This document shows positions 1 to 64,000 of a stretch of DNA of 64,000 nucleotides, in pieces. Position 1 is the first letter of the stretch, and each line of letters begins with the position of its first letter. The notes beneath the pieces are model-generated. The model did not search any database. It worked only from the letters and a program-made list of their open reading frames with translations, and had not been told where the DNA came from. The stretch comes from Streptomyces sp. ASQP_92 (GTDB lineage Bacteria; Actinomycetota; Actinomycetes; Streptomycetales; Streptomycetaceae): assembly GCF_025399895.1 (NCBI RefSeq), contig NZ_JAODUA010000019.1, forward strand, positions 1-64,000, read 5' to 3'. The position numbers were made by a program, and so were the translations under genes.

Positions 1-121
1 CAAAGCCCCAGGGGCGCTTCGGCCGACCCCGGCCGCGCGGCACTGTTCCCCCCACCCCCCGAACCCACTACCCTGCTCCACCCCGCCGCGTCCCGCCCCA
101 CCGAGGAGGCCCCCCCCCGGC

Positions 122-1411
122 ATGACCCTCCCCAGACGCACCCTCCTCCGAGGAGCCCTCACCGCCGGAGCCACCGCGGGCACCCTCGGCGCGGAGGCAC
201 CAGCGGAAGCACCAGCCAAGGCACCAGCGGGGGCACCCGCGGGGGCGGCCACCCCCGCGCACACCCCCACCCGCACCGGCTTCGACCACCTGGTCGCCTC
301 CGCCTACGCCCCCCTCACAGGCCAGAAGGTGGGCCTCGTCACCAACCCCACCGGCGTGACCCGCGACGTACGGCACATCGTGGACGTCATGCACGCCGAC
401 CCCCGCGTGAACCTCGTCGCCGTCTTCGGCCCCGAACACGGCTTCCGCGGCACCGCCCAGGCCGGCGGCTCCGAGGGCCGCTACGACGATCCGGCGACCG
501 GGCTGCCCGTGTACGACACGTACACCAGGAGCGGCCGGGCCCTGGCGGACATCTTCGGCGCGTCCGGCGTGGACACCGTCGTCTTCGACATCCAGGACGT
601 CGGCGCCCGCTTCTACACCTACATTTGGACGCTGTACGACTGCATGGAGGCCGCGGTCCTCGCGGGCAAACGGTTCGTGGTCCTGGACCGGCCGAACCCG
701 GTGACGGGTCGGGCCGCGTACGGCCCGGTCCTGGACCCCGCCTTCGCCACCTTCGTGGGACGCGAGCCCATCGCCCAGGCGCACGGGATGACGGCCGCGG
801 AGCTCGCCCGGCTCTTCGACGCCCAGTTCCTGGGCGGCAAGGTGCGGTTGACGACCGTGGCCATGTCCGGGTGGCGTCGCTCGGACTTCTTCGACCGCAC
901 CGGGCTGCCGTGGGTGCCGCCGAGCCCCAACATGCCGACCCCGGACACCGCCCTCGTCTACTCCGGCACCTGCCTGTTCGAGGGCACCAACCTGTCGGAG
1001 GGGCGGGGCACGACGCGGCCGTTCGAGCTGCTCGGCGCCGAGGGCATCGACGGCCGCTGGGCGGCCGCGCTCGACGCGCTCGCCCTGCCCGGCGTCCGGT
1101 TCCGCGAGGCGTACTTCGCGCCGACCTTCTCCAAGTTCGCGGGGAAGACCGTGGGAGGGGTCCAACTCCACGTCCACCAGCGGGAGTTGTTCGATCCGGT
1201 GCGCACCGGCATCGCGGCCCTGGTGACCGCCAAGCGGGTGTGGCCCGACTTCGCGTGGCGTCCGGATCTCTGGGTCGACAAGCTCACGGGCTCGGCGCTG
1301 GTCCGCACGATGATCGACGCGGGCGCGAGCACGGACGACATCGTCGCCGCCTGGCAGCCGGGGCTCAGGGCGTTCCGCGGTTCGCGTGCGGAACACCTGC
1401 TGTACGACTGA
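122..1411 (+). CDS. Exported NamZ-type (DUF1343) exo-beta-N-acetylmuramidase
   Basis: The 429-residue product belongs to the DUF1343/NamZ family, whose characterised members release terminal N-acetylmuramic acid from peptidoglycan fragments. The N-terminus reads PRRTLLRGAL, a twin-arginine-like signal, followed by an Ala/Pro/Glu-rich linker (about residues 24-55) built of APAE/APAG units. The catalytic core starts near GFDHLVASAY and contains the family hallmarks GLVTNPTG, FGPEHGFRG and DIQDVGARFYTY. A GGAGG element lies about 10 bases before the ATG. The export signal and family together suggest wall recycling outside the membrane. Two hairpins follow the stop, so it is probably monocistronic. 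Family assignment is firm; the exact substrate is inferred. Confidence 0.88.
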   Translation: MTLPRRTLLRGALTAGATAGTLGAEAPAEAPAKAPAGAPAGAATPAHTPTRTGFDHLVASAYAPLTGQKVGLVTNPTGVTRDVRHIVDVMHADPRVNLVAVFGPEHGFRGTAQAGGSEGRYDDPATGLPVYDTYTRSGRALADIFGASGVDTVVFDIQDVGARFYTYIWTLYDCMEAAVLAGKRFVVLDRPNPVTGRAAYGPVLDPAFATFVGREPIAQAHGMTAAELARLFDAQFLGGKVRLTTVAMSGWRRSDFFDRTGLPWVPPSPNMPTPDTALVYSGTCLFEGTNLSEGRGTTRPFELLGAEGIDGRWAAALDALALPGVRFREAYFAPTFSKFAGKTVGGVQLHVHQRELFDPVRTGIAALVTAKRVWPDFAWRPDLWVDKLTGSALVRTMIDAGASTDDIVAAWQPGLRAFRGSRAEHLLYD

Positions 1412-1440
1412 GCACCTGGCAGGGATGTACGTGCAGGCCG

Positions 1441-1483
1441 AACCCCCTGAACTGGGGTTAACCCCCGCACGGTTGGTGGGGGT
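1441..1483 (+). terminator. Two adjacent hairpins after the NamZ gene
   Basis: AACCCC (1441-1446) pairs with GGGGTT (1454-1459) across a 7-base loop. ACCCCC (1461-1466) pairs with GGGGGT (1478-1483) across an 11-base loop. There is no U tract, which is normal for Streptomyces terminators. They lie between two co-directional exported-enzyme genes and probably end the upstream transcript. Confidence 0.45.
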
Positions 1484-1525
1484 GCCACGCTGGGAAAGGG
1501 GCCCGTCGACCGACACCCTTGATCC

Positions 1526-2869
1526 ATGAACCTCTTCACGGACAGTCCCCACCGGTCGAGGCAGGTGCTGCTGCTCCTGCTCACCCTGTGCCTCGGCTTA
1601 TTGACCGCCGCGCCGGCGGCCCGAGCGGCTCCCCGTCCCCCCGGTCCCGCGGGGCCCTCCGATCCGGTACGGGAACTGGCGCGCCAGGCCGTGCCGTTGA
1701 CCGATCCGCGTCCGCTGGGCCGTATGACCGCAGCGGCCGACATCGTGGGCCTGGGCGAGGCCACGCACAACTCGCACGAGTTCTTCGCGACGAAACAGCG
1801 CGTCTTCCAGTACCTCGTCGAGCAGCGGGGTTTCACCACCTTCGCCCTTGAGGTGAGCTGGAGTTCGGGCCTGCGCGTCAATGACTATGTGCGGTACGGC
1901 AGGGGCGACCCGGAGCGGATCGTGCGCGAGGAGTTCCAGGGCTCGTACACCGTGTGGGACACCCAGGAGTATCTGGACCTGATCCGCTGGATGCGCGGCT
2001 ACAACCTGCGCCACCACACCCAGGTCCAGTTCATGGGGGACGACATGGGCTATGCGGGTCCGGTCCTGTTCGACCGGGTGACGGCGTACACGGCCCGGCA
2101 CTACCCGAAGCTGCTGCCCGAGATCGACCGGCTCTACCGGCAGTCGCGGCCCACCGCGGGCGTCGGAGACACGATGATGTCCTACCTCCGGCGCCCCATG
2201 GCCGAGCGCCGGCAGATGGCCGCCGACACCGCCCGTGCCTACGCCCTGCTGTCGGCGCAGTCCCGGGGCGCGGACGCGGAGGAGTTCGACTGGGTGGTGC
2301 AGCACGCCCGCACCATCGCGCAGACGGGCCGGCAGTTCGGCTACGACTTCGACGACCCGGAGCAGTTGCGCGCGTCCCGGGGCTACCGGGACCGGGTCAT
2401 GGCGGAGAACACGCTGTGGTGGCAGCGGCACACCGGGCACCGCATGCTGCTCTCCGCGCACAACGGACATGTCGGCTACGAGCCCACCGGCAACGGCGAA
2501 TATCCGAAGATGCAGGGCGCCTTCCTCCGGGAGGCCATCGGCAGCCGGTATGTCAACATCGGCTTCACCTTCGGGCAGGGGTCCTTCAACGCCTTCGACC
2601 TCAACGACCCGGCCGAGCCGATCCGCACCTTCTCGGTGCCGCCGCTCGGCGCGGGCAGCAACGAGGAGGTCCTGGAGCGGGTGTCGCCGCGCGACTACTA
2701 CCTGGATCTGCGCTCGGCCTCACGGCCCGCCCGCGCCTGGCTGGGCGTGACGCGGCCGACCCGTTCCATAGGCAACGCCTGGCCGGCCGATGTCGAACAG
2801 ACCAGCCTGGGCGCCTCGTTCGACATCCTGATCCATCTGCACCGGGTGCGGGCGGCCGACCGGCTCTGA
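1526..2869 (+). CDS. Secreted erythromycin-esterase family protein
   Basis: The 447-residue protein has a Sec-type signal peptide (hydrophobic stretch residues 14-27, probable cleavage after AARA) and an erythromycin-esterase domain. Family motifs are GLGEATHNSHEFF (the conserved Glu/His pair near the start of the domain), TFALEVSWSSG and FMGDDMGY. Characterised EreA/EreB members open macrolide lactones, but most chromosomal homologues have no known substrate, so a resistance role is not claimed. Codon 25, inside the signal peptide, is TTA (1598-1600). That codon is rare in Streptomyces and usually makes translation depend on the bldA tRNA, so expression may be restricted to development. No Shine-Dalgarno sequence is obvious before the ATG. 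Confidence 0.85.
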   Translation: MNLFTDSPHRSRQVLLLLLTLCLGLLTAAPAARAAPRPPGPAGPSDPVRELARQAVPLTDPRPLGRMTAAADIVGLGEATHNSHEFFATKQRVFQYLVEQRGFTTFALEVSWSSGLRVNDYVRYGRGDPERIVREEFQGSYTVWDTQEYLDLIRWMRGYNLRHHTQVQFMGDDMGYAGPVLFDRVTAYTARHYPKLLPEIDRLYRQSRPTAGVGDTMMSYLRRPMAERRQMAADTARAYALLSAQSRGADAEEFDWVVQHARTIAQTGRQFGYDFDDPEQLRASRGYRDRVMAENTLWWQRHTGHRMLLSAHNGHVGYEPTGNGEYPKMQGAFLREAIGSRYVNIGFTFGQGSFNAFDLNDPAEPIRTFSVPPLGAGSNEEVLERVSPRDYYLDLRSASRPARAWLGVTRPTRSIGNAWPADVEQTSLGASFDILIHLHRVRAADRL

Positions 2870-2953
2870 CCGTCTCGGTCCCGCGTATGGCCAGCTCCCC
2901 GGTCCGGCGGGACGATGGGCTCGCTCATCGTCGAGCGGACCGGAGGTCGGGTC

Positions 2954-4264
2954 ATGGCGGACATCGGAGTCGAGCCGTACCGGGAGATCACCTTTGACGC
3001 GGACGGCGACGCCGATCCCGCCGAGCGCACGGCCCTGACCGGCGTGGACGCCACCGATCTGGTGCTGTTCGCGCACGGCTGGAACAACACCCCCGCCACG
3101 GCCAGGGGACTGTACCGGGCCTTCTTCGCGCCGTTCCCCGCCCTGCTCACGGGCGCGTCCGGGGTGCGGCTCGGGTACGGCGGTGTCACCTGGCCCTCGA
3201 TCCGCTTCACGGACGAGACCATCCCGAACTTTCCCCACGCCACGCAGGCCGCCCCCGGGCCGGGGCTCGACGAGACGACCGTGTCCGCGCTCAAGGGGTT
3301 CTTCCCGGGGCAGGACGCGGCCGTGGACGCGATCGCCGCCCTGCTGGCCCAGCGACCCGATTCCCCGGAAGCCTTCGGGGAGTTCGGGCGGCTGAGCCGG
3401 CGACTGGTGACGGAGGGCGCGGGCAGACCCGGGGCGGCGGGCGACCTCGCGGTGGAGAGCGGTCCGGGCGCCTCGGCCGCGATCCTCACCGACGACATCC
3501 TGACGCTGTGTCAGAGGTTCACCGCGGCGCTCGCCGACACGGGGGCGGTCGTGGAGGCGGGGCCGCCCGGGGCCTCGTTCTCGATCGGCGGCTCCCTCAA
3601 GCACCTGTGGAACGGCGCGAAGGAGGTGTTGCGTCAGCTGACGTACTACGAGATGAAGCACCGCGCGGGCACGGTGGGCCAACTCGGGCTCGGCCCGCTC
3701 ATCGGTCAACTGGCCCTGTCGCGGCCGGACTTGCGCCTCCACCTCGTCGGGCACAGCCAGGGTGCCCGGCTGGTGGCGTTCGCCCTCAAGGGGCTGCCCC
3801 GCGGGGCGCGCAATGTGAAGTCGGTGACCCTGCTGGAAGGAGCCTTCTCCCACTACGCCTTCGCCGAGCGGCTGCCGGACGGCCTGCCGGGGGCGGGCGC
3901 GCTGAGCGACGCACAGGACCGAGCCGACGGCCCGGTCGTGTCCTGCTACTCGCGCTTCGACACCGCGCTGGGCGTCATCTACCCGCTGGCCTCCGCACTG
4001 TCCGGCGACTACGCGAGTGAGCTGCCCGGCCTGGACCGGCGGTGGTGGGCGATCGGTCACGACGGCATTCAGGCGGTCGTGCCGTGCACCACGCTGACGC
4101 TGACCGAGGCGCTGCGCGACGGGGTGCCGGATTCGGGCTGCGTCAGCGTCGACGCGGCCTCGGTGGTGAAGTCGGGCGGCCCGCCGTCCGGCGCGCACAG
4201 CGACATCTGCCACCCGGAGCTCGCCCGTCTGGTGCTGACCGCGGGCCGGATCCTCAGGATCTGA
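2954..4264 (+). CDS. Alpha/beta-hydrolase fold protein, function unknown
   Basis: About 436 residues starting MADIGVEPYREITF. The ATG at 2954 is preferred over one at 2915 because GGAGGT lies 5 bases upstream of it. The region around LFAHGWNNTP matches the oxyanion-hole motif, and LVGHSQGARLVAF is a G-x-S-x-G nucleophile elbow, both typical of alpha/beta hydrolases. A long insertion (about residues 100-220) separates the two motifs. There is no signal peptide or membrane segment, so it is likely cytoplasmic. The nearest described relatives I can recall are uncharacterised actinobacterial serine-peptidase-like proteins. It lies tail to tail with the penicillin-acylase gene. Substrate unknown. 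Confidence 0.75.
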   Translation: MADIGVEPYREITFDADGDADPAERTALTGVDATDLVLFAHGWNNTPATARGLYRAFFAPFPALLTGASGVRLGYGGVTWPSIRFTDETIPNFPHATQAAPGPGLDETTVSALKGFFPGQDAAVDAIAALLAQRPDSPEAFGEFGRLSRRLVTEGAGRPGAAGDLAVESGPGASAAILTDDILTLCQRFTAALADTGAVVEAGPPGASFSIGGSLKHLWNGAKEVLRQLTYYEMKHRAGTVGQLGLGPLIGQLALSRPDLRLHLVGHSQGARLVAFALKGLPRGARNVKSVTLLEGAFSHYAFAERLPDGLPGAGALSDAQDRADGPVVSCYSRFDTALGVIYPLASALSGDYASELPGLDRRWWAIGHDGIQAVVPCTTLTLTEALRDGVPDSGCVSVDAASVVKSGGPPSGAHSDICHPELARLVLTAGRILRI

Positions 4265-4322
4265 CCCGCGGCCGATGGTCCGGAACCGATGGTCCGGAGC
4301 CGATGCTCCTCGGTCGCTGTTC

Positions 4323-7157
4323 CTAGCGGTGGCTGGGGAACTCGACGACCTGCTGATAGGTGGGCCGGTTCTGCCAGTTGATCACCGACTGGGTGATGCC
4401 GCCCAGCGGGCGCTGGACGATGCTGTCGGCGCACCACTGGTCGCCCGCCGAGCAGCCGGCGTCCCCGGGATAGACCTGGGCCGGGGTCTTGGCGGCGGCC
4501 TGCTTGAGTGCGCCGAGCAGGAGGTCGCGGCAGGCGGCCGGCTTGCCGTCGCCGCAGAACGCGCGGCCCAGCGGGCCCTGTACGGGCTCACCCAGGACCG
4601 TGCGCAGATCCTTGTCGACATAGCTCCACCAGCCGTACTGGAAGGCGGAGCCCGCGTGCGAGCCGGTCGGGCCGTGACCCGCCGAGGGTGCTTCGTCGAT
4701 GCCCAGATTGGCGGTCAGGGCGGTGTAGAGCGGGTCGCCGAGTCCGGGCCGGAACTCGGCCTCGACGAGCAGCGGCCACCAGGCGTCCATCAGGCGGACG
4801 GCGTCGGGGTGGGTGTAGGTGCGGGAGCCCTGGGAGGTCTCACGGCGCTGGGTGCCGTCGGCCTTCCAGGCGTCCAACTGCTGGACGGCGGTGGCCAGTT
4901 GGGGGTCGGTCACGGGTGCGCTGTGCAGCACCTTGAGGAGTTCGGGCAGCACGTCCTCACCGCGCAGATCGGTGACGGCGGCCTGGGCCATGGCCCGGGT
5001 CAGCGAGGAGCGGGTGACGCCTCCCTGGGCGACGAGGGCCTTCACCCGGTCGTCGAGGAGGTTGGCCCGGTGCACGGAGCCGTCCCCGAAGCCGGCCGTG
5101 GAGTAGTCCTTGGCCTGCTTGTTGTTCCAGGACACGTAGTAGTCCTGGCCGATCGACTGGGGGTGCTGGGCGGGCGGGGTGTAGGCCGCCGTGTTGTACG
5201 CGGGGTCGAAGCCCTGCCATTCGTAGGTCTGCTCCGCCTTGACGGGCAGCGACGGGTCGACGTCGGGGTTGCGTACCGGGTTCAGGCCGCTGTTGTAGTA
5301 GGCGGCGGTGCGGGAGTCCGCGTAGAACCAGTTGAAGGTGTAGTCGACGGAGCGGGCCGCCTCCTGGAAGGACCGGGCGTCCTTGACGAAGGTGGGGTCG
5401 TTCATCATCTGGAAGCCGATGATCGAGTCCGCGTCGTGGCGGTAGGTGGAGCGCAGCGAGGTGTACGCGACAGGCTTGCCACCCACGGTCGCGCGGGCCG
5501 TGACGATGCCGTAGTTCGTGCGCCAGACCTGCATCCGGTAGGAGCCGGCCGCGGTGGTGTCGGCGACGGTCGGCTTCCAGGAGTTGGCCTTCTCCAGCTT
5601 CTCCATGGGCGTGCAGACACCGCGGTAGACGTAGTGGGTGGCGTCCTGGCACAGCTCCACCGCGTAGGTGTCGGTGATGTCCTGGCCCGCGGAGGTGGCC
5701 GACCAGGCGTAGTCCTGGCCGCGTCCGAGCTGGACGTACATGCCGACGCCCGCGAAGGAGGCGCCCCGGGCGCTGATGCCGGGCCCCTGGATCTCCTGGA
5801 GCATCAGCAACTGGGGCGCGAAGTAGCCGGTCTGGGGACCGAACACCGCCACGGGGTTGCCGCTCGCGGTGTGCGAGCCGGACACCACGAGGGCGTTGGA
5901 CATGCCGCGCGGCTTGCCGAGGTCGATGCCGGGCAGCACGCCGTTGTCGTACATGCCCTTCAGCGGCGCGAGCTTCGGCGGCGCTTTGACGTCCGCCTTG
6001 GCCCGGGTGTTGGCGGAGCCGGTGCGGTCGTAGACGAGCTGTTCGGGGACGACGGAGCCGGGGTCGGGCAGGGCCGCGCCCCGGGCGTTGGCGGGCCTGC
6101 CCGCGTACGGGAAGCTGGTGCCGTCGTGGACGGTGAGCACGGCCTCGGGGTCGTTCCGTTCGCGGAAGGACTCCCAGACCTTGGTGCCTTCGGCGACGCC
6201 GTACTTGGCCTGCGCGGCCTGGAGCGAGAGCGCGGCCTGCACCTCGCCGCCTCCACCGCCGCCGAACAGACCGCCCACGACGGAGGCGAGCGCGATCAGG
6301 TCGGTCAGCTTGAAGGGCTGGATCTCCCCGACGTTCGTTATGGAGTCGATCTTGCCGGTGAGGACGTACTCGCCGGGGAAGTAGCGGCCGTCCTTGGACT
6401 GCTTGGCATAGGCGTTGATGCCGTCCACATAGGCCTGGGCGTCGGCCATGGCCTGTTCGCCCCGGGCGCCGTTGCCGGTGCGGATGCGGTCGACCTGCGC
6501 CTGGAGATCGGCCTCGGTGTACGGGGCCTGGGGCCAGAACTCCTGCTCGAGCCCCTGGTTGGCGAGGGCTCCGCCGGCGAAGGAGGTGAGCTCGCCGCGT
6601 CCGATGTGGCGGAAGAGGTCCATGAGCCACAGCCGGTCCTGGCCCGCCGCGTATCCGGCGCCGTACTCGGTGCCATAGCGCGTGGTGCCCTTGATGTGCG
6701 GCACGCCCGTCGCCTTGTCCCGGGTGATGGTGACGTCCGGGCGGGGTGAACTGGTCGACTGCGCCTGCCCGCTGGGCACCCCGAAGGAGGCGTCGTTGAA
6801 GAAGGCGTTGAGCTTGTCGTCGGTGAGCGAGGACTGGCCCGCCACCAGGGCGTCGTACTTGCCGAGTTCGTCGTCGCTGTGGGCGGGGTGGGTCCCGAAC
6901 AGCTTGTTGCCGAGGATCTCGGCGAGGGTGGCGTTGCCGTTGGCGCCCGGGGGCAGGATGTCGGAGCACTGCCCCTGACAGTGATCCCCGTCGGCGGGCT
7001 CGGCGGCGCCCGCCGGGACCGCGGGTCCGAGCAGGGCGGCGGAGAGGGCGATGACGGTGGCGGCACAGGCGGCGGCTCTGCCGCGTCCGATGCCCCTGAC
7101 CCGTCGAAGTCTGCTGGTGGTTCCGGCTGTTGTGAGCCGTGCGGTGCGTCGTCGCAT
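4323..7157 (-). CDS. Exported penicillin-acylase family (S45) amidase
   Basis: A 944-residue precursor of the Ntn-hydrolase S45 family, which includes penicillin G acylase, AHL acylases and cyclic-lipopeptide deacylases. A long basic N-region and hydrophobic segment (about residues 29-52) form a signal peptide. The alpha chain carries the motif GVPHIKG followed by YGAGYAAGQDRLWLMDL. The mature beta chain should begin at Ser420 (sequence GMS/NALVVSGSH, then GNPVAVFGPQTGY), where autoproteolysis normally frees the catalytic serine. A Gly-rich run sits near residue 300. AGGAG precedes the ATG. The substrate cannot be told from sequence; a secreted amidase acting on acylated amino acids, quorum signals or antibiotics is the family expectation. 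Confidence 0.88.
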   Translation of the reverse strand: MRRRTARLTTAGTTSRLRRVRGIGRGRAAACAATVIALSAALLGPAVPAGAAEPADGDHCQGQCSDILPPGANGNATLAEILGNKLFGTHPAHSDDELGKYDALVAGQSSLTDDKLNAFFNDASFGVPSGQAQSTSSPRPDVTITRDKATGVPHIKGTTRYGTEYGAGYAAGQDRLWLMDLFRHIGRGELTSFAGGALANQGLEQEFWPQAPYTEADLQAQVDRIRTGNGARGEQAMADAQAYVDGINAYAKQSKDGRYFPGEYVLTGKIDSITNVGEIQPFKLTDLIALASVVGGLFGGGGGGEVQAALSLQAAQAKYGVAEGTKVWESFRERNDPEAVLTVHDGTSFPYAGRPANARGAALPDPGSVVPEQLVYDRTGSANTRAKADVKAPPKLAPLKGMYDNGVLPGIDLGKPRGMSNALVVSGSHTASGNPVAVFGPQTGYFAPQLLMLQEIQGPGISARGASFAGVGMYVQLGRGQDYAWSATSAGQDITDTYAVELCQDATHYVYRGVCTPMEKLEKANSWKPTVADTTAAGSYRMQVWRTNYGIVTARATVGGKPVAYTSLRSTYRHDADSIIGFQMMNDPTFVKDARSFQEAARSVDYTFNWFYADSRTAAYYNSGLNPVRNPDVDPSLPVKAEQTYEWQGFDPAYNTAAYTPPAQHPQSIGQDYYVSWNNKQAKDYSTAGFGDGSVHRANLLDDRVKALVAQGGVTRSSLTRAMAQAAVTDLRGEDVLPELLKVLHSAPVTDPQLATAVQQLDAWKADGTQRRETSQGSRTYTHPDAVRLMDAWWPLLVEAEFRPGLGDPLYTALTANLGIDEAPSAGHGPTGSHAGSAFQYGWWSYVDKDLRTVLGEPVQGPLGRAFCGDGKPAACRDLLLGALKQAAAKTPAQVYPGDAGCSAGDQWCADSIVQRPLGGITQSVINWQNRPTYQQVVEFPSHR

Positions 7158-7697
7158 GCGCGCTCCTAGTGGGGGCCGATGCGCCGGAGGCTACTGGGGG
7201 GTACGCCGCGCCGTAAGGTGAACATGCGTCACCTTCTCCGAATCCCCACATGCCCGCCCGACCGGCTCCGCGTTCTCCCCGCGTACCACCGCACGCTGTG
7301 CCCTTTCGGTCTCCATCGGCACGCGTACCGCCTTCGCGCCGCGCGGTGTCGGGAGGGGCCGAGGAAGACCGGTCGTGCCGTCGGGGCGCAAGTGACCATG
7401 GTTGCCGGACCTGTTGAAGGGATTCCCGAGGCGCCGAAGGGTGAGGATCCCGTGGCGTGTTGCGGACCCTGTCGAGCCGCCCGCGACCTGGCACTTCGGC
7501 CGTTCCAGCAGGTCGGCGGGGTGACCGTCGGGTATGGGCCACCTTCTGAGGAGTTCGTGAGAATCGGATTCCAACGGTTGGGACAGGGTAGGCGAATCCC
7601 CCGTAATGGACCTCATCGGAAATTCGATGGAGCCGGATCGTCATCCGGTACGTCCATTCCTCGACGCCGAAGTACGAGCGACGGAGGTGGCAGGGCC
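7158..7697. promoter_or_regulatory. Divergent intergenic region with a hyphenated inverted repeat
   Basis: This 540-base gap separates the penicillin-acylase gene (leftward) from a rightward hypothetical gene. AAGGTGA (7215-7221) and TCACCTT (7229-7235) form perfect 7-bp arms around a 7-base spacer, some 60-80 bases upstream of the acylase start, a reasonable operator position. The rest holds open frames on both strands but none with a convincing start, ribosome site or recognisable product. Confidence 0.4.
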
Positions 7698-8309
7698 ATG
7701 GCTGGATTCCGCAGTCTGGCGAGACAGGTGCGCGACCCGAGGAACGATCTCGCGTTGCGGCGCTATTCGCTGCGCAAATGTCTGGAGCGGTTCGCCCCCT
7801 ACGGGCACCGGGCGACCTGGGACCATCTGTGCGGCAGGCACCGCATCGGGCCCGAGGACCGGGCCCCCGATCCGGCGCGGCTGGTGGCCGCGCTGGAGGA
7901 GCTGGAGGCGGCCAGGGCCGTCTGGCTCGCCTACGAAGTGGAGTTCGCGGCGCGCAGGAAGCGCGAGAAACACGCCGGACTGCGACGACCGGGCTCCTTC
8001 GACGACTGGCACCGGCGCACCTGGGGCGGCTTCGGAGTGGCGTGGTGCGACGACCCCCGGACGCATCCCGTCGAACCGCTGGCCGTGGTGCTCGGCCGCA
8101 TGATCGCGGCCCTGCGCGCGGAACCCGGCACGCTGTGCCCGGTGTGCGGGGAGAGCCGTCTGGTGTGGAACCAGGACCTGTCCCACGAGCCGTGGTTCGG
8201 GCCGGTCTGCTCGGGCTGCGGGATCCTGGTGCCGCGGCCGGTGCTCACCTCCGAGGCGGTGTCCCGGGCCAAGGCGGCACGGCACGGAGAACTGGCATCG
8301 GTGGCGTGA
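7698..8309 (+). CDS. Hypothetical protein with two CxxC knuckles
   Basis: A 203-residue protein starting MAGFRSLARQVRDPRNDL. The ATG at 7698 is chosen because GGAGG lies 10 bases upstream; a longer in-frame reading to 7179 has no support. The N-terminal 100 residues are charged and helical. The C-terminal part has two cysteine pairs, CPVCGES and CSGCG, about 25 residues apart, which look like a zinc ribbon. I do not recognise a named family. The isolated position between divergent promoter DNA and a BKACE gene gives no functional clue. A DNA- or RNA-binding role is possible from the zinc knuckles alone. Confidence 0.7.
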   Translation: MAGFRSLARQVRDPRNDLALRRYSLRKCLERFAPYGHRATWDHLCGRHRIGPEDRAPDPARLVAALEELEAARAVWLAYEVEFAARRKREKHAGLRRPGSFDDWHRRTWGGFGVAWCDDPRTHPVEPLAVVLGRMIAALRAEPGTLCPVCGESRLVWNQDLSHEPWFGPVCSGCGILVPRPVLTSEAVSRAKAARHGELASVA

Positions 8310-8447
8310 GCGGCGCGGGGGCGAGCCGACTCTCCCCCGCGGTGCCACCCGATCCCTCGGCTTCCTCCGTCCCCGAGGGGTCGCGACGATGATTCCCGAT
8401 GACCGCTTCCCGCTCCCCTGTCAGTGGGCTCTGGCACCCTCGACGAC

Positions 8448-9155
8448 ATGATGCAGGTCTGTCTGAACGGCGCCCGCGGCGCGGCCGACGGCGCGATGGT
8501 GCCGCTGTCCCCGGCCGACCTCGCGCGGTCCGCGGCCGAGGCGGTGGCCGCCGGGGCCACCGAGATCCATGTCCACCCCAAGACTCCCTGCGGCGACGAC
8601 TCGCTCTCACCCCGCGTGGTGGGAGCGGCACTTGAGGCCATACGGGCCGTGGTGAGCGTGCCGGTCGGCGTCACCACCGGCGCCTGGGCCGAGCCGGATC
8701 CGGCGCGCCGCGTGGAGCACGTCCGGTCCTGGACGGTGCTGCCCGACTACGCCTCCGTCAACTGGCACGAGGAGGGCGCCGAGGCGGTCGCGGCCGCTCT
8801 GCTCGACCGGGGCGTGGGCATCGAGGCCGGCATCTGGTCCGGCACCGGCGGGGCCCGGCGCTTTCTCGCCTCCCCGCTCGCGCCGAGGGTGCTGCGGGTT
8901 CTGGCCGAGGTGACCGAGTCCCCGCCGGGAGCCGCCGAGCCGACGGCCCGCGCCCTCCTTGCCGAGCTGGGCGACGCGCACGGCAGGCCCCTGCTGCTGC
9001 ACGGCGAGGACGAGAGCGCCTGGCCGGTGCTGCGCCTGGCGCTCGGGCTCGGGCTCGACACCCGAATAGGCCTGGAGGACGTATTGGTCCTGCGGGACGG
9101 TCAACGGGCAGCATCCAACGCCCAGTTGGTGAGGGCGGCACTGGCCTGCCCCTAG
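8448..9155 (+). CDS. BKACE-family (DUF849) beta-keto acid cleavage enzyme
   Basis: A 235-residue member of the family that condenses a beta-keto acid with acetyl-CoA and splits it, founded on 3-keto-5-aminohexanoate cleavage enzyme. Recognisable parts are the N-terminal VCLNGAR, the Zn-ligand motif EIHVHPKT, PVGVTTGAW, and the C-terminal TIM-barrel strand GLDTRIGLEDV. It is shorter than the roughly 270-310 residues of characterised members and lacks part of the C-terminus. Two ATG codons (8448, 8451) lie at the start; the first is listed. It is convergent with soxR, with only 12 bases between the stops. Substrate unknown. Confidence 0.82.
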   Translation: MMQVCLNGARGAADGAMVPLSPADLARSAAEAVAAGATEIHVHPKTPCGDDSLSPRVVGAALEAIRAVVSVPVGVTTGAWAEPDPARRVEHVRSWTVLPDYASVNWHEEGAEAVAAALLDRGVGIEAGIWSGTGGARRFLASPLAPRVLRVLAEVTESPPGAAEPTARALLAELGDAHGRPLLLHGEDESAWPVLRLALGLGLDTRIGLEDVLVLRDGQRAASNAQLVRAALACP

Positions 9156-9167
9156 GCGTCCGGGACG

Positions 9168-9629
9168 TCAGGCGTTTCGCTCGGCGAGGAGGCGGGAGCC
9201 GGCGCTGCTGGTGCCGAAGACGTCGTCCGGGTTGGACAGCACACAGGTGTCCAGGGACAGGCAGCCGCAGCCGATGCAGTCCGAGAGGTGGTCGCGCAAC
9301 CGGCCCAACTGGCTGATGCGCCGGTCGAGTTCGGCACGCCAGTTCTCGGACAGGCGTGCCCAGTCCTCCTTGGTCGGGGTCCGCTCCTCGGGCAGCTCGG
9401 CCAGGGCGTCCCGGATCGTGGCCAGCGGAATGCCGACGCGCTGCGCGGCCCGGATGAAGGCGACGCGGCGCAGGGTGTCCCGGCCGTAGCGGCGCTGGTT
9501 GCCGGAGGTCCGGCGGCTGGCGATCAGGCCCTTGGTCTCGTAGAAGTGCAGGGCGGACACGGCTGCGCCACTGCGCGCGGACAGCTGGCCGACCGTGAGC
9601 TCGTGGATCTTCTCTGGAATCTGCGGCAC
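9168..9629 (-). CDS. soxR: Redox-sensing MerR-family regulator SoxR
   Basis: The 153-residue product begins at a GTG (9629) giving [21 protein letters not shown], the usual start of actinobacterial SoxR. An N-terminal MerR winged helix ([20 protein letters not shown]) and a dimerisation helix lead to the [2Fe-2S] ligand cluster [12 protein letters not shown], with all four cysteines in C-x2-C-x-C-x5-C spacing. In Streptomyces SoxR responds to redox-active secondary metabolites rather than superoxide as such. A frame extending further upstream is rejected because homologues start at this GTG. No strong ribosome site is visible. I found no canonical SoxR box in the window. Confidence 0.93.
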
Positions 9630-9712
9630 CCCTCGAACCCTACTGGCCGCCTCCGCCCGCGGGGCCGCCCGGTACGCCGTTGACAGGACCAGCGGACCCA
9701 CCCATGCTGAGC

Positions 9713-9730
9713 TGAGCAAGCGCTTGTACA
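9713..9730. promoter_or_regulatory. TetR-type operator upstream of the MaoC gene
   Basis: CAAGCGCTTG (9717-9726) is a perfect 10-bp palindrome flanked by TG-AG and TA-CA, giving an imperfect 18-bp dyad. It lies in the divergent soxR/MaoC intergenic region, about 65 bases before the MaoC start. The 13-base core TGAGCAAGCGCTT recurs exactly upstream of the TetR gene at 10367-11002, which makes that protein the likely binder. Confidence 0.6.
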
Positions 9731-9792
9731 GGTGCGTGCGCATGCGCTTTTCCATGACGGTGCGAACGTCGCGAGAGGCAGGGAACAGGGAC

Positions 9793-10254
9793 ATGGCAGA
9801 GCCGAGGATCTTCACGTCCGCCGAGGAGCTGAAGGCCGGGGTGGGCGAACAGCTCGGGCACAGCGACTGGCTGGAGATCGACCAGAAGCGGATCGATCTG
9901 TTCGCCGACGCCACCGGCGACCACCAGTGGATCCATGTCGACCCCGCGCGGGCCGCGACCGGACCGTTCGGGACGACGATCGCGCACGGCTATCTCACCC
10001 TGTCGCTGCTGCCGACGCTGGTGCCCCAGGTCCTGCGCGTCGAGGGCATGAAGATGGGCATCAACTACGGCACCAACAAGGTGCGTTTCCCCTCCCCCGT
10101 GCCGGTCGGCTCACGGCTGCGTGCCACCGCGGAGCTGACGGAGGTCGTGGAGGCGGGCGGTGGCGTCCAGGTCACCGCGAAGGTCACCGTCGAGCGCGAG
10201 GGTGGCGACAAGCCGGTGTGCGTGGCCGAGTCGGTCTCGCGCTACTTCTTCTGA
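9793..10254 (+). CDS. MaoC-like enoyl-CoA hydratase
   Basis: A single hot-dog domain of 153 residues. The R-hydratase dyad is visible in [18 protein letters not shown] (catalytic Asp and His), followed by [15 protein letters not shown], the substrate-channel helix of MaoC proteins. The chosen ATG follows an AGGG element and gives the standard family N-terminus [13 protein letters not shown]. These enzymes hydrate trans-2-enoyl-CoA in fatty-acid or steroid-type degradation. It is convergent with a TetR gene whose promoter carries the same palindromic element as this one, so the regulator probably controls this hydratase. Confidence in family is high; the CoA ester is unknown. Confidence 0.9.
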
Positions 10255-10274
10255 GCGGCCGCGAACCCCGCGAA

Positions 10275-10317
10275 CCCTTCCGGGGCATACACCCGCCCCT
10301 TCCGGGGCGCACACCCG
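10275..10317. repeat. 22-bp tandem duplication with CCCC/GGGG hairpins
   Basis: CCCTTCCGGGGC followed by two variable bases and ACACCCG occurs at 10275-10295 and again at 10297-10317. The second copy, with the preceding bases, contains GCCCC-TTCC-GGGGC, a tight hairpin. It lies between convergent MaoC and TetR genes and may act as a bidirectional terminator. Confidence 0.4.
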
Positions 10318-10366
10318 ACGGACCGGCCACGCGACGGGGCGCCCGACGCGTCCGGCCCCGGCCGCC

Positions 10367-11002
10367 CTACTTCTGGGCGCCCACCATGCGCAGCACGAGG
10401 TCGGCGTAGAGCGCGCCGACCTCGTCGGGCGTCCGGCGCCCCTCGGTGTTGAACCAGCGGGCCACGTCGATACAGAGCGAGAGCACGGCGAGGGTGGTGC
10501 CCGGCACGTCCGGGACGTCGAACTCGCCCGCGGCCACGCCGTCGCCCAGGATGCGGCGCACCGCGGCGTCGCTCTGGCGCCGCAGTTCCACGATCTCGCC
10601 GCGGTGCTCGGCGCCGAGCGCGTCGAGTTCGTACTGGACCACGCGGGCCGTCATGTGGTGCCCGGCGTGCCAGCGGACGAAGGAGCGCACGGCGGCGGAC
10701 AGCCGGTCGGCGGCGCTGCCCTCGCCCTCGGCCGCCGACCGCAGGATCTCCAGGGCCTTGTCGTGGCCGATCCGGCTGATCCGGTGGAGCAGCTCTTCCT
10801 TGGTCTTGTAGTGGATGTAGAGCGCGGCCGGGCTCATCCCGGCCCGGCCCGCGATGTCGCGGGTGGTGGTGGCGTGGTAACCGCGTTCGGCGAAGGCCTC
10901 GACGGCGGCGACGAGCAGCCTCCTGGCCGCCTCGGGCGTGACCTCGCCCCACGGCTTCTCCTCGCCGCCGGCCGTCTCCTCGGTCACGTCAGCCGTACCC
11001 AT
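10367..11002 (-). CDS. TetR/AcrR-family repressor (acyl-CoA type)
   Basis: A 211-residue regulator with an N-terminal helix-turn-helix (AFAERGYHATTTRDIAGRAG then SPAALYIHYKTKEELL) and a C-terminal ligand domain. It is convergent with the MaoC hydratase and downstream of a small membrane protein gene. The palindromic core TGAGCAAGCGCTT lies 60 bases upstream of its start and again upstream of the MaoC gene, so it probably represses itself and the hydratase. The CAAG-CTTG half-sites resemble those of acyl-CoA-responsive TetR proteins such as KstR2, so a CoA-thioester effector is plausible but unproven. Confidence 0.88.
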   Translation of the reverse strand: MGTADVTEETAGGEEKPWGEVTPEAARRLLVAAVEAFAERGYHATTTRDIAGRAGMSPAALYIHYKTKEELLHRISRIGHDKALEILRSAAEGEGSAADRLSAAVRSFVRWHAGHHMTARVVQYELDALGAEHRGEIVELRRQSDAAVRRILGDGVAAGEFDVPDVPGTTLAVLSLCIDVARWFNTEGRRTPDEVGALYADLVLRMVGAQK

Positions 11003-11062
11003 CGCTCGCCCCTCTCGTCCGTCCGCGCTTCGTTCAGCAGGACGAACACCATACCCCGAGGG

Positions 11063-11080
11063 TGAGCAAGCGCTTAGAGC
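11063..11080. promoter_or_regulatory. Second copy of the TetR operator, overlapping a stop codon
   Basis: TGAGCAAGCGCTT (11063-11075) matches the MaoC-side operator over 13 bases, and AAGCGCTT is palindromic. It lies about 60 bases upstream of the TetR start (11002) and overlaps the TAA stop (complement of 11074-11076) of the leftward YiaA/YiaB-like gene, so the operator is partly coding. Confidence 0.58.
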
Positions 11081-11361
11081 TTCTGGAACGGGTCGTGTTC
11101 GGCCAGGAGCTTCTCCAGGCGGGCCTGGTCGACCCGGCTGACGATCTGGCCGGCCTCCTGCCGGTCCCTGATCACCTTGGCGAGCGTGAAGGCGGAGGTG
11201 ACGAGGTAGAGGACCGCCATGGCCAGGAAGGCGCGGACCCAGGCGTCCGCCTGGAGGCGGAGGATGCCGATCGCGGTGGCGACGAGCGCGATCGAGAAGG
11301 CGGCGACGGCCTGTCCGTAGTACGCCGCGGTGTTCTGCTGCTTGACCGATGTCTCACTCAT
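11074..11361 (-). CDS. YiaA/YiaB-family small membrane protein
   Basis: A 95-residue protein starting MSETSVKQQNTAAYYGQAVAA at the ATG at 11361; an alternative start lies four codons upstream. Two hydrophobic segments (about residues 18-38 and 46-66) match the YiaA/YiaB inner-membrane domain. A charged C-terminal helix ends DPFQKL. Nothing in the sequence gives a biochemical role. It precedes the TetR gene on the same strand by about 70 bases, but the operator between them suggests separate transcription. Confidence 0.8.
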   Translation of the reverse strand: MSETSVKQQNTAAYYGQAVAAFSIALVATAIGILRLQADAWVRAFLAMAVLYLVTSAFTLAKVIRDRQEAGQIVSRVDQARLEKLLAEHDPFQKL

Positions 11362-11438
11362 GACGGACAGCATGGAGCGGATGTGGCACGCGCCACATCC
11401 GCTCCCGTACTCAGAACGTACTCAGACGCCGGGGCCCA

Positions 11439-12590
11439 TCAGAAGGCCGAAATCCCGGTCTCCGCACGGCCGATGATGAGTTTCTGGATCTGGCTCGTGC
11501 CCTCGTACAGGGTCATCACCCGGGCGTCCCGCAGCAGCTTGCCGACCGGGTACTCGTCGATGTAGCCGTAGCCGCCGAAGACCTGGAGGGCGTTGTTGGC
11601 CGCGCGCACCGCGGCCTCGGAGGCGAACAGCTTGGCCTTGGAGGCGGCGGTCGCGAACTCCTCGCCCCGGTCGATGAGGTCGGCGACCCGCCAGGTGAGG
11701 AGCCGGGCGGCGTCCACGTCCACCGAGATGTCGCTGATCAGCTCCTGGACGAGCTGGTAGTGGGCGATGGGCTTGCCGAACTGCTCGCGCTCGCGCGCGT
11801 ATCCGACGGCCGCGTCCAGGGCGGCCTGCGCGATGCCGACACAGCCGGCCGCGACCGACATCCGCCCCTTGGCGAGCGCCGACATCGCGATGGAGAAGCC
11901 CTTGCCCTCCGGGCCGAGCAGCGCGCCCGCCGGGACCCGTACGTCGTCGAGGACGAGCTCGGCGGTCGCCTGCCCGCGCAGCCCGAGCTTGCCGTGGATG
12001 GTGCGGCGGGTGAGGCCGGGGGTGTCGGTGGGGACCAGGAAGGCGGACACGCCGCGGTGGCCCGGGGTGTCGTTGGTGCGGGCGAAGAGCAGCACCACAT
12101 CGGCCCAGGTGCCGTTGGTGATGAACATCTTGGCGCCGTTGATCACATACGCGTCGCCGTCCCGGACCGCCTTCGTGGTGAGGTTGCCGGCGTCCGAACC
12201 GGTGCCCGGCTCGGTGAGGCCGAAGCAGCCGATGGCGTCGCCCGAGGTCAGCCGGGGCAGCCAGGTCCGCTTCTGCTCCTCGTCGCCCCAGGACGCGATC
12301 GTCTTGGTCACCAGGCCGAGCGAGACGGAGACGATGCCGCGCACCGAGGAGTCGCCCCGGCCGAGTTCCTCGGTGACCAGGCAGTACGCGAGGTGGTCGC
12401 CGCCCGAGCCGCCGTACTCCTCGTCGATGGTGAGCCCGAGGAAGCCGAGCGCGCCCAGCTTCTTCACGATCGACTTGTCGACGTTCTCGGAGCGGTCCCA
12501 CTCGACGACGTGCGGGGTGATCTCGCGCGCGACGAACTCCTCGGCCAGCCGCCGGACCGCCGTCTGTTCCTCGCTCAGCTCCAGGTTCAT
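11439..12590 (-). CDS. Acyl-CoA dehydrogenase
   Basis: A 383-residue flavoenzyme that introduces the alpha-beta double bond into acyl-CoA. The FAD/substrate motif CFGLTEPGTGSDAGN and the C-terminal ALQVFGGYGYIDEYPV with LYEGTSQIQ (catalytic-base Glu region) are intact. The start MNLELSEEQTAVRRLAEEF is the usual beginning of short-chain and isovaleryl-type members. It diverges from a TetR gene. A 19-bp operator at 12610-12628, about 20 bases from the start, recurs upstream of an aldehyde dehydrogenase operon and a glutaryl-CoA-type dehydrogenase in this window. The acyl substrate is not deducible. Confidence 0.92.
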   Translation of the reverse strand: MNLELSEEQTAVRRLAEEFVAREITPHVVEWDRSENVDKSIVKKLGALGFLGLTIDEEYGGSGGDHLAYCLVTEELGRGDSSVRGIVSVSLGLVTKTIASWGDEEQKRTWLPRLTSGDAIGCFGLTEPGTGSDAGNLTTKAVRDGDAYVINGAKMFITNGTWADVVLLFARTNDTPGHRGVSAFLVPTDTPGLTRRTIHGKLGLRGQATAELVLDDVRVPAGALLGPEGKGFSIAMSALAKGRMSVAAGCVGIAQAALDAAVGYAREREQFGKPIAHYQLVQELISDISVDVDAARLLTWRVADLIDRGEEFATAASKAKLFASEAAVRAANNALQVFGGYGYIDEYPVGKLLRDARVMTLYEGTSQIQKLIIGRAETGISAF

Positions 12591-12609
12591 CTTCGCTGCA
12601 CCCCAGATT

Positions 12610-12628
12610 AAATTACCACTGCTAGTTT
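12610..12628. promoter_or_regulatory. Operator A of the shared TetR regulon
   Basis: The reverse complement reads AAACTAGCAGTGGTAATTT, a degenerate 19-bp dyad matching AAACTAGCGCCGTTAGTTT (17068) and AAACTAGCGGTGATAGTTA (61019). It lies between the divergent acyl-CoA dehydrogenase and TetR genes. On the right, a TACTAT -10 hexamer (12644-12649) would start a leaderless TetR transcript at 12657, so the operator covers the -35 region. Confidence 0.68.
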
Positions 12629-12656
12629 TTGGTTGGCAGGCCCTACTATGTGCCGC

Positions 12657-13298
12657 ATGGCCCGACCGCGCAAGCCCCTCCTGAGCACCGACCGCATCGT
12701 CGCGGCGGCGAGCGCGCTGGTGGACGCGGAGGGCCTGGCCGCCGTGTCGACCCGGCGCCTCGCCGCCGAACTGGGGGTCAGCGGGCCCTCGCTCTACAAC
12801 CACTTCCGCACCAAGGACGAGATCCTCGAAGCGGTCGCGGACGCCACCTCGGCCCAGGTCGACCTGTCGATGTTCGAGGCCGACGACGACCGGGACTGGC
12901 GTACGGCCCTGCACGACTGGGCGCTCGCCTACCGCGCCGTCCTGACCCGCCACCCCCACATCGTTCCGGTCATGGCCCAGGGCCCGGGCCGGCGCCCGGC
13001 CGGCCTGCGGCTCGCGGACGCGGTGTTCGGCTCGATGGTCGCGGCGGGCTGGCCCCCCGCCCAGGCGACCCGGATCGGCGCGCTGATGCGGTACTTCGTG
13101 ATGGGCTCGGCGCTCGGCTCCTTCGCCCGCGGCTTCGTCGACGACGAGACGGCCTACGACCCGGCGGACTATCCGCATCTCGGCCAGGCGCACCTGCTGG
13201 CCGAACGCCAGCAGGAGATCGACGAGGGCGCCTTCGAGACGGGCCTGCGGGCGCTGCTCGACGGGCTCTCCCTCCAGTACGAGGCGCTCGCCGGATAG
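12657..13298 (+). CDS. TetR-family regulator, probable master of the AAACTAGC regulon
   Basis: A 213-residue protein starting MARPRKPLLSTDRIVAAA. The ATG at 12657 fits a leaderless transcript: TACTAT ends 7 bases upstream and no Shine-Dalgarno is seen. The helix-turn-helix is LAAVSTRRLAAELGV with SGPSLYNHFRTKDE. The C-terminal domain resembles the TetR_C group (HPHIVPVMAQGPG motif). It diverges from an acyl-CoA dehydrogenase across a 19-bp dyad that recurs at two distant catabolic promoters in the window, which is the basis for naming it as their regulator. The ligand is probably an acyl-CoA or related metabolite, by context only. Confidence 0.88.
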   Translation: MARPRKPLLSTDRIVAAASALVDAEGLAAVSTRRLAAELGVSGPSLYNHFRTKDEILEAVADATSAQVDLSMFEADDDRDWRTALHDWALAYRAVLTRHPHIVPVMAQGPGRRPAGLRLADAVFGSMVAAGWPPAQATRIGALMRYFVMGSALGSFARGFVDDETAYDPADYPHLGQAHLLAERQQEIDEGAFETGLRALLDGLSLQYEALAG

Positions 13299-13395
13299 CC
13301 ACACCCAAGCGCCCCACCGCGCCCGGCCGTTGGAGCGGCCGGGTCCGCCCGGAAATTCGGCCGGATCCCGACCCTCCTGCGCTTACTGTCCTCGC

Positions 13396-14442
13396 ATGAC
13401 CCTGACGAACTTCTCGCCCGAGCGCCGCTCCGCTCGGCTCGCCCTGGCCGCGGTGGCGGTCTCCGTCGTGCTGTGGGCCTCGGCCTTCGTGTCGATCCGC
13501 AGCGCGGGCGCGGCCTACTCCCCCGGCGCCCTGGCCCTCGGACGTCTGCTCGCCGGGACGCTCGTGCTCGGTCTCCTGCTCCTGATACGCCGCGAAGGGC
13601 TGCCGCCGCGCGGGGCCTGGCCGGGCATCGTGGCGTCCGGCGTGCTGTGGTTCGCCTGCTACACGGTCGCCCTGAACTGGGGCGAGCAGCAGGTCGACGC
13701 CGGTACCGCCGCGATGATCGTGAACATCGGGCCCATCCTCATGGCGCTGCTCGCCTCGCGCTTCCTCGGCGAGGCGCTGCCGCCCCGGTTGATCGCCGGC
13801 ATGGCCGTCTCCTTCGCGGGCGCGATCGCCGTGGGGCTCTCCATGTCCGGCGAGGGGCACGCCTCGGTGCTCGGGGTGGTGCTGTGCCTGGTCGCGGCGG
13901 CCACCTACGCGGCCGGAGTCGTGCTGCAAAAGCCCGCGCTGCGGCACGCGAGCCCGCTCCAAGTGACCTTCTTCGCCTGCCTGGTGGGGGCCGTGACCTG
14001 CCTGCCGTTCAGTGGGCAGCTGGTCTCGGACGCCTCGCACGCGCCGGCCTCGGCGACCCTCAACATGGTCTACCTCGGCGTCTTCCCGACCGCGCTCGCC
14101 TTCACCACCTGGGCGTACGCGCTGGCGCGCACCTCGGCCAGCCGGATGGGCGCGACGACCTATGTGGTGCCCGCGCTGGTGGTGCTGATGTCCTGGGCGG
14201 TGCTCGACGAGGTGCCGGCCGCGCTCACGCTGGTGGGCGGCGCGATCTGCCTCGCGGGTGTGGCGGTCTCGCGTTCCCGTCCCCGGCGGCGGCCCGTCGC
14301 GGACGCCCCCGTCGCCGGGGCCGCGCACGCGGCCGCGCCCACCGCCGGGGCCGGGCTGCCCGGGTCTTCGGCCGAGGGCCCCGGGGAGCCCGGCCCCGAG
14401 GGCTGTTCCGGGGAGCCCACCCCGGGCGAGCGGGTCAACTGA
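13396..14442 (+). CDS. DMT-superfamily (EamA) transporter
   Basis: A 348-residue integral membrane protein with ten predicted helices in two EamA repeats (first repeat from about residue 15 to 140, second from about 155 to 290). Typical motifs are LWASAFVSIRSAG, NWGEQQVDAGTAA and the second-repeat TYVVPALVVLMSW. The C-terminal 60 residues are a Pro/Gly/Ala-rich hydrophilic tail, unusual in length for the family. The start follows MTLTNFSPERR. EamA proteins export or import amino acids, nucleosides or metabolites; no substrate is suggested here. A perfect hairpin closes the gene. Confidence 0.85.
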   Translation: MTLTNFSPERRSARLALAAVAVSVVLWASAFVSIRSAGAAYSPGALALGRLLAGTLVLGLLLLIRREGLPPRGAWPGIVASGVLWFACYTVALNWGEQQVDAGTAAMIVNIGPILMALLASRFLGEALPPRLIAGMAVSFAGAIAVGLSMSGEGHASVLGVVLCLVAAATYAAGVVLQKPALRHASPLQVTFFACLVGAVTCLPFSGQLVSDASHAPASATLNMVYLGVFPTALAFTTWAYALARTSASRMGATTYVVPALVVLMSWAVLDEVPAALTLVGGAICLAGVAVSRSRPRRRPVADAPVAGAAHAAAPTAGAGLPGSSAEGPGEPGPEGCSGEPTPGERVN

Positions 14443-14449
14443 TCGCTCC

Positions 14450-14479
14450 CCGCGGCCCGTTGGGACACCCGGGCCGCGG
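14450..14479. terminator. Bidirectional terminator between transporter and alcohol dehydrogenase
   Basis: CCGCGGCCCG (14450-14459) and CGGGCCGCGG (14470-14479) form a perfect 10-bp stem with a 10-base loop between two convergent genes. Confidence 0.65.
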
Positions 14480-14501
14480 CGTCCAGAACTCCTCGGGGTG
14501 T

Positions 14502-15581
14502 CTAGAACACCACCAGCGCCCGGCCGCCCTTGCCCGCGAGCATGTTGTCGAAGGCGGCCGGGATGCCGTCGAGAGCGATCCGCTCGGACACCATCGAGCT
14601 GAGGTCCAGGCGGCCGGAGCGGATGTGTCCGGCCAGGACCGGCAGGTCGGCCGCGGGGTCGCAGTTGCCGTACACACAGCCCGCGAGGGTGCGGCCCCAG
14701 TGGAAGATCTCCAGGGCGTTGAAGGTGACCTGCTGGTCCTTGCCGCCGATGCCGACGACGGTGGTGCGCCCGCCGCGCCGGGTCGACTCCCAGGCGGTGC
14801 GGATGGTGACGGCGCGGCCCACGCACTCGACGGCCACATCGGTGCCGTGGCCGCCGGTGAGCCTGCGGATGTCCTTGGCCGTGGTCTCGGAGGCGACGAC
14901 GAAGTCGGTCGCGCCGGCCCGGCGGGCCAGCTCCTCCTTCTCCGGCGAGACGTCGACGGCGATGATCTGCCCGGCGCCCGCGATCCGGGCGGCCTGGAGG
15001 GTGGCGAGGCCCACTCCCCCCGCGCCGAACACCGCGACGGTCTCCTCCGGGCGCACCTCGGCCGAGTGGTGGATCGCCCCGTACCCGGTGAGGACCGCGC
15101 AGCCGAGCAGCGCTGCCTCGGTGAGCGGGATTCCCTCGGGCAGCGGGATCAGGCAGTTCTCGGCGACGACGGTCTCCTCGGCGAACGCGGCCACGTTCAG
15201 GCCCGGGTGCAGCTCGGCGCCGTCCGCCGTGCGGGCGTACACGGAGGCCGCGCCGTTGAGTGCGTTGACGCAGAGCCATACCTCGCCGAGCGAGCAGGGG
15301 TGGCAACTGCCGCAGGACGGCGCCCAGTTGAGGACGACCTCGGCCCCCGGGGCGACCGAGGTGACGCCCTCACCGACGGCGACCACGGTGCCCGCGCCCT
15401 CGTGCCCGAGGACGGCGGGGACGGGGACCCGCATGGTGCCGTTGGTGAGCGAGAGGTCGGAGTGGCAGACCCCGGCGGCGGCCAGGCGGACCCGCACCTG
15501 GCCGGGGCCCGGCGCGGGCAGGTCGATGTCGGTGATCTCCAGCGGAGAGCCGACGGCGGGCAGTACGGCGGCGCGAACCAT
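14502..15581 (-). CDS. Zinc-dependent alcohol dehydrogenase (MDR family)
   Basis: A 359-residue medium-chain dehydrogenase. The catalytic-zinc motif GVCHSD and GHEGAGTVVAVGEGV, the structural-zinc loop CGSCHPCSLGEVWLC with four cysteines, and the NAD motif VFGAGGVGLAT are all present, so it should be active. It lies 52 bases downstream of the aldehyde dehydrogenase gene on the same strand, with AGGAG before its ATG, suggesting an operon that oxidises an alcohol through its aldehyde to an acid. The probable promoter is the shared TetR operator upstream of the aldehyde dehydrogenase. Substrate unknown. Confidence 0.9.
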   Translation of the reverse strand: MVRAAVLPAVGSPLEITDIDLPAPGPGQVRVRLAAAGVCHSDLSLTNGTMRVPVPAVLGHEGAGTVVAVGEGVTSVAPGAEVVLNWAPSCGSCHPCSLGEVWLCVNALNGAASVYARTADGAELHPGLNVAAFAEETVVAENCLIPLPEGIPLTEAALLGCAVLTGYGAIHHSAEVRPEETVAVFGAGGVGLATLQAARIAGAGQIIAVDVSPEKEELARRAGATDFVVASETTAKDIRRLTGGHGTDVAVECVGRAVTIRTAWESTRRGGRTTVVGIGGKDQQVTFNALEIFHWGRTLAGCVYGNCDPAADLPVLAGHIRSGRLDLSSMVSERIALDGIPAAFDNMLAGKGGRALVVF

Positions 15582-15633
15582 GGTGTGCGTGACTCCTGAA
15601 CGGCGGAAAGAGGCGGACGGGGGCGAAGGGGGC

Positions 15634-17028
15634 TCAGAACTGGAGCGACTTGGTCTGGAGGTACTCGGTCAGACCGTGGACGCCGAGTTCGCGGCCCACC
15701 CCCGACTGCTTGTAACCGCCGAACGGGGCAAGGGGGTTGAAGCGTCCACCGTTGATGTCGACCTGGCCGGTGTCCATGCGGCGCGCGAAGGCCACCGCCT
15801 CCGCCTCGTCGCCCGCCCATACGGCGCCCGCGAGGCCGTACACGGTGCCGTTGGCGATCCGCAGGGCGTCCTCCTCGTCCTCGTACTTGAGGATCGAGAC
15901 GACCGGGCCGAAGATCTCCTCCTGGGCGATGGTCATCTCGGGGGTGACGTCGGCGAAGACGGTGGGCGAGACGTAGTAGCCCTGCTCCAGGGGCGCCTCG
16001 GGGCCGCCCGCGACGATGCGCGCGCCCTCCTCGACGCCCTTCTCGATGTACCCGCGCACCCGCGCCAGCTGCTTGGCGTTGACCAGGGGGCCGACCCGGT
16101 CGCCGACGGTGTACTTGGCGGCGGCGGCCGCGGCGAGTTCGACGGCCTCGTCGTAGTGGTCGGCGTGGACCAGCATCCGCGTCCAGGCGCTGCACGTCTG
16201 GCCCGAGTTGCCCATCACATTGGCGACGCCCACGTTCACGGCCTTGGCCAGATCGGCGGAGGGCAGGATGACATTGGCGGACTTTCCGCCGAGTTCCAGG
16301 GCGACCCGCTTGACGGCGGCCCCGGCCGTGGCGCCGATCTGCCGGCCGACGGCGGTCGAGCCGGTGAAGGAGACCAGATCGACCCCGTCGTGCTCGGCGA
16401 GCGCCTGGCCCGCGACCGGGCCGAGACCGGTGACGAGGTTGAACACTCCGGCGGGCAGGCCGGCTTCGTGCACCGCCTCGGCGAAGAGCTGCGCGGTCAG
16501 GGGCGTGTCCTCGGCGGGCTTGAGGACGATCGTGCAGCCTGCGGCAAGGGCGGGCGCCACCTTGTTGACGATCTGGTGCAGCGGATAGTTCCAGGGCGTG
16601 ATCGCGCCGACGACGCCGACCGGCTCCAGATGGACGGTGGAGTTCCCGATCCTCTCCTCGAAGGCATAGGAGGCGGCCAGGTCGGCGTAGGAACCGGCGA
16701 CCGCGATCGGCAGCCCGGTCTGTACGTTCTGCGCGAACGGGAGCGGGGCGCCCAGTTCGGCGCTGATGGTCGCGGCTATCTCGTCCTTGCGGGCCAGGAG
16801 CCCGTCCCGCAGCGCGGCGAGCTTGGCCGCGCGCTCGGCGGGCGGGGTCGCGGCCCAGGCCGGCAGCGCGGCGCGGGCCGCGCGCACGGCGGCGTCGACG
16901 TCCTCCGCCGTACCGGCCGGGACGTGGTCGATGACCTGCTCGTCCACCGGGTTGAGCACCGCGATGGTGTCGCGGCCCGCGGCGGCCCGCCATTCACCGT
17001 CGATGTACATGCCGTCGTGGGCCTTCAT
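15634..17028 (-). CDS. NAD(P)-dependent aldehyde dehydrogenase
   Basis: A 464-residue member of the ALDH superfamily. The general-base Glu lies in [12 protein letters not shown] (about residue 245) and the nucleophile Cys in [13 protein letters not shown] (about 279). The oxyanion Asn is in TPWNYPLHQ. The ATG at 17028 follows GGAGG by six bases; a GTG three bases earlier is less likely. It is first in a two-gene operon with a zinc alcohol dehydrogenase. The operator at 17068-17086 places it under the same TetR protein as two acyl-CoA dehydrogenases, suggesting it feeds an acid into CoA-linked degradation. Confidence 0.92.
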
Positions 17029-17067
17029 CACATTCCTCCCGAGCGGAGCAGGCGTCGTCCGCCGATC

Positions 17068-17086
17068 AAACTAGCGCCGTTAGTTT
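17068..17086. promoter_or_regulatory. Operator B of the shared TetR regulon
   Basis: AAACTAGCGCCGTTAGTTT is the best dyad of the three related sites (arms AAACTA and TAGTTT). It begins 40 bases upstream of the aldehyde dehydrogenase start and ends before the stop of the CitMHS transporter gene, so it should control only the dehydrogenase operon. Confidence 0.68.
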
Positions 17087-17117
17087 TTTGGCGCCAGGGG
17101 TGACCGGCGGAACCGGC

Positions 17118-18506
17118 TCAGATGATGCCGAAAAGAATCCCCGCCCCCAACACCACCAGCGACGTCAGGGCCGCCCATTTCACCGTGAACCGGGTGTGGT
17201 CGCCGAACTCCACCTTGGCCATGCCGACCAGCACGTACACCGCGGGGACCAGCGGGCTGGACATGTGCAGGGCCTGGCCGGCCAGCGAGGCGCGGGCGAT
17301 CTCCAGCGAGGACACCCCGTGGGCGGCGCCGGCCTCGGCGAGCACCGGCACCACACCGAAGTAGAAGCCGTCGTTCGACATGAAGTACGTGAGGGGCAGG
17401 CTGAGCACCCCGGTGACCAGGCCCATCTGCGAGCCCATGCTGTCCGGTACCACCCCCACCAGCCAGTCCGCCATGTGCTTGACCATGCCCGTGCCGTTGA
17501 GGACACCCGTGAAGACGGCCGCCGCGAACACCATGCCGGAGACGTTGACGACGTTGTCGGCGTGGGCGGCGATGCGGGCCTTCTGGTCCGGGATGTGCGG
17601 GAAGTTGACGGTCAGGGCGAGGGCCGCGCCGATGAGGAAGAGGACCGGGATCGGCAGCCACTCCATGATCATGGAGGTGAGCAGGGCGACGGTGAGCAGG
17701 GCGTTGAACCAGTACAGCTTGGGGCGCAGGGTCTCGCGGGCGGAGTCGAGCCCCTGGAAGTCCTCGCCGTCGGCGGGGCCGCCGCCGGCGTCGCCGGCCG
17801 GGTGGTGGGGGGTCTCGTGGGACCCGCCGGCCCCCACGAGCACGGTCTCGGTCCTCGGCTCCAGCACCTCCTCGATGGAGAGGTGGCCCACCCGCCCGCG
17901 CTCGCGCATCCCCAGGACGTACGAGAGGACGAGCACGGCGACCAGGCCGACCGCGAGGGCGGGGATCATCGGCACGAAGATGTCGGAGGCGTCCAGCTTG
18001 AGCGCGGTGGCGGCGCGGGCGGTAGGGCCGCCCCAAGGCAGCGTGTTCATCACGCCGTTGGCCATCGCGGCGACACCGGTCATCACCACGAGGCTCATGC
18101 CGAGCCGCTTGTACAGGGGGTACATCGCGGACACGGTGATCATGAAGGTGGTGGAGCCGTCGCCGTCGAGTGAGACGATCGCGGCGAGCAGCGCCGTGCC
18201 GACGACCACCCGCATCGGGTCGGCCTTGCAGAAGCGCAGGATGCCCCGCACGACCGGGTCGAAGAGGCCCACGTCGATCATCACGCCGAAGTAGATGATC
18301 GCGAACATGAGCATCGCGGCGGTCGGCGCGAGCGAGCCCACGCCCTTGATGACGTAGTCGCCGAGGTGGGCTCCCTTGCCGACGAAGACGCAGAAGAGAG
18401 CGGGGATCAGAACCAGCGCCGCGATCGGCGACATCTTCTTCAGCATGATCAGGACCAGGAAGGTCGCGATCATGCCGAAGCCGAGGATGGTCAGCATGGA
18501 GGACAC
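17118..18506 (-). CDS. CitMHS-family citrate-type carboxylate transporter
   Basis: A 462-residue symporter of the CitMHS family, which imports metal-citrate complexes or related carboxylates with protons. About eleven hydrophobic helices are visible. The conserved SLDGDGSTTFMITVSAMYPLYK and MNTLPWGGPTARAA segments are intact. A hydrophilic central loop (about residues 205-250, Gly/Pro/His-rich) separates the halves. GTG at 18506 is listed; an ATG three codons later (MLTILGF) is the alternative. A TTGTTA-N18-TAACGT promoter lies upstream. The neighbouring dehydrogenases do not obviously handle citrate. Confidence 0.88.
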   Translation of the reverse strand: MSSMLTILGFGMIATFLVLIMLKKMSPIAALVLIPALFCVFVGKGAHLGDYVIKGVGSLAPTAAMLMFAIIYFGVMIDVGLFDPVVRGILRFCKADPMRVVVGTALLAAIVSLDGDGSTTFMITVSAMYPLYKRLGMSLVVMTGVAAMANGVMNTLPWGGPTARAATALKLDASDIFVPMIPALAVGLVAVLVLSYVLGMRERGRVGHLSIEEVLEPRTETVLVGAGGSHETPHHPAGDAGGGPADGEDFQGLDSARETLRPKLYWFNALLTVALLTSMIMEWLPIPVLFLIGAALALTVNFPHIPDQKARIAAHADNVVNVSGMVFAAAVFTGVLNGTGMVKHMADWLVGVVPDSMGSQMGLVTGVLSLPLTYFMSNDGFYFGVVPVLAEAGAAHGVSSLEIARASLAGQALHMSSPLVPAVYVLVGMAKVEFGDHTRFTVKWAALTSLVVLGAGILFGII

Positions 18507-18552
18507 CTAACGTTCACCCTTGAACTCCCGCCAGGGGCTGGCGGTGCGGATG

Positions 18553-18582
18553 ACGTTAGGTCGGCGTTTCGATCCTTAACAA
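18553..18582 (-). promoter_or_regulatory. Candidate promoter of the CitMHS transporter gene
   Basis: On the minus strand TTGTTA (18582-18577) and TAACGT (18558-18553) are separated by 18 bases, about 50 bases upstream of the GTG. The match to the vegetative consensus is moderate. Confidence 0.4.
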
Positions 18583-18619
18583 GACGTTGACAGCTGAGCA
18601 ATACGAGCAAAAGTCCAGG

Positions 18620-20845
18620 TCACGGCAGGGGGGTGAGCTCGACGGGGAAACCGTTGAGCACGGCGGTCCCCGACAGCGGGTCGAGCCGCGACCCGTCGAG
18701 GAGCTGGTTGACATTGACGCCGGGCCGTTCGGCCGCGACCGTCAGCCTGCTGCCGGGCCTGCTGTGGCCCCAGCCGTGCGGCAGGCTGACCACGCCCCGG
18801 CGCACGCTGTCGGTGATCTCCACCGGCGCCGCGACCGCTCCCCCGTCCGCCGTGATCTTGACGTCGGCGCCGTCGACGAGACCGAGCCGGGCCGCGTCCT
18901 CGGGGTGGATCTGGAGGGTGCACCGGTTGGAACCGCCGCTCAGGGCGGGGATGTTGTGCAGCCAGCTGTTGTTGGAGCGCAGATGGCGCCGGCCGACCAG
19001 GACCAGCGGGGCGGCCGGTTCGTGGAGGGCGGCGCGCAGTCGGGGCAGGTCGGCGGCGATGGGCGCGGGGAACAGTTCGATGCGGCCGCTGCGGGTCCTG
19101 AGCACCTGCGCGAGGCGGGGCTTGAGCGGCCCGAGGTCGATGCCGTGGGGGTGGGCGAGCACGCGCTCCAGGGTGAGGCCGTCCGGGTCGGCGCCGAAGC
19201 CGTCGCCGTAGGGGCCGAGCCGGAGCATCAGGTCCAGGCGACGCTCGGGGCCGCTGGTGCCGGTGAGTTCGGCGGCGAGGGCCGCCGCGTCCCGGCCGTG
19301 CACGGGTGAGTGCGGATCGGCGACGGCTTGGGCAAGGGTGCGCTCGACGACCATCGCGTCCACGGTGTCGGGGGCGGCGCCGTGCAGGCCGCCGGCCGCG
19401 AGCACGAGCCGGGCGTGGATCTCGCACTCGTCCATGCGCCCTTCGGCGAGCGGCACGGCGGGCCGGGTGTAGCGGACCTGGTCGCGGACGGCGAAGCCGT
19501 TGAAGGCGAAGTCGAAGTGGGCGCTCTGCGAGGGCGGCGGCGGGGGCAGCACGACATCGGCGTGCAGCGAGGTCTCGTTGAGGTACGGGTCGACGCTGAC
19601 CATGAAGTCGAGCCCGGCCAGCGCCCGGTCGAGCCGGTCCCCGTCGGGCGCGGAGAGGACGGGGTTGGCCGCGCTGGTGATGAGCGCCCGGATCCGCCCC
19701 TCGCCCGGTGTCTCGATCTCCTCGGCGAGGGCGGCGAGCGGCAGTTCGGACTTCACCTCGGGGTGTCCGGCGACCCGGCTGTGCCAGCGCCCGAGCGCGA
19801 AGCCCTTGCCGGGTCCGGCCGGCCTCGGCGTCCGGTCGGTGGCCGAGAGCGGGAACAGCGCGCCGCCCGGCCGGTCGAGGTTGCCGGTGAGGATGTTCAG
19901 TACGTCGATGAGCCAGTTGGCCAGGGTGCCGTGCTCGACGGTGCTGCTGCCGATCCGGCCGTACACCGCGGCGGACGGGGCGGCGGCGAGTTCGCGGGCG
20001 ATCGCGCGGATGGTCTCCGGCTCCATGTCGCACCGGGGCCCGACCGCCTCGGGTGTGAACTCCCTTACCGCGTCCGCCACTTCGGCCAGGCCCTCGATGT
20101 GCGGCTCGGTCCCGCCCGGGGCGGTGAGCTTCTCCTCGAAGAGGACCTGGGCGATCGAGGCGAGGAGCAGCGCGTCGGTGCCGGGCCGGATCGCGATGTG
20201 CCGGTCGGCGAGTTTCGCGGTGCGGGTGCGGCGCGGGTCGACGACGGTGAGGGTGCCGCCGCGCCGGCGCAGGGCGCGCAGCTTTCCGGGGAAGTCGGGG
20301 GCGGTGCACAGGCTGCCGTTGGACTCCAGCGGGTTGGCGCCGAGCAGCAGCAGATGGCTGGTGCGGTCGAGGTCGGGCACGGGGATGGCGAACGGGTCGC
20401 CGAACAGGAGCCCGCTGGAGACGTGCTTGGGCATCTGGTCCAGGGTGCTCGCGGTGAAGAGGTTGCGGGTGCGCAGCGTCTGGAGCAGCGCCGGCGGGTA
20501 GAGGGCGCCGGCCATGGTGTGGACGTTGGGGTTGCCGAGGACCACCCCGACCGCGTTCGCCCCGTGCTGGTCGACGATCGGGCGTATCCGGGCCGCGATC
20601 AGGTCGAAGGCCTCGGCCCAGCCGGCCTCGCGCAGCACCCCGTCGCGGCGCACCAGCGGCCCGGTCAGGCGGTCGGGGTCGGCGTCCAGCTCCCCGAAGG
20701 AGGCGCCCTTGGGGCAGATGAACCCCTGGCTGAACACGTCGTCCGCGTCCCCCCGGGCGCCGGTCACCCGGGTGCCCTCGATGGTGAGGCTCAGCCCGCA
20801 GGTGGCTTCGCAGAGCGGGCAGATACGCAGGGCGGTGCGGGACAT
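18620..20845 (-). CDS. Molybdopterin-dependent oxidoreductase
   Basis: A 741-residue member of the DMSO-reductase superfamily. The N-terminal [4Fe-4S] cluster motif CPLCEATC with a later Cys in FICPKGAS is complete. Molybdopterin-guanine-dinucleotide binding elements follow, including LLLGANPLESNGSL, and a C-terminal molydop-binding domain begins near GRIELFPAP and contains the typical LPHGWGHS. No Tat signal is present, so it should be cytoplasmic. GGGAGGAC precedes the ATG. A TACCG-AC-CGGTA palindrome over its -10 region and a TetR gene downstream suggest repression by a TetR protein. The substrate is unknown; the closest relatives I recall are annotated only as molybdopterin oxidoreductases. 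Confidence 0.88.
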   Translation of the reverse strand: MSRTALRICPLCEATCGLSLTIEGTRVTGARGDADDVFSQGFICPKGASFGELDADPDRLTGPLVRRDGVLREAGWAEAFDLIAARIRPIVDQHGANAVGVVLGNPNVHTMAGALYPPALLQTLRTRNLFTASTLDQMPKHVSSGLLFGDPFAIPVPDLDRTSHLLLLGANPLESNGSLCTAPDFPGKLRALRRRGGTLTVVDPRRTRTAKLADRHIAIRPGTDALLLASIAQVLFEEKLTAPGGTEPHIEGLAEVADAVREFTPEAVGPRCDMEPETIRAIARELAAAPSAAVYGRIGSSTVEHGTLANWLIDVLNILTGNLDRPGGALFPLSATDRTPRPAGPGKGFALGRWHSRVAGHPEVKSELPLAALAEEIETPGEGRIRALITSAANPVLSAPDGDRLDRALAGLDFMVSVDPYLNETSLHADVVLPPPPPSQSAHFDFAFNGFAVRDQVRYTRPAVPLAEGRMDECEIHARLVLAAGGLHGAAPDTVDAMVVERTLAQAVADPHSPVHGRDAAALAAELTGTSGPERRLDLMLRLGPYGDGFGADPDGLTLERVLAHPHGIDLGPLKPRLAQVLRTRSGRIELFPAPIAADLPRLRAALHEPAAPLVLVGRRHLRSNNSWLHNIPALSGGSNRCTLQIHPEDAARLGLVDGADVKITADGGAVAAPVEITDSVRRGVVSLPHGWGHSRPGSRLTVAAERPGVNVNQLLDGSRLDPLSGTAVLNGFPVELTPLP

Positions 20846-20880
20846 TCGTCCTCCCAGGGCGACGGCGCGCGGGCCCTTGG

Positions 20881-20896
20881 AGCATACCGACCGGTA
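20881..20896. promoter_or_regulatory. Palindromic operator over the oxidoreductase promoter
   Basis: TACCGACCGGTA (20885-20896) is a dyad with TACCG/CGGTA arms. On the minus strand it runs into TATGCT (20886-20881), a plausible -10 hexamer about 40 bases before the oxidoreductase start. The arrangement is that of a TetR-type repressor site. Confidence 0.45.
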
Positions 20897-20923
20897 GGCA
20901 TGCGCGGGAGGTCCCGGCCGGGG

Positions 20924-21544
20924 TCAGTCCAGGGTGCGGGCGAGGTAGGCGTGCAGCAGCTGCCGGGTCTCGGCGACGATGCCCGGGTCGCCCTGGGGAT
21001 CCGTGCGGAAGGCGAGGCGCAGGGTGGCGTCGGCCGCCTCGACGGCGACCAGGATGACCCGGCGCAGCTCCGCGTCCAGGGTGCGGCCGAACTGGGCGGG
21101 CAGGAGTTCGGCGAGGCGGGCGGCCAGAAGGTGGTTGGCGTCCGCGTCGGGGTCGGACACCGGCTGGGGCCCGCCGAAGTCGACCAGGTTGAACCCGGGA
21201 ACCGTCTGCTTCAGCACCAGGTACTCGTCCAGGACCGCGTCGACCGCGCCCCGCCAGTCGGCCGCCTCGATGGTCGCGAGGCGGGCGTTGATCATGCCGG
21301 CGTAGCGGTCGAGGTTGCGGGCGGCGAGCGCCTCGGCCATCGCGCGCTTGTTGCCGAAGAAGCGGTAGACCGAGCCGATCGGCACACCCGCGCGCTGGGC
21401 CACGGCCCGGGTGGACAGGTCTTCGTAACCGGTCTCGTCGAGGAGTTCGGCACAGGCGTCGAGTATCCGGGACAGCCGCTCGGCGCTGCGGCGCTGCACG
21501 GGCGCCCGGCGGAGGTTGGCGTGAAGATCAGGAGCAGGAGGCAC
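20924..21544 (-). CDS. TetR-family regulator beside hmgA
   Basis: A 206-residue regulator, start GTG at 21544 (MPPAPDLHANLRRAPVQRRS) with GGGGGA ten bases upstream. The helix-turn-helix is YEDLSTRAVAQRAGV with PIGSVYRFFGNKRAM. It diverges from hmgA and sits upstream, on the same strand, of the molybdopterin oxidoreductase. Two palindromes are possible targets: AATCCTA-N10-TAGGATT in the hmgA intergenic region, and TACCG-AC-CGGTA upstream of the oxidoreductase. The divergent arrangement favours the first. The effector is unknown. Confidence 0.88.
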   Translation of the reverse strand: MPPAPDLHANLRRAPVQRRSAERLSRILDACAELLDETGYEDLSTRAVAQRAGVPIGSVYRFFGNKRAMAEALAARNLDRYAGMINARLATIEAADWRGAVDAVLDEYLVLKQTVPGFNLVDFGGPQPVSDPDADANHLLAARLAELLPAQFGRTLDAELRRVILVAVEAADATLRLAFRTDPQGDPGIVAETRQLLHAYLARTLD

Positions 21545-21578
21545 CCGCCCATCATCCCCCGAGCGGCCGGTTTTCCCG

Positions 21579-21620
21579 TTGACGCGACCGCATCGTAATC
21601 CTACGGTTGAGCATAGGATT
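21579..21620 (+). promoter_or_regulatory. hmgA promoter with overlapping inverted repeat
   Basis: TTGACG (21579-21584) and TACGGT (21602-21607) are spaced by 17 bases. AATCCTA (21597-21603) and TAGGATT (21614-21620) form perfect 7-bp arms 10 bases apart, overlapping the -10 element. This is a convincing repressor site in the gap between hmgA and the divergent TetR gene. Confidence 0.55.
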
Positions 21621-21646
21621 CCGGCACGGGAGCAGGAGAGCGCACG

Positions 21647-22972
21647 ATGACGACACCCAGCGGCGAGCAGGCGGGAAAGATCGCGGAGGGCCTCGGTTAC
21701 TCCCGGGGATTCGGCAATGAGCACAGCTCGGAGGCGGTCCCCGGCGCTCTGCCGCACGGCCGCAACGCGCCGCAGCGCGCCCCGCTCGGCCTGTACGCGG
21801 AACAGCTCAGCGGCTCCGCCTTCACCGAGCCCCGCGCGAGCAACCGCCGCTCCTGGCTGTATCGAATCCGGCCATCGGCCGCCCACCCGCCGTTCACCCG
21901 GACCGACAACGGCCGGATCCGTACGGCGCCCTTCACCGAGTCCGTGCCCGACCCCAACCGGCTGCGCTGGAACCCGCTGCCCGAGCCCCCGGCGGGCACC
22001 GACTGGCTGGCCGGCCTGTGGACGCTCGGCGGCAACGGTGACGCGACCCAGCGCACCGGGATGGCCGTGCACCTCTACCACGCCAACTCATCCATGGACG
22101 CACGGGTGTTCAGCGACGCCGACGGCGAGCTCCTGATCGTCCCCGAGCACGGCGGACTGCTCCTCCGCACCGAGCTCGGGCTGCTCGCCGCCCGCCCGGG
22201 TGAGGTCGCCCTGATCCCGCGCGGCGTGCGCTTCCGGGTCGAGCTGCTCGACGAGAGCGCCCGCGGATACGTCTGCGAGAACTACGGCCACCCCTTCGAG
22301 CTGCCGGAGCTCGGCCCGATCGGCGCCAACGGCCTCGCCAACGCACGGGACTTCCGGGCGCCGCTGGCCGCGTACGAGGACGTCGAGGGGCCGGTCGAGG
22401 TGGTCAACAAGTTCTGCGGCAACCTGTGGACCGCCACGTACGACCACTCGCCGCTCGACGTCGTCGCCTGGCACGGCACCCACACCCCGTACGTATACGA
22501 CCTGCGCACCTTCAACGTGATCGGCAGCATCAGCTACGACCACCCCGACCCGTCGATCTTCACGGTGCTCACCTCGCCGTCCGACACCCCAGGCCTGGCC
22601 GGCGTCGACTTCGTGGTGTTCGCGCCGCGCTGGCTGGTCGGCGAGGACACCTTCCGGCCGCCGTACTTCCACCGCAACGTGATGAGCGAATACATGGGCC
22701 TGATCGAGGGCGCCTACGACGCCAAAGCGGAAGGATTCGTGCCCGGCGGCGGTTCGCTGCACAACATGATGTCGGCGCACGGCCCCGACCGGGAGACCTT
22801 CGACCGGGCGAGCGCCGCCGAGCTGAAGCCGCAGAAGATCGACGACGGCCTGGCCTTCATGTTCGAGACGCGCTGGCCGGTCACCGCCACCGAGCAGGCG
22901 GCGACGGCCGGCCATCGCCAGCGCGGCTACGACGACGTGTGGCAGGGTCTCCAGCGCCACTTCCGCTCCTGA
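21647..22972 (+). CDS. hmgA: Homogentisate 1,2-dioxygenase
   Basis: The 441-residue enzyme opens the aromatic ring of homogentisate to maleylacetoacetate in tyrosine and phenylalanine breakdown. The family signature regions are intact: [20 protein letters not shown] at the N-terminus, the cupin core, and the iron-ligand-bearing segments [16 protein letters not shown] and [16 protein letters not shown] ribosome site (GGAG) precedes the ATG. No other pathway enzymes lie next to it here. Divergent TetR and downstream GntR genes flank it, so control may be double. Confidence 0.96.
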
Positions 22973-22989
22973 GCACCACCTGATACGGA

Positions 22990-23751
22990 ATGCCTGTGAC
23001 CTCCTCCTCCTTCGCACCCGACTCCCTGCTCCTGAACCGGAAGCTGCCGCTCTGGTACCAGGTCTCCCAGTCGCTGCGCGCCTCGATACTGGGCCGCACC
23101 CCCGACGCCTCACTGCGGCTGCCCACCGAGGAGCAGCTGGCGGCGCACTACGGGGTGAGCGTTCTGACGATGCGTCAGGCACTCAAGGAGCTGGAGGAGG
23201 AGGGTCTGATCAGCCGGCACCGGCGGCGCGGCACGTTCATCGAGCCGGCCGCCCGGCGCGCGTCCCCGGTCCGGCTGCTGGGCTCGATCGACGCGATCGT
23301 GGCCCAGCAGTCGGGCGAGCGCACCACGATCCTGGACCACGGCCCGGAGCCGGTGCCCGGCGACCTCGCCGAGTACTTCCCGGGCTGCCCCGAGATCGTG
23401 GCCTATCGGCGGCTGCGCTGCGAGGAGGAGAGCGGGGAGCCCACCAACTGGGCGTACAACGCGGTGCGTCCGGAGGTGGCCGCCGCGATCGACCTCGCCG
23501 ATCTGGGCCGCTGGCCGATGACCAAGGTGCTGCGGGACGCGGTCGGGGTGGACATCGCACGCATCACGGACACCGTGGAGGCCCGGCTCGCCGATCCGGT
23601 CACCGCCGAGCTGCTCCAGGTCCCGCTGCTCTCCCCGATCCTGCACTACACCGGAGTCACCTACGACAAGGACGGCCGGGTCGTCGACGTCGCCCGCATC
23701 CACTACCGGGGCGACCGCTTCTCGTTCTCGGTCACGGTCGAGGCCCGCTGA
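22990..23751 (+). CDS. GntR/HutC-family regulator with UTRA domain
   Basis: A 253-residue regulator with a GntR winged helix (PTEEQLAAHYGVSVLTMRQA then LEEEGLISRHRRRGTF) and a C-terminal UTRA ligand-binding domain ending SFSVTVEAR. It begins 17 bases after the hmgA stop and is probably cotranscribed with it. HutC-type regulators sense small metabolites of the pathway they control, so homogentisate or a tyrosine-derived acid is a reasonable guess. Confidence 0.88.
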   Translation: MPVTSSSFAPDSLLLNRKLPLWYQVSQSLRASILGRTPDASLRLPTEEQLAAHYGVSVLTMRQALKELEEEGLISRHRRRGTFIEPAARRASPVRLLGSIDAIVAQQSGERTTILDHGPEPVPGDLAEYFPGCPEIVAYRRLRCEEESGEPTNWAYNAVRPEVAAAIDLADLGRWPMTKVLRDAVGVDIARITDTVEARLADPVTAELLQVPLLSPILHYTGVTYDKDGRVVDVARIHYRGDRFSFSVTVEAR

Positions 23752-23841
23752 CAGGTGCGCGCCGAGGGGCTCACCGCGCGAGCCGGGCCGGACGTCGCGA
23801 CCCCGGCCACGACCCGCCGGGCACCCCCTAGCATGCTGGCT

Positions 23842-25032
23842 GTGAGCGATGACGTGCCTCTCCTCGACGACCTGATGCCCTGGTCGGTGGCCCCGCTGCG
23901 GCTGGGGCGCGACTGGGTGAGGGCGCCGGACGAGCGGACCCTGCGGTCCCGCTGGGATCTGCTCCTGCGCTCCGAACCGGCCGAGCGGGAGCGCCTGTTC
24001 GGCCCGACCCGCTCCCGCACGCTCCACTCCGCGGTCGCCGCGCTGCCCGGGCAGGCCACCGGCACCGGCCCCCTCGCCCAGGAGCGGGGCGCCTGCCCGG
24101 ATCCGGTGCGCGTCCAGCACGGCCCCTTCGACGCGCAGTGGCTGATACCGGACCAGCGTTTGATCGACGCGGCCCGGCCGGAGCTGTGGCGGGTGGCCGA
24201 CGCCCAGCAGCTCTTCGCCCTGGAGCAGGGCCCGGGGGCCAGGGCCGGCGGTCCCGCGCTGACGGTCTCCGCCCTGCTGCCCGACGGCCACTGTCCCGCC
24301 GGGCGCCCCGGCCGTATCCGTCCGCTCCACCGCCGCCCGGGGGGCCTGGAACCCAACCTCGCGCCGGGCCTGCTCCCCTTCCTCACCACCGCCTACGGGA
24401 GCGAGGTCACCGCGCACGACGTGCTCGCCTGGGCCGTGGCGGCCGCCCGGCCGAGCGCCGCCGGGTGCGAGGTGCCGCTGCCCGAGGACCCCCAACTGTG
24501 GTTCGCGGGCGTGGAGTCGGGGCGGCGGATGACCGCGCTGATGACGCGCGGCGCACGCGATGGCGACAAGCCCCGCCTCCCGGGCGGGCGGCGCCCGTAT
24601 GTCCGGGCGGCGATCCCGGCCCGCCCCACGGAGCTGCGCTACGACGCCGGGGAGGAGACGCTGCACGTGGGCGAGGGCGGTCGCGTCTCACCGGTGCCGC
24701 CCGAGGCCTGGGAGTTCCAGGTCGGCGGAGAGCGGATGCTGGAGCTGTGGTTCCGGCGGCGCACCGAGCCCGCCGAGCCGGACACGCTGGCCGCGGTCGG
24801 CCCGGCCCGGTGGCCCCAGGAGTGGACGTCCGACCTGCTCGAACTGATCACCGTACTGGCGCTGCTCGCCGAACTGCGGCCGCTCCAGGCCGAGTTGACC
24901 GTCGGGCCGGTGCTGGGCCGCGCGCGGCTCACGGCCGCCGGAGTGCTGCCCGTGCCGTCCGGGGCGCGCCGCCCGGCCTCGGTGTTCGACCATCGCGAGG
25001 AGGGGCCGGGCGGCCAGTTCGCCCTGGTGTGA
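23842..25032 (+). CDS. Orphan Type ISP restriction-modification C-terminal (specificity) domain protein
   Basis: About 396 residues. The GTG at 23842 fits a leaderless start, with TAGCAT (23829-23834) as -10; an in-frame ATG at 23833 is the alternative. The protein resembles only the C-terminal target-recognition part (Type_ISP_C) of single-chain Type ISP enzymes such as LlaBIII. Key regions are PNLAPGLLPFLTTAYG, LRYDAGEETLHVGEG and WEFQVGGERMLELWF followed by EWTSDLLELITVL. There is no nuclease, helicase or methyltransferase motif here, and no such gene nearby. It may be a domesticated DNA-binding module. Position beside hmgA appears conserved in Streptomyces as far as I recall. Confidence 0.72.
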   Translation: MSDDVPLLDDLMPWSVAPLRLGRDWVRAPDERTLRSRWDLLLRSEPAERERLFGPTRSRTLHSAVAALPGQATGTGPLAQERGACPDPVRVQHGPFDAQWLIPDQRLIDAARPELWRVADAQQLFALEQGPGARAGGPALTVSALLPDGHCPAGRPGRIRPLHRRPGGLEPNLAPGLLPFLTTAYGSEVTAHDVLAWAVAAARPSAAGCEVPLPEDPQLWFAGVESGRRMTALMTRGARDGDKPRLPGGRRPYVRAAIPARPTELRYDAGEETLHVGEGGRVSPVPPEAWEFQVGGERMLELWFRRRTEPAEPDTLAAVGPARWPQEWTSDLLELITVLALLAELRPLQAELTVGPVLGRARLTAAGVLPVPSGARRPASVFDHREEGPGGQFALV

Positions 25033-25047
25033 GCGGACCGGGCGCGG

Positions 25048-25581
25048 TCAGCCCGCGTACTCGGTCAGGTCGATGGTGTGGATGTGCTGCGGGGTCTTGT
25101 GCACCGGGTGCCGCATCTCGCTGACGAGGTCCATACCGAGCTTGCGCGAGACGTTCTCGGAGGCGGTGTTGCTCAGATGGGTGATGCTGATGACGCCGTC
25201 CAGTCCCCGGTCCTGGAGGGCGAACTCCAAGGTGGCGTGGGCGGCTTCGGAGGCGTAGCCCTGCCCCCAGAACTGCCGGGCCAGGCGCCAGGTGATCTGC
25301 ACGCCGGGCACGCCGGCCGGCTGGAACTCGGGCACGGACAGACCGGCGAAGCCGATCAGTTCACCGGAGGCGAGCAGTTCGACGGCGAACAGGCCGAAGC
25401 CCTCCTCGTCCCACTCCTCCTCCCAGTTCTCGATGTCCTCGGCGGTCTGCTCCAGGTCGCGGACCGAGCCGTCGCCGATCCAGCGCATGACCTCCGGGTC
25501 GGCGTTGATGTCCGCCATCGGGACGAGGTCGTCGTCGGTCCAGCGGCGCAGCAGAAGGCGGGGGGTGCGGATCTCGGTCAT
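25048..25581 (-). CDS. GNAT acetyltransferase, RimJ/RimL type
   Basis: A 177-residue N-acetyltransferase. The start TEIRTPRLLLRRWTDDDL is typical of RimJ/RimL-like proteins, and the acetyl-CoA loop is in ARQFWGQGYASEAAHA. The ATG at 25581 lies 6 bases after CAGGAT, which could be a -10 hexamer of a leaderless transcript; another ATG is three codons upstream. Such proteins acetylate N-termini or small amines. No partner is evident. Confidence 0.85.
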   Translation of the reverse strand: MTEIRTPRLLLRRWTDDDLVPMADINADPEVMRWIGDGSVRDLEQTAEDIENWEEEWDEEGFGLFAVELLASGELIGFAGLSVPEFQPAGVPGVQITWRLARQFWGQGYASEAAHATLEFALQDRGLDGVISITHLSNTASENVSRKLGMDLVSEMRHPVHKTPQHIHTIDLTEYAG

Positions 25582-25636
25582 GGGGCCCATCCTGCACGGA
25601 CCTGGCCCGAGCCGGAAATCCGCCGCCCGCGCCCCG

Positions 25637-26344
25637 CTAGCCGCCGAACGCGTCGAGTGTCCTGGTCAGGGCCCGGTCGAAGACCGCGTCGAGGTCGATG
25701 GGGCCCGAGTCCTCGGCGAAGGCGGCGGCCAGGCGCGGATAGCGGCCGGTGGCGACCTGGCCGAAGAGGTAGGCGATCCGTACGGTCTGCTCCTGCTCCG
25801 GCGACCAGGGCAGGGAGCGGGTCCGCTCGGCGGTGGCGATCTCGTTGGCGACATAGGTGGTGACGACGCCGTTCACCGAGGCGATCAGCTCCATCTTGGT
25901 GCCGTACGGCGTCTGGAGCGGGTCCAGGCAGGTCATGCAGTGCTCCAGGTACCGCAGGGCGTTGGGGCTGAAGCCGTACACGGGTGACATCAGGCGCGGC
26001 AACCAGGGATGGCGGTGCATCAGGGCGCGGGTCTGGTGGGCGAGGCCGAGCATGTCGGCCCGCCAGTCGCCGGTCGGCTCGCTCAGCTCGTACTCGGCGC
26101 TGACCGCGTCCACCATCAGCTCGTACAGGTCCTCCTTGCGCGGGACGTAGTTGTAGAGCGACATCGTCCCGCAGCCGATTTCGGTCGCGACGCGGCGCAT
26201 GGATACGGCGTCGAGGCCGTCCGCGTCCGCGATGCGCACGGCGGCGGCCGCGATGTCGGCACGGCTGAATGCGGGCCTGGGGCCCCGTCCGGCGCGCTCG
26301 GGGCGCGCCCAGATCACTTCTGGTTCAGCAGGTCGCCCTGCCAT
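25637..26344 (-). CDS. TetR-family repressor of the divergent ABC exporter
   Basis: A 235-residue regulator with a tetracycline-repressor-like C-terminal domain (HRHPWLPRLMSPVYGFSPN). The helix-turn-helix is LDAVSMRRVATEIGCGTMSLY. GAGGTG precedes the ATG. The divergent gap to the ABC ATPase carries a perfect TACGTAC-ACC-GTACGTA dyad, and a second near-copy lies in the start of the ABC gene. This is a standard drug-responsive repressor and exporter arrangement; the inducing compound is unknown. Confidence 0.9.
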   Translation of the reverse strand: MAGRPAEPEVIWARPERAGRGPRPAFSRADIAAAAVRIADADGLDAVSMRRVATEIGCGTMSLYNYVPRKEDLYELMVDAVSAEYELSEPTGDWRADMLGLAHQTRALMHRHPWLPRLMSPVYGFSPNALRYLEHCMTCLDPLQTPYGTKMELIASVNGVVTTYVANEIATAERTRSLPWSPEQEQTVRIAYLFGQVATGRYPRLAAAFAEDSGPIDLDAVFDRALTRTLDAFGG

Positions 26345-26372
26345 GGATCATCACCTCGCCTCCCATCGTAGT

Positions 26373-26433
26373 TACGTACACCGTACGTAGTGCGCTATGG
26401 TGAGCCGCATGACAACTACGTACGCTGTACTTA
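26373..26433. promoter_or_regulatory. Paired operators for the TetR/ABC exporter locus
   Basis: Site 1 is TACGTAC-ACC-GTACGTA (26373-26389), a perfect dyad. Site 2 is TACGTAC-GCT-GTACTTA (26417-26433), with one mismatch, inside codons 3-9 of the ABC ATPase gene. The centres are 44 bases apart, about four helical turns, which would place two repressor dimers on the same DNA face. Confidence 0.68.
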
Positions 26434-27371
26434 GTGAAGGTCTGGAGAAGCGCTTCGGCGCGGTGCGCGCGCTGCGGGGCCTCGATCTCGCCGTCGCCGA
26501 AGGCACCGTCTGCGGGGTGCTCGGGCCCAATGGCGCGGGCAAGACGACGGCGGTCCGCCTGCTGACGACCCTGCTCGCGCCGGACGCGGGCTCCGCCCGG
26601 GTGGCCGGGCACGACGTGGTGCGCGAGCAGGACGCGGTGCGCCGGCACATCGGGGTGACCGGCCAGTCGACCTCCGTCGACGTCGAGCTCACCGGCCGGC
26701 AGAACCTCCACCTGTTCGCCAAGCTGCATGGGATGCGGGGCACGGCGGGCCGCGAGCGTGCCGCCGAACTCCTCGACCAGTTCGGCCTGACGGACGCCGC
26801 CGACCGGGCGGCGGGCACGTACTCCGGCGGCATGCGGCGCCGCCTCGATCTCGCCGCGAGCCTGCTCACCCGCCCCCGGGTGCTCTTCCTCGACGAGCCC
26901 ACCACCGGGCTCGACCCGGGCAGCCGCAACCGGATCTGGGACGCCGTGCGCGCCCTGACCGCCGAGGGCACCACGGTGCTGCTCACCACCCAGTACCTGG
27001 AGGAGGCCGACCAACTCGCCGACCACATCGTGCTGATCGACGAGGGCCGGGCCGCCGTGACCGGCACCCCCACCGAACTGAAGGCCCGGATCGGGGCCTA
27101 CGCCCAGGTGGTGGTGGCGAGCGAGGCCGGGCTGAGCCGGGCGGCGGCGGTCCTCGACCAGCTGACCGGCGCGCGCCCCCACCTCGACTCCGCCGGTCTG
27201 ACCGTGGGCGCCGTCTCCATGGACCCGACGCTCACCCTGCCCCGCATCGTGCGCGAACTGGACACGGCCGGGGTCCCGATCCTCGACGCGAGCCTGCGCC
27301 CGCCCACCCTCGACGAGGTGTTCCTGCGCCTCACCGACTCCGCCAACTCCCGCAAGGAGCTTGTGACATGA
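26409..27371 (+). CDS. ABC exporter ATPase, DrrA type
   Basis: A 320-residue nucleotide-binding subunit with Walker A GPNGAGKTT, signature YSGGMRRRLDL and Walker B VLFLDEPTTGLD, followed by the C-terminal extension typical of daunorubicin-resistance (DrrA) ATPases. Start MTTTYAVLSEGLEKR at 26409; an in-frame ATG four codons upstream exists. Operator site 2 overlaps the first codons. It overlaps the permease by four bases (ATGA), so the two are translationally coupled. Role: energising efflux of a lipophilic compound. Confidence 0.93.
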   Translation: MTTTYAVLSEGLEKRFGAVRALRGLDLAVAEGTVCGVLGPNGAGKTTAVRLLTTLLAPDAGSARVAGHDVVREQDAVRRHIGVTGQSTSVDVELTGRQNLHLFAKLHGMRGTAGRERAAELLDQFGLTDAADRAAGTYSGGMRRRLDLAASLLTRPRVLFLDEPTTGLDPGSRNRIWDAVRALTAEGTTVLLTTQYLEEADQLADHIVLIDEGRAAVTGTPTELKARIGAYAQVVVASEAGLSRAAAVLDQLTGARPHLDSAGLTVGAVSMDPTLTLPRIVRELDTAGVPILDASLRPPTLDEVFLRLTDSANSRKELVT

Positions 27372-28150
27372 GTTCGCTCGCCTACGACAGCACGGCCCTG
27401 CTCGGCCGCCAGCTCCAGCGCATCAAGCACGCGCCGGGGGTGCTGATCCTCACCCAGACCATGCCGATCACGATGCTGCTGTTCTTCGGCTACGTCTTCG
27501 GCAGCGCGCTCGCGGTGCCGGGCGAGCAGTACCGCGCCTATCTGGTGCCCGGCCTGGTGGTGGCGACGGCGGCCAACGGGCTGATGACCGGGATGTTCCA
27601 GGCCGCGCAGGACTCGCACCGCGGCGTGATGGACCGGCTGCGCACCCTGCCGATGAGCCGGGCCGCGGTGCCGGTCGGCCAGAGCGCGGCCGACCTGCTG
27701 ACCACCGCGCTCGGCATGATTCCGCTGGTTCTGGTGGGGCTCGCGGTGGGCTGGCGGATCGAGCGGGGGATCGCGGGCGCGCTCGGTGCCTTCGGGCTCG
27801 TGATGCTGCTCCGCCTCGCGACGACCTGGGCGGGCTCGTTCCTCGGGCTGCTCACCCGCAGCGAGGAGGCCGCGGGCCAGCTCGGCTCGGCGACCTTCAT
27901 CCTGCCGCTCCTGTCGAACGCGTACATCCCCACCGACCGGCTCCCCGGCTGGCTGCGCACCATCGCCGAGTGGAACCCGATCAGCGCCGTCGCCTCGGCC
28001 GTCCGCGACCTCTGCGGCAACGCCACGCCCGCCGCTGACGCCGCCTGGCCCGTGGCCCACCCGGTGGCGGGCTCGCTCGCCTGGTGCGGGCTGCTGCTGC
28101 TCGTCTTCGTGCCGCTTGCCGTGCGCCGGTACGCGCGAAACGGCCGCTGA
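27368..28150 (+). CDS. ABC-2 type exporter permease, DrrB type
   Basis: A 260-residue membrane subunit with about six helices. The ABC-2 motif regions include PGLVVATAANGLMTGMF, RLRTLPMSRAAVPVGQ and the C-terminal SNAYIPTDRLPGWLRTIAEW with NPISAV, as in DrrB-like exporters. It begins within the ATPase stop codon. Together with the ATPase it should form a homodimeric drug exporter repressed by the divergent TetR protein. Confidence 0.92.
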   Translation: MSSLAYDSTALLGRQLQRIKHAPGVLILTQTMPITMLLFFGYVFGSALAVPGEQYRAYLVPGLVVATAANGLMTGMFQAAQDSHRGVMDRLRTLPMSRAAVPVGQSAADLLTTALGMIPLVLVGLAVGWRIERGIAGALGAFGLVMLLRLATTWAGSFLGLLTRSEEAAGQLGSATFILPLLSNAYIPTDRLPGWLRTIAEWNPISAVASAVRDLCGNATPAADAAWPVAHPVAGSLAWCGLLLLVFVPLAVRRYARNGR

Positions 28151-28198
28151 GCAGCGCCGCGAGGTGACAAGGACACCCCGCACGCGATAGGTACGGCT

Positions 28199-29395
28199 AT
28201 GAGCACTCAGCCGCTGCCCCTCGAAGGCATCACCGTCGTCGCCGTCGAACAGGCCGTCGCCGCACCGTTCGCGACCCGTCAGCTCGCCGATCTGGGAGCC
28301 CGTGTCATCAAGGTGGAGCGCCCCGACGGCGGCGACTTCGCCCGCGGCTACGACACCGCCGCCCGCGGCCTCGCCTCGCACTTCGTGTGGTGCAACCGGG
28401 GCAAGGAGTCGGTCGCCCTGGACCTGAAGGACCCGCGCGGCCTGGACCTCGCGCACCGACTGATCGCGGACGCCGATGTGTTCGTACAGAACCTGGCGCA
28501 GGGCGCCGCGGCCCGGCTCGGCCTGGACGCGGCGTCGCTGTGCGCGGCGCATCCGCGGCTGGTCGCCGTCGACATATCGGGGTACGGGACCGAGGGGCCG
28601 TACGCGCACAAGCGGGCCTACGACATGCTGGTGCAGTGCGAGGCGGGCCTGGTGTCGGTCACCGGCACGCCCGAACAACCCGTCAAGGCGGGGATCCCGG
28701 CCGCCGACATCGCGGCCGCCATGTACGCCTTCTCGGGCGTGCTCGCGGCCCTGGTCCGGCGCGGCACCACGGGCCGGGGCGGCCCGGTCGAGATCTCGAT
28801 GCTGGAGGCGCTCACCGAGTGGCTCGGGCATCCGCTGCACCATGCGATGCACGGGGGCACGGAACCGGCGCGCACCGGTGTGGCGCACGCCGTGATCGCG
28901 CCGTACGACGCCTACGCCACGGCGGACGGCGGGCAGGTGTTGCTCTCGGTGCAGAACGACCGGGAGTGGCGGCGCCTGGCCGAACTGGTCCTGGAGCGGC
29001 CCGAGTTGGCGGATGACGCGGACTTCGCGACCAACGCGGCACGGGTCGCGCACCGGGCGGGCACGGACGAGGCGGTGGCGCGGGCACTGGCCGGACTCAC
29101 GGCCGCCGAGGCGGTCGGCCGTCTGGAGTCGGCGGGAATCGCCTGCGCCCGCCTGAACACGGTCGAAGACGTCGCCGCTCATCCGCAACTGGCGGCACGG
29201 GACCGCTGGCGGGAGGTGGAGTCACCGGTCGGAAAGCTGCGGGCGCTGCTGCCGCCCATCAATCTGGGCGGCAGTCAGGAGGCGCGGATGGGTGCGGTGC
29301 CCGCGCTCGGCGAGCACACCGGCACAACGCTGCGGGCCCTGGGAATGACGGACGAGCAGGTGGCAGAGTTGCGCCGGGACGGCGTGATCGCCTGA
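28199..29395 (+). CDS. CaiB/BaiF family III CoA transferase
   Basis: A 398-residue class III CoA transferase. The domain begins PLEGITVVAVEQAVAAPFATRQ, with GARVIKVERPDGGDFAR following, and the catalytic Asp is in the family position in KRAYDMLVQCEAGL. The C-terminal half shows the EEx-like VGKLRALLPP and GEHTGTTLRALGM segments. These enzymes move CoA between carboxylic acids, for example formyl, carnitine or succinyl donors. It is the third rightward gene after the ABC pair, 48 bases downstream, but is probably independent. Confidence 0.9.
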   Translation: MSTQPLPLEGITVVAVEQAVAAPFATRQLADLGARVIKVERPDGGDFARGYDTAARGLASHFVWCNRGKESVALDLKDPRGLDLAHRLIADADVFVQNLAQGAAARLGLDAASLCAAHPRLVAVDISGYGTEGPYAHKRAYDMLVQCEAGLVSVTGTPEQPVKAGIPAADIAAAMYAFSGVLAALVRRGTTGRGGPVEISMLEALTEWLGHPLHHAMHGGTEPARTGVAHAVIAPYDAYATADGGQVLLSVQNDREWRRLAELVLERPELADDADFATNAARVAHRAGTDEAVARALAGLTAAEAVGRLESAGIACARLNTVEDVAAHPQLAARDRWREVESPVGKLRALLPPINLGGSQEARMGAVPALGEHTGTTLRALGMTDEQVAELRRDGVIA

Positions 29396-29424
29396 GCGCG
29401 GTACGCGTGGAGTCGGGAGTGGAT

Positions 29425-29688
29425 TCAGCCGCGGCTGCCGAAGAGCGAGCGGCGCAGGCGCCGCAGCGGCGCGAAGAGCGAGACGCGAGCGCTCTTGCTC
29501 CTGCGGGTGTGCGCAACATCACGCGAGGTCAGCTCCCGCATCAGCAACGTGGCCTCGGCCGCCTCGCGATGCGGGACGGCGGGGCCGCCGAGCACCGAGA
29601 GATGGCGGTCGAGCCGCGAGCTGGTCGCGCTGCTCCCGCAGGTGATGGCAGGCACTCGCGCCCTGCTGCGCACTGTTATCTGTTCCAT
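29425..29688 (-). CDS. Small basic hypothetical protein
   Basis: An 87-residue protein starting MEQITVRSRARVPAITCG at 29688, with GGGGAG six bases upstream. It is rich in Arg and Ser, has no membrane segment, and ends LRRLRRSLFGSRG. I believe near-identical short proteins occur widely in Streptomyces, but I cannot name a function. A longer frame to 29844 is rejected because it lacks a ribosome site. It is convergent with the CoA-transferase gene. Confidence 0.65.
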   Translation of the reverse strand: MEQITVRSRARVPAITCGSSATSSRLDRHLSVLGGPAVPHREAAEATLLMRELTSRDVAHTRRSKSARVSLFAPLRRLRRSLFGSRG

Positions 29689-29761
29689 GTCACTCCCCAC
29701 CCGTACGAGGGCACCCGGGCCCGGGCAGGTTAACCCTATCGCCCCGACATCACACTCGTGT

Positions 29762-29777
29762 ATCCCGCCGGCGGGAT
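29762..29777. promoter_or_regulatory. Perfect 16-bp palindrome
   Basis: ATCCCGCCGGCGGGAT is self-complementary over all 16 bases, 74 bases upstream of the small basic gene (29688) and about 200 bases upstream of the divergent kinase gene. It could be an operator or a stable hairpin; nothing in the sequence decides. Confidence 0.35.
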
Positions 29778-29977
29778 TCACCTCACAGCGGCCAGGTTGA
29801 CGACTACGCTCCGAATACGACTGATTCCAGGGCGAGTTGGACACATCCCTGACGGCCCATCACGCAGCGTCGCGGCCTGTGTTCGCACGTGAGGCGCAAT
29901 GCCGTTCAAGGGGGCGGCAACGGCCCGGCCCTGAGCTAACTTGAAAGGGTTTCTCCGTCACGGAGGGGGGCCCGCCG

Positions 29978-31603
29978 GTGAGCGAAGTGCCGGGCAGTGA
30001 GCAGCGTTTGATCGCGGGGCGCTACCGGCTCCTCTCCTCCCTGGGCCGGGGCGGCATGGGCGTGGTGTGGCGCGCGCGGGACGAGGTCCTGGGGCGCGAG
30101 GTCGCCGTCAAGGAGGTCCGCGCGCCCGCCGCGCTGGACGCCGCCGAGGAGGCGCGGCTGTACGCGCGCCTGGAGCGGGAGGCGTGGGCGGCGGCGCGGG
30201 TCTCGCACCGCAATGTGGTGACGGTGTACGACGTGGCCACCGAGGACGGCCGGCCGTGGATCGTCATGGAGCTGGTGCGCGGGCTCGCCCTGTCCGACGT
30301 CCTGGACGCGGAGGGGCCGTTGAGCCCGCAGCGCACGGCGCGGATCGGTGCCGAGGTGCTCGCCGCGCTGCGCTCCGCACACGACGCGGGGGTACTGCAC
30401 CGCGATGTGAAACCCGCGAACGTGCTGCTCGCCAACGACGGCCGGGTGGTCCTGACCGACTTCGGCATCGCGACGGTGGCGGGGACCCAGACGCTCACCC
30501 TGACCGGCGAGGTCGTCGGCTCGCCCGAATTCCTCGCGCCGGAAAGGGCGTTGGGGCGCACGCCGGGGCCCGCGTCCGACCTGTGGTCGCTCGGCGTGCT
30601 CCTGTACGCCGCGGTCGAGGGCCACTCGCCGTTCCGGCAGGACACCCCGCTGTCCACGCTGCGGGCGGTGGTCGACGACGCGCTGCCGCCGCCGCGCCGG
30701 GCGGGTCCGCTGACTCCGGTGATCGAGGGTCTGCTGCGCAAGGACCCCGCCGAGCGGCCGCCCGCCGAGGAGGCGGAGCACCAGTTGCGGCTGGTCGCGG
30801 CGGGCGGCACGGTGCGCCCGGCGCCGGGCCGCTACGAGGCCACGACGGTGGCGGTCGGGCCGCCTGTGATCGCGCCGACGTCCGTGCTGCCGCGGCCCCC
30901 GGCCGGGTCCGTCGGCGGGGGCGCCGCGACGGGCGGGGCGGACGACGGCCGCCGGCCACACACCGGGGCGGTGGTGTCGGCCGGGGTCGTGGTGCTGCTG
31001 CTGGTGCTGGGCTTCCTCGTGTACGCACTGGTGCGGGACAACGGGCGTGACCACGGCGGGGGTTCCGCGAGCGGTGCCTCGCGCGCACCCTCCCTCTCGC
31101 CCTCCGCGCCGCCCGCGACGAGCGCCGGCACGCCCGGGGGCACGTCCCCCACCCCTTCCCCGTCCACGAGCGGCGCCTCCCCGAGCCCCTCCCCCTCGTC
31201 GCCGCCCGCGCAGTCGGTGGAGGTCGACCTGCACGTGGTGCGCGGGAGTTACCAGGGGCGCTGCCCGGCGCCAAGTGCGTCGGCGCCCTCGATGGTCGCC
31301 GTGTTCACGGTGGGGCGGGCGCCGGCGGACGTGGAGTACCGCTGGGTTACCCGGGACGGCCGCTCCGGCGACCCGGACTGGAAGACGCTCTCCTTCGCCT
31401 CGGGCGGGCCGAGGACGCGCCAGGTCGCGCACACCGAGTCGCCGTCGCACAGCGGCTCCAACGAGGTCCATGTCGAGGTGCGCGGCCCGGTGAAGGCCTC
31501 GTCCGCTCCGGTGGCGTACCGGGTGACGTGCGAGGAGGAGACCCCGACGGGCGGGACCTCCTCCTCTCCCTCACCGACGGGCTCGGCTACGCCCTCCGGC
31601 TGA
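29978..31603 (+). CDS. Transmembrane Ser/Thr protein kinase
   Basis: A 541-residue PknB-type kinase. Residues 12-270 form the kinase domain: Gly-loop GRGGMGVVW, Lys45 in VAVKEV, catalytic Asp143 in HRDVKPANVLL, DFG Asp161, and APE in SPEFLAPERALG. A single membrane helix (about residues 327-349) precedes a Ser/Pro/Thr-rich linker and an extracellular domain of roughly 110 residues with two cysteines (GRCPAPS and RVTCEEE) that may be disulfide-bonded. The GTG start follows GGAGGGGG. The external domain has no recognised ligand motif (no PASTA repeat), so the signal it senses is unknown. Its stop lies 6 bases from that of the convergent esterase gene. Confidence 0.93.
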   Translation: MSEVPGSEQRLIAGRYRLLSSLGRGGMGVVWRARDEVLGREVAVKEVRAPAALDAAEEARLYARLEREAWAAARVSHRNVVTVYDVATEDGRPWIVMELVRGLALSDVLDAEGPLSPQRTARIGAEVLAALRSAHDAGVLHRDVKPANVLLANDGRVVLTDFGIATVAGTQTLTLTGEVVGSPEFLAPERALGRTPGPASDLWSLGVLLYAAVEGHSPFRQDTPLSTLRAVVDDALPPPRRAGPLTPVIEGLLRKDPAERPPAEEAEHQLRLVAAGGTVRPAPGRYEATTVAVGPPVIAPTSVLPRPPAGSVGGGAATGGADDGRRPHTGAVVSAGVVVLLLVLGFLVYALVRDNGRDHGGGSASGASRAPSLSPSAPPATSAGTPGGTSPTPSPSTSGASPSPSPSSPPAQSVEVDLHVVRGSYQGRCPAPSASAPSMVAVFTVGRAPADVEYRWVTRDGRSGDPDWKTLSFASGGPRTRQVAHTESPSHSGSNEVHVEVRGPVKASSAPVAYRVTCEEETPTGGTSSSPSPTGSATPSG

Positions 31604-31609
31604 GCTGTT

Positions 31610-32419
31610 TCAGGCCGCGCGGGTGAAGGCGGGCAGGTAGGCGCCGGACTGGCCGGCGGCGGTGGGGTGGTAGGACTCGCCGATGTTGGTCCACACGACG
31701 CTGTTCAGCCAGGGGCTGCTGGTGCAGATCTCGTGTCCGGTGAAGCCCGCCGCGACATCGGAGAAGGTGTAGCCGTGGTCGGCGGCGCGCTTGGCGGTCA
31801 CCGTGTTGAGCTCGTCGGCGGCGCCGTTGATCGCCGTGCGGGAGGTGTCGCTGAGGCCCGCGATGCAGCTACCGCCGATCTTGTAGAAGTGCGGGTAGCC
31901 GATGACGACGACATGGGCGTTGGGGGCCTTGGATCTGATCGCCGAGTACACCGAGTCGAGCAGCCCGGGCAGCGTCGAGTCGACGTAGGCGCGGGCCGCC
32001 GCCACCTTGCTGAGGCAGGTGGACTCCGAGTACAGGACGCAGCTCGTCATGACGTCCGAGAAGCCGGCGTCGTTGCCGCCGATGGTGATCGAGACGAGGT
32101 CGGTGGTGGAGCTGAGCGGGCCGAGCTGGCTCGACGTCACATCACCCGTACGAGCGCCGGAGCACGCGGTGAAGTTGAACGAGGCGGGTGAGTGCGCCGC
32201 CGCCCACAGGGCCGGGTAGGCCTTGCTGGAACGCTTGCAGCTGCCGCTCGCACTGTCGTAGCTCCCGGCACCGACCCCGGAGGAGTACGAGTCGCCGAGC
32301 GCCACGTAGTGGGATCCGGCCGCCTGGGTTGCCGCTGCGGCCACGCCGGCCCCGGTGAGGGAAAGCGCGACCGTCAGCACGAGCGCCCATGCATAAGCCG
32401 CGATTCGGGACAGTTTCAT
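31610..32419 (-). CDS. Secreted SGNH/GDSL esterase or lipase
   Basis: A 269-residue secreted enzyme with a strong signal peptide (cleavage near VAAAATQAAG). The four SGNH blocks are present: nucleophile in YVALGDSYSSGVGAG, Gly in CSGARTGDV, Asn in ITIGGNDAGF, and His in IGESYHPTAAGQ. Six cysteines are placed as in the disulfide-stabilised Streptomyces GDSL lipases. AAGGAGG precedes the ATG by 5 bases. It should act on esters outside the cell. Confidence 0.92.
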   Translation of the reverse strand: MKLSRIAAYAWALVLTVALSLTGAGVAAAATQAAGSHYVALGDSYSSGVGAGSYDSASGSCKRSSKAYPALWAAAHSPASFNFTACSGARTGDVTSSQLGPLSSTTDLVSITIGGNDAGFSDVMTSCVLYSESTCLSKVAAARAYVDSTLPGLLDSVYSAIRSKAPNAHVVVIGYPHFYKIGGSCIAGLSDTSRTAINGAADELNTVTAKRAADHGYTFSDVAAGFTGHEICTSSPWLNSVVWTNIGESYHPTAAGQSGAYLPAFTRAA

Positions 32420-32689
32420 GGAACCTCCTTGTAGCGGGTTTTCCGCCACGGCAGTGGTACCAGCCCCCACCCGGCGCGGGAAGTGTCCATGCCAAGAACA
32501 ACTGACGGACATCTGCGGCTATCTGGCGATCCGTCAGCAACTCGCGGGTAATCCTTCACCGGAGCCCCACACTCCGCTGACGGAGCGTCAACTGCGGTGC
32601 ACCGTAAGCGAATCGTCGTATTGACGGGACTGTCCGGACTGCGTCACATTGAAGCCTCGCATCCGGCGCATCGGGGGGAACCGTCGCCA
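32420..32689. other. Divergent intergenic region, no distinct element
   Basis: This 270-base stretch separates the esterase (leftward) from the polysaccharide-locus membrane gene (rightward). Apart from the esterase ribosome site and a GGGGGG run (32672-32677) before the membrane gene, I see no convincing promoter, repeat or RNA element. Confidence 0.4.
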
Positions 32690-33118
32690 ATGCCGACCAT
32701 CAGTGACAGATCGTCCGCTAGCGCGCTCTTCGCCGACGACCTGCTGTCCGTCCTCGCGGGAGCGGCGCTCGCCGCCTCCGCCGTCGGTGCCGCCCTGGCG
32801 CTCGCCGACTCGACCTCTCCCCTGCGCGCGCCGCTCGCGCTCTTCTTCCTGGTGGCCGCGCCCGCGGAAGCCGCCGCTTTCTCGCTGCGCCGGCTGGAAC
32901 CGCTCACCCGCGCGGTGGCGTCCTTGTCAGGGGCCGTACTCATCGATCTGTCGACCGCCGAAAGCATGACGCGGTGGCACCTCTGGTCGATCCGGAACGG
33001 CATCGCGACGGTGGGCGCGATCAGCCTTGTTCTCCTTCTCTGGGGAGCGGGGGTGCGTCGCTCGGGATCCGACCGTGAAAGGTCGGCCGAAAACACGGAG
33101 CCGCGCGGTCTCGACTGA
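32690..33118 (+). CDS. Small integral membrane protein of the polysaccharide locus
   Basis: A 142-residue protein starting MPTISDRSSASALFADD. Four hydrophobic segments are visible (about residues 18-36, 43-62, 72-88 and 102-124) with a short basic tail. A G-rich ribosome-site-like run lies upstream. I do not recognise a named family. It precedes two glycosyltransferase genes on the same strand, separated by 326 bases, so it may belong to the same polysaccharide locus without being in the same operon. Confidence 0.65.
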   Translation: MPTISDRSSASALFADDLLSVLAGAALAASAVGAALALADSTSPLRAPLALFFLVAAPAEAAAFSLRRLEPLTRAVASLSGAVLIDLSTAESMTRWHLWSIRNGIATVGAISLVLLLWGAGVRRSGSDRERSAENTEPRGLD

Positions 33119-33444
33119 GGCCGTGCCCGAAAGACCCAGTCAGCAATTCCGTTTTCCATTCACCCGCGACGGACCATCACGCACGACGGCGCCAGGGGTG
33201 GGCTCGGGCGTCACGATGGGGAGCGGCGCGGGGCGCGGCAGGGGGGGTGCCGTGCCCGGTCATGCCTTGCGGCGACCGGGAACACGGGCCGCGCGGCCGG
33301 CGAAGCCGACTCACCCGACGCATACGGCGCGCCATGCCGTCATGTCGTCATGACCGGGGTGAGAACCCCCCTTTCGTCACCGGATACCCAACCGGACCGC
33401 CCGGGGGCGGGCGGTCCACCGGACGAGAGGGACACCGACGCACC
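33119..33444 (+). promoter_or_regulatory. Leader region of the glycosyltransferase operon with hairpin
   Basis: This 326-base gap contains GGACCGCCC (33394-33402) and GGGCGGTCC (33409-33417), a stem of 9-10 bp with a small G loop that ends 27 bases before the first glycosyltransferase start. It could be a leader hairpin affecting expression. The rest shows no gene. Confidence 0.4.
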
Positions 33445-34308
33445 ATGAATTCTTTCGCGTGCCCGGCCGCACCGGGCCCAGACCGATGGACGGTGAATTC
33501 GCCGACCGGCGACGCCGCATCCGACACCGCCGTCCGAACACCCCCCGCCTACCGGCCGGTCTCCGAGAATCTCGCCATCGCGCCTCCGGTGAGCGTCGTC
33601 ATCCCGGCGATGAACGAGGCGGAAAACCTTCCGCATGTGTTCAAGACCCTTCCGGACTGGATCCATGAAGTGGTTCTGGTCGACGGGAATTCCACCGACG
33701 ACACCGTGCGGGTCGCCCGCGAACTGTGGCCCGGTGTCGTGGTCGTCAAACAGGTCGGCAAGGGCAAGGGCGACGCACTGATCAGTGGCTTCGCGGCCTG
33801 CACCGGCGACATCATCGTCATGGTCGACGCGGACGGCTCGGCGGACGGCGAGGAGATCGTCAGCTATGTCTCGGCCCTGGTCGGCGGCGCGGACTTCGCC
33901 AAGGGGTCCCGCTTCGCCAACGGCGGCGGCACCGACGACATGACCCCGGTCCGCAGGCTGGGCAACGCGGTCCTGTGCGGCATCGTGAACCGCAAGTTCG
34001 GCGCCCGCTACACCGATCTCTGCTACGGCTACAACGCCTTCTGGAAGCACTGCCTGGACAGCATCGTGCTCGACTGCTCCGGGTTCGAGATAGAGACCCT
34101 GATCAATGTGCGGATCGTCAAGGCGGGCCTGCGCGTCCAGGAGGTCCCCAGCTACGAGTACAACCGGATCCACGGCGTCTCCAACCTCAGCGCGGTACGC
34201 GACGGCATCCGGGTCCTGAAGGTCATCCTCAGGGAGAAGGCGGTGCCCCGGGCCCGCCGGCGCACCCAGGCGGTCTTCCTGAACGCGCGGCGGGGAGTGG
34301 CGTCTTGA
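33445..34308 (+). CDS. Family 2 glycosyltransferase (dolichol-phosphate-sugar type)
   Basis: A 287-residue GT-A fold enzyme. The nucleotide-sugar motifs are VSVVIPAMNEAENLPHVF, VLVDGNSTDDTV and the DxD-type VMVDADGSADGEE, with FAKGSRFANGGGTDDMTP as in dolichol-phosphate mannosyltransferase-like proteins. It lacks C-terminal membrane helices. ATG at 33445 is chosen because longer readings have no support. The stop overlaps the next glycosyltransferase start (TTGA), so the pair is coupled. Likely role: adding a sugar to a lipid carrier in an exopolysaccharide pathway. Confidence 0.9.
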   Translation: MNSFACPAAPGPDRWTVNSPTGDAASDTAVRTPPAYRPVSENLAIAPPVSVVIPAMNEAENLPHVFKTLPDWIHEVVLVDGNSTDDTVRVARELWPGVVVVKQVGKGKGDALISGFAACTGDIIVMVDADGSADGEEIVSYVSALVGGADFAKGSRFANGGGTDDMTPVRRLGNAVLCGIVNRKFGARYTDLCYGYNAFWKHCLDSIVLDCSGFEIETLINVRIVKAGLRVQEVPSYEYNRIHGVSNLSAVRDGIRVLKVILREKAVPRARRRTQAVFLNARRGVAS

Positions 34309-35381
34309 CGGGCCGTCAGTTCACGGTGGTGATCTGCGTGTACACCGAGGACCGCTGGGAGGACATCCTGGCGGCGGTCTCCTCGGTGCGCGCGCAGTCG
34401 CTGCCGGCCCACGAGACGCTGCTCGTGGTGGACCACAACGAGCGGCTGCGGGCACGGCTCGCCGAGGAGTTCGCGCGGTACACGCACACCGGGGAGGTGC
34501 GGGTGCTCGCCAACGCGGGCCCCCGCGGCCTGTCGGCCGGCCGCAACACCGCGCTCAGGGTGGCCCGGGGCGAGTTCGTGGCCTTCCTCGACGACGACGC
34601 CGTGGCCGAGCGCGACTGGCTGCGGCACTTCGCGCAGGGGTACGACGACCCCCGGGTGATGGCGGTCGGCGGCCGCACGATGGCCGCCTGGGCGTCGGGG
34701 CGCAGGCCCGTCTGGTTCCCCGAGGAGTTCGACTGGATCGTCGGCTGCACCTACCGGGGGCTGCCGACCGGCCGCGCCCAGGTACGCAATGTGCTCGGCG
34801 GCAACGCCTCCTTCCGCAGGTCCGCCTTCGACGCCGCGGGCGGCTTCGCCACCGGCATCGGGCGCGACGGCGACAAGCGTCCGCTGGGCTGCGAGGAGAC
34901 GGAGCTGTGCATCCGGCTCAGCGGGGCGCTGCCCGGCGCCGTCCTGCTCATCGACGACCGCTCGGTGATCCACCACCGGGTCCCTCCGGCCCGCGAACGC
35001 TTCGGCTACTTCCGTACGAGGGCGTACGCGGAAGGCCTCTCCAAGGCGCTCGTGGCCCGAAGTGTCGGCTCCGGCAAGGGACTTGAGGCCGAGCGGCGCT
35101 ACGCCACCCGGGTCCTGCCGGCCGGAGTGGCGCGCGGGATACGGGACGCGGTGCTCGGCCGGACGGGGGGTGCGGGCCGGGCGGGCGCCATCGTGACCGG
35201 GGTGGCGGCGGCGGCCGGTGGCTATCTGGTCGGCACCCTACGGGCGCGGCGCGGCTTGGCCCCCTTCGACGTGGCCCCCATCGAGCGCGTACCGGCCGCG
35301 GAACCGGGCCAGGAGCCGGAGCACGAGCCGGACGAGGAGGACGAGGCGGCATGCCCACGACGGAACCCGTACCCATCCTGA
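34305..35381 (+). CDS. Family 2 glycosyltransferase
   Basis: A 358-residue enzyme probably starting at TTG 34305, which overlaps the upstream stop and is preceded by GGGGAG at 7 bases. The GT2 elements are FTVVICVYTEDRWEDIL, SAGRNTALRVARGEFVAFLD and DDDAVAERDWL. The C-terminal 100 residues include a hydrophobic segment (GAIVTGVAAAAGGYLVGTL) and an acidic tail. It overlaps the deacetylase gene by 31 bases. A TTG start is unusual but the coupling supports it. Confidence 0.85.
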   Translation: MTGRQFTVVICVYTEDRWEDILAAVSSVRAQSLPAHETLLVVDHNERLRARLAEEFARYTHTGEVRVLANAGPRGLSAGRNTALRVARGEFVAFLDDDAVAERDWLRHFAQGYDDPRVMAVGGRTMAAWASGRRPVWFPEEFDWIVGCTYRGLPTGRAQVRNVLGGNASFRRSAFDAAGGFATGIGRDGDKRPLGCEETELCIRLSGALPGAVLLIDDRSVIHHRVPPARERFGYFRTRAYAEGLSKALVARSVGSGKGLEAERRYATRVLPAGVARGIRDAVLGRTGGAGRAGAIVTGVAAAAGGYLVGTLRARRGLAPFDVAPIERVPAAEPGQEPEHEPDEEDEAACPRRNPYPS

Positions 35382-36154
35382 TGTACCACGCGGTGGCGCA
35401 CAGTCCCGCCGAGGCGGTGTTCGGACTGTCCGTGTCGCCGGATGCCTTCGCCGACCAGATGGAACTGCTCGCCGAGCTCGGGTGCACACCGGTCACCACG
35501 GCCGAGCTGGCGTACGCCTGGCGCACGGCGGGATCACTGCCGCGCCGTCCCGTCCTGATCACCTTCGACGACGGCTACGAAGGCGTGCACCGCCATGCCC
35601 TGCCGGTCCTCGCCACCTACGGCTTCACCTCCACCCTGTTCGTGTCGACGGCCTGGCTGCGCGGCGCCCACGACGAGGGCGACGCCCCGGACACCATGCT
35701 GGACTGGGACCAGGTGCGCGAACTCGCCGCGGCCGGAACCGAGATCGGCGGACACAGCCACAGCCATCCGCAACTCGACCAACTCCCCGATGACAGGCTC
35801 TGGTTCGAGACGCTGCGCTGCAAGGAGATCCTCACCGGGGAACTCGGTGAGCGCCCCGTCTCCTTCGCCTATCCCTACGGCTACTCCAACCGGCGGGTGC
35901 GCCGCACGGTGCGCTCGGCGGGATTCAGCCAGGCGCTCGCCGTGGGCAACGCGCTCGCCGAGCGGCGCCAGGGCCCCTACGCGCTGAAGCGGATGACGGT
36001 CCGGCGCACCACCGTCCTCGACGAGTTCGAACGGCTCGTCCTCGGCAGCGGCCGCGACATCGCGCGCACGTTCGCCGGTGACCGCGCCCTGACCCGGGGG
36101 TACGCCCTGGTCCGCCGGGCCCGGGCGGCCGGGCGCGGGCCGGCCGGCGGCTGA
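35351..36154 (+). CDS. Polysaccharide deacetylase (NodB homology, CE4)
   Basis: A 267-residue CE4 enzyme. The catalytic and metal motifs are VLITFDDGYEG (Asp-Asp pair) and GGHSHSHPQLDQL (His ligands), with FAYPYGYSNRRV following. No signal peptide is visible, so it would act on a cytoplasmic or membrane-anchored intermediate, or be exported another way. It starts inside the preceding glycosyltransferase gene. It probably de-N-acetylates the polysaccharide built by this locus. Confidence 0.9.
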   Translation: MPTTEPVPILMYHAVAHSPAEAVFGLSVSPDAFADQMELLAELGCTPVTTAELAYAWRTAGSLPRRPVLITFDDGYEGVHRHALPVLATYGFTSTLFVSTAWLRGAHDEGDAPDTMLDWDQVRELAAAGTEIGGHSHSHPQLDQLPDDRLWFETLRCKEILTGELGERPVSFAYPYGYSNRRVRRTVRSAGFSQALAVGNALAERRQGPYALKRMTVRRTTVLDEFERLVLGSGRDIARTFAGDRALTRGYALVRRARAAGRGPAGG

Positions 36155-36180
36155 CGAGCGAGGGGAGGGCGACGGTACCC

Positions 36181-36677
36181 GTGGCCGAGGTGAGCACCGC
36201 CCAGGACTCGGACGGGCCCGCCCCGGACGGGCGCCGGGGCGCGGCCGAGCCCCGGCCCACCGCGTCGGCGGTGTAGTAGCGGGCGGCGCACAGCCAGAAG
36301 CCGAGCCCGAGGACCGCGCTGACGCCCGTGTTGAGCATCAGGGCGTAGGCGTTGCGGAAGAGCGGGATGCGATCGCCGCCATGCAGTTCCTCGCCGGGAT
36401 CACCGCCCTGACCCTGACCGGGGCGATGGCGCGCTTCATCCCGGTGGCGGGCGCGGCCACCGGACGGCTGGTGCGGCGCGCCCATGCGCTGAGCGCGTGC
36501 GTCGTGGGCGTGGCCGCCCTCCTCTTCCTGTGGAGGCTGGACTTCTGGGGCCCCTCCCACCGCTTCCTGCACGGCCCCTTCGCGGGCCGGGGTGGGGGTC
36601 GCCGAGGTCGCGAGCCTCGTCGTGATCGGGGTGATCGCGGCGGTGAAGCTGATCGGGGTGCTGCGCCCGGCCGGGTC
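36181..36677 (+). pseudogene. Wrecked Wzx/flippase-type polysaccharide exporter gene
   Basis: A GTG (36181) with GGGGAGGG seven bases upstream begins MAEVSTAQDSDGPAPDGRR. The expected next segment, LFRNAYALMLNTGVSAVLGL and onward to VGRGSA, is present only on the minus strand (about 36243-36368). The plus strand then resumes with AAMQFLAGITALTLTGAM and ARFIPVAGAATGRLV through FLHGPF. After that it jumps to a C-terminal helix (VAEVASLVVIGVIAAVKLIG) in another frame. An intact lipopolysaccharide-biosynthesis flippase has about 450-500 residues; here roughly 300 codons are missing. Its place after two glycosyltransferases and a deacetylase fits a lost exporter of that locus. Confidence 0.75.
36243..36368 (-). 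other. Inverted internal segment of the flippase pseudogene
   Basis: Read on the minus strand this piece encodes IPLFRNAYALMLNTG through AARYYTADAVGRGSA, the N-terminal helix of a flippase. The flanking plus-strand sequence supplies the residues before and after it. The junctions carry a minimal inverted CGC/GCG match. Restoring the orientation rejoins the peptide except for a one-base frame difference, so at least one further indel is present. Confidence 0.7.
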
Positions 36678-38069
36678 TCAGCGGGGCAGCCAGCGCACCT
36701 CGTAGGCGGCCATCGTCAGCGGCCTGCCGTCGACCTTCGCGTCGACGGCGCGGTCGAGGGTGTTGACCACCAGCACGTTCCTGGCGCTCGCGAGCACCCG
36801 GACGTTCGGCAGGCCGTCGCCGGCGACGCCCACCGTGGTCAGGGCGGTGCCGGGCGGGAAGGACGCGGCGAACTTCGCGATCAGCGCGTACATGGGCAAC
36901 TCCCGTCCGCCGTCGCCCTGTTGGGTCGGCGTCCACAGACAGCCGGGGCAGGCGCCGCTCCGCTCCTGCGGGCTCCAGTAGAGCGCGGTCGCGACGCCGC
37001 CGCGCGCCAGGGCCATCATGGCGACGGCCTGGGTGGCGAGCCGGCGCCGATCGCTCCAGCCGGACTTCTCGGGCTCGGCGTAGTACTCGGCCCACCACAC
37101 CGGCAGACCGGTCTCCTCACGCACCCACCGGCTGACGGCGGTCAGTTTGTCGGTGGCGCCGAACGCGTCGGGGACCGGCCGGCCGTCGCGGCCGAAGGAG
37201 GCACCGTCGACCACGGCGAAGTCGGCGCCCTTCTTGTGCTTGTTCCAGTAGCTGAAGGCGTCGAGCACCCGCTGGTCCACCGACCCCCAGGGGCCCTTGA
37301 GCGCGGACGCGTAGGACTGGTCCTGTGGCCCGTAGCTGTCCATGACCAGATAGGGGCCGCCGACGAGATTGCGCTTGTCGGCCTTCTTCAGCGCCTCGTA
37401 GACCTGGTTGTAGAGCCGGGTGTAGCCCTCGTAGTTCCAGCGCTGGGCGGTGTCGTCGTAGAAGCCCTTGAGCTCGTTCCAGACGATGAAGTGCCGTACG
37501 TCCGGGTAGCGCCTGGCCACCGTGGCGGCCAGGGCCGCGAAGTCCGCGTAGTGGGCGGGGAGCGGCGCCGACTCCAGGGAGCGCACGCTCCAGTCCGTCG
37601 CGGCCGCCCCGGCCCGGCCGCCCTTCATCCAGTCGGGGGCGCAGCACAGGGTGATGACGGGGGTGGCGCCGGTGGAGCGGATGTAGCGCACGCGCCGGTC
37701 GAGGTCGGAGAAGTCGTAACGGCCGGGCGAGGGTTCGGGGTTGCCCGCGCCCCAGCCCATGATCGCCTGGTCCTGCGGCAGGCCCTGCCCCGAGAGCAGT
37801 TCGCGGGCGCGCGCCACGGCGTCGTCGTCGCCGGTGTCCGCGCTGTACTGGGTGTGTGTGAAGCCCCAGCCGAGCGCGGGGTCGGTGTTGCTCGCGCCGG
37901 TCGGCCCGGGCCCGGAGGCGCCCTTGTCCTCCCCCGTGCATCCGGTCGTCGCCACGAGCAGGGCGAGCGCGGCAAGAAGGGCGACAGCCAGGGCCGCCGG
38001 GCTCCTGTGCCGGGGCGCCCTGGCGGGTGGCGGGCCGCTCGGGGCAGCGCTTCCTCGACGACGTTCCAT
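36678..38069 (-). CDS. Lipoprotein glycoside hydrolase, clan GH-A (xylosidase-like)
   Basis: A 463-residue exported protein starting MERRRGSAAPSG. A hydrophobic stretch ends VATTGCTGEDKG, a probable lipobox with Cys near residue 45. The TIM-barrel acid/base Glu is in FIVWNELKGFYDD and the nucleophile Glu probably in LPVWWAEYYAEPE, as in GH39-type beta-xylosidases. It is convergent with the flippase pseudogene. A membrane-tethered hydrolase at the end of a polysaccharide locus probably trims or degrades the polymer. The substrate is not determined. Confidence 0.82.
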   Translation of the reverse strand: MERRRGSAAPSGPPPARAPRHRSPAALAVALLAALALLVATTGCTGEDKGASGPGPTGASNTDPALGWGFTHTQYSADTGDDDAVARARELLSGQGLPQDQAIMGWGAGNPEPSPGRYDFSDLDRRVRYIRSTGATPVITLCCAPDWMKGGRAGAAATDWSVRSLESAPLPAHYADFAALAATVARRYPDVRHFIVWNELKGFYDDTAQRWNYEGYTRLYNQVYEALKKADKRNLVGGPYLVMDSYGPQDQSYASALKGPWGSVDQRVLDAFSYWNKHKKGADFAVVDGASFGRDGRPVPDAFGATDKLTAVSRWVREETGLPVWWAEYYAEPEKSGWSDRRRLATQAVAMMALARGGVATALYWSPQERSGACPGCLWTPTQQGDGGRELPMYALIAKFAASFPPGTALTTVGVAGDGLPNVRVLASARNVLVVNTLDRAVDAKVDGRPLTMAAYEVRWLPR

Positions 38070-38099
38070 CACGGGGCAGCGTATCGGCGGTAGGTGTCA

Positions 38100-38120
38100 T
38101 TCCGGCAGGATTCGCCGGAA
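38100..38120. promoter_or_regulatory. Hyphenated inverted repeat in a divergent promoter region
   Basis: TTCCGGC (38100-38106) and GCCGGAA (38114-38120) are perfect 7-bp arms around a 7-base spacer, 31 bases upstream of the glycoside-hydrolase lipoprotein start and about 80 bases before the divergent AAA ATPase gene. An operator for the hydrolase is the simplest reading. Confidence 0.42.
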
Positions 38121-38197
38121 CGGGGACAGAACGTCCCACGAGCGTCAACGGGACAAAACACGTGCGCGCACGGGCGAGTTGCCGGATCATGGGCGCC

Positions 38198-39292
38198 ATG
38201 TCCGCACTCCCTGAGGCCGCGCTGCCGATTCGGCTGACCATGGACGACAGCGACTCGCCGTCCGACGTCGTCGACGCGCTCTTCCTCGGCCGCTTCGCCA
38301 CGGGCGAGCAGCCGTTCTCGCACAGCTCCTCCATCGACCGCGTCAAGAAGGGCCTCAGCCTGCTGCCGCCCGCCGCGAAGGTGCTGCGCGCCGCCCGCGA
38401 CGACGACCGCAGCGCGACGCTCGCGGAGGGCCCCGGCTGGACCCTGCTCGTCTCGCGCTGGAACCGGGGCGCGGACGTCACGGTGACCGCGACCAGCGAG
38501 GAGCTGGCCGAGCAGGTCCTGAAGCAGGCGACCGAAGGCGCCGCGGACGAGCCGGAGCCGCAGCCCGAGAACGTCACGATGGGCTTTTGGTACGTGTCGC
38601 CCCGGCGCGGCCCGCACCGCACGACGCGGCAGATCACGGCGGGCACCTGGGACGAGGTACGGCCCAACTACACGGCGCCGGTGGCCGACGGGCTCGACCG
38701 CCTGATGAAGATGACCCCGGACGACATCGCGGGCCGGCTGCTCCTGCTGCACGGCCCGCCGGGCACCGGCAAGACCTCGGCGCTGCGCACCCTGGCGCGG
38801 TCCTGGCGCGACTGGTGCCAGGTGGACTGTGTGCTGGACCCCGAGCGGCTCTTCAACGACGTCGGCTATCTGATGGACATCGCGATCGGTGAGGACGACG
38901 GCAGCGCGAAGGGCCGCTGGCGCCTGCTGCTCCTGGAGGACTGCGACGAGCTGATCCGCGGCGAGGCCAAACACACGGCGGGCCAGGCCCTTTCGAGGCT
39001 GCTCAACCTGACCGACGGTCTGCTCGGCCAGGGCCGCAACGTGCTGGTCGGCGTCACGACCAACGAGGACCTGGAACGCCTGCACCCTGCGGTGGTCCGG
39101 CCCGGCCGCTGTCTGGCCCGCATCGAGGTCGGCGCGCTGACCCGGTCGGAGGCGATCGGCTGGCTGGGCACGGACGAGGGCGTCGCACACGACGGCGCCA
39201 CCCTGGCCGAGCTGTACGCCCTGCGCCGGGGGACCTCGCCGGCCTCGGTCCCGGACCAGCGCCCGGGGGCGGACGCGGGGTTGTATCTGTAG
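38198..39292 (+). CDS. DUF5925 AAA-family ATPase
   Basis: A 364-residue protein with an N-terminal DUF5925 region (PIRLTMDDSDSPSDVVDALF) and a C-terminal AAA core: Walker A LLLHGPPGTGKTSALR, Walker B RWRLLLLEDCDELI, sensor-1 GVTTNEDLERLHPA, and an Arg-finger-like VRPGRC. ATG at 38198 may be leaderless; an in-frame ATG three codons earlier exists. These ATPases are widespread in Streptomyces; I know of no assigned role. The domain order suggests a remodelling ATPase with a specificity region at the front. Confidence 0.88.
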   Translation: MSALPEAALPIRLTMDDSDSPSDVVDALFLGRFATGEQPFSHSSSIDRVKKGLSLLPPAAKVLRAARDDDRSATLAEGPGWTLLVSRWNRGADVTVTATSEELAEQVLKQATEGAADEPEPQPENVTMGFWYVSPRRGPHRTTRQITAGTWDEVRPNYTAPVADGLDRLMKMTPDDIAGRLLLLHGPPGTGKTSALRTLARSWRDWCQVDCVLDPERLFNDVGYLMDIAIGEDDGSAKGRWRLLLLEDCDELIRGEAKHTAGQALSRLLNLTDGLLGQGRNVLVGVTTNEDLERLHPAVVRPGRCLARIEVGALTRSEAIGWLGTDEGVAHDGATLAELYALRRGTSPASVPDQRPGADAGLYL

Positions 39293-39327
39293 GACCCGTA
39301 GGACGTGTAGGGCCTGAAGGACGCCGA

Positions 39328-39360
39328 GGGGCCGGGTGCGCCGCGCGGCGCCCCGGCCCC
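39328..39360. terminator. Bidirectional terminator after the AAA ATPase gene
   Basis: GGGGCCGGG-T-GCGCC (39328-39342) pairs with GGCGCCCCGGCCCC (39347-39360) with a single bulged T and a GCGC loop, between convergent genes. Confidence 0.65.
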
Positions 39361-39409
39361 GGCACGTTCCGGTTCGTCCCGCGCGCGGTCCGTCCCCGGC
39401 GCCCCGGGC

Positions 39410-39784
39410 CTACGTGCCGTACGCCGCCCGCAGCGCTTCCTCGATCGCGGTGCGGGCCGCTTCGCGGCTCAGGCCGAGCCTGCGGGCCTCCGCCGCGTAG
39501 GTGGCCGCCGCCGCCGCGGCGAGGCGCTCCGAGGCGTCCCCCGCCGCCGCGATGAACGTCCCGTTGCGGCCCCGGGTCTCGATGACCCCGTCGGCCTCCA
39601 GGGCCCGGTACGCCTTGGCCACCGTGTTCGCGGCGAGGCCCAGGTCCTCGGCGAGGCCGCGGACCGTGGGCAGTTTGAAGCCCACCGGCAGCTTTCCCGA
39701 GCGGGCCCGGTCGGCGATCTGGGCGCGCAGTTGCTCGTACGGCGCGGTGGCCGCGCCCGGGTCGATCACGATCTTGAGGGTCAC
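39410..39784 (-). CDS. GntR-family regulator, YtrA type
   Basis: A 124-residue short GntR protein consisting of the winged helix (KLPTVRGLAEDLGLAANTVA then ALEADGVIETRGRNGTFI) and a brief C-terminal helical dimerisation tail, the layout of the YtrA subfamily, which usually represses adjacent transporters. Here it diverges from a DUF402 gene across 121 bases and no ABC genes are adjacent, so its target is not evident. Confidence 0.88.
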   Translation of the reverse strand: MTLKIVIDPGAATAPYEQLRAQIADRARSGKLPVGFKLPTVRGLAEDLGLAANTVAKAYRALEADGVIETRGRNGTFIAAAGDASERLAAAAAATYAAEARRLGLSREAARTAIEEALRAAYGT

Positions 39785-39905
39785 CGTCCGATTCTCCCCC
39801 GCGCCGGAGCCGGACGGAAATGGGGAGGCGGCGGTGCCGACGCCCCGCGTAGCGTGCGGTCGAGGTCATGGTCGGCCCGCGCAAACCCTGCCACGGAGGT
39901 ATGTG

Positions 39906-40406
39906 ATGTCCACGAGCTCGGCCGAGGCCGGCGCCCGTATCGAGATCGTTCTCGTCAAGGCCGGTCGTACGAAGCTGCGTTACCCCGCGTCGGTGGTCTG
40001 TGACGACGGGACCCGGCTGAGCGTGCGCGCACCCTGGGCCGCGGAGGGCGTCCGTGACTTCGGCTTCGTACGGTTCGAGCCGGGCGATGTGTTCACCGAG
40101 CACTACTGGCGCGACCGCTGGTACGCGGTGAAGGAGGTCCGGGACGCCGGCTCGGTGCTCAAGGGCTGGTACTGCGACATCACGCGGCCCGCGGTGGTCG
40201 CGGACGGCGAGGTGCTGTCCGAGGATCTCGACCTCGACCTCTGGCTCTCGGCCGACGGCGCCACCGTACTGCGCCTGGACGAGGACGAGTTCGCGGAGAG
40301 CGGGCTCGCCGAACGCGACCCCGAGGCGGCGGCCCGCGCGCTGGCCGCCCTGGAGGAGCTCGAACTCCTGGCGAAACTCGGTCGGTTCATGTCCCTGATC
40401 GACTGA
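39906..40406 (+). CDS. DUF402 protein (FomD-like phosphohydrolase fold)
   Basis: A 166-residue protein. GGAGGT lies six bases before the ATG at 39906. The DUF402 core is visible in the barrel strand GFVRFEPGDVFTEHYW, KGWYCDITRPAVV, and the acidic metal-binding EDLDLDLWL with LDEDEFAES. Relatives hydrolyse nucleoside diphosphates or CMP-linked phosphonates (FomD). The metal-ligand residues seem intact, so phosphohydrolase activity is plausible; the substrate is unknown. Confidence 0.85.
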   Translation: MSTSSAEAGARIEIVLVKAGRTKLRYPASVVCDDGTRLSVRAPWAAEGVRDFGFVRFEPGDVFTEHYWRDRWYAVKEVRDAGSVLKGWYCDITRPAVVADGEVLSEDLDLDLWLSADGATVLRLDEDEFAESGLAERDPEAAARALAALEELELLAKLGRFMSLID

Positions 40407-40420
40407 GCCGCTCCCCGGCG

Positions 40421-40455
40421 CGGGGGCGCGCGGCGCCGGACGGCGCCCTCCCCCG
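40421..40455. terminator. Hairpin between convergent DUF402 and methyltransferase genes
   Basis: GGCGCC (40432-40437) and GGCGCC (40442-40447) form the inner stem, with CGGGGG (40421-40426) and CCCCCG (40450-40455) pairing outside an imperfect middle. A probable bidirectional terminator. Confidence 0.5.
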
Positions 40456-40474
40456 TGTCCTCGCCGACCCGGTG

Positions 40475-41059
40475 TCAGGCCGCGAGCGCCGTGGCGACCA
40501 CCACATACCGATCGTCGTCCACCTCGCGGCCCCACAACCGCGCATCGCCCGACAGCCGTTCGTGGCGGACCTCGGCGGTCAGCCCCTCCAGCGTCGCGGT
40601 GAGGCGCTCGGCGGGTATCCCGGTGCCGTTCCACACTCCCTCGACCAGGATGAGCCGGCCGCCCGGGCGCAGCAGCGACCACCAGTGCCGCAGCGCCGCT
40701 TCGTCATCGGGCAGCGCCCACACCACATGGCGGGCCAGGATCACGTCGAAGGCGCGCCCCTCGACGGGCGGCCGTGCCGCGTCGCCGATCAGCACCTCGG
40801 CGCCGGTGCCGGCCAGCTTGGCGCGGGCCCGCTCGGTCATCCGGGGCGACAGATCGACGCCGGTGACCCGAAAGCCCCGCGCGGCGGCCAGCAGCGACAG
40901 GCTGCCGGTGCCGCAGCCGAGGTCGAGGAGCTCGCCGGGGCGGTGCGGCAGCCAGCCGCCGAGGCGCTCGTCCCAGGCGGCGCGCACCACGGGGTCGAGC
41001 AGCCCGTGGTCCGGCTCCTGATCGAAGGTGTCCGCGGCGTCGTCCCAGTCGATGTCCAT
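40475..41059 (-). CDS. Class I SAM-dependent methyltransferase
   Basis: A 194-residue methyltransferase. The SAM-binding motif I is LLDLGCGTGSLSLLAA, the acidic loop TGVDLSPRM, and motif II-III VLIGDAARPP with FDVILARHVVWAL. The ATG at 41059 is six bases after CAGCAT, consistent with a leaderless transcript. It lies 41 bases downstream of a GNAT gene on the same strand and may also be read with it. No substrate can be named. Confidence 0.88.
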   Translation of the reverse strand: MDIDWDDAADTFDQEPDHGLLDPVVRAAWDERLGGWLPHRPGELLDLGCGTGSLSLLAAARGFRVTGVDLSPRMTERARAKLAGTGAEVLIGDAARPPVEGRAFDVILARHVVWALPDDEAALRHWWSLLRPGGRLILVEGVWNGTGIPAERLTATLEGLTAEVRHERLSGDARLWGREVDDDRYVVVATALAA

Positions 41060-41100
41060 GTCCCGATGCTGCCAGGCGCCACTGACAATCGGTCCGGCGA

Positions 41101-41577
41101 TCAGTCGCGGTCCGGGCCCGCCCCGGCCGGCGGGGCCAGCACCTTGCGGTAGTGGAGGCGGTCGTACGGCCCCCGCACCCGCCGCTCGACGAGTTCGTAC
41201 CCGTACCGCGGATAGATCTTCTGGTTCTCCCACATCATCGCGTTGGTGTAGAGCCGGACTTCGGGCAGTCCGAGCGCCCGCGCGTGGTCGTCCACGAAGT
41301 GCAGCAGCCTGCCTCCCAGGCCCGTGCCCTTGACGTCTGGGTGGACGGAGATCGAGTCCAGGAACAGATGGTCGGGCTCGGCGACGAGGACGAGCACCCC
41401 GACGACCGGGTCGCCCGCGACGAAGACCCGTCCCGCCGCCACATTGGCCGCGTGGTCGGCCTCCATGGGGGCCGGCACGACGCCGATGCGTTCGATGTAG
41501 TGGTGGTAGGCGGCTTCGGTGACCTCCTTCACGCGGGGCACGTCGTCGGGGCGGGCGAGCCGGATCCAATCGTTCAT
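41101..41577 (-). CDS. GNAT-family N-acetyltransferase
   Basis: A 158-residue enzyme starting MNDWIRLARPDDVPRVKEV. The acetyl-CoA-binding region is SISVHPDVKGTGLGGRLLHF, followed by LPEVRLYTNAMMWENQKIY, typical of small-molecule GNATs. It is divergent from the LPMO gene and upstream of a methyltransferase. Substrate unknown. Confidence 0.87.
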   Translation of the reverse strand: MNDWIRLARPDDVPRVKEVTEAAYHHYIERIGVVPAPMEADHAANVAAGRVFVAGDPVVGVLVLVAEPDHLFLDSISVHPDVKGTGLGGRLLHFVDDHARALGLPEVRLYTNAMMWENQKIYPRYGYELVERRVRGPYDRLHYRKVLAPPAGAGPDRD

Positions 41578-41781
41578 GGGGACACGGTACGTCGCGGGCG
41601 GCGCCGTTCTTAATGAGTTCTGAGTGGCCTCTTAACGCGACCATAAGGATCGCCATCACCCGCTCCCAGCAGGGGATTTCACGGTTTTCCGGGGCTAGCG
41701 TGCTGATCGCCGGACGGGATGTCCGGCCGTCGCGCACCCCACGCGCCCCCTGCCCGCGCACCGTTGAAGGAGTACCCCACG

Positions 41782-42840
41782 ATGACCTTCCCCCAGCTCT
41801 CCACCGCGTTCGAGCAGCGGGGGTCCCGCCGGCGCGGGGCCGTCGTCATCGCCGCCGCCCTGGGGGTGGCGCCGCTCGCCCTGACGGGTCTCGCGGCCGG
41901 GCCGGCCGCGGCCCACGGCTCCATGACGGACCCGGTCAGCCGGGTCTCCGCCTGTTACGCGGAGGGCCCCGAGAGCCCCAGGTCGGCCGCGTGCAAGGCG
42001 GCGGTGGCGGCCGGCGGGGCGCAGGCCCTGTACGACTGGAACGGGGTGAACATGGCCAACGCCGCGGGGAAGTCGAAGCAGATCATCCCGGACGGCAAGC
42101 TGTGCAGTGGCGGCAACGACAAGTACAAGGGCCTCGACCTGCCGCGCGCAGACTGGCCGGCCACCACGCTCTCGGCGGGCGAGCACACCTTCCGTTACAA
42201 GGGGACGGCGCCGCACAAGGGGTCGTTCGCGCTGTACATCACCAAGGCGGGCTACGACCCGTCGAAGCCGCTCGCCTGGTCGGACCTGGAGGCGACCCCG
42301 TTCGCCGAGGTCAGCGACCCGCCGATGCGGGGCGGCGACTATGTCTTCGAGGGGAGGATCCCGGCGCGTTCGGGCCGCCATCTGATCTATTCGATCTGGC
42401 AGCGCTCCGACAGCCCCGAGGCCTTCTACACCTGCTCCGACGTGGTGTTCGGCAAGGACGGCGGCGCGGGCGCACCGGCGCCGAAGGCCTCCGCGCCCAC
42501 CGACCAGGAGATCGCGGACGGTGCGGCCAAGTCGACGGTCCAGCACCACCACGGCGCCGCGACCCCGGGCGCGCAGCCGAGTTCGGTCCCGGCGGCGGGC
42601 GCCGCGACCCCGGGCAACCAGCCGGGCCCGAACGAGGCCGCGGCGGCCACCCCCGTCGGTACGGCAGGCGGCACCGGCACGACGGATGCGACCGGCACGC
42701 GCAGTCTCGCGGAGACCGGAGGCGACGGCAGCACCTCCTACCTCGCCGTCGGCGGCGCGGGCGCGATCGCGCTGGGCGCGGCGGCGCTCTTCGCGACGCT
42801 CCGCCGCAAGAGCCTGGCGACCGGCCGGCACAGCCGCTGA
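41782..42840 (+). CDS. Cell-wall-anchored AA10 lytic polysaccharide monooxygenase
   Basis: A 352-residue protein. GAAGGAG precedes the ATG. The signal peptide ends AAGPAAA and the mature chain begins with HGSMTDPVSRVSACY, placing the copper-binding histidine at position 1 as required for the histidine brace; SAGEHTFRYKG holds the second His. The AA10 domain runs to about residue 235 (SPEAFYTCSDVVFGKD). A Pro/Ala/Thr-rich linker with two near-repeats (GAATPGAQPSS, GAATPGNQPGP) leads to LAETG, a hydrophobic helix and the tail RRKSLATGRHSR, a class E sortase signal. Most characterised Streptomyces LPMOs are free; this one should be bound to the wall. Chitin or cellulose is the expected substrate. 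Confidence 0.9.
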   Translation: MTFPQLSTAFEQRGSRRRGAVVIAAALGVAPLALTGLAAGPAAAHGSMTDPVSRVSACYAEGPESPRSAACKAAVAAGGAQALYDWNGVNMANAAGKSKQIIPDGKLCSGGNDKYKGLDLPRADWPATTLSAGEHTFRYKGTAPHKGSFALYITKAGYDPSKPLAWSDLEATPFAEVSDPPMRGGDYVFEGRIPARSGRHLIYSIWQRSDSPEAFYTCSDVVFGKDGGAGAPAPKASAPTDQEIADGAAKSTVQHHHGAATPGAQPSSVPAAGAATPGNQPGPNEAAAATPVGTAGGTGTTDATGTRSLAETGGDGSTSYLAVGGAGAIALGAAALFATLRRKSLATGRHSR

Positions 42841-42853
42841 CCCGTACCGCACA

Positions 42854-42884
42854 CCGCCCCCTCCCGGATCCCGGGAGGGGGCGG
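42854..42884. terminator. Strong bidirectional terminator
   Basis: CCGCCCCCTCCCGG (42854-42867) pairs perfectly with CCGGGAGGGGGCGG (42871-42884) across an ATC loop, between the convergent LPMO and lipase genes. Confidence 0.8.
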
Positions 42885-42914
42885 ACGCGTGGGGCGGAGC
42901 GGTGCGACGGAGGG

Positions 42915-43775
42915 TCAGCCGAGGGCGGCGGCGCAGGTGGTGGGGGTGGCGTGCGCCGGATCCAGCGCGTTGGCCACCTCGTGGTAGGCGACGCGGTCGG
43001 TGAGGCCGATCGCCACGTGCTCGGAGAGGTCGAGCGCGCACTTGTCCTGGATGAGGATGTTGTTGACGTCGGGACCGTTCAGGAACTGCGAGCGGTAGGG
43101 GGTGACCACCTCGTCGTACTGGGACGCGATGACCGTGTAGTGGACGCCGGGCACGGTGTCGCCGCCCTGGTTCAGCTTGGTGACGAAGGGGGAGCCCGCG
43201 ATCTGGTCCGCGAGTCCGGGGGTGGCGAGCGTCAACAGGTCCTGGGCGCCGGGGAAGTAGGGCAGGAGCCGGGTCAGGCCGTCCAGGGTGGTGCCGTGGT
43301 TGTCGGGGGCGATGCCGACGAGGGCGTTGACCTTGGCGGCGCCGCCGAGGAACTTCAGGTACCAGCGCGGCATCATGCCGCCCTGGGAGTGACCCACCAG
43401 ATCGGCCTTGGGCGTGCCGGTCGCGGCGAGCACCTTGTCGACGAAGGTGGCGAGTTGGGCCGCCGACTTGTCGATGGGGCCGAGGCCGTCGAAGAGGGGG
43501 ACCCCGGGGAGTTGGCCGTAGTCGAGGGAGAAGACGCAGTACCCGCGGTCGACCAGATACGGCGCGAGGGCCAGCCAGTTGTCGGTGCCGTTGCCGAAGG
43601 TGCCGTGTACGAGGACGACGGGCCGGGGGTGGGCGGCGGAGGGCCGGCAGGAGTAGTTGTTCCAGCCACTGCTCGGCGCGGACTGGGCGTGCGCGGCGGT
43701 GGCCGGAGCGAGCGAGGCCGCGGCGGCCAGCAGGAGCGCCGAGAGCGGTCTGAGCACACGTTTCCAGGGCAGCAT
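42915..43775 (-). CDS. Secreted triacylglycerol lipase (class I.7-like)
   Basis: A 286-residue secreted alpha/beta hydrolase. The signal peptide ends near ATAAHAQSAPS. The oxyanion motif is VVLVHGTFGNGTDNW, the nucleophile elbow ADLVGHSQGGMMPRWYL, and acidic and His partners lie in QDKCALDLSEHVAIGL. The cysteines near the N- and C-termini could form disulfides. AAGGAG precedes the ATG at 43775. It resembles Streptomyces and Bacillus esterase-lipases that act on short to medium acyl chains. Confidence 0.9.
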   Translation of the reverse strand: MLPWKRVLRPLSALLLAAAASLAPATAAHAQSAPSSGWNNYSCRPSAAHPRPVVLVHGTFGNGTDNWLALAPYLVDRGYCVFSLDYGQLPGVPLFDGLGPIDKSAAQLATFVDKVLAATGTPKADLVGHSQGGMMPRWYLKFLGGAAKVNALVGIAPDNHGTTLDGLTRLLPYFPGAQDLLTLATPGLADQIAGSPFVTKLNQGGDTVPGVHYTVIASQYDEVVTPYRSQFLNGPDVNNILIQDKCALDLSEHVAIGLTDRVAYHEVANALDPAHATPTTCAAALG

Positions 43776-43954
43776 CGGGTGATCTCCTTGCGGCTCAAGG
43801 GAGTTGCGATGGGGGATTCGCCCTGCGGCCCGGACCACAAGTGAGGTGCCGTACGGGGTGATGTACGGGGCGTGCTCACGCCAAATTACGCACGAGTAGC
43901 CCAGGAGTGAAGTTACGCGTCGGTAAAAACTGTGGTGCCGGAAGGCGACGGTCC

Positions 43955-44023
43955 CGCGTCGCTTTCCCGACTACCGCCGCGTCGCTTTCCCGACTGCCGC
44001 CGCGCCGCTTTCCCGCCTGCCGC
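43955..44023. repeat. Three tandem 23-bp repeats upstream of a lipoprotein gene
   Basis: Units related to CGCGTCGCTTTCCCGACTRC begin near 43955, 43978 and 44001, the third diverged. They lie in the 370-base gap between the divergent lipase and lipoprotein genes, about 120 bases upstream of the lipoprotein start. The remainder of the gap (43776-44145) shows no gene. Confidence 0.6.
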
Positions 44024-44145
44024 GTCCCGGTTGTCGGGGGTTGGCAACGACAGCGCCCCCTTTCGTCCCAGTCCGGTCACTTCACGCTGGGTGGCGCCGG
44101 CGTCGCGGTACGTTCACGGCGAGTGCCACAGCCTTGGGGGAAACC

Positions 44146-44787
44146 ATGCGCAAGATCCTGCTCACGAGCGCCGCGACAGCCTGTCTCGCCCTGACCGCCT
44201 GCGGCCCGGGCGGCGGCTCCGACCACCGGCCGTCCACCGCCGCGTCCACGCCCTCGGGCTCCTCCAGCAGCGGCTCGGCCACACCGGGTCCGGGGGCCGG
44301 AGGGGGGCAGAGCGCGCTGGAGTTCGGCGTCCCGGCCCGGACGGTGGGGGCCAAACTCGTCGGCATCCTGGAGATCACGCCGACGTCCGTCGTGCACGTC
44401 GGGCGGGCGAACGGAACGGCCTCGCGGTTCGGCACCTTCGTCGTCGTCACGACCAAGGACGCCTCGCTGACCGCCAACGCCGCGGACGAGGAGCCCGCCA
44501 ACGGCACGAAGGGGGGCTGGCGCTGGATCGCCGCCAACGGGCAGAGCGTCGCCGAGAACAACGGCAGCGCCTCCAGGGTCTCGGTGACCGGATACGAGGG
44601 CGCCGGCAGGATCGAGCCGGGGACCTCGCAGCCGCGCTCCGAGGTCTTCGATCTGACGCCGGAGCAGGCCGGGCCGGGCGCCACCCTCGTCTACACGGAC
44701 GCCACCGGCAGCGAGAACCGCTGGAAGGTGCCGGCCGCCGACTCGGGGCCCGAGGCGGCGGACGTCAAACGGCGACTGGCTTCCTGA
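44146..44787 (+). CDS. Putative lipoprotein
   Basis: A 213-residue protein. The ATG follows a GGGGG run. The signal peptide ends in the lipobox LTAC, so Cys19 should be lipidated. A Ser/Thr/Pro/Gly-rich linker (about residues 22-50) precedes a beta-rich domain beginning LEFGVPARTVGAKLVGILEI. I do not recognise a named family, although a bacterial Ig-like (DUF4352-like) fold would fit the strand pattern. It is convergent with the polymerase-Y gene, with 7 bases between stops. Confidence 0.72.
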   Translation: MRKILLTSAATACLALTACGPGGGSDHRPSTAASTPSGSSSSGSATPGPGAGGGQSALEFGVPARTVGAKLVGILEITPTSVVHVGRANGTASRFGTFVVVTTKDASLTANAADEEPANGTKGGWRWIAANGQSVAENNGSASRVSVTGYEGAGRIEPGTSQPRSEVFDLTPEQAGPGATLVYTDATGSENRWKVPAADSGPEAADVKRRLAS

Positions 44788-44794
44788 CGAACGA

Positions 44795-45763
44795 TCAGGC
44801 CGCCTTCGAGAGGGCTCCCGGGATGATGGCGCGGGGGCCGAACTTGGCCCGGGCCCGGTCGGCCACCTCCTCGATGCGGCGGGCCCGCTCGTCCTCGGGG
44901 GCGAACGTCAGCTGGTGCGCCGCGTGTTCGGCCGCCATGAGCCCCTCGGCGCGCAGGGAGATGCCGCGCACCCTGGCCCGTTGCAGGCCGAGGGCCGAGT
45001 GGAGGGCGTAGCCGAGCTCGGCCAGCGCGGGCGAGTGGGCCGAGGGCTCGCGCAGGGTGCGGGTGCGGGTGGTGGTGGACCGGTCGGCGTAGCGCACGGT
45101 GAGGGCGAGGGAGCGGCACACCTGGTCGGCGCCGCGCAGCCGGACGCCCAGTTCCTCCGCGAGGGAGAGCAGCGCCCGGCGCTGGCGTACCGGGTCCAAC
45201 TCGTCGCGGGGGAAGGACCGTTCGGCCGCGAGCGAGCGTGCGGAGGCGTTCGGCACGACGGGGGTGCGGTCGATGCCGCGGGCGCGCTCCTGGAGGTCGC
45301 GGCCCTGCCGGGCGCCGAGGATCCGCTGGACGGTGCCGGGCGGGGCCGCGGCGAGGCGGCCCGCCGTGTCGAGGCCGTACGCGCAGAGGGTGCGGGCGGT
45401 CGAGCGGCCGACACCGTCCAGGGCGCGGACCGGCTGCGTGGCGAGGTAGCGGTCCACCTCGTCGGGGCGCACCGTGCGGGTCGTGCCGGGACCGGCGTCC
45501 CGGGCGGCCATCCTGGCCAGCATCGGGTTGGGCGCGAGTCCGATCGCGCAGTCCAGGCCGAGGTGGGCGAGCGCGCGGACCCGCAGGACGGCGGCGAGCT
45601 GTCCGGCGTCCTGCCCGAAGTACTTCTCGGCGCCCGCGAGGTCGGCGAGGAGGCCCTCGGGGGGCAGGGCCTGGACGACCGGGGTGAGGCCCTCGGCGAG
45701 GGCGACCAGCGCGGGAAGCGCCGCTCCCGTGTCGTCGAGGACGAAGCGTGCACAGAGGATCAT
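44795..45763 (-). CDS. Truncated, catalytically degenerate Y-family polymerase (ImuB-like)
   Basis: A 322-residue protein coupled to dnaE2 by an ATGA overlap. It aligns with the second half of the DinB palm and with the fingers, thumb and little-finger regions. The first palm strand with the metal-binding Asp is missing, and the conserved SIDEAFLD block is replaced by PPEGLLAD. HhH-type GVGRSTARTLCAYGLDTAGRL and RGIDRTPVVP are intact. HQLTFAPED near the C-terminus resembles a beta-clamp-binding motif. In other actinobacteria a dead Y-family protein, ImuB, guides DnaE2 in mutagenic translesion synthesis, and this gene probably plays that part, though it is shorter and no imuA is adjacent. Confidence 0.82.
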   Translation of the reverse strand: MILCARFVLDDTGAALPALVALAEGLTPVVQALPPEGLLADLAGAEKYFGQDAGQLAAVLRVRALAHLGLDCAIGLAPNPMLARMAARDAGPGTTRTVRPDEVDRYLATQPVRALDGVGRSTARTLCAYGLDTAGRLAAAPPGTVQRILGARQGRDLQERARGIDRTPVVPNASARSLAAERSFPRDELDPVRQRRALLSLAEELGVRLRGADQVCRSLALTVRYADRSTTTRTRTLREPSAHSPALAELGYALHSALGLQRARVRGISLRAEGLMAAEHAAHQLTFAPEDERARRIEEVADRARAKFGPRAIIPGALSKAA

Positions 45764-48700
45764 CCGGCGCTCCCCGGGCTCGAATGCCACAACTTCCGCC
45801 CGGTGGCAGCTCCTTCGCCCGCCGGGCGCAGATCGGCCCAGGGGTTCAGTTCGTAGCCGGTGGACAGGTGGATGCGGCGGCCGTGGTCGGCGGCGGGGCC
45901 GGGCGGAGTGGCGGGCGGGGTGTCGGTTCCGGGTCCGGCCGGGGTGTCCGCCCGTGGTCCGGGCGCGGTGCCGGCGGTGGGGGCGGGTGGTTCGGGCGGG
46001 GCCGCGAGGCGGGACGAGACGGCGTCCAGGCCGCCCTCGCGGCGCAGTTCGGCGAGTTCGGCCAGGTTCCAGGCGCGGGCGCCCACCACGCTGAGGCTGC
46101 GCGGGCCGCGCCGCTGCACCACGCCCCGCACGAGGAGCAGCCAGGAGTGGAAGACGGTGTAGGCGCAGGCGTCGTGGCTGTCGTCGAAGAAGGCCAGGTC
46201 GACCAGGCCCGTGCCGTCGTCCAGGGTGCTGAAGACGACCCGCCTGCCGGAGCGGATGGGCGGGGTCTGGGTGGCCGCCTTGGCGCCCGCGACCAGGACG
46301 GTCTGTCCGTGCTCGGCCTCGCGCAGCCGCTTGGCGGAGAGGACGCCGAGCTCGTTCAGGAACGCCGTGTGATCCTCCATCAGATGGCGGGAGGTGTCCA
46401 TGCCGAGCACGCCGAGCTCGGCGCTGAGCCGCTCCGCCCCGTCCAGGTCGGGCAGCCCCGCACCGGCCGTCAACTGGCCTCCGTCCAGCGGGAGTTGACC
46501 GCCGGGTGCGCGGCGGGCGCCGTGGAGTTCGGACAGGTGGAGCAGCAGGTCGCGCCGGTTGGCGCCGAACGCGTCGAGCGCGCCGATCCGGGCGAGCCGT
46601 TCGGCGACCGGCCGGCTCGGCCTGGCCCGCTGCCAGAAGTCGCGCAGCGAGGCGTAGGGGCGGCCCGCCTCGATGCGCGCGCTCTCGGCCTCGCTGATGC
46701 CGTGGACGTCACAGAGGGCGAGCCGCACCCCCCAGGTACCGGACACCAGTTCGATTGTGTGGGCGACCGAGGACCGGTTCACATCCACCGGCAGGATCGG
46801 CACCCCGCGCCGCCGCGCGTCCGCGAGCAGCAGGCGCTTGGGGTACATCCCGGGGTCATGGGTGAGCAGCCCGGCGTAGAAGGCGGCCGGGTGGTGCGCC
46901 TTGAGCCAGGCCGACTGGTAGGTCGGCACCGCGAACGCGACGGCGTGCGCCTTGCAGAAGCCGTACGACCCGAAGGCCTCGATGATCTCCCAGGTGCGGG
47001 CGATCACCTCGGGCGTGTAGCCGCGCTCCTCGGCACGCTGGGCGAACCAGACCTTGATGCCCGCCTGCGACTCCCGGTCGGAGAGCCCGCGCCGCACCCG
47101 GTCGGCCTCGCCCCGGCCGCAGCCGGTCATGATGTTCACCATCTCGATGATCTGCTCGTGGAAGACGACCACCCCGTAGGTGTCGCGCAGCGCGTCCGCC
47201 AGGTCGGGGTGCGGGAAGTGGACCGGGGCCCGGCCGTGCCGCGCCTCGATGAACGGGCGCACCATGTCGGCCGCGACCGGCCCGGGGCGGAACAGGGAGA
47301 TGTCGACGACGAGGTCGTGGAAGGTGGACGGCTGGAGCCGGCCGACCAGGTCGCGCTGGCCGGGCGACTCGATCTGGAAGCAGCCCAACGTCTCGGTGGA
47401 CTGGATGAGTTGGTACGTCTTCCGGTCGCCCGGCGGGACCTGTGCCGGGTCGTCGATGTCGAGTTCCTCGCCGGTGGCCCGGCCGATCTCGGCGACCGCG
47501 TGGGCCATCGCGGACTGCATCCGGACCCCGAGCACGTCCAGCTTGAGCAGGCCGAGGTCCTCCACGTCCTCCTTGTCGAACTGGGACATGGGGAAGGGGG
47601 CACCCCCCTGGCCCTTGAGGCCCAGGGGGACCTCCCCCCTGGTGGGCATCACGGGCGTACGCCGCAGCAGCGAGGCGTCCGAGAGCAGCACGCCGCACGG
47701 GTGCATGGCGATGCCGCGCGGCAGGGCGTCCAGGGCTTCGACGAGCTCCCAGAGTTTGCCGTACTTCTCCATCTCCCCTGCCAGGTACCGCAGTTCGGGC
47801 AGTTCCTTCAGGGCGGTGCGGGCGTCGCGGGCCCGGATGTGCGGGAAGGACTTGGCGATCTTGTCGATCACCGCCGGGTCCATGGACAGGGCCGCGCCCA
47901 CGTCCCGGACGGCGTGCCGCACCCGGTAGGTCTCGGGCATGGCCACGGCGGCCACCCGCTGGGTGCCGAAGCGGTCGATGATCGCGCGGTAGACGTCGAG
48001 CCGGCGGGCGGACTCCACGTCGATGTCGATGTCGGGCAGCACCGGCCGCCGGGTGGACAGGAAGCGCTCCATCAGGAGCCCGCTCTCCACCGGGTCGGCG
48101 TGGGCGATGCCGAGCAGGTGGTTGACGAGCGAGCCCGCGCCGGAGCCGCGCGCGGCCACCCGGATGCCCATCTCCCGTACGTCGTCGACGACTTGGGCGA
48201 CGGTGAGGAAGTACGAGGCGTACCCCCAGTGCGCGATGATGTCCAGCTCGTGGTGCATCCGCTCCCAGTACGCGCGCCGCCCCTCGTATCCGCGCAACAC
48301 CATCCCGGCCGCGGCCCGGGAGGCGAGGACCCGCTGGGGGGTGCGGTCGGCCGCGCCGACCAGATGCGGTTCGGGGAAGTGGGCGAAGGTCTTGATGCCG
48401 AGGTCGTCCTGGGGGTCGACGAGGCATTCGGCGGCGGTCTCCTCGGTCATGGCGAGGAGCCGGTGGGCGACGTCGCGCCGCCAGCCGGCCGCTTCGGCGA
48501 CCCTTTCGGCGATCTTGAACATGGCGTCCGGCCCCTTGAGCCAGCGCTCCCCGCTGTCGAACGGCGGCCGCACCGGCACCAGGCGCCGTGCCGCGTCCAG
48601 CACATCGGCGACCGGTCCCTGGCCGGGGTCGGCGTAGCGGGCGGCGTTGGTCAGGACGGCGCGTACGCCCTGTTCGGCGGCGAGGCCGACGGTGCGCGCG

Positions 48701-49296
48701 GCGAGCCGCAGCGAGCCGGGTCCCGTCCCCGTGAGCCCGTGGTGGACGGCTTCGAGGCGGAGCGCGTCGCCGTAGAGCTCCCGCCAGGGCGCGAGCAGTT
48801 TCGCGGCCCGGTCGGGACGGCCCGCGCTCAGCGCGCGGCCGACCTCGGAGGCGGGGCCGAGCAGCACGGTGAGCCCCTGGGCGGGCAGGTCGGCGGGGGC
48901 GAGCAGGGGGCGGCCCCCGGCGGTGTGCGCGGCGCTGACCAGGCGGCAGAGCTCGGCCCAGCCGGCCGCGCCGTCACGGGCGAGGAAGGTGACCCGGGGG
49001 GCGGATTCGTCGACGAAGGCGCCGCCGCGCACGGGCGTGCGCCGGGCCTGGCCCCGGGCGGGACCGGGGTCCCCCAGGTGTTCCGCCACCGCGAGTTCGG
49101 CTCCGAACAGCGGCCGGATGCCCGCCTTGGCGCAGGCCTTGGCGAAGCGGACCGTGCCCGCGAGGGTGTCCCGGTCGGTCAGCGCGAGGGCGTCCATGCC
49201 GCGTTCGACGGCACGTTCGGCCAGCCGCTCCGGGTGGGAGGCTCCGTACCGCAGGGAGAACCCGGACACGGTGTGCAGATGCGTGAAGCCGGTCAT
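45760..49296 (-). CDS. dnaE2: Error-prone DNA polymerase III alpha subunit DnaE2
   Basis: A 1178-residue C-family polymerase. ATG at 49296 (MTGFTHLHTVSGFSL) is chosen because AGGAGGT lies four bases upstream. The PHP domain starts THLHTVSGFS with LTDRDTLAG. The polymerase triad Asp residues lie in LPDIDIDVESARRLD (about residues 421-426), with SGAGSLVNHLLGI nearby. Segment PMSQFDKEDVEDLGLLKLDV is typical of DnaE2. An OB-fold and a Pro-rich spacer lie at the C-terminus, ending before HLSTGYELNPWADLR. A roughly 15-residue insertion (GEVPLGLKGQGG, about residues 552-567) is encoded by a palindromic element. Role: SOS-induced mutagenic lesion bypass together with the overlapping Y-family gene. 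Confidence 0.94.
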   Translation of the reverse strand: MTGFTHLHTVSGFSLRYGASHPERLAERAVERGMDALALTDRDTLAGTVRFAKACAKAGIRPLFGAELAVAEHLGDPGPARGQARRTPVRGGAFVDESAPRVTFLARDGAAGWAELCRLVSAAHTAGGRPLLAPADLPAQGLTVLLGPASEVGRALSAGRPDRAAKLLAPWRELYGDALRLEAVHHGLTGTGPGSLRLAARTVGLAAEQGVRAVLTNAARYADPGQGPVADVLDAARRLVPVRPPFDSGERWLKGPDAMFKIAERVAEAAGWRRDVAHRLLAMTEETAAECLVDPQDDLGIKTFAHFPEPHLVGAADRTPQRVLASRAAAGMVLRGYEGRRAYWERMHHELDIIAHWGYASYFLTVAQVVDDVREMGIRVAARGSGAGSLVNHLLGIAHADPVESGLLMERFLSTRRPVLPDIDIDVESARRLDVYRAIIDRFGTQRVAAVAMPETYRVRHAVRDVGAALSMDPAVIDKIAKSFPHIRARDARTALKELPELRYLAGEMEKYGKLWELVEALDALPRGIAMHPCGVLLSDASLLRRTPVMPTRGEVPLGLKGQGGAPFPMSQFDKEDVEDLGLLKLDVLGVRMQSAMAHAVAEIGRATGEELDIDDPAQVPPGDRKTYQLIQSTETLGCFQIESPGQRDLVGRLQPSTFHDLVVDISLFRPGPVAADMVRPFIEARHGRAPVHFPHPDLADALRDTYGVVVFHEQIIEMVNIMTGCGRGEADRVRRGLSDRESQAGIKVWFAQRAEERGYTPEVIARTWEIIEAFGSYGFCKAHAVAFAVPTYQSAWLKAHHPAAFYAGLLTHDPGMYPKRLLLADARRRGVPILPVDVNRSSVAHTIELVSGTWGVRLALCDVHGISEAESARIEAGRPYASLRDFWQRARPSRPVAERLARIGALDAFGANRRDLLLHLSELHGARRAPGGQLPLDGGQLTAGAGLPDLDGAERLSAELGVLGMDTSRHLMEDHTAFLNELGVLSAKRLREAEHGQTVLVAGAKAATQTPPIRSGRRVVFSTLDDGTGLVDLAFFDDSHDACAYTVFHSWLLLVRGVVQRRGPRSLSVVGARAWNLAELAELRREGGLDAVSSRLAAPPEPPAPTAGTAPGPRADTPAGPGTDTPPATPPGPAADHGRRIHLSTGYELNPWADLRPAGEGAATGRKLWHSSPGSAG
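47590..47643. repeat. Palindromic element inserted in frame within dnaE2
   Basis: The run contains CCCCCTGG (47604-47611 region) facing CCAGGGGG (47622-47629 region), with outer G-rich and C-rich arms (AAGGGGG and CCTCCCCCC). It translates to about 15 extra residues between RTPVMPTR and FPMSQFDK, where DnaE2 proteins usually run straight from a short loop into FPMSQ. It looks like a Streptomyces REP-like palindrome captured without breaking the frame. Confidence 0.55.
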
Positions 49297-49351
49297 CCGC
49301 ACCTCCTACCGATCCGTTCTCACCTCCCCCTCCCTTCCACCATAGACCAGT

Positions 49352-49367
49352 TCGAACGTGCGTGCGA
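49352..49367. promoter_or_regulatory. Probable LexA (SOS) box upstream of dnaE2
   Basis: TCGAACGTGCGTGCGA matches the actinobacterial SOS consensus TCGAAC-N4-GTTCGA with one mismatch, about 55 bases upstream of the dnaE2 start. It lies within a longer TTCGAAC-N17-GTTCGAA repeat (49351-49381), and another GTTCGAG occurs at 49406. Confidence 0.55.
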
Positions 49368-49415
49368 CACACCTGTTCGAATACCCATGAGGCGGCTCCG
49401 CAGGTGTTCGAGGAC

Positions 49416-50204
49416 TCAGGCCGTGGCGCTGGTGATCAGCGCGAAGGGGGCGCCGAACGGGTCGAGCAGCATCGCGACGCGCCCCACGCCCGGGGCGTCC
49501 ATGGCCGGGATGATGAGGGTGCCGCCGAGCCCCTGGGCCGTGGCCACCAGGGCGTCGCAGTCCTCGACCTCGAAGTACGGGTGCCACTCGGAGGTCGAGC
49601 CGGCGTCCAGGTTCTCCCGGGGCAGCTGCATGATGCCGCCGTGCATGGTCTGCTCGCCGCCGCCCGCGGGCCCGGCGATGCTGTAGGTGAGGCCGTCACC
49701 CATGGGCATGTCGCGGGTCTCCCACCCCAGGACGCTGCCGTAGAACGCCTTCACCGCGGCCGCGTCGGTGGTGTACAGCTCGATCCAGCTCACGCTGCCG
49801 GGCTCGTTGACGATCTCCAGACCGTCGGTCTCCCGGGGTTCCCACACCGCGAACTCGGCGCCCGCCGGGTCGGTGAAGCCGGCCATCCGGCCCTCCGTGA
49901 AGACGTCCATCGGCGGGAAGCGGACCGTGCCGCCCGCCTGCTCGACGGCCTTGGCGGTGGCGTCGGCGTCCACCGTGCGGAAGTACACCGTCCAGGCGGA
50001 GCGCGCCCCCTCCTCGGTCAGCGGTCCGATCGCGGCCAGCGTCCTGCCGTCCTGGCGCAGGAAGCCGTAGCCGCCGGCCTCCGGCCCCGCGGACTGGAAC
50101 CGCCAGCCGAACAGACCGGTGTAGAAAGTGACGGCCGCGTCGATGTCGGGGGTCCCGAGGTCGAGCCAGTTCAGCCCGCCCGGCACCTGGGTGGAGGTCA
50201 GCAT
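49416..50204 (-). CDS. Two-domain VOC-family (glyoxalase-like) protein
   Basis: A 262-residue protein of two VOC repeats. The first starts LNWLDLGTPDIDAAVTFYTG, the second VSWIELYTTDAAAVKAFYGS; each ends with a metal-site Glu region (AEFAVWEPR and FALITSATA). AGGAG precedes the ATG at 50204. Paired VOC domains bind metals and small ligands, or confer bleomycin-type resistance by sequestration. There is no context to choose among these. Confidence 0.88.
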   Translation of the reverse strand: MLTSTQVPGGLNWLDLGTPDIDAAVTFYTGLFGWRFQSAGPEAGGYGFLRQDGRTLAAIGPLTEEGARSAWTVYFRTVDADATAKAVEQAGGTVRFPPMDVFTEGRMAGFTDPAGAEFAVWEPRETDGLEIVNEPGSVSWIELYTTDAAAVKAFYGSVLGWETRDMPMGDGLTYSIAGPAGGGEQTMHGGIMQLPRENLDAGSTSEWHPYFEVEDCDALVATAQGLGGTLIIPAMDAPGVGRVAMLLDPFGAPFALITSATA

Positions 50205-50366
50205 GGTGGTGCTCCTGTCGCGTGCGTCGCGCTGCCCGGGACGAGGGCCCCGGCATCCGTTCCCAGCCTGGCAGCGGGAACCCGGCCCCGACAGCCGGAC
50301 GCCCCGGGTCAGCCATTCGGCCCCGCCCCGCCTGCGTGGGCGCACGGTGCGGCAGAGCGTAGGGGC

Positions 50367-51434
50367 ATGACTTTCGTCGACGAGGTGAAGACCGCCGTCT
50401 CCGTACGGGCCGCCCTGCTGGTCATCGGCGTACTGGGGCTGATGGTCGCCTTCATCGCGTCCTACGCCGGCGCCTTCCACAACCCCGAGCCGAAGGACAT
50501 CCCCTTCGCCGTGGTCGCGCCCCAGCAGATCAGCGGGCAGCTCGTCGAGCGGCTGGGAGCGCTGCCCGGCGATCCGCTGGACGTGCGCACGGCCAAGGAC
50601 GAGGCCGACGCCACCCGGCAGGTGCGCGACCGCCGCATCGACGGGGCCCTGATCGTCGACCCGCGGGGCACCACCGACACGGTGCTGGTGGCGAGCGGCG
50701 GCGGGGCCTCGCTCGCGCAGGCCGTGGAGGCGATCACGACAGCGGCCGAGAAGGCGCAGCAGCGCACGGTCAAGGTGGTCGACGTCGCGCCCGCCGCGCG
50801 CCAGGACTCCCGGACGCTGTCCGCGTTCTACCTCGTCGTCGGCTGGTGTGTGGGCGGCTATCTGTGCGCCGCGATCCTGGCGATCAGCGCGGGAGCCCGG
50901 CCCGCCAACACCCATCGCGCGCTGATCCGGCTCGCGGTGCTCGCGCTGTACTCGATCGCCGCGGGGCTCCTGGGCGCGCTCATCATCGGGCCCGTCCTCG
51001 GCGCGCTGCCCGGCAGCTACCTCGGCCTCTCCGGGCTCGGCGCGCTGGTCGTGTTCGCGGTGGGGGCCACCACCCTCGCCTTCCAGGGCCTCGCCGGTGT
51101 CGTCGGCATCGGCCTGGCGATCCTGGTCATCGTCGTGCTCGGCAACCCGAGCGCGGGCGGCGCCTATCCGTACCCGCTGCTTCCCCCGTTCTGGCGGACG
51201 ATCGGGCCCGGCCTCCCGCCGGGCGCCGGCACCTGGGCGGCCCGCTCCATCGCGTACTTCCGGGGCGAGTCGATCAGCGGCCCGCTCCAGGTCCTTTCGA
51301 TCTGGGCGCTGCTCGGCGCCGTGGTCACGCTGGTCCTGGCCGGGTTCCGCCGCGACCCGGGTACGCCGGTGGGCTCGGCCACCTCCGGCGCCTCGCCCGT
51401 CGCGCCGGAGATGCCCAACAGGCCTGCCGCGTAA
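50367..51434 (+). CDS. ABC-2/YhgE-like integral membrane protein
   Basis: A 355-residue membrane protein. One N-terminal helix (residues 13-36) is followed by an extracytoplasmic domain of about 120 residues (DIPFAVVAPQQISGQLVERL), then five C-terminal helices and a short Ala/Pro tail. This layout is that of YhgE/Pip and DUF3533-type ABC-2 family proteins, which often act in export without a dedicated ATPase gene nearby. No partner ATPase is adjacent. Function unknown. Confidence 0.78.
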   Translation: MTFVDEVKTAVSVRAALLVIGVLGLMVAFIASYAGAFHNPEPKDIPFAVVAPQQISGQLVERLGALPGDPLDVRTAKDEADATRQVRDRRIDGALIVDPRGTTDTVLVASGGGASLAQAVEAITTAAEKAQQRTVKVVDVAPAARQDSRTLSAFYLVVGWCVGGYLCAAILAISAGARPANTHRALIRLAVLALYSIAAGLLGALIIGPVLGALPGSYLGLSGLGALVVFAVGATTLAFQGLAGVVGIGLAILVIVVLGNPSAGGAYPYPLLPPFWRTIGPGLPPGAGTWAARSIAYFRGESISGPLQVLSIWALLGAVVTLVLAGFRRDPGTPVGSATSGASPVAPEMPNRPAA

Positions 51435-51523
51435 GGGAGATGGCCTCTCCCCCACGTACACCCCGGGAGAGCGGACGGGGCCGCCCCTCGTGGCGACAGG
51501 GAAGCGGATCGGACGGCGCACCT

Positions 51524-52405
51524 TCACAAGCTTTTCGCCGGGTCGCTTCCCTCTCCCACGATCTCCGAATGCGCCTGCGCCGCCGGCACGTCCGCGGCAA
51601 CGGATTCCACCGGCGCGGCCGCGGGTTTCGCCGGCTCGGCGGCGGGCTGCTGGGCGCGCTCCAGGAACCTCAGGAGTTCCACCGGGAACGGCAGGACCAG
51701 CGTCGAGTTCTTCTCGGCGGCCACCGCCACCACGGTCTGCAACAGCCTCAATTGGAGGGCGGCGGGCTGCTCCGACATCACCGCGGCCGCCTCGGCCAGC
51801 TTCTTGGAGGCCTGGAGCTCGGCGTCCGCGTTGATGACCCGCGCCCGCCGTTCACGGTCGGCCTCCGCCTGGCGGGCCATCGAGCGCTTCATCGTCTCCG
51901 GCAGCGACACGTCCTTGATCTCGACGCGGTCGATCTGCACACCCCACCCCATGGCCGGGCTGTCGATCATCAGCTCAAGGCCCTGGTTGAGCTTCTCCCG
52001 GTTCGACAGCAGGTCGTCCAGGTCGCTCTTGCCGATGATCGAACGCAGCGAGGTCTGCGCCATCTGCGAGACCGCGAACTGGTAGTCCTCGACCTGGATG
52101 ACCGCGTCGGCGGCGTCGATCACCTTGAAATAGATCACCGCGTCGACCCGGACCGTGACGTTGTCCCGGGTGATGCCGTCCTGCGCGGGCACCGGCATCG
52201 TCACGATCTGCATGTTCACCCTGCGCAGCCGGTCGACGAAGGGCACGATCAGCGTGAGGCCGGGCCCGCGCACCGATTCCCGCAGCCTGCCGAGCCGCAG
52301 CACCACTCCGCGCTCGTACTGCTTGACGACCCGTGCCGCGGCCAGCGCGTAGACGACGCCGGCTGATCCGGCGGCGATGCCGGCCGCCACCACTGCCTCG
52401 ACCAT
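51524..52405 (-). CDS. SPFH/band 7 family slipin
   Basis: A 293-residue protein with one N-terminal membrane helix (residues 4-24) and a band 7 domain beginning VKQYERGVVLRLGRLRESV, with DGITRDNVTVRVDAVIYFKV and VEIKDVSLPETMKRSMARQA as in slipins. A Glu/Ala-rich coiled-coil stretch (QAEADRERRARVINADAELQ) follows, then a Pro/Ala-rich tail. It should form oligomeric membrane microdomain scaffolds. No NfeD-type partner gene is next to it. Confidence 0.9.
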   Translation of the reverse strand: MVEAVVAAGIAAGSAGVVYALAAARVVKQYERGVVLRLGRLRESVRGPGLTLIVPFVDRLRRVNMQIVTMPVPAQDGITRDNVTVRVDAVIYFKVIDAADAVIQVEDYQFAVSQMAQTSLRSIIGKSDLDDLLSNREKLNQGLELMIDSPAMGWGVQIDRVEIKDVSLPETMKRSMARQAEADRERRARVINADAELQASKKLAEAAAVMSEQPAALQLRLLQTVVAVAAEKNSTLVLPFPVELLRFLERAQQPAAEPAKPAAAPVESVAADVPAAQAHSEIVGEGSDPAKSL

Positions 52406-52517
52406 CACGGCCCCCAAGGGTCCGAATCGGACGTGTACCTCGACGGTAACTCCGTGGCTGCCCCAAAGGGAGACCCCGGGAGACCCCGTACGCGGCCCCC
52501 GCTCGCACCGTCCTCCG

Positions 52518-53309
52518 TCAGCGCCGTTCCCGCGCCATCCAGGCGGCCGCGTGCTCGACGGCCACACCGATCGGGAAGAGCAGCGCGTCACGGCTTCCCA
52601 GCGGGCCGCCGCGCAGGTGCTCGGCGGGGAACGCGGCGCCGATGCGGGCGAAGTCGCTGTCGTCGAGCGCGGCGTCCCGGTACTCGAACCAGGTGACCGC
52701 GCCGCTCTCGTCCCTGATCACCGCGCGATAGGTGCGGCTGGGAGCCGGGAGCAGGTACTCGGCGTGGTGGAAGGCGGAGCACACCGCGAAGCCCACGTTG
52801 ACGAGGAGGACCTGGGCGTCGGCCGCGAGCAGTTTGGCCAGGGGGGACTCCGCGCCGAAGTGGCAGTCGAGCGCGTGGCCCTTCATCAGCTCGGCGGCCC
52901 GGGCCCCGAGCGCCGCGAAGGAGGTCTGCGGATGGTCGCTGCGGACGGCCCCCGGGCTGGTCCTGACCCGCGCCGCCAGGCGTCCCGTCCCCGGCGACGG
53001 GGTGTGGTCGGGGTCGAAGGGCGGCATCGCGGCCCGGAAGGCGACCGGGTCGGGGGCCTGGCGCAGCAGGGCCAGATGGGCCGGGGAGGTGTCGGAGTTC
53101 TCGGGCGTGAACGCGGGGACCACCAGCGTCCCCTCCGGCCCGAGCACCGTGCGCAGCGCGTCCAGGAGCACGGCGCTGCGCAGCCCGGTGCCGCGCAGCG
53201 AGGCGTGTACCAGGAGGATCCCGCCCTCCCGCACCCCGAGGGCGCGCAGCTGGCCGGCCACATCCCCCTCGGGGTGTTCCCCCGGGTGCTCAGCGGTGTT
53301 CTCGGGCAC
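52518..53309 (-). CDS. AAC(3)-family N-acetyltransferase coupled to fxsB
   Basis: A 263-residue member of the aminoglycoside 3-N-acetyltransferase fold (not GNAT). Motifs include GILLVHASLRGTG, GTLVVPAFTPENSD and SDHPQTSFAALGARA, which holds the conserved His, with HHAEYLLPAPSRTYRA near the C-terminus. The GTG at 53309 gives MPENTAEHPGEHPEG and lies 20 bases inside the end of the radical-SAM maturase gene, so translation is coupled. Aminoglycoside resistance is possible, but the coupling suggests instead a job on the RiPP product, such as acetylating an amine. The order precursor, maturase, acetyltransferase fits a tailoring enzyme. Confidence 0.83.
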   Translation of the reverse strand: MPENTAEHPGEHPEGDVAGQLRALGVREGGILLVHASLRGTGLRSAVLLDALRTVLGPEGTLVVPAFTPENSDTSPAHLALLRQAPDPVAFRAAMPPFDPDHTPSPGTGRLAARVRTSPGAVRSDHPQTSFAALGARAAELMKGHALDCHFGAESPLAKLLAADAQVLLVNVGFAVCSAFHHAEYLLPAPSRTYRAVIRDESGAVTWFEYRDAALDDSDFARIGAAFPAEHLRGGPLGSRDALLFPIGVAVEHAAAWMARERR

Positions 53310-55482
53310 GCGATACCTCTTTCCACTCCTGGCGCACCATCCGCACCAGACTCTTTCCGGCGAGGGTGAGTTCGGCCGCCGACTCCAGGGCGTCCAGCGC
53401 GGAGCCGAGCTCCGCCGGGGTCGGCGCGTCGCCGCCGTACGCGGCGACCGCGACCGCTTCATAGGTCTCGGCGAGCAGCCGGGAGACCGGGAGCGGCCCC
53501 CACGGCGACGGATGCCGCCAGGCGCCGTCCATGTCGTACAGGTCCTCGACGTCCAGGAGGGCGCGCAGCTCCGCCCGGCGCCCCCCGCGCAGCAGGGCGA
53601 CGGCGAGCGGGCCGTCCGCGAGGTCGAGGGGCAGCCCGAGGGCACCGGGGCCGTGGCGTCCCACCTCGGGCCCCTCAGCCCCGGCGAGCGGTGTCAGCGT
53701 GGTGAGCAGCCCGGCCGGGGCGTAGTGCGGAACGCTCCGGGCCAGCCGTGCGCGGGCCCGTGCCACCCGGCGCCCCCACTCCCCCGCCGCGCGCGGCCCG
53801 AGCGGGGGCCGCACGGGGCTTTCGAAGCAGTCGCGGTACGGGTCGAGGTCGTCCAGGACCATGCCGTCGATCCGGGTCAACGGCCGCCAATACGGGCCGG
53901 GTTGGGCGGGGCGGCCGATGTGGTGCTCGGCCCCGGCGTGCCGGACCGTGAAGCCGTGGTCCGCGACGGTGACCTCGGCCACGCCCCGGGGGGCGGGGAC
54001 GGGCGGGCGGAGTTCGCCCAGGGTCGGCAGGTGGAGCCGGCCGCCGGTCCACGGCACGGGGAGGGTGAGTTCCGCGCCGTCGTGCACGGCCGCGGCGACC
54101 GTGTACGCGGCGAGGCGATGGGCCGTCGTCACCGCGTCGGGGCGCGCCCCCTCCAGCGCCTCCAGCGTCGCGAGCAGCCAGCGGCGGGCGTATGGATCGG
54201 CGAGGACCCGGTCAAGGCCCGGGCCGTCGAGGCGGGTGGCGAGCTCCCAGGCCCGCGCCCATCGCGCCCCGCCCCGCCCGTCGAGCGCCGTGTGCAGCCG
54301 GGCGAGCAGCGAACGGTTCAACTCGAGCCCCGCGTCGGCCAGTTGAGCCGCGTCGGGCAGCTCGGGTATCGGTGTGCGGGCCTCGATGCCGCGCACCAGG
54401 GCGAGCAGGTCGGGGCAGTACACCGACGGGTTGTCGAAGCCCTGCTCGGCGTCGTAGCGGTGGGTGTAGTGGCCGCCGCCGCAGGATCGGACGACCGGGC
54501 AGCGGCGGCACCGGTCGCCGACGCCGGGCAGACCGCGCTGGCGGGCGCGTACGCCGGGGTGGGCGGCGACCGCGTCGAAGTCGTCCCGGAACACGGAGAA
54601 TCCGGTGGCGGCGGCACCTTCGTAGGCCGACTTCAGGGAGTCGACCTGTTCCAGGGAGCCGTCGGTCTCCACCACGACGATGTCGGCGGGGGCCAGGCCC
54701 AGGGACTCGGTGAGGCTCGGACCTCCCCGCAGGGTCGAGAGCACCGAGTCGAAGAGCCGCACCGGGATGGTGCGGCCCTGCCGGTCCCAGCGGTCGAAGA
54801 CGGCGAGCAGCCAGTCGGCGTACGGGCTCGCCGCGCCGCCGGGCCGCTTCGGCGGGCTCTCCCACGTGGCGTGCGGCAGCAGGTAGTCGATGCGGGGCGG
54901 GTCGAGTGCCACCAGTGCGTCGTGCACGGCGAGCGGGTCGTTGGCGATGTCGACGGTGCAGAGCAGACCGAGGAACAGCGGGCGGTAGCGCGGCTGTTGG
55001 AGCAGGGCCACGGCGGCAAGCACCTGGGGATGGCTGCTGCGGCCGTCGGCGTAGCGCCGGTGGCGGTCGTTGGCGGCGCGGTCGCCGTCGAGCGAGATGC
55101 CGACCTTCACCCCGAACTCCTCGAACAGGTCGAGGAAGCGCGGGGCGAGGAGCACCCCGTTGGTGTGGATGCGCAGATCGAGCCGGGCGACGGGGGTGAC
55201 GGTGGCGGTCAGCTCCTCGCAGACGCGGCGCAGCCGCCCCGGCCCGGCGAGCAGGGGTTCACCGCCGTGCAGAATCACCGAAACGGAGGGGATCCGGTGT
55301 TTTTCGGCGTGCTCGGCAAGTCGTCGGGCGGTCTCGGTAATGACCTGTTCGGAGACGGTTCGGGGCCGACCGCGCCAGCTCTGGTCTGCGGCTTCGTACA
55401 CATAACAGTGATCGCAGGCAAGATCGCATCTGCTGTGCACTTTCAGAACGATCTCGCGGAATGGGACCAGGGGTCCTGTCAT
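53290..55482 (-). CDS. fxsB: FxsB-type radical SAM/SPASM peptide maturase
   Basis: A 730-residue enzyme. The radical-SAM cluster Cys19, Cys23 and Cys26 lie in SRCDLACDHCYVYE; HGGEPLLAG and ISLDGDRAAND follow. A SPASM-type auxiliary cluster region has Cys325, Cys328, Cys334 and Cys356. This architecture with FxSxx-COOH precursors is the FxsB group, now described as cyclophane-forming. Residues about 380-730 resemble the HExxH RiPP-associated domain, but the expected HExxH is RGGRR (632-636, in LLRGGRRAELRALLD), so that domain is probably metal-free. The ATG appears leaderless, with TAAACT as -10 inside a small dyad. Downstream it overlaps the AAC(3)-like gene. Confidence 0.87.
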   Translation of the reverse strand: MTGPLVPFREIVLKVHSRCDLACDHCYVYEAADQSWRGRPRTVSEQVITETARRLAEHAEKHRIPSVSVILHGGEPLLAGPGRLRRVCEELTATVTPVARLDLRIHTNGVLLAPRFLDLFEEFGVKVGISLDGDRAANDRHRRYADGRSSHPQVLAAVALLQQPRYRPLFLGLLCTVDIANDPLAVHDALVALDPPRIDYLLPHATWESPPKRPGGAASPYADWLLAVFDRWDRQGRTIPVRLFDSVLSTLRGGPSLTESLGLAPADIVVVETDGSLEQVDSLKSAYEGAAATGFSVFRDDFDAVAAHPGVRARQRGLPGVGDRCRRCPVVRSCGGGHYTHRYDAEQGFDNPSVYCPDLLALVRGIEARTPIPELPDAAQLADAGLELNRSLLARLHTALDGRGGARWARAWELATRLDGPGLDRVLADPYARRWLLATLEALEGARPDAVTTAHRLAAYTVAAAVHDGAELTLPVPWTGGRLHLPTLGELRPPVPAPRGVAEVTVADHGFTVRHAGAEHHIGRPAQPGPYWRPLTRIDGMVLDDLDPYRDCFESPVRPPLGPRAAGEWGRRVARARARLARSVPHYAPAGLLTTLTPLAGAEGPEVGRHGPGALGLPLDLADGPLAVALLRGGRRAELRALLDVEDLYDMDGAWRHPSPWGPLPVSRLLAETYEAVAVAAYGGDAPTPAELGSALDALESAAELTLAGKSLVRMVRQEWKEVSRAREHR

Positions 55483-55500
55483 TTCGCCAGTTTAGCGAAA
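55482..55500 (-). promoter_or_regulatory. Dyad over the leaderless fxsB promoter and start codon
   Basis: TTTCGC (55482-55487) and GCGAAA (55495-55500) are 6-bp arms around 7 bases that include, on the minus strand, TAAACT, a good -10 hexamer ending seven bases before the ATG. No Shine-Dalgarno is present. A protein bound here would block transcription, or the arms could pair at the RNA 5-prime end. Confidence 0.5.
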
Positions 55501-55579
55501 AGGGGAATTCGGGTGTCCGGTCCGGGAGTTGTCGGGCCGCTGTCCGCGCGGCCTCGCCCGTCCCGTCGGCCCCCCGCTC

Positions 55580-55601
55580 CCCGCCGGGCACGCCCGGCGG
55601 G
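55580..55601 (-). terminator. Hairpin between the precursor gene and fxsB
   Basis: CCCGCCGGGC (55580-55589) pairs with GCCCGGCGGG (55592-55601). It follows the FxSxx precursor gene by about 20 bases and precedes fxsB by about 100. Such a structure usually lets RiPP precursors be expressed more than their maturase. Confidence 0.6.
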
Positions 55602-55621
55602 TGCGGGCCCCAACACGCTTG

Positions 55622-55798
55622 TCAGAGCGCTGAGCTGAAGGTGGACACCGCCGATGGCCGGTGGCCGTCCGGGCTGCGCAGCACCCTGTCGAGCGCTTTG
55701 TCGGCGACCTGGCCGGCGTCCCGTGAGGCCAGTTCGGCCAGGGGGACCCGGTTCTTCTTCGCGGCGGTGAATGAGGCTGTGTTTACGGAGGTTTTCAC
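55622..55798 (-). CDS. FxSxx-COOH RiPP precursor peptide
   Basis: A 58-residue peptide from GTG 55798 with AGGGA seven bases upstream. It reads MKTSVNTASFTAAKKNRVPL at the start, then an acidic-basic amphipathic leader (AELASRDAGQVADKALDRVL), and ends SAVSTFSSAL, so Phe54 and Ser56 satisfy the C-terminal FxSxx rule exactly (F-S-S-A-L). Immediately downstream on the same strand is the FxsB-type radical-SAM maturase, which should modify this core. The mature product, its export and activity are unknown; no protease or exporter gene is adjacent. Confidence 0.85.
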   Translation of the reverse strand: MKTSVNTASFTAAKKNRVPLAELASRDAGQVADKALDRVLRSPDGHRPSAVSTFSSAL

Positions 55799-55944
55799 GT
55801 TCGTCCCTGGGGTGAGTGATAACCGCGCGTGGACAGTGGCACCGGCACATGCACCGTTGCAGTGTCGGCAGGACGACTTTACCCTCATCCCCACCGGCGT
55901 AAGGAGTGCGCAAAGGGAGCGCACAACTGCCGCATGGTGCAGGG

Positions 55945-56901
55945 ATGAAAGCAAAACCGCAGACGGGGGTGCATGTGACGGCGATTCCCGGCCCATTGCA
56001 GAGCATGGTCTTCCGGAACGCGGATCTGCCGGGCCTCTTCCACCACGCGGACGCGCTGGCGATCGGCCGGCAGCAGTCGGCGCTCAAGCTGACCCGGATC
56101 CAGCTCTCCCTTCTCGTCGTCGGCGCGGTCGCGGCGGCCCTGCCGGAGGTGCGTCTGAGCGGGGACTTCCAGGTGCTCAGCGCGCTGAGTGCGCTCGCGT
56201 ACGCCGGAGTGCTGCTCGCCGGCTTCGGGGCGGCCCGTCGCCATGCCGCCTCGCACTGGCAACTGAACCGCTCCGCAGCCGAGTTCATCAAGTCGATGTG
56301 CTGGCGCTATGCCGTGCACGGGGCCCCCTTCGACCTCAACGCCCCCGATCCGGACGCCCTGTTCGTGGCCCGGGTCGAGGAGGGGCTGCGCGAGCTGAAG
56401 AAGGTGGGCTGGCGCGACCCGCGGGACGAGGGGGAGCTCGCCTCCGGGGGCCTGGTGACGCCCGGCATGCGGGAGTTACGGGGCAAGTCGTTCACCGTAC
56501 GCAAGGAGACCTATGTGCGGGACCGGCTCATCGAGCAGCGCAACTGGTACCGGCGCCGCCAGGAGACCTCACGGCGCGCCACCCGGCTGTGGTCGACGGC
56601 GATCACGCTGCTCACCCTGCTCGCCCTTGTCTTCGCCACCCTCCAGACCTTCTCGGTGGCGCGGAGGGTGGACATGGCGGGCCTGCTCTCGGCCGCTGCC
56701 GCGGCCTGTCTCGCCTGGAGCGAGATCCGCCGTCACCAGCCGCTGATATCGGCGCACTCGCTGGTGGAGCAGGACCTGATGGAGATGCATGTGGCCATGG
56801 AGAACATGGTGACCGAACGGCAGTGGCCGCAGGCCGTGTACGAGACCGAGCGCATCGTCTCGCCCCAGCACACCGACTGGCTTGCGCGGCTGCGCAGTTG
56901 A
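55945..56901 (+). CDS. SLATT (DUF4231) membrane protein
   Basis: A 318-residue protein with a tandem arrangement: helices at about 52-68 and 74-95, a cytoplasmic region (FNDL-like residues 105-210, including AAEFIKSMCWRYAVHGAPFD), then helices at about 216-238 and 243-259 and a charged tail. This is the DUF4231/SLATT pattern; SLATT proteins are predicted pore-forming effectors in nucleotide-sensing conflict systems. The start is uncertain: ATG 55945 is listed, GTG 55975 with GGGGG upstream is possible. Codon 178 is TTA (56476-56478), suggesting bldA-dependent translation. It diverges from the FxSxx precursor and is convergent with a SLOG gene. Confidence 0.82.
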   Translation: MKAKPQTGVHVTAIPGPLQSMVFRNADLPGLFHHADALAIGRQQSALKLTRIQLSLLVVGAVAAALPEVRLSGDFQVLSALSALAYAGVLLAGFGAARRHAASHWQLNRSAAEFIKSMCWRYAVHGAPFDLNAPDPDALFVARVEEGLRELKKVGWRDPRDEGELASGGLVTPGMRELRGKSFTVRKETYVRDRLIEQRNWYRRRQETSRRATRLWSTAITLLTLLALVFATLQTFSVARRVDMAGLLSAAAAACLAWSEIRRHQPLISAHSLVEQDLMEMHVAMENMVTERQWPQAVYETERIVSPQHTDWLARLRS

Positions 56902-57050
56902 GGCGCGGGACAGGTACGCGGGCGGAGGTATGGCGCGGGACAAGTGCGCGGGCGGAGGTATGGCGCGGGACAGGTACGCGGCCGGAGGTGTGGCGCGGGA
57001 CAAGTGCGCGGCCGGTGGTGTGGCGCGGGACGTGTGCGTGGTCGCCGAGG
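56902..57050 (+). repeat. 30-bp minisatellite, five units
   Basis: Units of GGCGCGGGACAGGTACGCGG-type sequence plus GCGGAGGTAT repeat with a 30-base period, starting directly after the SLATT stop codon. Units 1 and 3 carry CAGGTACGCG, units 2 and 4 CAAGTGCGCG, so a 60-bp doublet was duplicated; unit 5 is diverged. In one frame each unit encodes MARD(R/K)(Y/C)A(G/A)GG and contains GGAGGT followed by ATG or GTG. It separates the SLATT and SLOG genes. Confidence 0.85.
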
Positions 57051-57063
57051 TGAGGCGCGCGGG

Positions 57064-57543
57064 TCAGGCGCGCCGGGCGCCGTCGCGCCAGACGACCGTG
57101 ACGGGACGGCCGAGGCCCCGGGCGTACTGGACGATGTCGCCGGTGCCGCCGAGGCCCCGGGCCGGCAGTCCGTCCCAGACCGCGACGAGCCGGTCGCAGT
57201 GGTCGGCGATGTAGGCCCCGGCCGCGTAGTAGGCCTCGTCGGTGGAGTGCGGGTAGTCGAGCGCGACCTCCTGGCTCGCCCGGCGTTTCAGGCCCCGGTA
57301 GCGGGCCAGCTCCGCGGCGGTCGCGAAGCCCGTCTCGTAGTCGCCGCTCGGGATCACCACGGTGAGGGCGGCCCCGCAGTCCAGGGCGATCGAGGCGAAG
57401 AGCTGGTCGGCCCCGGTGGCGAGGCTGGACAGCGCCTCGAGCGAGCCGTCGTGGCCGCACAGCACCGCGCGCAGCCGGTCGCGGATCTCCTCGAAGGCGT
57501 CGGGCGGGATGTCCCGGTGACCGGTCACTCCGATGCGCTTCAC
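57064..57543 (-). CDS. SLOG-type Rossmann nucleotide-binding protein
   Basis: A 159-residue protein starting KRIGVTGHRDIPPDAFEEI from GTG 57543. The N-terminal GxxGxR element, SSLATGADQLFASIALDC and TVVIPSGDYETGF, and the C-terminal CDRLVAVWDGLPARG with a GT-rich turn match the SLOG fold (related to LOG, DprA and TRPM sensor domains). SLOG proteins are predicted to bind or make nucleotide-derived signals and occur next to SLATT effectors, as here (convergent, separated only by the minisatellite). Ligand unknown. Confidence 0.82.
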   Translation of the reverse strand: MKRIGVTGHRDIPPDAFEEIRDRLRAVLCGHDGSLEALSSLATGADQLFASIALDCGAALTVVIPSGDYETGFATAAELARYRGLKRRASQEVALDYPHSTDEAYYAAGAYIADHCDRLVAVWDGLPARGLGGTGDIVQYARGLGRPVTVVWRDGARRA

Positions 57544-57643
57544 TGCGTCTCACCCCGCGTGTCCGGTTCCGGTCACCGGCGGACCGGTGTTCCGTCCCGC
57601 CCCCAGCACATCCTCTCAAAACAGCGCATCACGTCCAGCCGGA

Positions 57644-57675
57644 AGCCCCCGTCCGGTTGCTGGTGGACGGGGGCT
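57644..57675 (-). terminator. Terminator downstream of the serine protease gene
   Basis: AGCCCCCGTCC (57644-57654) and GGACGGGGGCT (57665-57675) form a perfect 11-bp stem with a 10-base loop, 40 bases past the protease stop. Confidence 0.78.
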
Positions 57676-57714
57676 CGGGCCGGCGGGCGGCCGCCGCCGT
57701 GGGGTGATGCCGAA

Positions 57715-58620
57715 TCAGAACAGGGTCACGCCATAGGCGTTCATGGCCTCGACCACGGGCTGGAAGAACGTCGTACCGCCGGAGGAGCAGTTGCCGCTGC
57801 CGCCCGAGGTGAGCCCGAGCGCGGTGGAGCCGGCGTAGAGCGGACCGCCGGAGTCGCCGGGTTCGGCGCACACGGTGGTCCTGATGAGGCCGGAGACGAC
57901 GTCGCCGCTGCCGTAGTTGACCGTCTGGTTGAGCGCGGTGACCTTGCCGCTGTGGATGCCGGTGGTCGAGCCGCGCCGGGTGACGGTCTGGCCGACCGTC
58001 GGGTTGGCGGCGCTGGTGATGGGCTGGCTGCCGACGGCGCTGGGGTGCGCGAGCGAGGTGTTGGTGTACTGCACGAGGCCGTAGTCGTTGCCCGGGAAGC
58101 TGGTGCCGACCGTCGGGCCGATGCTCGTCGAGTGCGAGGAGCTGGTGTAGTAGTTCGGGTAGCCCTCGGTGCAGTGACCCGCCGTCAGGAAGTAGTAGGT
58201 GGAGCCCTTCCTGACGTTGAAGCCGAGGGAGCAGCGCCAGCTCGTGGTGTAGATGGCGTCGCCGCCGGAGAGCAGCTTGGTGAACTTGCCCGGGGTGCGC
58301 TCGACGCGTATCGCGCCCGCGTTGGCCCCGGCCTCGTGTCTGATCTTGGCGAGGTCGGCGGCCGAGACGGTCGAGTCGGCGGTGACGACGACCTTGCCGG
58401 TCGCGCTGTCCACGCCCCAGGCGGTGCCGGCGACGTCCGCGACGCGCACGGCGTCACTGGCGGCGTTGAGCGCCGCCGCGTCGAAGGTGCGCGTCGGGGT
58501 GGCGTTGGCGTTGGGGATGGCGATGGCCACGGCGGCGAGCAGACCGGTGGCGACGGCCGCGAGCCTGGTGCGTCTCGCGAGAGTGGTGGGGGATGTGGGG
58601 GTGGTGCGCTTGATCCTCAC
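57715..58620 (-). CDS. Secreted streptogrisin/alpha-lytic-type serine protease (S1)
   Basis: A 301-residue preproprotease. GTG start with GGGAGG eleven bases upstream. Signal peptide about residues 1-41, then an alpha-lytic-type propeptide ([20 protein letters not shown]). The mature domain begins near [14 protein letters not shown]. The triad is His in [10 protein letters not shown], Asp in GNDYGLVQY, Ser in [14 protein letters not shown]; the two cysteine pairs expected in streptogrisins are present. It probably degrades extracellular proteins. Confidence 0.94.
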
Positions 58621-59262
58621 TTCTTTTCCTCCCGAGGGGAATCGAGGGGCCCGGTAACAGGGGGGACCCCGTGAGGCGCAGCCGGGGAGGACGGCAGCGC
58701 GACGAGACGCCCAGCCGTGCTCCTGACAAGCGCTGCGGAGGAGTATTGGGGCGCCCGGCCCGGCCGCGCAAGGGTGCCTACCGTCCGGGCTCGGCGCGGA
58801 TCCGCGCGCCCGGGTCGGGTGGTGCGGATGGTGCGTTCCACCGGCTCCGCCGGAAGGGCGTGACGGCGGGCGGGAGTTGGTTCACCACCCCGGCGGCTCG
58901 CGCGCGGGCGCCGGAGGCAGAAGTGAGCTGAGTCTCCGTCAGGATTGGGGCGCCCGAAGGGGGGCACCCCCACCAGACATCGTTCTTCAGTGCGGCACGC
59001 ATCCTGTCGAGCCGTCCGTTCACCCGTACGACCCCTGTGTCACTCATGTGGAGGGACATTCATAATTTTGTTACGCCGGGTGTCGCGTACCGGGCCTATC
59101 CCAGAAGATTGCTGACGAATCGCCACATGATCTGTGCCAGTACCGTCACGAATCACCTGCGCGGCGACTATCCACTTGGCGCGGTATCCGCATCATGGAC
59201 GACCATAGGGATAGGGAACTGAAGAAGAGCCAAGAAGCAGACCGCAGTGAGAGGAGGCGTCC
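58621..59262. promoter_or_regulatory. Divergent intergenic region upstream of the SepF-like gene
   Basis: This 640-base stretch lies between the protease and the SepF-like gene. On the plus strand GTGTCA (59037-59042) and CATAAT (59061-59066), spaced by 18 bases in locally AT-rich DNA, make a reasonable promoter about 190 bases before the SepF-like gene. Short frames on both strands have no convincing start or composition; I see no gene. Confidence 0.4.
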
Positions 59263-59700
59263 ATGGGATCGGTGCGCAAGGCCAGTGCCTGGCTGGGGCT
59301 TGTCGAGGACAACGACGACCGCTACTACGACGACGAGTACACCGGGGGTGCCGCCGAGCCCGGCGAGGCCTGGGTGACCGACCCGCGGGTGCGGGTGGCC
59401 TCCGAGACCGCCGAGGAGCAGGGCCGCCGGATCGCCACCGTCACTCCGGACGGCTTCCGGGACGCGCGCGGCATCGGCGAGCTGTTCCGCGAGGGCGTCC
59501 CGGTCATCGTCAACCTCACGGCGATGGACGCCGGTGACGCCAAGCGCGTGGTCGACTTCGCGGCCGGTCTCACCTTCGGTCTGCGCGGCTCCATCGAGCG
59601 GGTGGCGACGAGAGTGTTCCTGCTGACCCCCGCCGACACCGAGATCGTGAACGGCGAGACCGCCGGCCGTCAGACCGGCGGCTTCTTCAACCAGAGCTGA
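59263..59700 (+). CDS. SepF-like cell-division protein
   Basis: A 145-residue DUF552 protein. The N-terminal [13 protein letters not shown] amphipathic helix would bind membrane, an acidic linker ([15 protein letters not shown]) follows, then the SepF fold: [39 protein letters not shown] and [26 protein letters not shown] lies before the ATG. SepF tethers FtsZ to the membrane; Streptomyces carry several SepF-like paralogues, and this isolated one, away from the division cluster, is probably an accessory copy rather than the main SepF. Confidence 0.9.
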
Positions 59701-59726
59701 ACCGCGGTGAGTTGTCGCCGAGGGCC

Positions 59727-59752
59727 CGGTCCGCGGCGCACCCCGCGGACCG
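59727..59752. terminator. Terminator between SepF-like and acyl-CoA dehydrogenase genes
   Basis: CGGTCCGCGG (59727-59736) pairs with CCGCGGACCG (59743-59752), a perfect 10-bp stem with a 6-base loop between convergent genes. Confidence 0.68.
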
Positions 59753-59794
59753 CGGCGAGGGGCGCCGAGCGCGGCGCTTTCGGCCCGGACGTCC

Positions 59795-60988
59795 CTAGCG
59801 GAGCGCGTCGAGCCCGGTGAGCGCCTTGCCCAGCACCAGCTGGTGCATCTCCACGGTGCCCTCGTAGGTGAGCACCGATTCCAGGTTGGTGGCGTGCCGC
59901 ATCACCGGGTACTCCAGCGAAATCCCGTTCGCGCCGAGGATGGTGCGCGAGGTGCGGCAGATCTCGATCGCCTCGCGCACGTTGTTGAGCTTGCCGAAGC
60001 TGACCTGTTCGGGACGCAGCCGTCCCGCGTCCATGCGGCGCCCCAGATGGTGGGCGAGCAGGATCCCCTTGTGCAGTTCGAGGGCCATGTCGGCGAGCTT
60101 GGCCTGGGTGAGCTGGAAGCCGCCGATGGGCCTGCCGAACTGTTCGCGGCTCTTGGCGTAGTCGACCGCCGACTCGAACGAGGCCCGGGCCGCGCCCATC
60201 GCGCCCCAGACGATGCCGTACCGCGCGTGCGAGAGACAGCTGAGCGGACCCTTGAGACCGGTCACGCCGGGGAGTACGGCGTCGGCGGGCAGCCGCACCT
60301 CGTCCATGACCAGCTCGCTGGTGACGCTGGCCCGCAGGGACCACTTGTGCTTGATCTCGGGCGCCGAGAAGCCGGGGGTGTCGGTCGGCACGGCGAAGCC
60401 GCGGATGCCGTCGTCGGTCTGCGCCCACACGACCGCGACGCCCGCCACCGAACCGTTGGTGATCCACATCTTGCGGCCGTTCAGCACCCAGTCGGCGCCG
60501 TCCTTCTTGGCGTAGGTGCGCATGCCGGCCGGATCAGAGCCGTGGTCGGGCTCGGTCAGGCCGAAGCAGCCGATGATCTCGCCCGCCGCCATGCCCGGCA
60601 GCCAGCGGCGCTTCTGCTCCTCGGAGCCGAAGCGCCAGATCGCGTACATGGCGAGGGAGCCCTGCACGGAGACGAGCGAGCGGATGCCGGAGTCCGCGGC
60701 CTCCAGCTCCAGACAGGCGAGCCCGTACTGGACGGCGGTGGCACCCGCGCAGCCGTAACCCGTCAGGGACATGCCGAGCGCGCCGATCGAGCCGAGTTCG
60801 CGGGCCAGTTCGCGGATGCCGGGCAGTTCGCCCTTCTCGTACCACTCGGCGATGTGCGGCAGGACCCGGTCGGCGGCCCAGGAGCGGACGGTGTCGCGGA
60901 TCGCGAGGTCCTCGGGGCTCAGCAGGTCGTCGATGCCGAGCGGGTCGGCCGGGTCGAAGGGGGGCAGCTTGGAGGAAGGAGCGGACAT
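59795..60988 (-). CDS. Glutaryl-CoA-dehydrogenase-like acyl-CoA dehydrogenase
   Basis: A 397-residue enzyme of the GcdH branch. GGAGG lies eight bases before the ATG at 60988. Characteristic parts are the N-terminal DPADPLGIDDLLSPEDLAIR, IGCFGLTEPDHGSDPAGM, and the catalytic-Glu segment LTYEGTVEMHQLVLGKALTG. GcdH oxidises and decarboxylates glutaryl-CoA in lysine and aromatic breakdown. The operator 31 bases upstream is a copy of those at 12.6 and 17.1 kb, so this gene probably answers to the TetR protein at 12657, more than 48 kb away. Confidence 0.9.
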   Translation of the reverse strand: MSAPSSKLPPFDPADPLGIDDLLSPEDLAIRDTVRSWAADRVLPHIAEWYEKGELPGIRELARELGSIGALGMSLTGYGCAGATAVQYGLACLELEAADSGIRSLVSVQGSLAMYAIWRFGSEEQKRRWLPGMAAGEIIGCFGLTEPDHGSDPAGMRTYAKKDGADWVLNGRKMWITNGSVAGVAVVWAQTDDGIRGFAVPTDTPGFSAPEIKHKWSLRASVTSELVMDEVRLPADAVLPGVTGLKGPLSCLSHARYGIVWGAMGAARASFESAVDYAKSREQFGRPIGGFQLTQAKLADMALELHKGILLAHHLGRRMDAGRLRPEQVSFGKLNNVREAIEICRTSRTILGANGISLEYPVMRHATNLESVLTYEGTVEMHQLVLGKALTGLDALR

Positions 60989-61018
60989 GAGGGCGCCTCC
61001 GCGGCTCTCGCTCAACTA

Positions 61019-61037
61019 AAACTAGCGGTGATAGTTA
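61019..61037. promoter_or_regulatory. Operator C of the shared TetR regulon
   Basis: AAACTAGCGGTGATAGTTA matches operator B at 15 of 19 positions, including the full AAACTAGCG left arm. It lies between the MFS exporter stop and the GcdH-like gene start, so it should act on the latter. Confidence 0.68.
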
Positions 61038-61061
61038 TTACCTGAGCGCTGACGTTACGGG

Positions 61062-62741
61062 TCAGTGTCCCGTGCGTCCAGACTCCACGGCCGCCACATC
61101 GGAGGACCGCGCCGGGGCGGGCAGCTTCACGGCGAGCCGGCGCGCCCGGCCCTGCTCCGGCCCGGCCCCGGGCTCCGGCTCGGCGTCCCGGTCCTGCCCG
61201 GCCACCGAGCAGTCCATGATCCGCGGCAGCCGGAGCCCGGCCACCGCGCCCAGGAGCAGCAGCGCGGCGCTGACGAACAGCGTGACGTGCACCCCGTGCA
61301 CGAAGGAGTCGCGGGCCGCGGTGCGCAGCGCCTGACCGGCGGGGCCGCCGAGTCGGGAGGCGACGTCGTAGGCCTCGCCGAGCGAGTGGGACGCGGCGGC
61401 CGAGTCGGCGGCGGGGACCCCGGCGACGGAGGCGAGGCCGGGCGCGTAGGCGGCGTTCATGACGCTGCCGAGCAGCGCGATGCCCATGCCCGCGCCGAGT
61501 TGGTAGGAGGTCTCGCCGATGGCGGCCGCGCCGCCGGCCCGCTCGGGCGGGGCCTCGCTGAGCATCGACTCATAGGCGGCGAAGAGGGTGGTCTGGAGCC
61601 CGAAGCCGAGCGTCACGAACGAGACGATCATCAGCGCCGGCCAGTCGGTCTGCCCCATCGGCACCAGGAGCAGCACGGCGACCGCCACCAGCACGAAGCC
61701 CGTACAGACCATGCGGCGCGGGCCGAGGCGGCGCAGCGTGTACGAACCGGTCGCGCCGGCCGCCATCGCGGCGAAGGTGAGCGGCAGCATGCGCAGACCG
61801 GTCTGGAGCGGGGAGAGCCCGAGGACGAGCTGGAGGTACTGGACCGCTATGAGCTCCAGGCCGACGAGCGCCAGCATGGCGACGATGATGCAGCCGACCG
61901 AGGTCGCGAAGGCGGGCCGGGAGAACATCCGGATGTCGACCAGGGGGTGTGTGCGACGGCGCTGCCTGCGGACGAAGACGGTGAGCAGGGCGGCACCGAT
62001 GCAGAGGGTGGCCAGGGCGCGGCCGTCGAGCGGACCCGCTCCGGCGCCGAGCCGCTTCACGCCGAAGACCACGGCGAGTATGCCGCCGGCCGCCATCAGC
62101 GCGCCGAGCACGTCCCAGGGCCCGTCGGAGCTGCCCTTGGACTCGGGCAGGAGCCACCGGCCGAGCGGAAGTATCAGGGCCATCAGCGGGATGTTGACGA
62201 GGAAGACCGAGCCCCACCAGAAGTGCTGGACGAGGAAGCCGCCGAGCACCGGCCCGGTGGCGGCGCCGATCGCGGCGACCGCCGTCCAGATGCCGATGGC
62301 GGTGGCCCGCTCGCGGCGGTCGGGAAAGACGACGCGCAGGATCGAGAGGGTGGCGGGCATGATCATCGCGCCGCCGATGCCGAGCAGCGCGCGGGCCGCG
62401 ATGAGCACCGGCGCCGAGTCGGCGAGCGCGGCGACCGCGGAGGCCGCGCCGAAGATCCCGTAACCGAGCAGCAGCACCCGTCGCCGGCCGACCCGGTCGC
62501 CGAGGGTGCCGAAGAGGATGAGGAGGGCCGCGCACACCAGCGGGTAGGCGTCGACGATCCACAGGAGTTCCACGGAGCCCGGCCGCAGGTCCTCGGTGAC
62601 CGAGGGGATCGCGACGTGCAGGACGGTGGCGTCGAGCGCCACGAAGAGCAGGCTCACGCACAGGACGACGAGGATGACCCAGCGGTTGGCGCCGCCGGCC
62701 TGGGCACGGGATCGCGCACCGGTCATGGTCGTCCCTGTCAT
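61062..62741 (-). CDS. EmrB/QacA-type MFS multidrug exporter
   Basis: A 559-residue transporter with about fourteen helices (DHA2 family). GGGAGGT precedes the ATG at 62741. Motif A is FGTLGDRVGRRRVLLL, with FVALDATVLHVAIPSV at helix 1 and GIWTAVAAIGAATGPVLGG (motif C-like) in helix 5. The 50-residue cytoplasmic tail is hydrophilic. Such pumps export antibiotics and dyes. No regulator gene is adjacent. A longer frame to 62981 lacks a ribosome site and is rejected. Confidence 0.92.
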   Translation of the reverse strand: MTGTTMTGARSRAQAGGANRWVILVVLCVSLLFVALDATVLHVAIPSVTEDLRPGSVELLWIVDAYPLVCAALLILFGTLGDRVGRRRVLLLGYGIFGAASAVAALADSAPVLIAARALLGIGGAMIMPATLSILRVVFPDRRERATAIGIWTAVAAIGAATGPVLGGFLVQHFWWGSVFLVNIPLMALILPLGRWLLPESKGSSDGPWDVLGALMAAGGILAVVFGVKRLGAGAGPLDGRALATLCIGAALLTVFVRRQRRRTHPLVDIRMFSRPAFATSVGCIIVAMLALVGLELIAVQYLQLVLGLSPLQTGLRMLPLTFAAMAAGATGSYTLRRLGPRRMVCTGFVLVAVAVLLLVPMGQTDWPALMIVSFVTLGFGLQTTLFAAYESMLSEAPPERAGGAAAIGETSYQLGAGMGIALLGSVMNAAYAPGLASVAGVPAADSAAASHSLGEAYDVASRLGGPAGQALRTAARDSFVHGVHVTLFVSAALLLLGAVAGLRLPRIMDCSVAGQDRDAEPEPGAGPEQGRARRLAVKLPAPARSSDVAAVESGRTGH

Positions 62742-63241
62742 GTACGTACCTCCCAGTACTGCGGACCTTCGGGTCCGGGACGGCTGCGCCGGGGCGGACC
62801 GTGCCGTCACCACTCTCGCGCTCGGTGGGCCCGGTGGACCAGTGACCAGCCCTGATCGGGGTCCTTGGGGCCCGGCATCGACGGGCGAGTGATTCGTCAG
62901 CGTACGCGAGTTCGCCCCCGGGGCGCGTGGCCCACCTCTCACGTCCCGGCGGACCGCGGTGTGGTGTGCGCCACGCCCCATCCCCCCATCGAGTGATCTT
63001 TACGCTCCGTACCGGACCGGTGACCGAAGGATGAATTCCCCTCACCCGCCCGGCAAACGCAATTCCACCGGAAACAAACGGGCGTTGTGGAAGCGGGACG
63101 AATGAATAGAGGACAAGGGCCCGGGGTATTCGAAGGGGCTCGGGAATAAAGGCGGGCGTGAGACATACTCCACATCACATCGTCATCACAAAGACCCCGG
63201 ATCGGCCTGGGCCGTCACTCACTCGCTGTAACGTCGATTGA
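62742..63241. other. Divergent intergenic region
   Basis: These 500 bases separate the MFS exporter (leftward) from the PAP2 gene (rightward). GTACGTAC (62742-62749) is an 8-bp palindrome beside the MFS start. The part near 63020-63190 is less GC-rich than its neighbours and may hold the PAP2 promoter (TGTAAC near 63225). I see no gene. Confidence 0.35.
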
Positions 63242-64000
63242 GTGCGTACTGACCGAATCTTCGCCCGCCTGGACCGGGAGCCCGAGCCACCGAAGATAGA
63301 GATCCCGCGGATGAGCCGTCACCGCGTGGTCCTCTTCGGCGCGACGATGGCGTTCTACCTCGCCATCGTCGTCGCTGTGCTGGCCTCGTCCTGGCTCGTC
63401 GAGCTGGACTGGAAGGTCATGCTGTACCGGCCGTACGAGCAGTGGCCGCAACTGCACGCCTTCCTGGACTACTTCGTGGTCCTCGGCCAGCGCGGGCCGA
63501 CCGCGGTCATGGTCATGGCCTGGCTCGGCTGGCGCTCCTGGCGCCAGCACACACTGCGGCCGCTCCTGACCCTCGGGGCGGCCCTTCTGCTGCTCAACAT
63601 GACGGTCGGCGCGGTCAAGCTCGGCCTCGGAAGGCTCGGTCCGCACTACGCGACGCACATAGGGTCCGCCGAGCTCTTCGCCGGCGGCGACATATTTCCC
63701 TCCGGACACACCGCCAACGCGGTCGTGACCTGGGGCATCCTCGCCTACCTCGCCACCACGCCCCGGGCCAGACGCTGGCTGTCGGTCATCTCGGCCATGG
63801 TCGCCCTGGGAGTCGGGGCGACCACCGTCTACCTGGGCACCCACTGGGTGAGCGATGTGCTCCTCGGCTGGGCGGCCGGGCTGCTCATCCTGCTCGCCCT
63901 GCCCTGGGTCGAGCCGCTGATCGCCCGCGCCGAGGCCTTCGTGTTCGCGGTCCGCGAGAAGGTGCGCGAGCGCCGGCGGACCCGCGGCGCGAGCGTCCCG
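63242..64000 (+). CDS. PAP2-family membrane phosphatase (cut by the window end)
   Basis: The reading frame opens at GTG 63242 (RTDRIFARLDREPEPPKIE) and runs past the last base. After a cytoplasmic N-terminus there are six hydrophobic helices. The PAP2 motifs are KLGLGRLGPHY, DIFPSGHTANAV (motif 2, His in PSGH) and TTVYLGTHWVSDVLLG (motif 3 His and Asp). Such enzymes dephosphorylate undecaprenyl pyrophosphate or phosphatidate. At least 253 residues are visible and the C-terminal basic tail is incomplete. The start may be leaderless. Confidence 0.85.
   Translation, partial: MRTDRIFARLDREPEPPKIEIPRMSRHRVVLFGATMAFYLAIVVAVLASSWLVELDWKVMLYRPYEQWPQLHAFLDYFVVLGQRGPTAVMVMAWLGWRSWRQHTLRPLLTLGAALLLLNMTVGAVKLGLGRLGPHYATHIGSAELFAGGDIFPSGHTANAVVTWGILAYLATTPRARRWLSVISAMVALGVGATTVYLGTHWVSDVLLGWAAGLLILLALPWVEPLIARAEAFVFAVREKVRERRRTRGASVP

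What the first reader, a model, noticed from the sequence alone, without database searches (positions are those of the whole stretch)
55622..55798. Short FxSxx-COOH precursor gene easily missed by annotation
A 58-codon GTG-started gene with an AGGGA ribosome site encodes a leader and the exact C-terminal F-S-S-A-L. It lies upstream of an FxsB-type maturase on the same strand. Known cyclophane-forming enzymes would crosslink Phe54 to Ser56. It appears inside a longer frame and could be overlooked.
Basis: partly seen in the sequence, partly recalled or inferred. Interest (0 to 1): 0.75.

Follow-up and report, generated by a model that had tools for sequence, protein, structure and literature searches.

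The report
Cyclophane peptide gene in immune-like locus
A very short, easily missed gene for a peptide that is probably stapled into a small ring is real, and in Streptomyces it is repeatedly kept beside two genes of a kind predicted to act on membranes in bacterial immunity, which suggests the peptide belongs to an immune-like system rather than being an ordinary antibiotic.

Summary
Confirmed: window 55622-55798, minus strand, is a 58-codon GTG gene ending F-S-S-A-L, with AGGGA in front, upstream of an FxsB maturase. It just reaches the TIGR04268 cut-off (28.0 vs 28 bits); the 124-aa frame around it does not (23.9). The best 80 FxsB loci of a genome scan all carry such a gene, with F and S invariant; two have stops just before the aligned GTG. 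The maturase is the FxsBH form whose hydroxylase-like domain lost HExxH. In 199 genomes of the window's genus, 50 of 64 FxsBH hits have this SLATT within 12 kb, in differing flanks and gene orders, though not always. Of the 80 relatives 72 also carry fxsC and the FxSxx TPR/NTPase; the window strain lost both by a deletion, keeping one other complete Fxs locus elsewhere. Best reading: a Phe54-Ser56 cyclophane peptide serving a SLATT/SLOG-armed variant of the known FxSxx-COOH conflict system. Chemistry and function are inferred, and this copy may be decaying.

The parts
55622..55798 (-). fxsA: 58-aa FxSxx-COOH precursor, ending ...TFSSAL-COOH
   Evidence: TIGR04268 28.0 bits; 80 of 80 relatives; start codon fixed by upstream stops in L047 and L053
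55804..55808 (-). AGGGA ribosome-binding site, 5 nt before the GTG (AGGACG in 7 of the 13 loci shown, AGGGACG in 5)
53290..55482 (-). fxsBH: 730-aa radical SAM/SPASM cyclophane maturase with a C-terminal hydroxylase-like domain lacking HExxH
   Evidence: TIGR04269 578.2 bits (cut-off 370) and NF040587 344.2 (cut-off 225); fold of the C-terminal domain matches SjiH and the ChlB HExxH domain
52518..53309 (-). AAC(3)-family (Antibiotic_NAT) acyltransferase; GTG start overlapping the end of fxsBH by 20 nt (start inferred)
   Evidence: PF02522 218.9 bits; closest solved FrbF 3sma; start region
55906..56901 (+). SLATT_3+SLATT_1 fusion protein, divergent from fxsA (ORF as listed; an in-frame ATG lies at 55945)
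   Evidence: PF18184 131.4 and PF18181 130.4 bits
57064..57543 (-). SLOG-superfamily protein (YpsA/DprA-like fold), convergent with the SLATT gene
   Evidence: AlphaFold2 pLDDT 91.7, Foldseek YpsA 2nx2 E 1.1e-8, TM 0.78
55851..55882 (-). conserved 32-bp block between fxsA and the SLATT gene, presumed regulatory
   Evidence: at most 2 mismatches in 25 of 80 loci (pattern derived from such loci, two spacings); single match in the window, none in 100 shuffles
52495..52534 (.). deletion junction relative to L039: fxsC, the FxSxx TPR/NTPase gene and a hydrolase-like gene are missing here
   Evidence: blastn against L039; tblastn; own-genome searches

Best explanation
The gene is a real fxsA. Its product is bound through its leader by FxsBH, whose radical SAM/SPASM domain joins Phe54 to Ser56 (three-residue cyclophane, loss of 2 H); the C-terminal domain keeps the hydroxylase fold but not its metal site and presumably only holds the peptide. 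The AAC(3)-type enzyme, encoded in overlap with FxsBH, probably acylates an amine of the matured peptide or a partner molecule. The peptide works inside the cell in a SLATT/SLOG-armed variant of the FxSxx-COOH conflict system: in relatives the FxsC/TPR-NTPase pair senses, and the SLATT protein, with SLOG as nucleotide-ligand partner, is the membrane-permeabilising arm. In this strain FxsC and the NTPase are gone from the locus, so the peptide either uses the FxsC/NTPase of the second Fxs locus or works with SLATT/SLOG alone. Shown: genes, families, folds, linkage, deletion. Inferred: cross-link, acylation, pore function, sensing.
For: Family scores. 81 of 81 peptides keep F at -5 and S at -3. 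fxsBH has pairwise dN/dS 0.28-0.39 and SLOG 0.12-0.46 among the window and L039-L042. In 199 genomes of the genus FxsBH and this SLATT co-occur in 53, FxsBH alone in 9, SLATT alone in 4, neither in 133; 50 of 64 FxsBH hits have SLATT within 12 kb and 52 of 58 SLATT hits have FxsB or FxsBH within 12 kb. Eleven loci picked because SLATT and FxsBH lie together (L141-L151) share no close match to the window's outer neighbours, yet also have AAC3 in 11 of 11 and SLOG in 10 of 11; L154 keeps SLOG, SLATT, AAC3, fxsA and fxsB in another order with a short FxsB. SLOG fold. 72 of 80 loci have fxsC and the TPR/NTPase, 70 of 80 these plus SLATT and SLOG.
Against: No expression or mass data. SLATT/SLOG occur without FxsB in L152, L156 and L157; FxsBH without SLATT in 9 of 96 HExxH-lost proteins and in three more, so the link is not obligate. 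Genomes are not independent; most loci belong to one clade of the FxsB tree, and SLATT needs 8 changes over 70 rows. SLATT and AAC3 show no significant association on independent tree pairs. The window copy lacks FxsC and the NTPase. fxsA pairs give dN/dS 0.37-1.41 on 56-61 codons: only the ends are clearly constrained. PADLOC has no model hit for SLATT, SLOG or FxsA.
Confidence: 0.7

Rival explanations
1. fxsA is genuine but the locus is a decaying remnant in this strain: after loss of fxsC and the NTPase the peptide and enzyme no longer do anything.
For: Loss of fxsC, NTPase and a hydrolase-like gene at one junction; relative L042, which groups with L041 rather than with the window in the tree, lacks fxsC, NTPase and AAC3; fxsA changes fast.
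Against: The frames of fxsA, fxsBH, AAC3, SLATT and SLOG are open; fxsBH of the window shows dN/dS 0.33-0.39 against L039-L042; core motif and ribosome site are kept; one other FxsC and NTPase exist in the genome.
Confidence: 0.25
2. SLATT/SLOG and the Fxs genes are neighbours by inherited gene order only and have no joint function.
For: Most cases form one clade of the FxsB tree; SLATT/SLOG sit beside the window's own flank genes without FxsB in L156 and L157; 0 of 19 usable other FxsB loci fetched have this SLATT.
Against: The set persists with other flanks in L141-L151 and in another order with a short FxsB in L154; L153 has SLATT, fxsA and a short fxsB.
Confidence: 0.2
3. The peptide is an exported antibiotic or signal (an ordinary triceptide), and the neighbours protect the producer.
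For: Related enzymes make cyclophane peptides of natural-product type (PMC11002830 passages); AAC(3)-like enzymes can be self-protection (recalled). An ABC-transporter-like ATPase frame lies about 6-7 kb beyond SLATT in L039 and L042 (by eye).
Against: No transporter recognised by eye within the recurrent set (no transporter-specific search was run); recurrent partners are TIR-like, NTPase, SLATT and SLOG proteins; a published analysis counts FxSxx peptide systems among conflict systems (PMC7159879 section 24).
Confidence: 0.08
4. Chance open frame, not a gene.
For: Short, and exactly at the model cut-off.
Against: 80 of 80 relatives; background 10 of 17,720.
Confidence: 0.01

Closest known systems
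FxSxx-COOH system (FxsA TIGR04268, FxsB TIGR04269, FxsC TIGR04276/NF040588, FxSxx_TPR NF040586)
   Same: fxsA and fxsB in order; FxsC and TPR/NTPase in 72 of 80 relatives
   Different: Window lacks FxsC and TPR/NTPase; SLATT, SLOG and AAC(3)-type genes attached
FxsBH, inactivated beta-hydroxylase form (NF040587)
   Same: 344.2 bits, HExxH absent
   Different: The model describes one protein; its printed description says nothing of SLATT/SLOG
ChlB, fused radical SAM and alphaKG-HExxH enzyme
   Same: Closest solved radical SAM domain 9gm3; its HExxH domain 8s5f is among the fold matches
   Different: The catalytic HExxH is lost here
Stand-alone FxSxx peptide-processing systems with AP-ATPase (eLife 2020, PMC7159879)
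   Same: FxSxx peptide, radical SAM-SPASM, MinD/ParA-like AP-ATPase with TPRs (section 24 read)
   Different: The passages I saw on SLATT and on FxSxx do not connect the two, and AAC does not occur as a word start in the main text
Triceptides made by MscB
   Same: Phe-x-Ser motif; reported C4(Phe)-Cbeta(Ser) link (passages of PMC11002830)
   Different: Product here not observed

Membership tests
FxSxx-COOH precursor (TIGR04268) | model score at or above 28 bits | tested here: met
   28.0 for the 58-aa form, at the cut-off; 23.9 for the 124-aa frame; 26.3 six-frame
FxSxx-COOH precursor (TIGR04268) | C-terminal F-x-S-x-x before the stop | tested here: met
   FSSAL; 81 of 81
FxSxx-COOH precursor (TIGR04268) | Phe-Ser cyclophane in the product | not testable with these tools
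   needs mass spectrometry
FxsB maturase (TIGR04269) | model score above 370 bits | tested here: met
   578.2; CxxxCxxC (motif recalled) visible as CDLACDHC
FxsBH inactivated form (NF040587) | score above 225 bits and no HExxH | tested here: met
   344.2 bits; no HExxH
FxSxx-COOH conflict system | FxsC and FxSxx_TPR encoded in the locus | tested here: not met
   absent from the window; own genome has one match to each, at another locus; both present in 72 of 80 relatives
SLATT | Pfam SLATT_3 and SLATT_1 above 26.3 bits | tested here: met
   131.4 and 130.4
SLOG superfamily | SLOG (YpsA/DprA/LOG) fold | tested here: met
   predicted fold matches YpsA E 1.1e-8, DprA, ShosA, LOG; no sequence-model hit at the thresholds used
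AAC(3) resistance enzyme (NF033082) | score above 270 bits | tested here: not met
   140.5; belongs to the wider PF02522 family
Known anti-phage defence system (PADLOC-DB 2.0.0) | model hits for locus proteins | tested here: not met
   none for SLATT, SLOG, FxsA, AAC3 or FxsC; pVip 33 bits on the radical SAM core and PDC-M28B 74 bits on the NTPase of L039

The most novel reading that the evidence does not exclude
A radical-SAM-made cyclophane peptide is a working part (ligand, gate or antidote) of a SLATT/SLOG membrane-pore immunity module in Streptomyces, with an AAC(3)-type enzyme tuning it; in the window strain it runs without FxsC and the NTPase.
Probability: 0.25. Interest if true: 0.8.

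Novelty: new variant of a known kind. Interest (0 to 1): 0.5.

Why it matters
To my knowledge the function of FxSxx cyclophane peptides is unknown. A recurrent link to a predicted membrane pore (SLATT) and a nucleotide-type partner (SLOG) gives a direct genetic test of what such a peptide does in the cell. The case also shows how a short RiPP precursor can fall on either side of an annotation cut-off by choice of start codon.

Tried and rejected
Chance ORF: rejected. Longer ATG start: rejected, because L047 and L053 have stops just upstream of the aligned GTG and the family score drops. Trypsin-like gene 57715-58620 as a part: tblastn hits in 65 of 80 loci but none with L141-L151, so taken as a local neighbour; Band7, glyoxalase and YhgE-like neighbours likewise. 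AAC(3) acting on a core lysine: only 5 of 81 peptides have Lys in the last 15 residues (4 of 33 with AAC3, 1 of 48 without). AAC3 and SLATT on independent tree pairs: no significant association. Sigma-70 promoter scan of the fxsA-SLATT gap found nothing. SLATT dN/dS involving the window used a wrong frame and is not used. A class-wide SLATT search (394 genomes) gave hits of 44% identity or more only in the window's genus and 27-35% in eight genomes of other genera; those eight loci were not examined. The neighbours upstream of fxsA in eight loci (seven without this SLATT) were looked at by eye only.

Dropped rows and selections: L177 (stop in frame) left out of the tree; L060, L070, L091 and L109 left out and L047 shortened in alignment A2. 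The FxsBH list is my selection from the printed, truncated table (matches reaching past about residue 640, plus two partial matches at 74-75% identity, G168 and G074); only 13 other FxsB rows were typed as the short set. L141-L151 were fetched because SLATT and FxsBH lie together there. The tree used 70 rows: 26 of the 81 window and genome-scan loci, and the 44 usable later loci. The genome scan kept 80 of 338 confirmed stretches.

Full report
Observation. The minus-strand frame 55798-55622 translates to VKTSVNTASFTAAKKNRVPLAELASRDAGQVADKALDRVLRSPDGHRPSAVSTFSSAL-stop. It scores 28.0 bits against TIGR04268, whose cut-off is 28; the 124-aa ATG frame around it scores 23.9 and a six-frame search gives 26.3. 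One scan of public genome contigs with the maturase confirmed 338 stretches and kept the best 80, all titled Streptomyces. In 80 of 80 a frame ending F-x-S-x-x lies upstream of fxsB. Over the window and these 80, endings are FNSAL 52, FSSAL 15, FNSSL 8 and six singletons; in the same sequences 10 of 17,720 other stop-to-stop frames of 35 or more codons end that way. F at -5 and S at -3 are invariant in 81 of 81. The GTG start is fixed by comparison: L047 has TGA and L053 has TAA in frame just before AGGACG and the aligned GTG.

Maturase. The 730-aa product of 55482-53290 scores 578.2 bits with FxsB TIGR04269 and 344.2 with NF040587, the FxsBH form with an inactivated hydroxylase extension. Its closest solved relative by sequence is the ChlB radical SAM domain, 9gm3. 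A model of the C-terminal 360 residues (pLDDT 93.0) matches SjiH (22ob, E 5e-17) and the ChlB HExxH domain (8s5f, best E 1.2e-5). Of 101 complete FxsB proteins of at least 500 residues, 96 lack HExxH and 87 of these have SLATT in the fetched stretch; four have HEFQH at the aligned site (L118, L158, L161, L170), none with SLATT; one further HExxH (L113, with SLATT) lies elsewhere in a protein whose similarity ends early. Of 20 FxsB loci fetched later, 19 were usable and 0 of 19 have this SLATT; six of them have a C-terminal extension, three scored as HExxH-positive by a looser pattern.

Neighbourhood. An AAC(3)-family acyltransferase frame (PF02522 218.9 bits; below the AAC(3) resistance cut-off, 140.5 vs 270; closest solved FrbF) begins 20 nt before the end of fxsBH if its GTG is used. 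Divergent from fxsA is a SLATT_3-SLATT_1 fusion, convergent with a 159-aa protein without a sequence-model hit at the thresholds used but whose model (pLDDT 91.7) matches YpsA at E 1.1e-8, then DprA, ShosA and LOG: a SLOG protein.

Is the neighbourhood meaningful? Within the 80 loci SLATT and SLOG are each found in 76, AAC3 in 32. In 199 genomes of the genus my tabulation gives FxsBH in 62, SLATT in 57, both in 53, neither in 133 (Fisher p 8e-34, which ignores shared ancestry). 50 of 64 FxsBH hits have SLATT within 12 kb; L167 has a SLATT fragment that one search did not report. Of 58 SLATT hits 52 have FxsB or FxsBH within 12 kb. L141-L151 were picked because SLATT and FxsBH lie together; they share none of the window's outer neighbours as close matches (only weak DnaE2 34% and MFS 27% hits), yet have AAC3 in 11 of 11 and SLOG in 10 of 11 (the exception, L150, has SLOG about 11 kb away in the same genome). 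A frame ending F-x-S-x-x was found by pattern upstream of fxsB in 9 of these 11 (not in L147 and L150). L154 has SLOG, SLATT, AAC3, fxsA, short fxsB, fxsC and NTPase, with AAC3 before fxsA; L153 has SLATT, fxsA, short fxsB, fxsC and NTPase. In one group an inversion-like change puts SLATT about 6.3-6.6 kb downstream of fxsBH, still linked. Against: L152, L156 and L157 have SLATT and SLOG without FxsB; FxsBH without SLATT is seen in L158-L161, L163-L166 and L170 among the later loci and L088, L112 and L118 among the 80 (L107 and L169 are at contig ends). On the FxsB tree SLATT changes state at least 8 times over 70 rows. I conclude that the link is real but not obligate.

What is missing here. 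In relatives L039 and L041 an FxsC-like and a TPR/NTPase frame follow AAC3; in L039 they score as FxsC (TIGR04276 199.9 bits; NF040588 189.2) and FxSxx_TPR (NF040586 1021.1). Of the 80 loci 72 have both, 70 of them with SLATT and SLOG; five of the other eight are loci on short contigs (L049, L072, L107, L115, L116). NF040586 is over cut-off in 96 of 101 genomes of the genus somewhere. The window has neither gene: 52301-52494 matches L039 before the Band7 gene and 52535-52587 matches the end of L039's AAC3. The own genome holds one match to each, at G000:C2 66.3-71.5 kb, beside an fxsA ending AFQSAL and an FxsBH with HEFQH. L042 lacks the same genes and AAC3.

Regulation. A 32-bp block between fxsA and SLATT (55851-55882) is kept with at most 2 mismatches in 25 of 80 loci, in L156, which lacks FxsB, and in L168; the pattern was derived from such loci. 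Best matches in L141-L154 have 10 or more mismatches. A consensus promoter scan of the gap found nothing.

Mechanism. Shown: genes, families, folds, linkage, deletion. From the literature: MscB links C4 of Phe to Cbeta of Ser (passages of PMC11002830; that MscB is an FxsB-type enzyme is recalled from its InterPro number); [quoted passage not shown] Inferred: that the window peptide is cross-linked, that AAC3 acylates it or a partner, and that SLATT/SLOG are its effector arm.

Print status. Ten full-text searches of the held open-licence library showed no title or abstract start that links FxSxx to SLATT/SLOG or AAC(3). Several lists were capped (25 of 1,201, 20 of 40, 15 of 41), and I read passages of three papers only. 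PMC7159879 is the only listed paper with both SLATT and FxSxx; the passages and section I read do not link them (main text; figures and source data not seen). PMC12734244, a fungal study listed with FxSxx-COOH, was not read. Haft and Basu 2011, Burroughs 2015 and Morishita 2024 were looked up by DOI (the first two DOIs recalled) and are not held, so prior description there cannot be excluded.

Noticed in passing
window 56902-57038: A 30-bp tandem repeat, 4.6 copies, lies between the SLATT and SLOG genes.
   Followed up: partly
window 55851-55882: Conserved 32-bp block in the fxsA-SLATT gap, also present beside SLATT in L156 where FxsB is absent.
   Followed up: partly
G000:C2:63639-71539 (L161): Second, complete Fxs locus in the same genome with an HEFQH-bearing FxsBH, FxsC and TPR/NTPase; its fxsA ends AFQSAL.
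   Followed up: partly
L042 8001-11207: Relative in which AAC3, fxsC and NTPase are all missing and Band7 follows fxsBH directly.
   Followed up: no
L039 16284-17177 (-): A hydrolase-like gene (named by eye, untested) convergent with the NTPase gene recurs beside Fxs loci with other flanks, for example L141-L148, L150 and L151.
   Followed up: partly
window 44795-49302 (-): A Y-family-polymerase-like gene beside a DnaE-type polymerase gene, resembling a mutasome pair; judged by eye, not tested.
   Followed up: no
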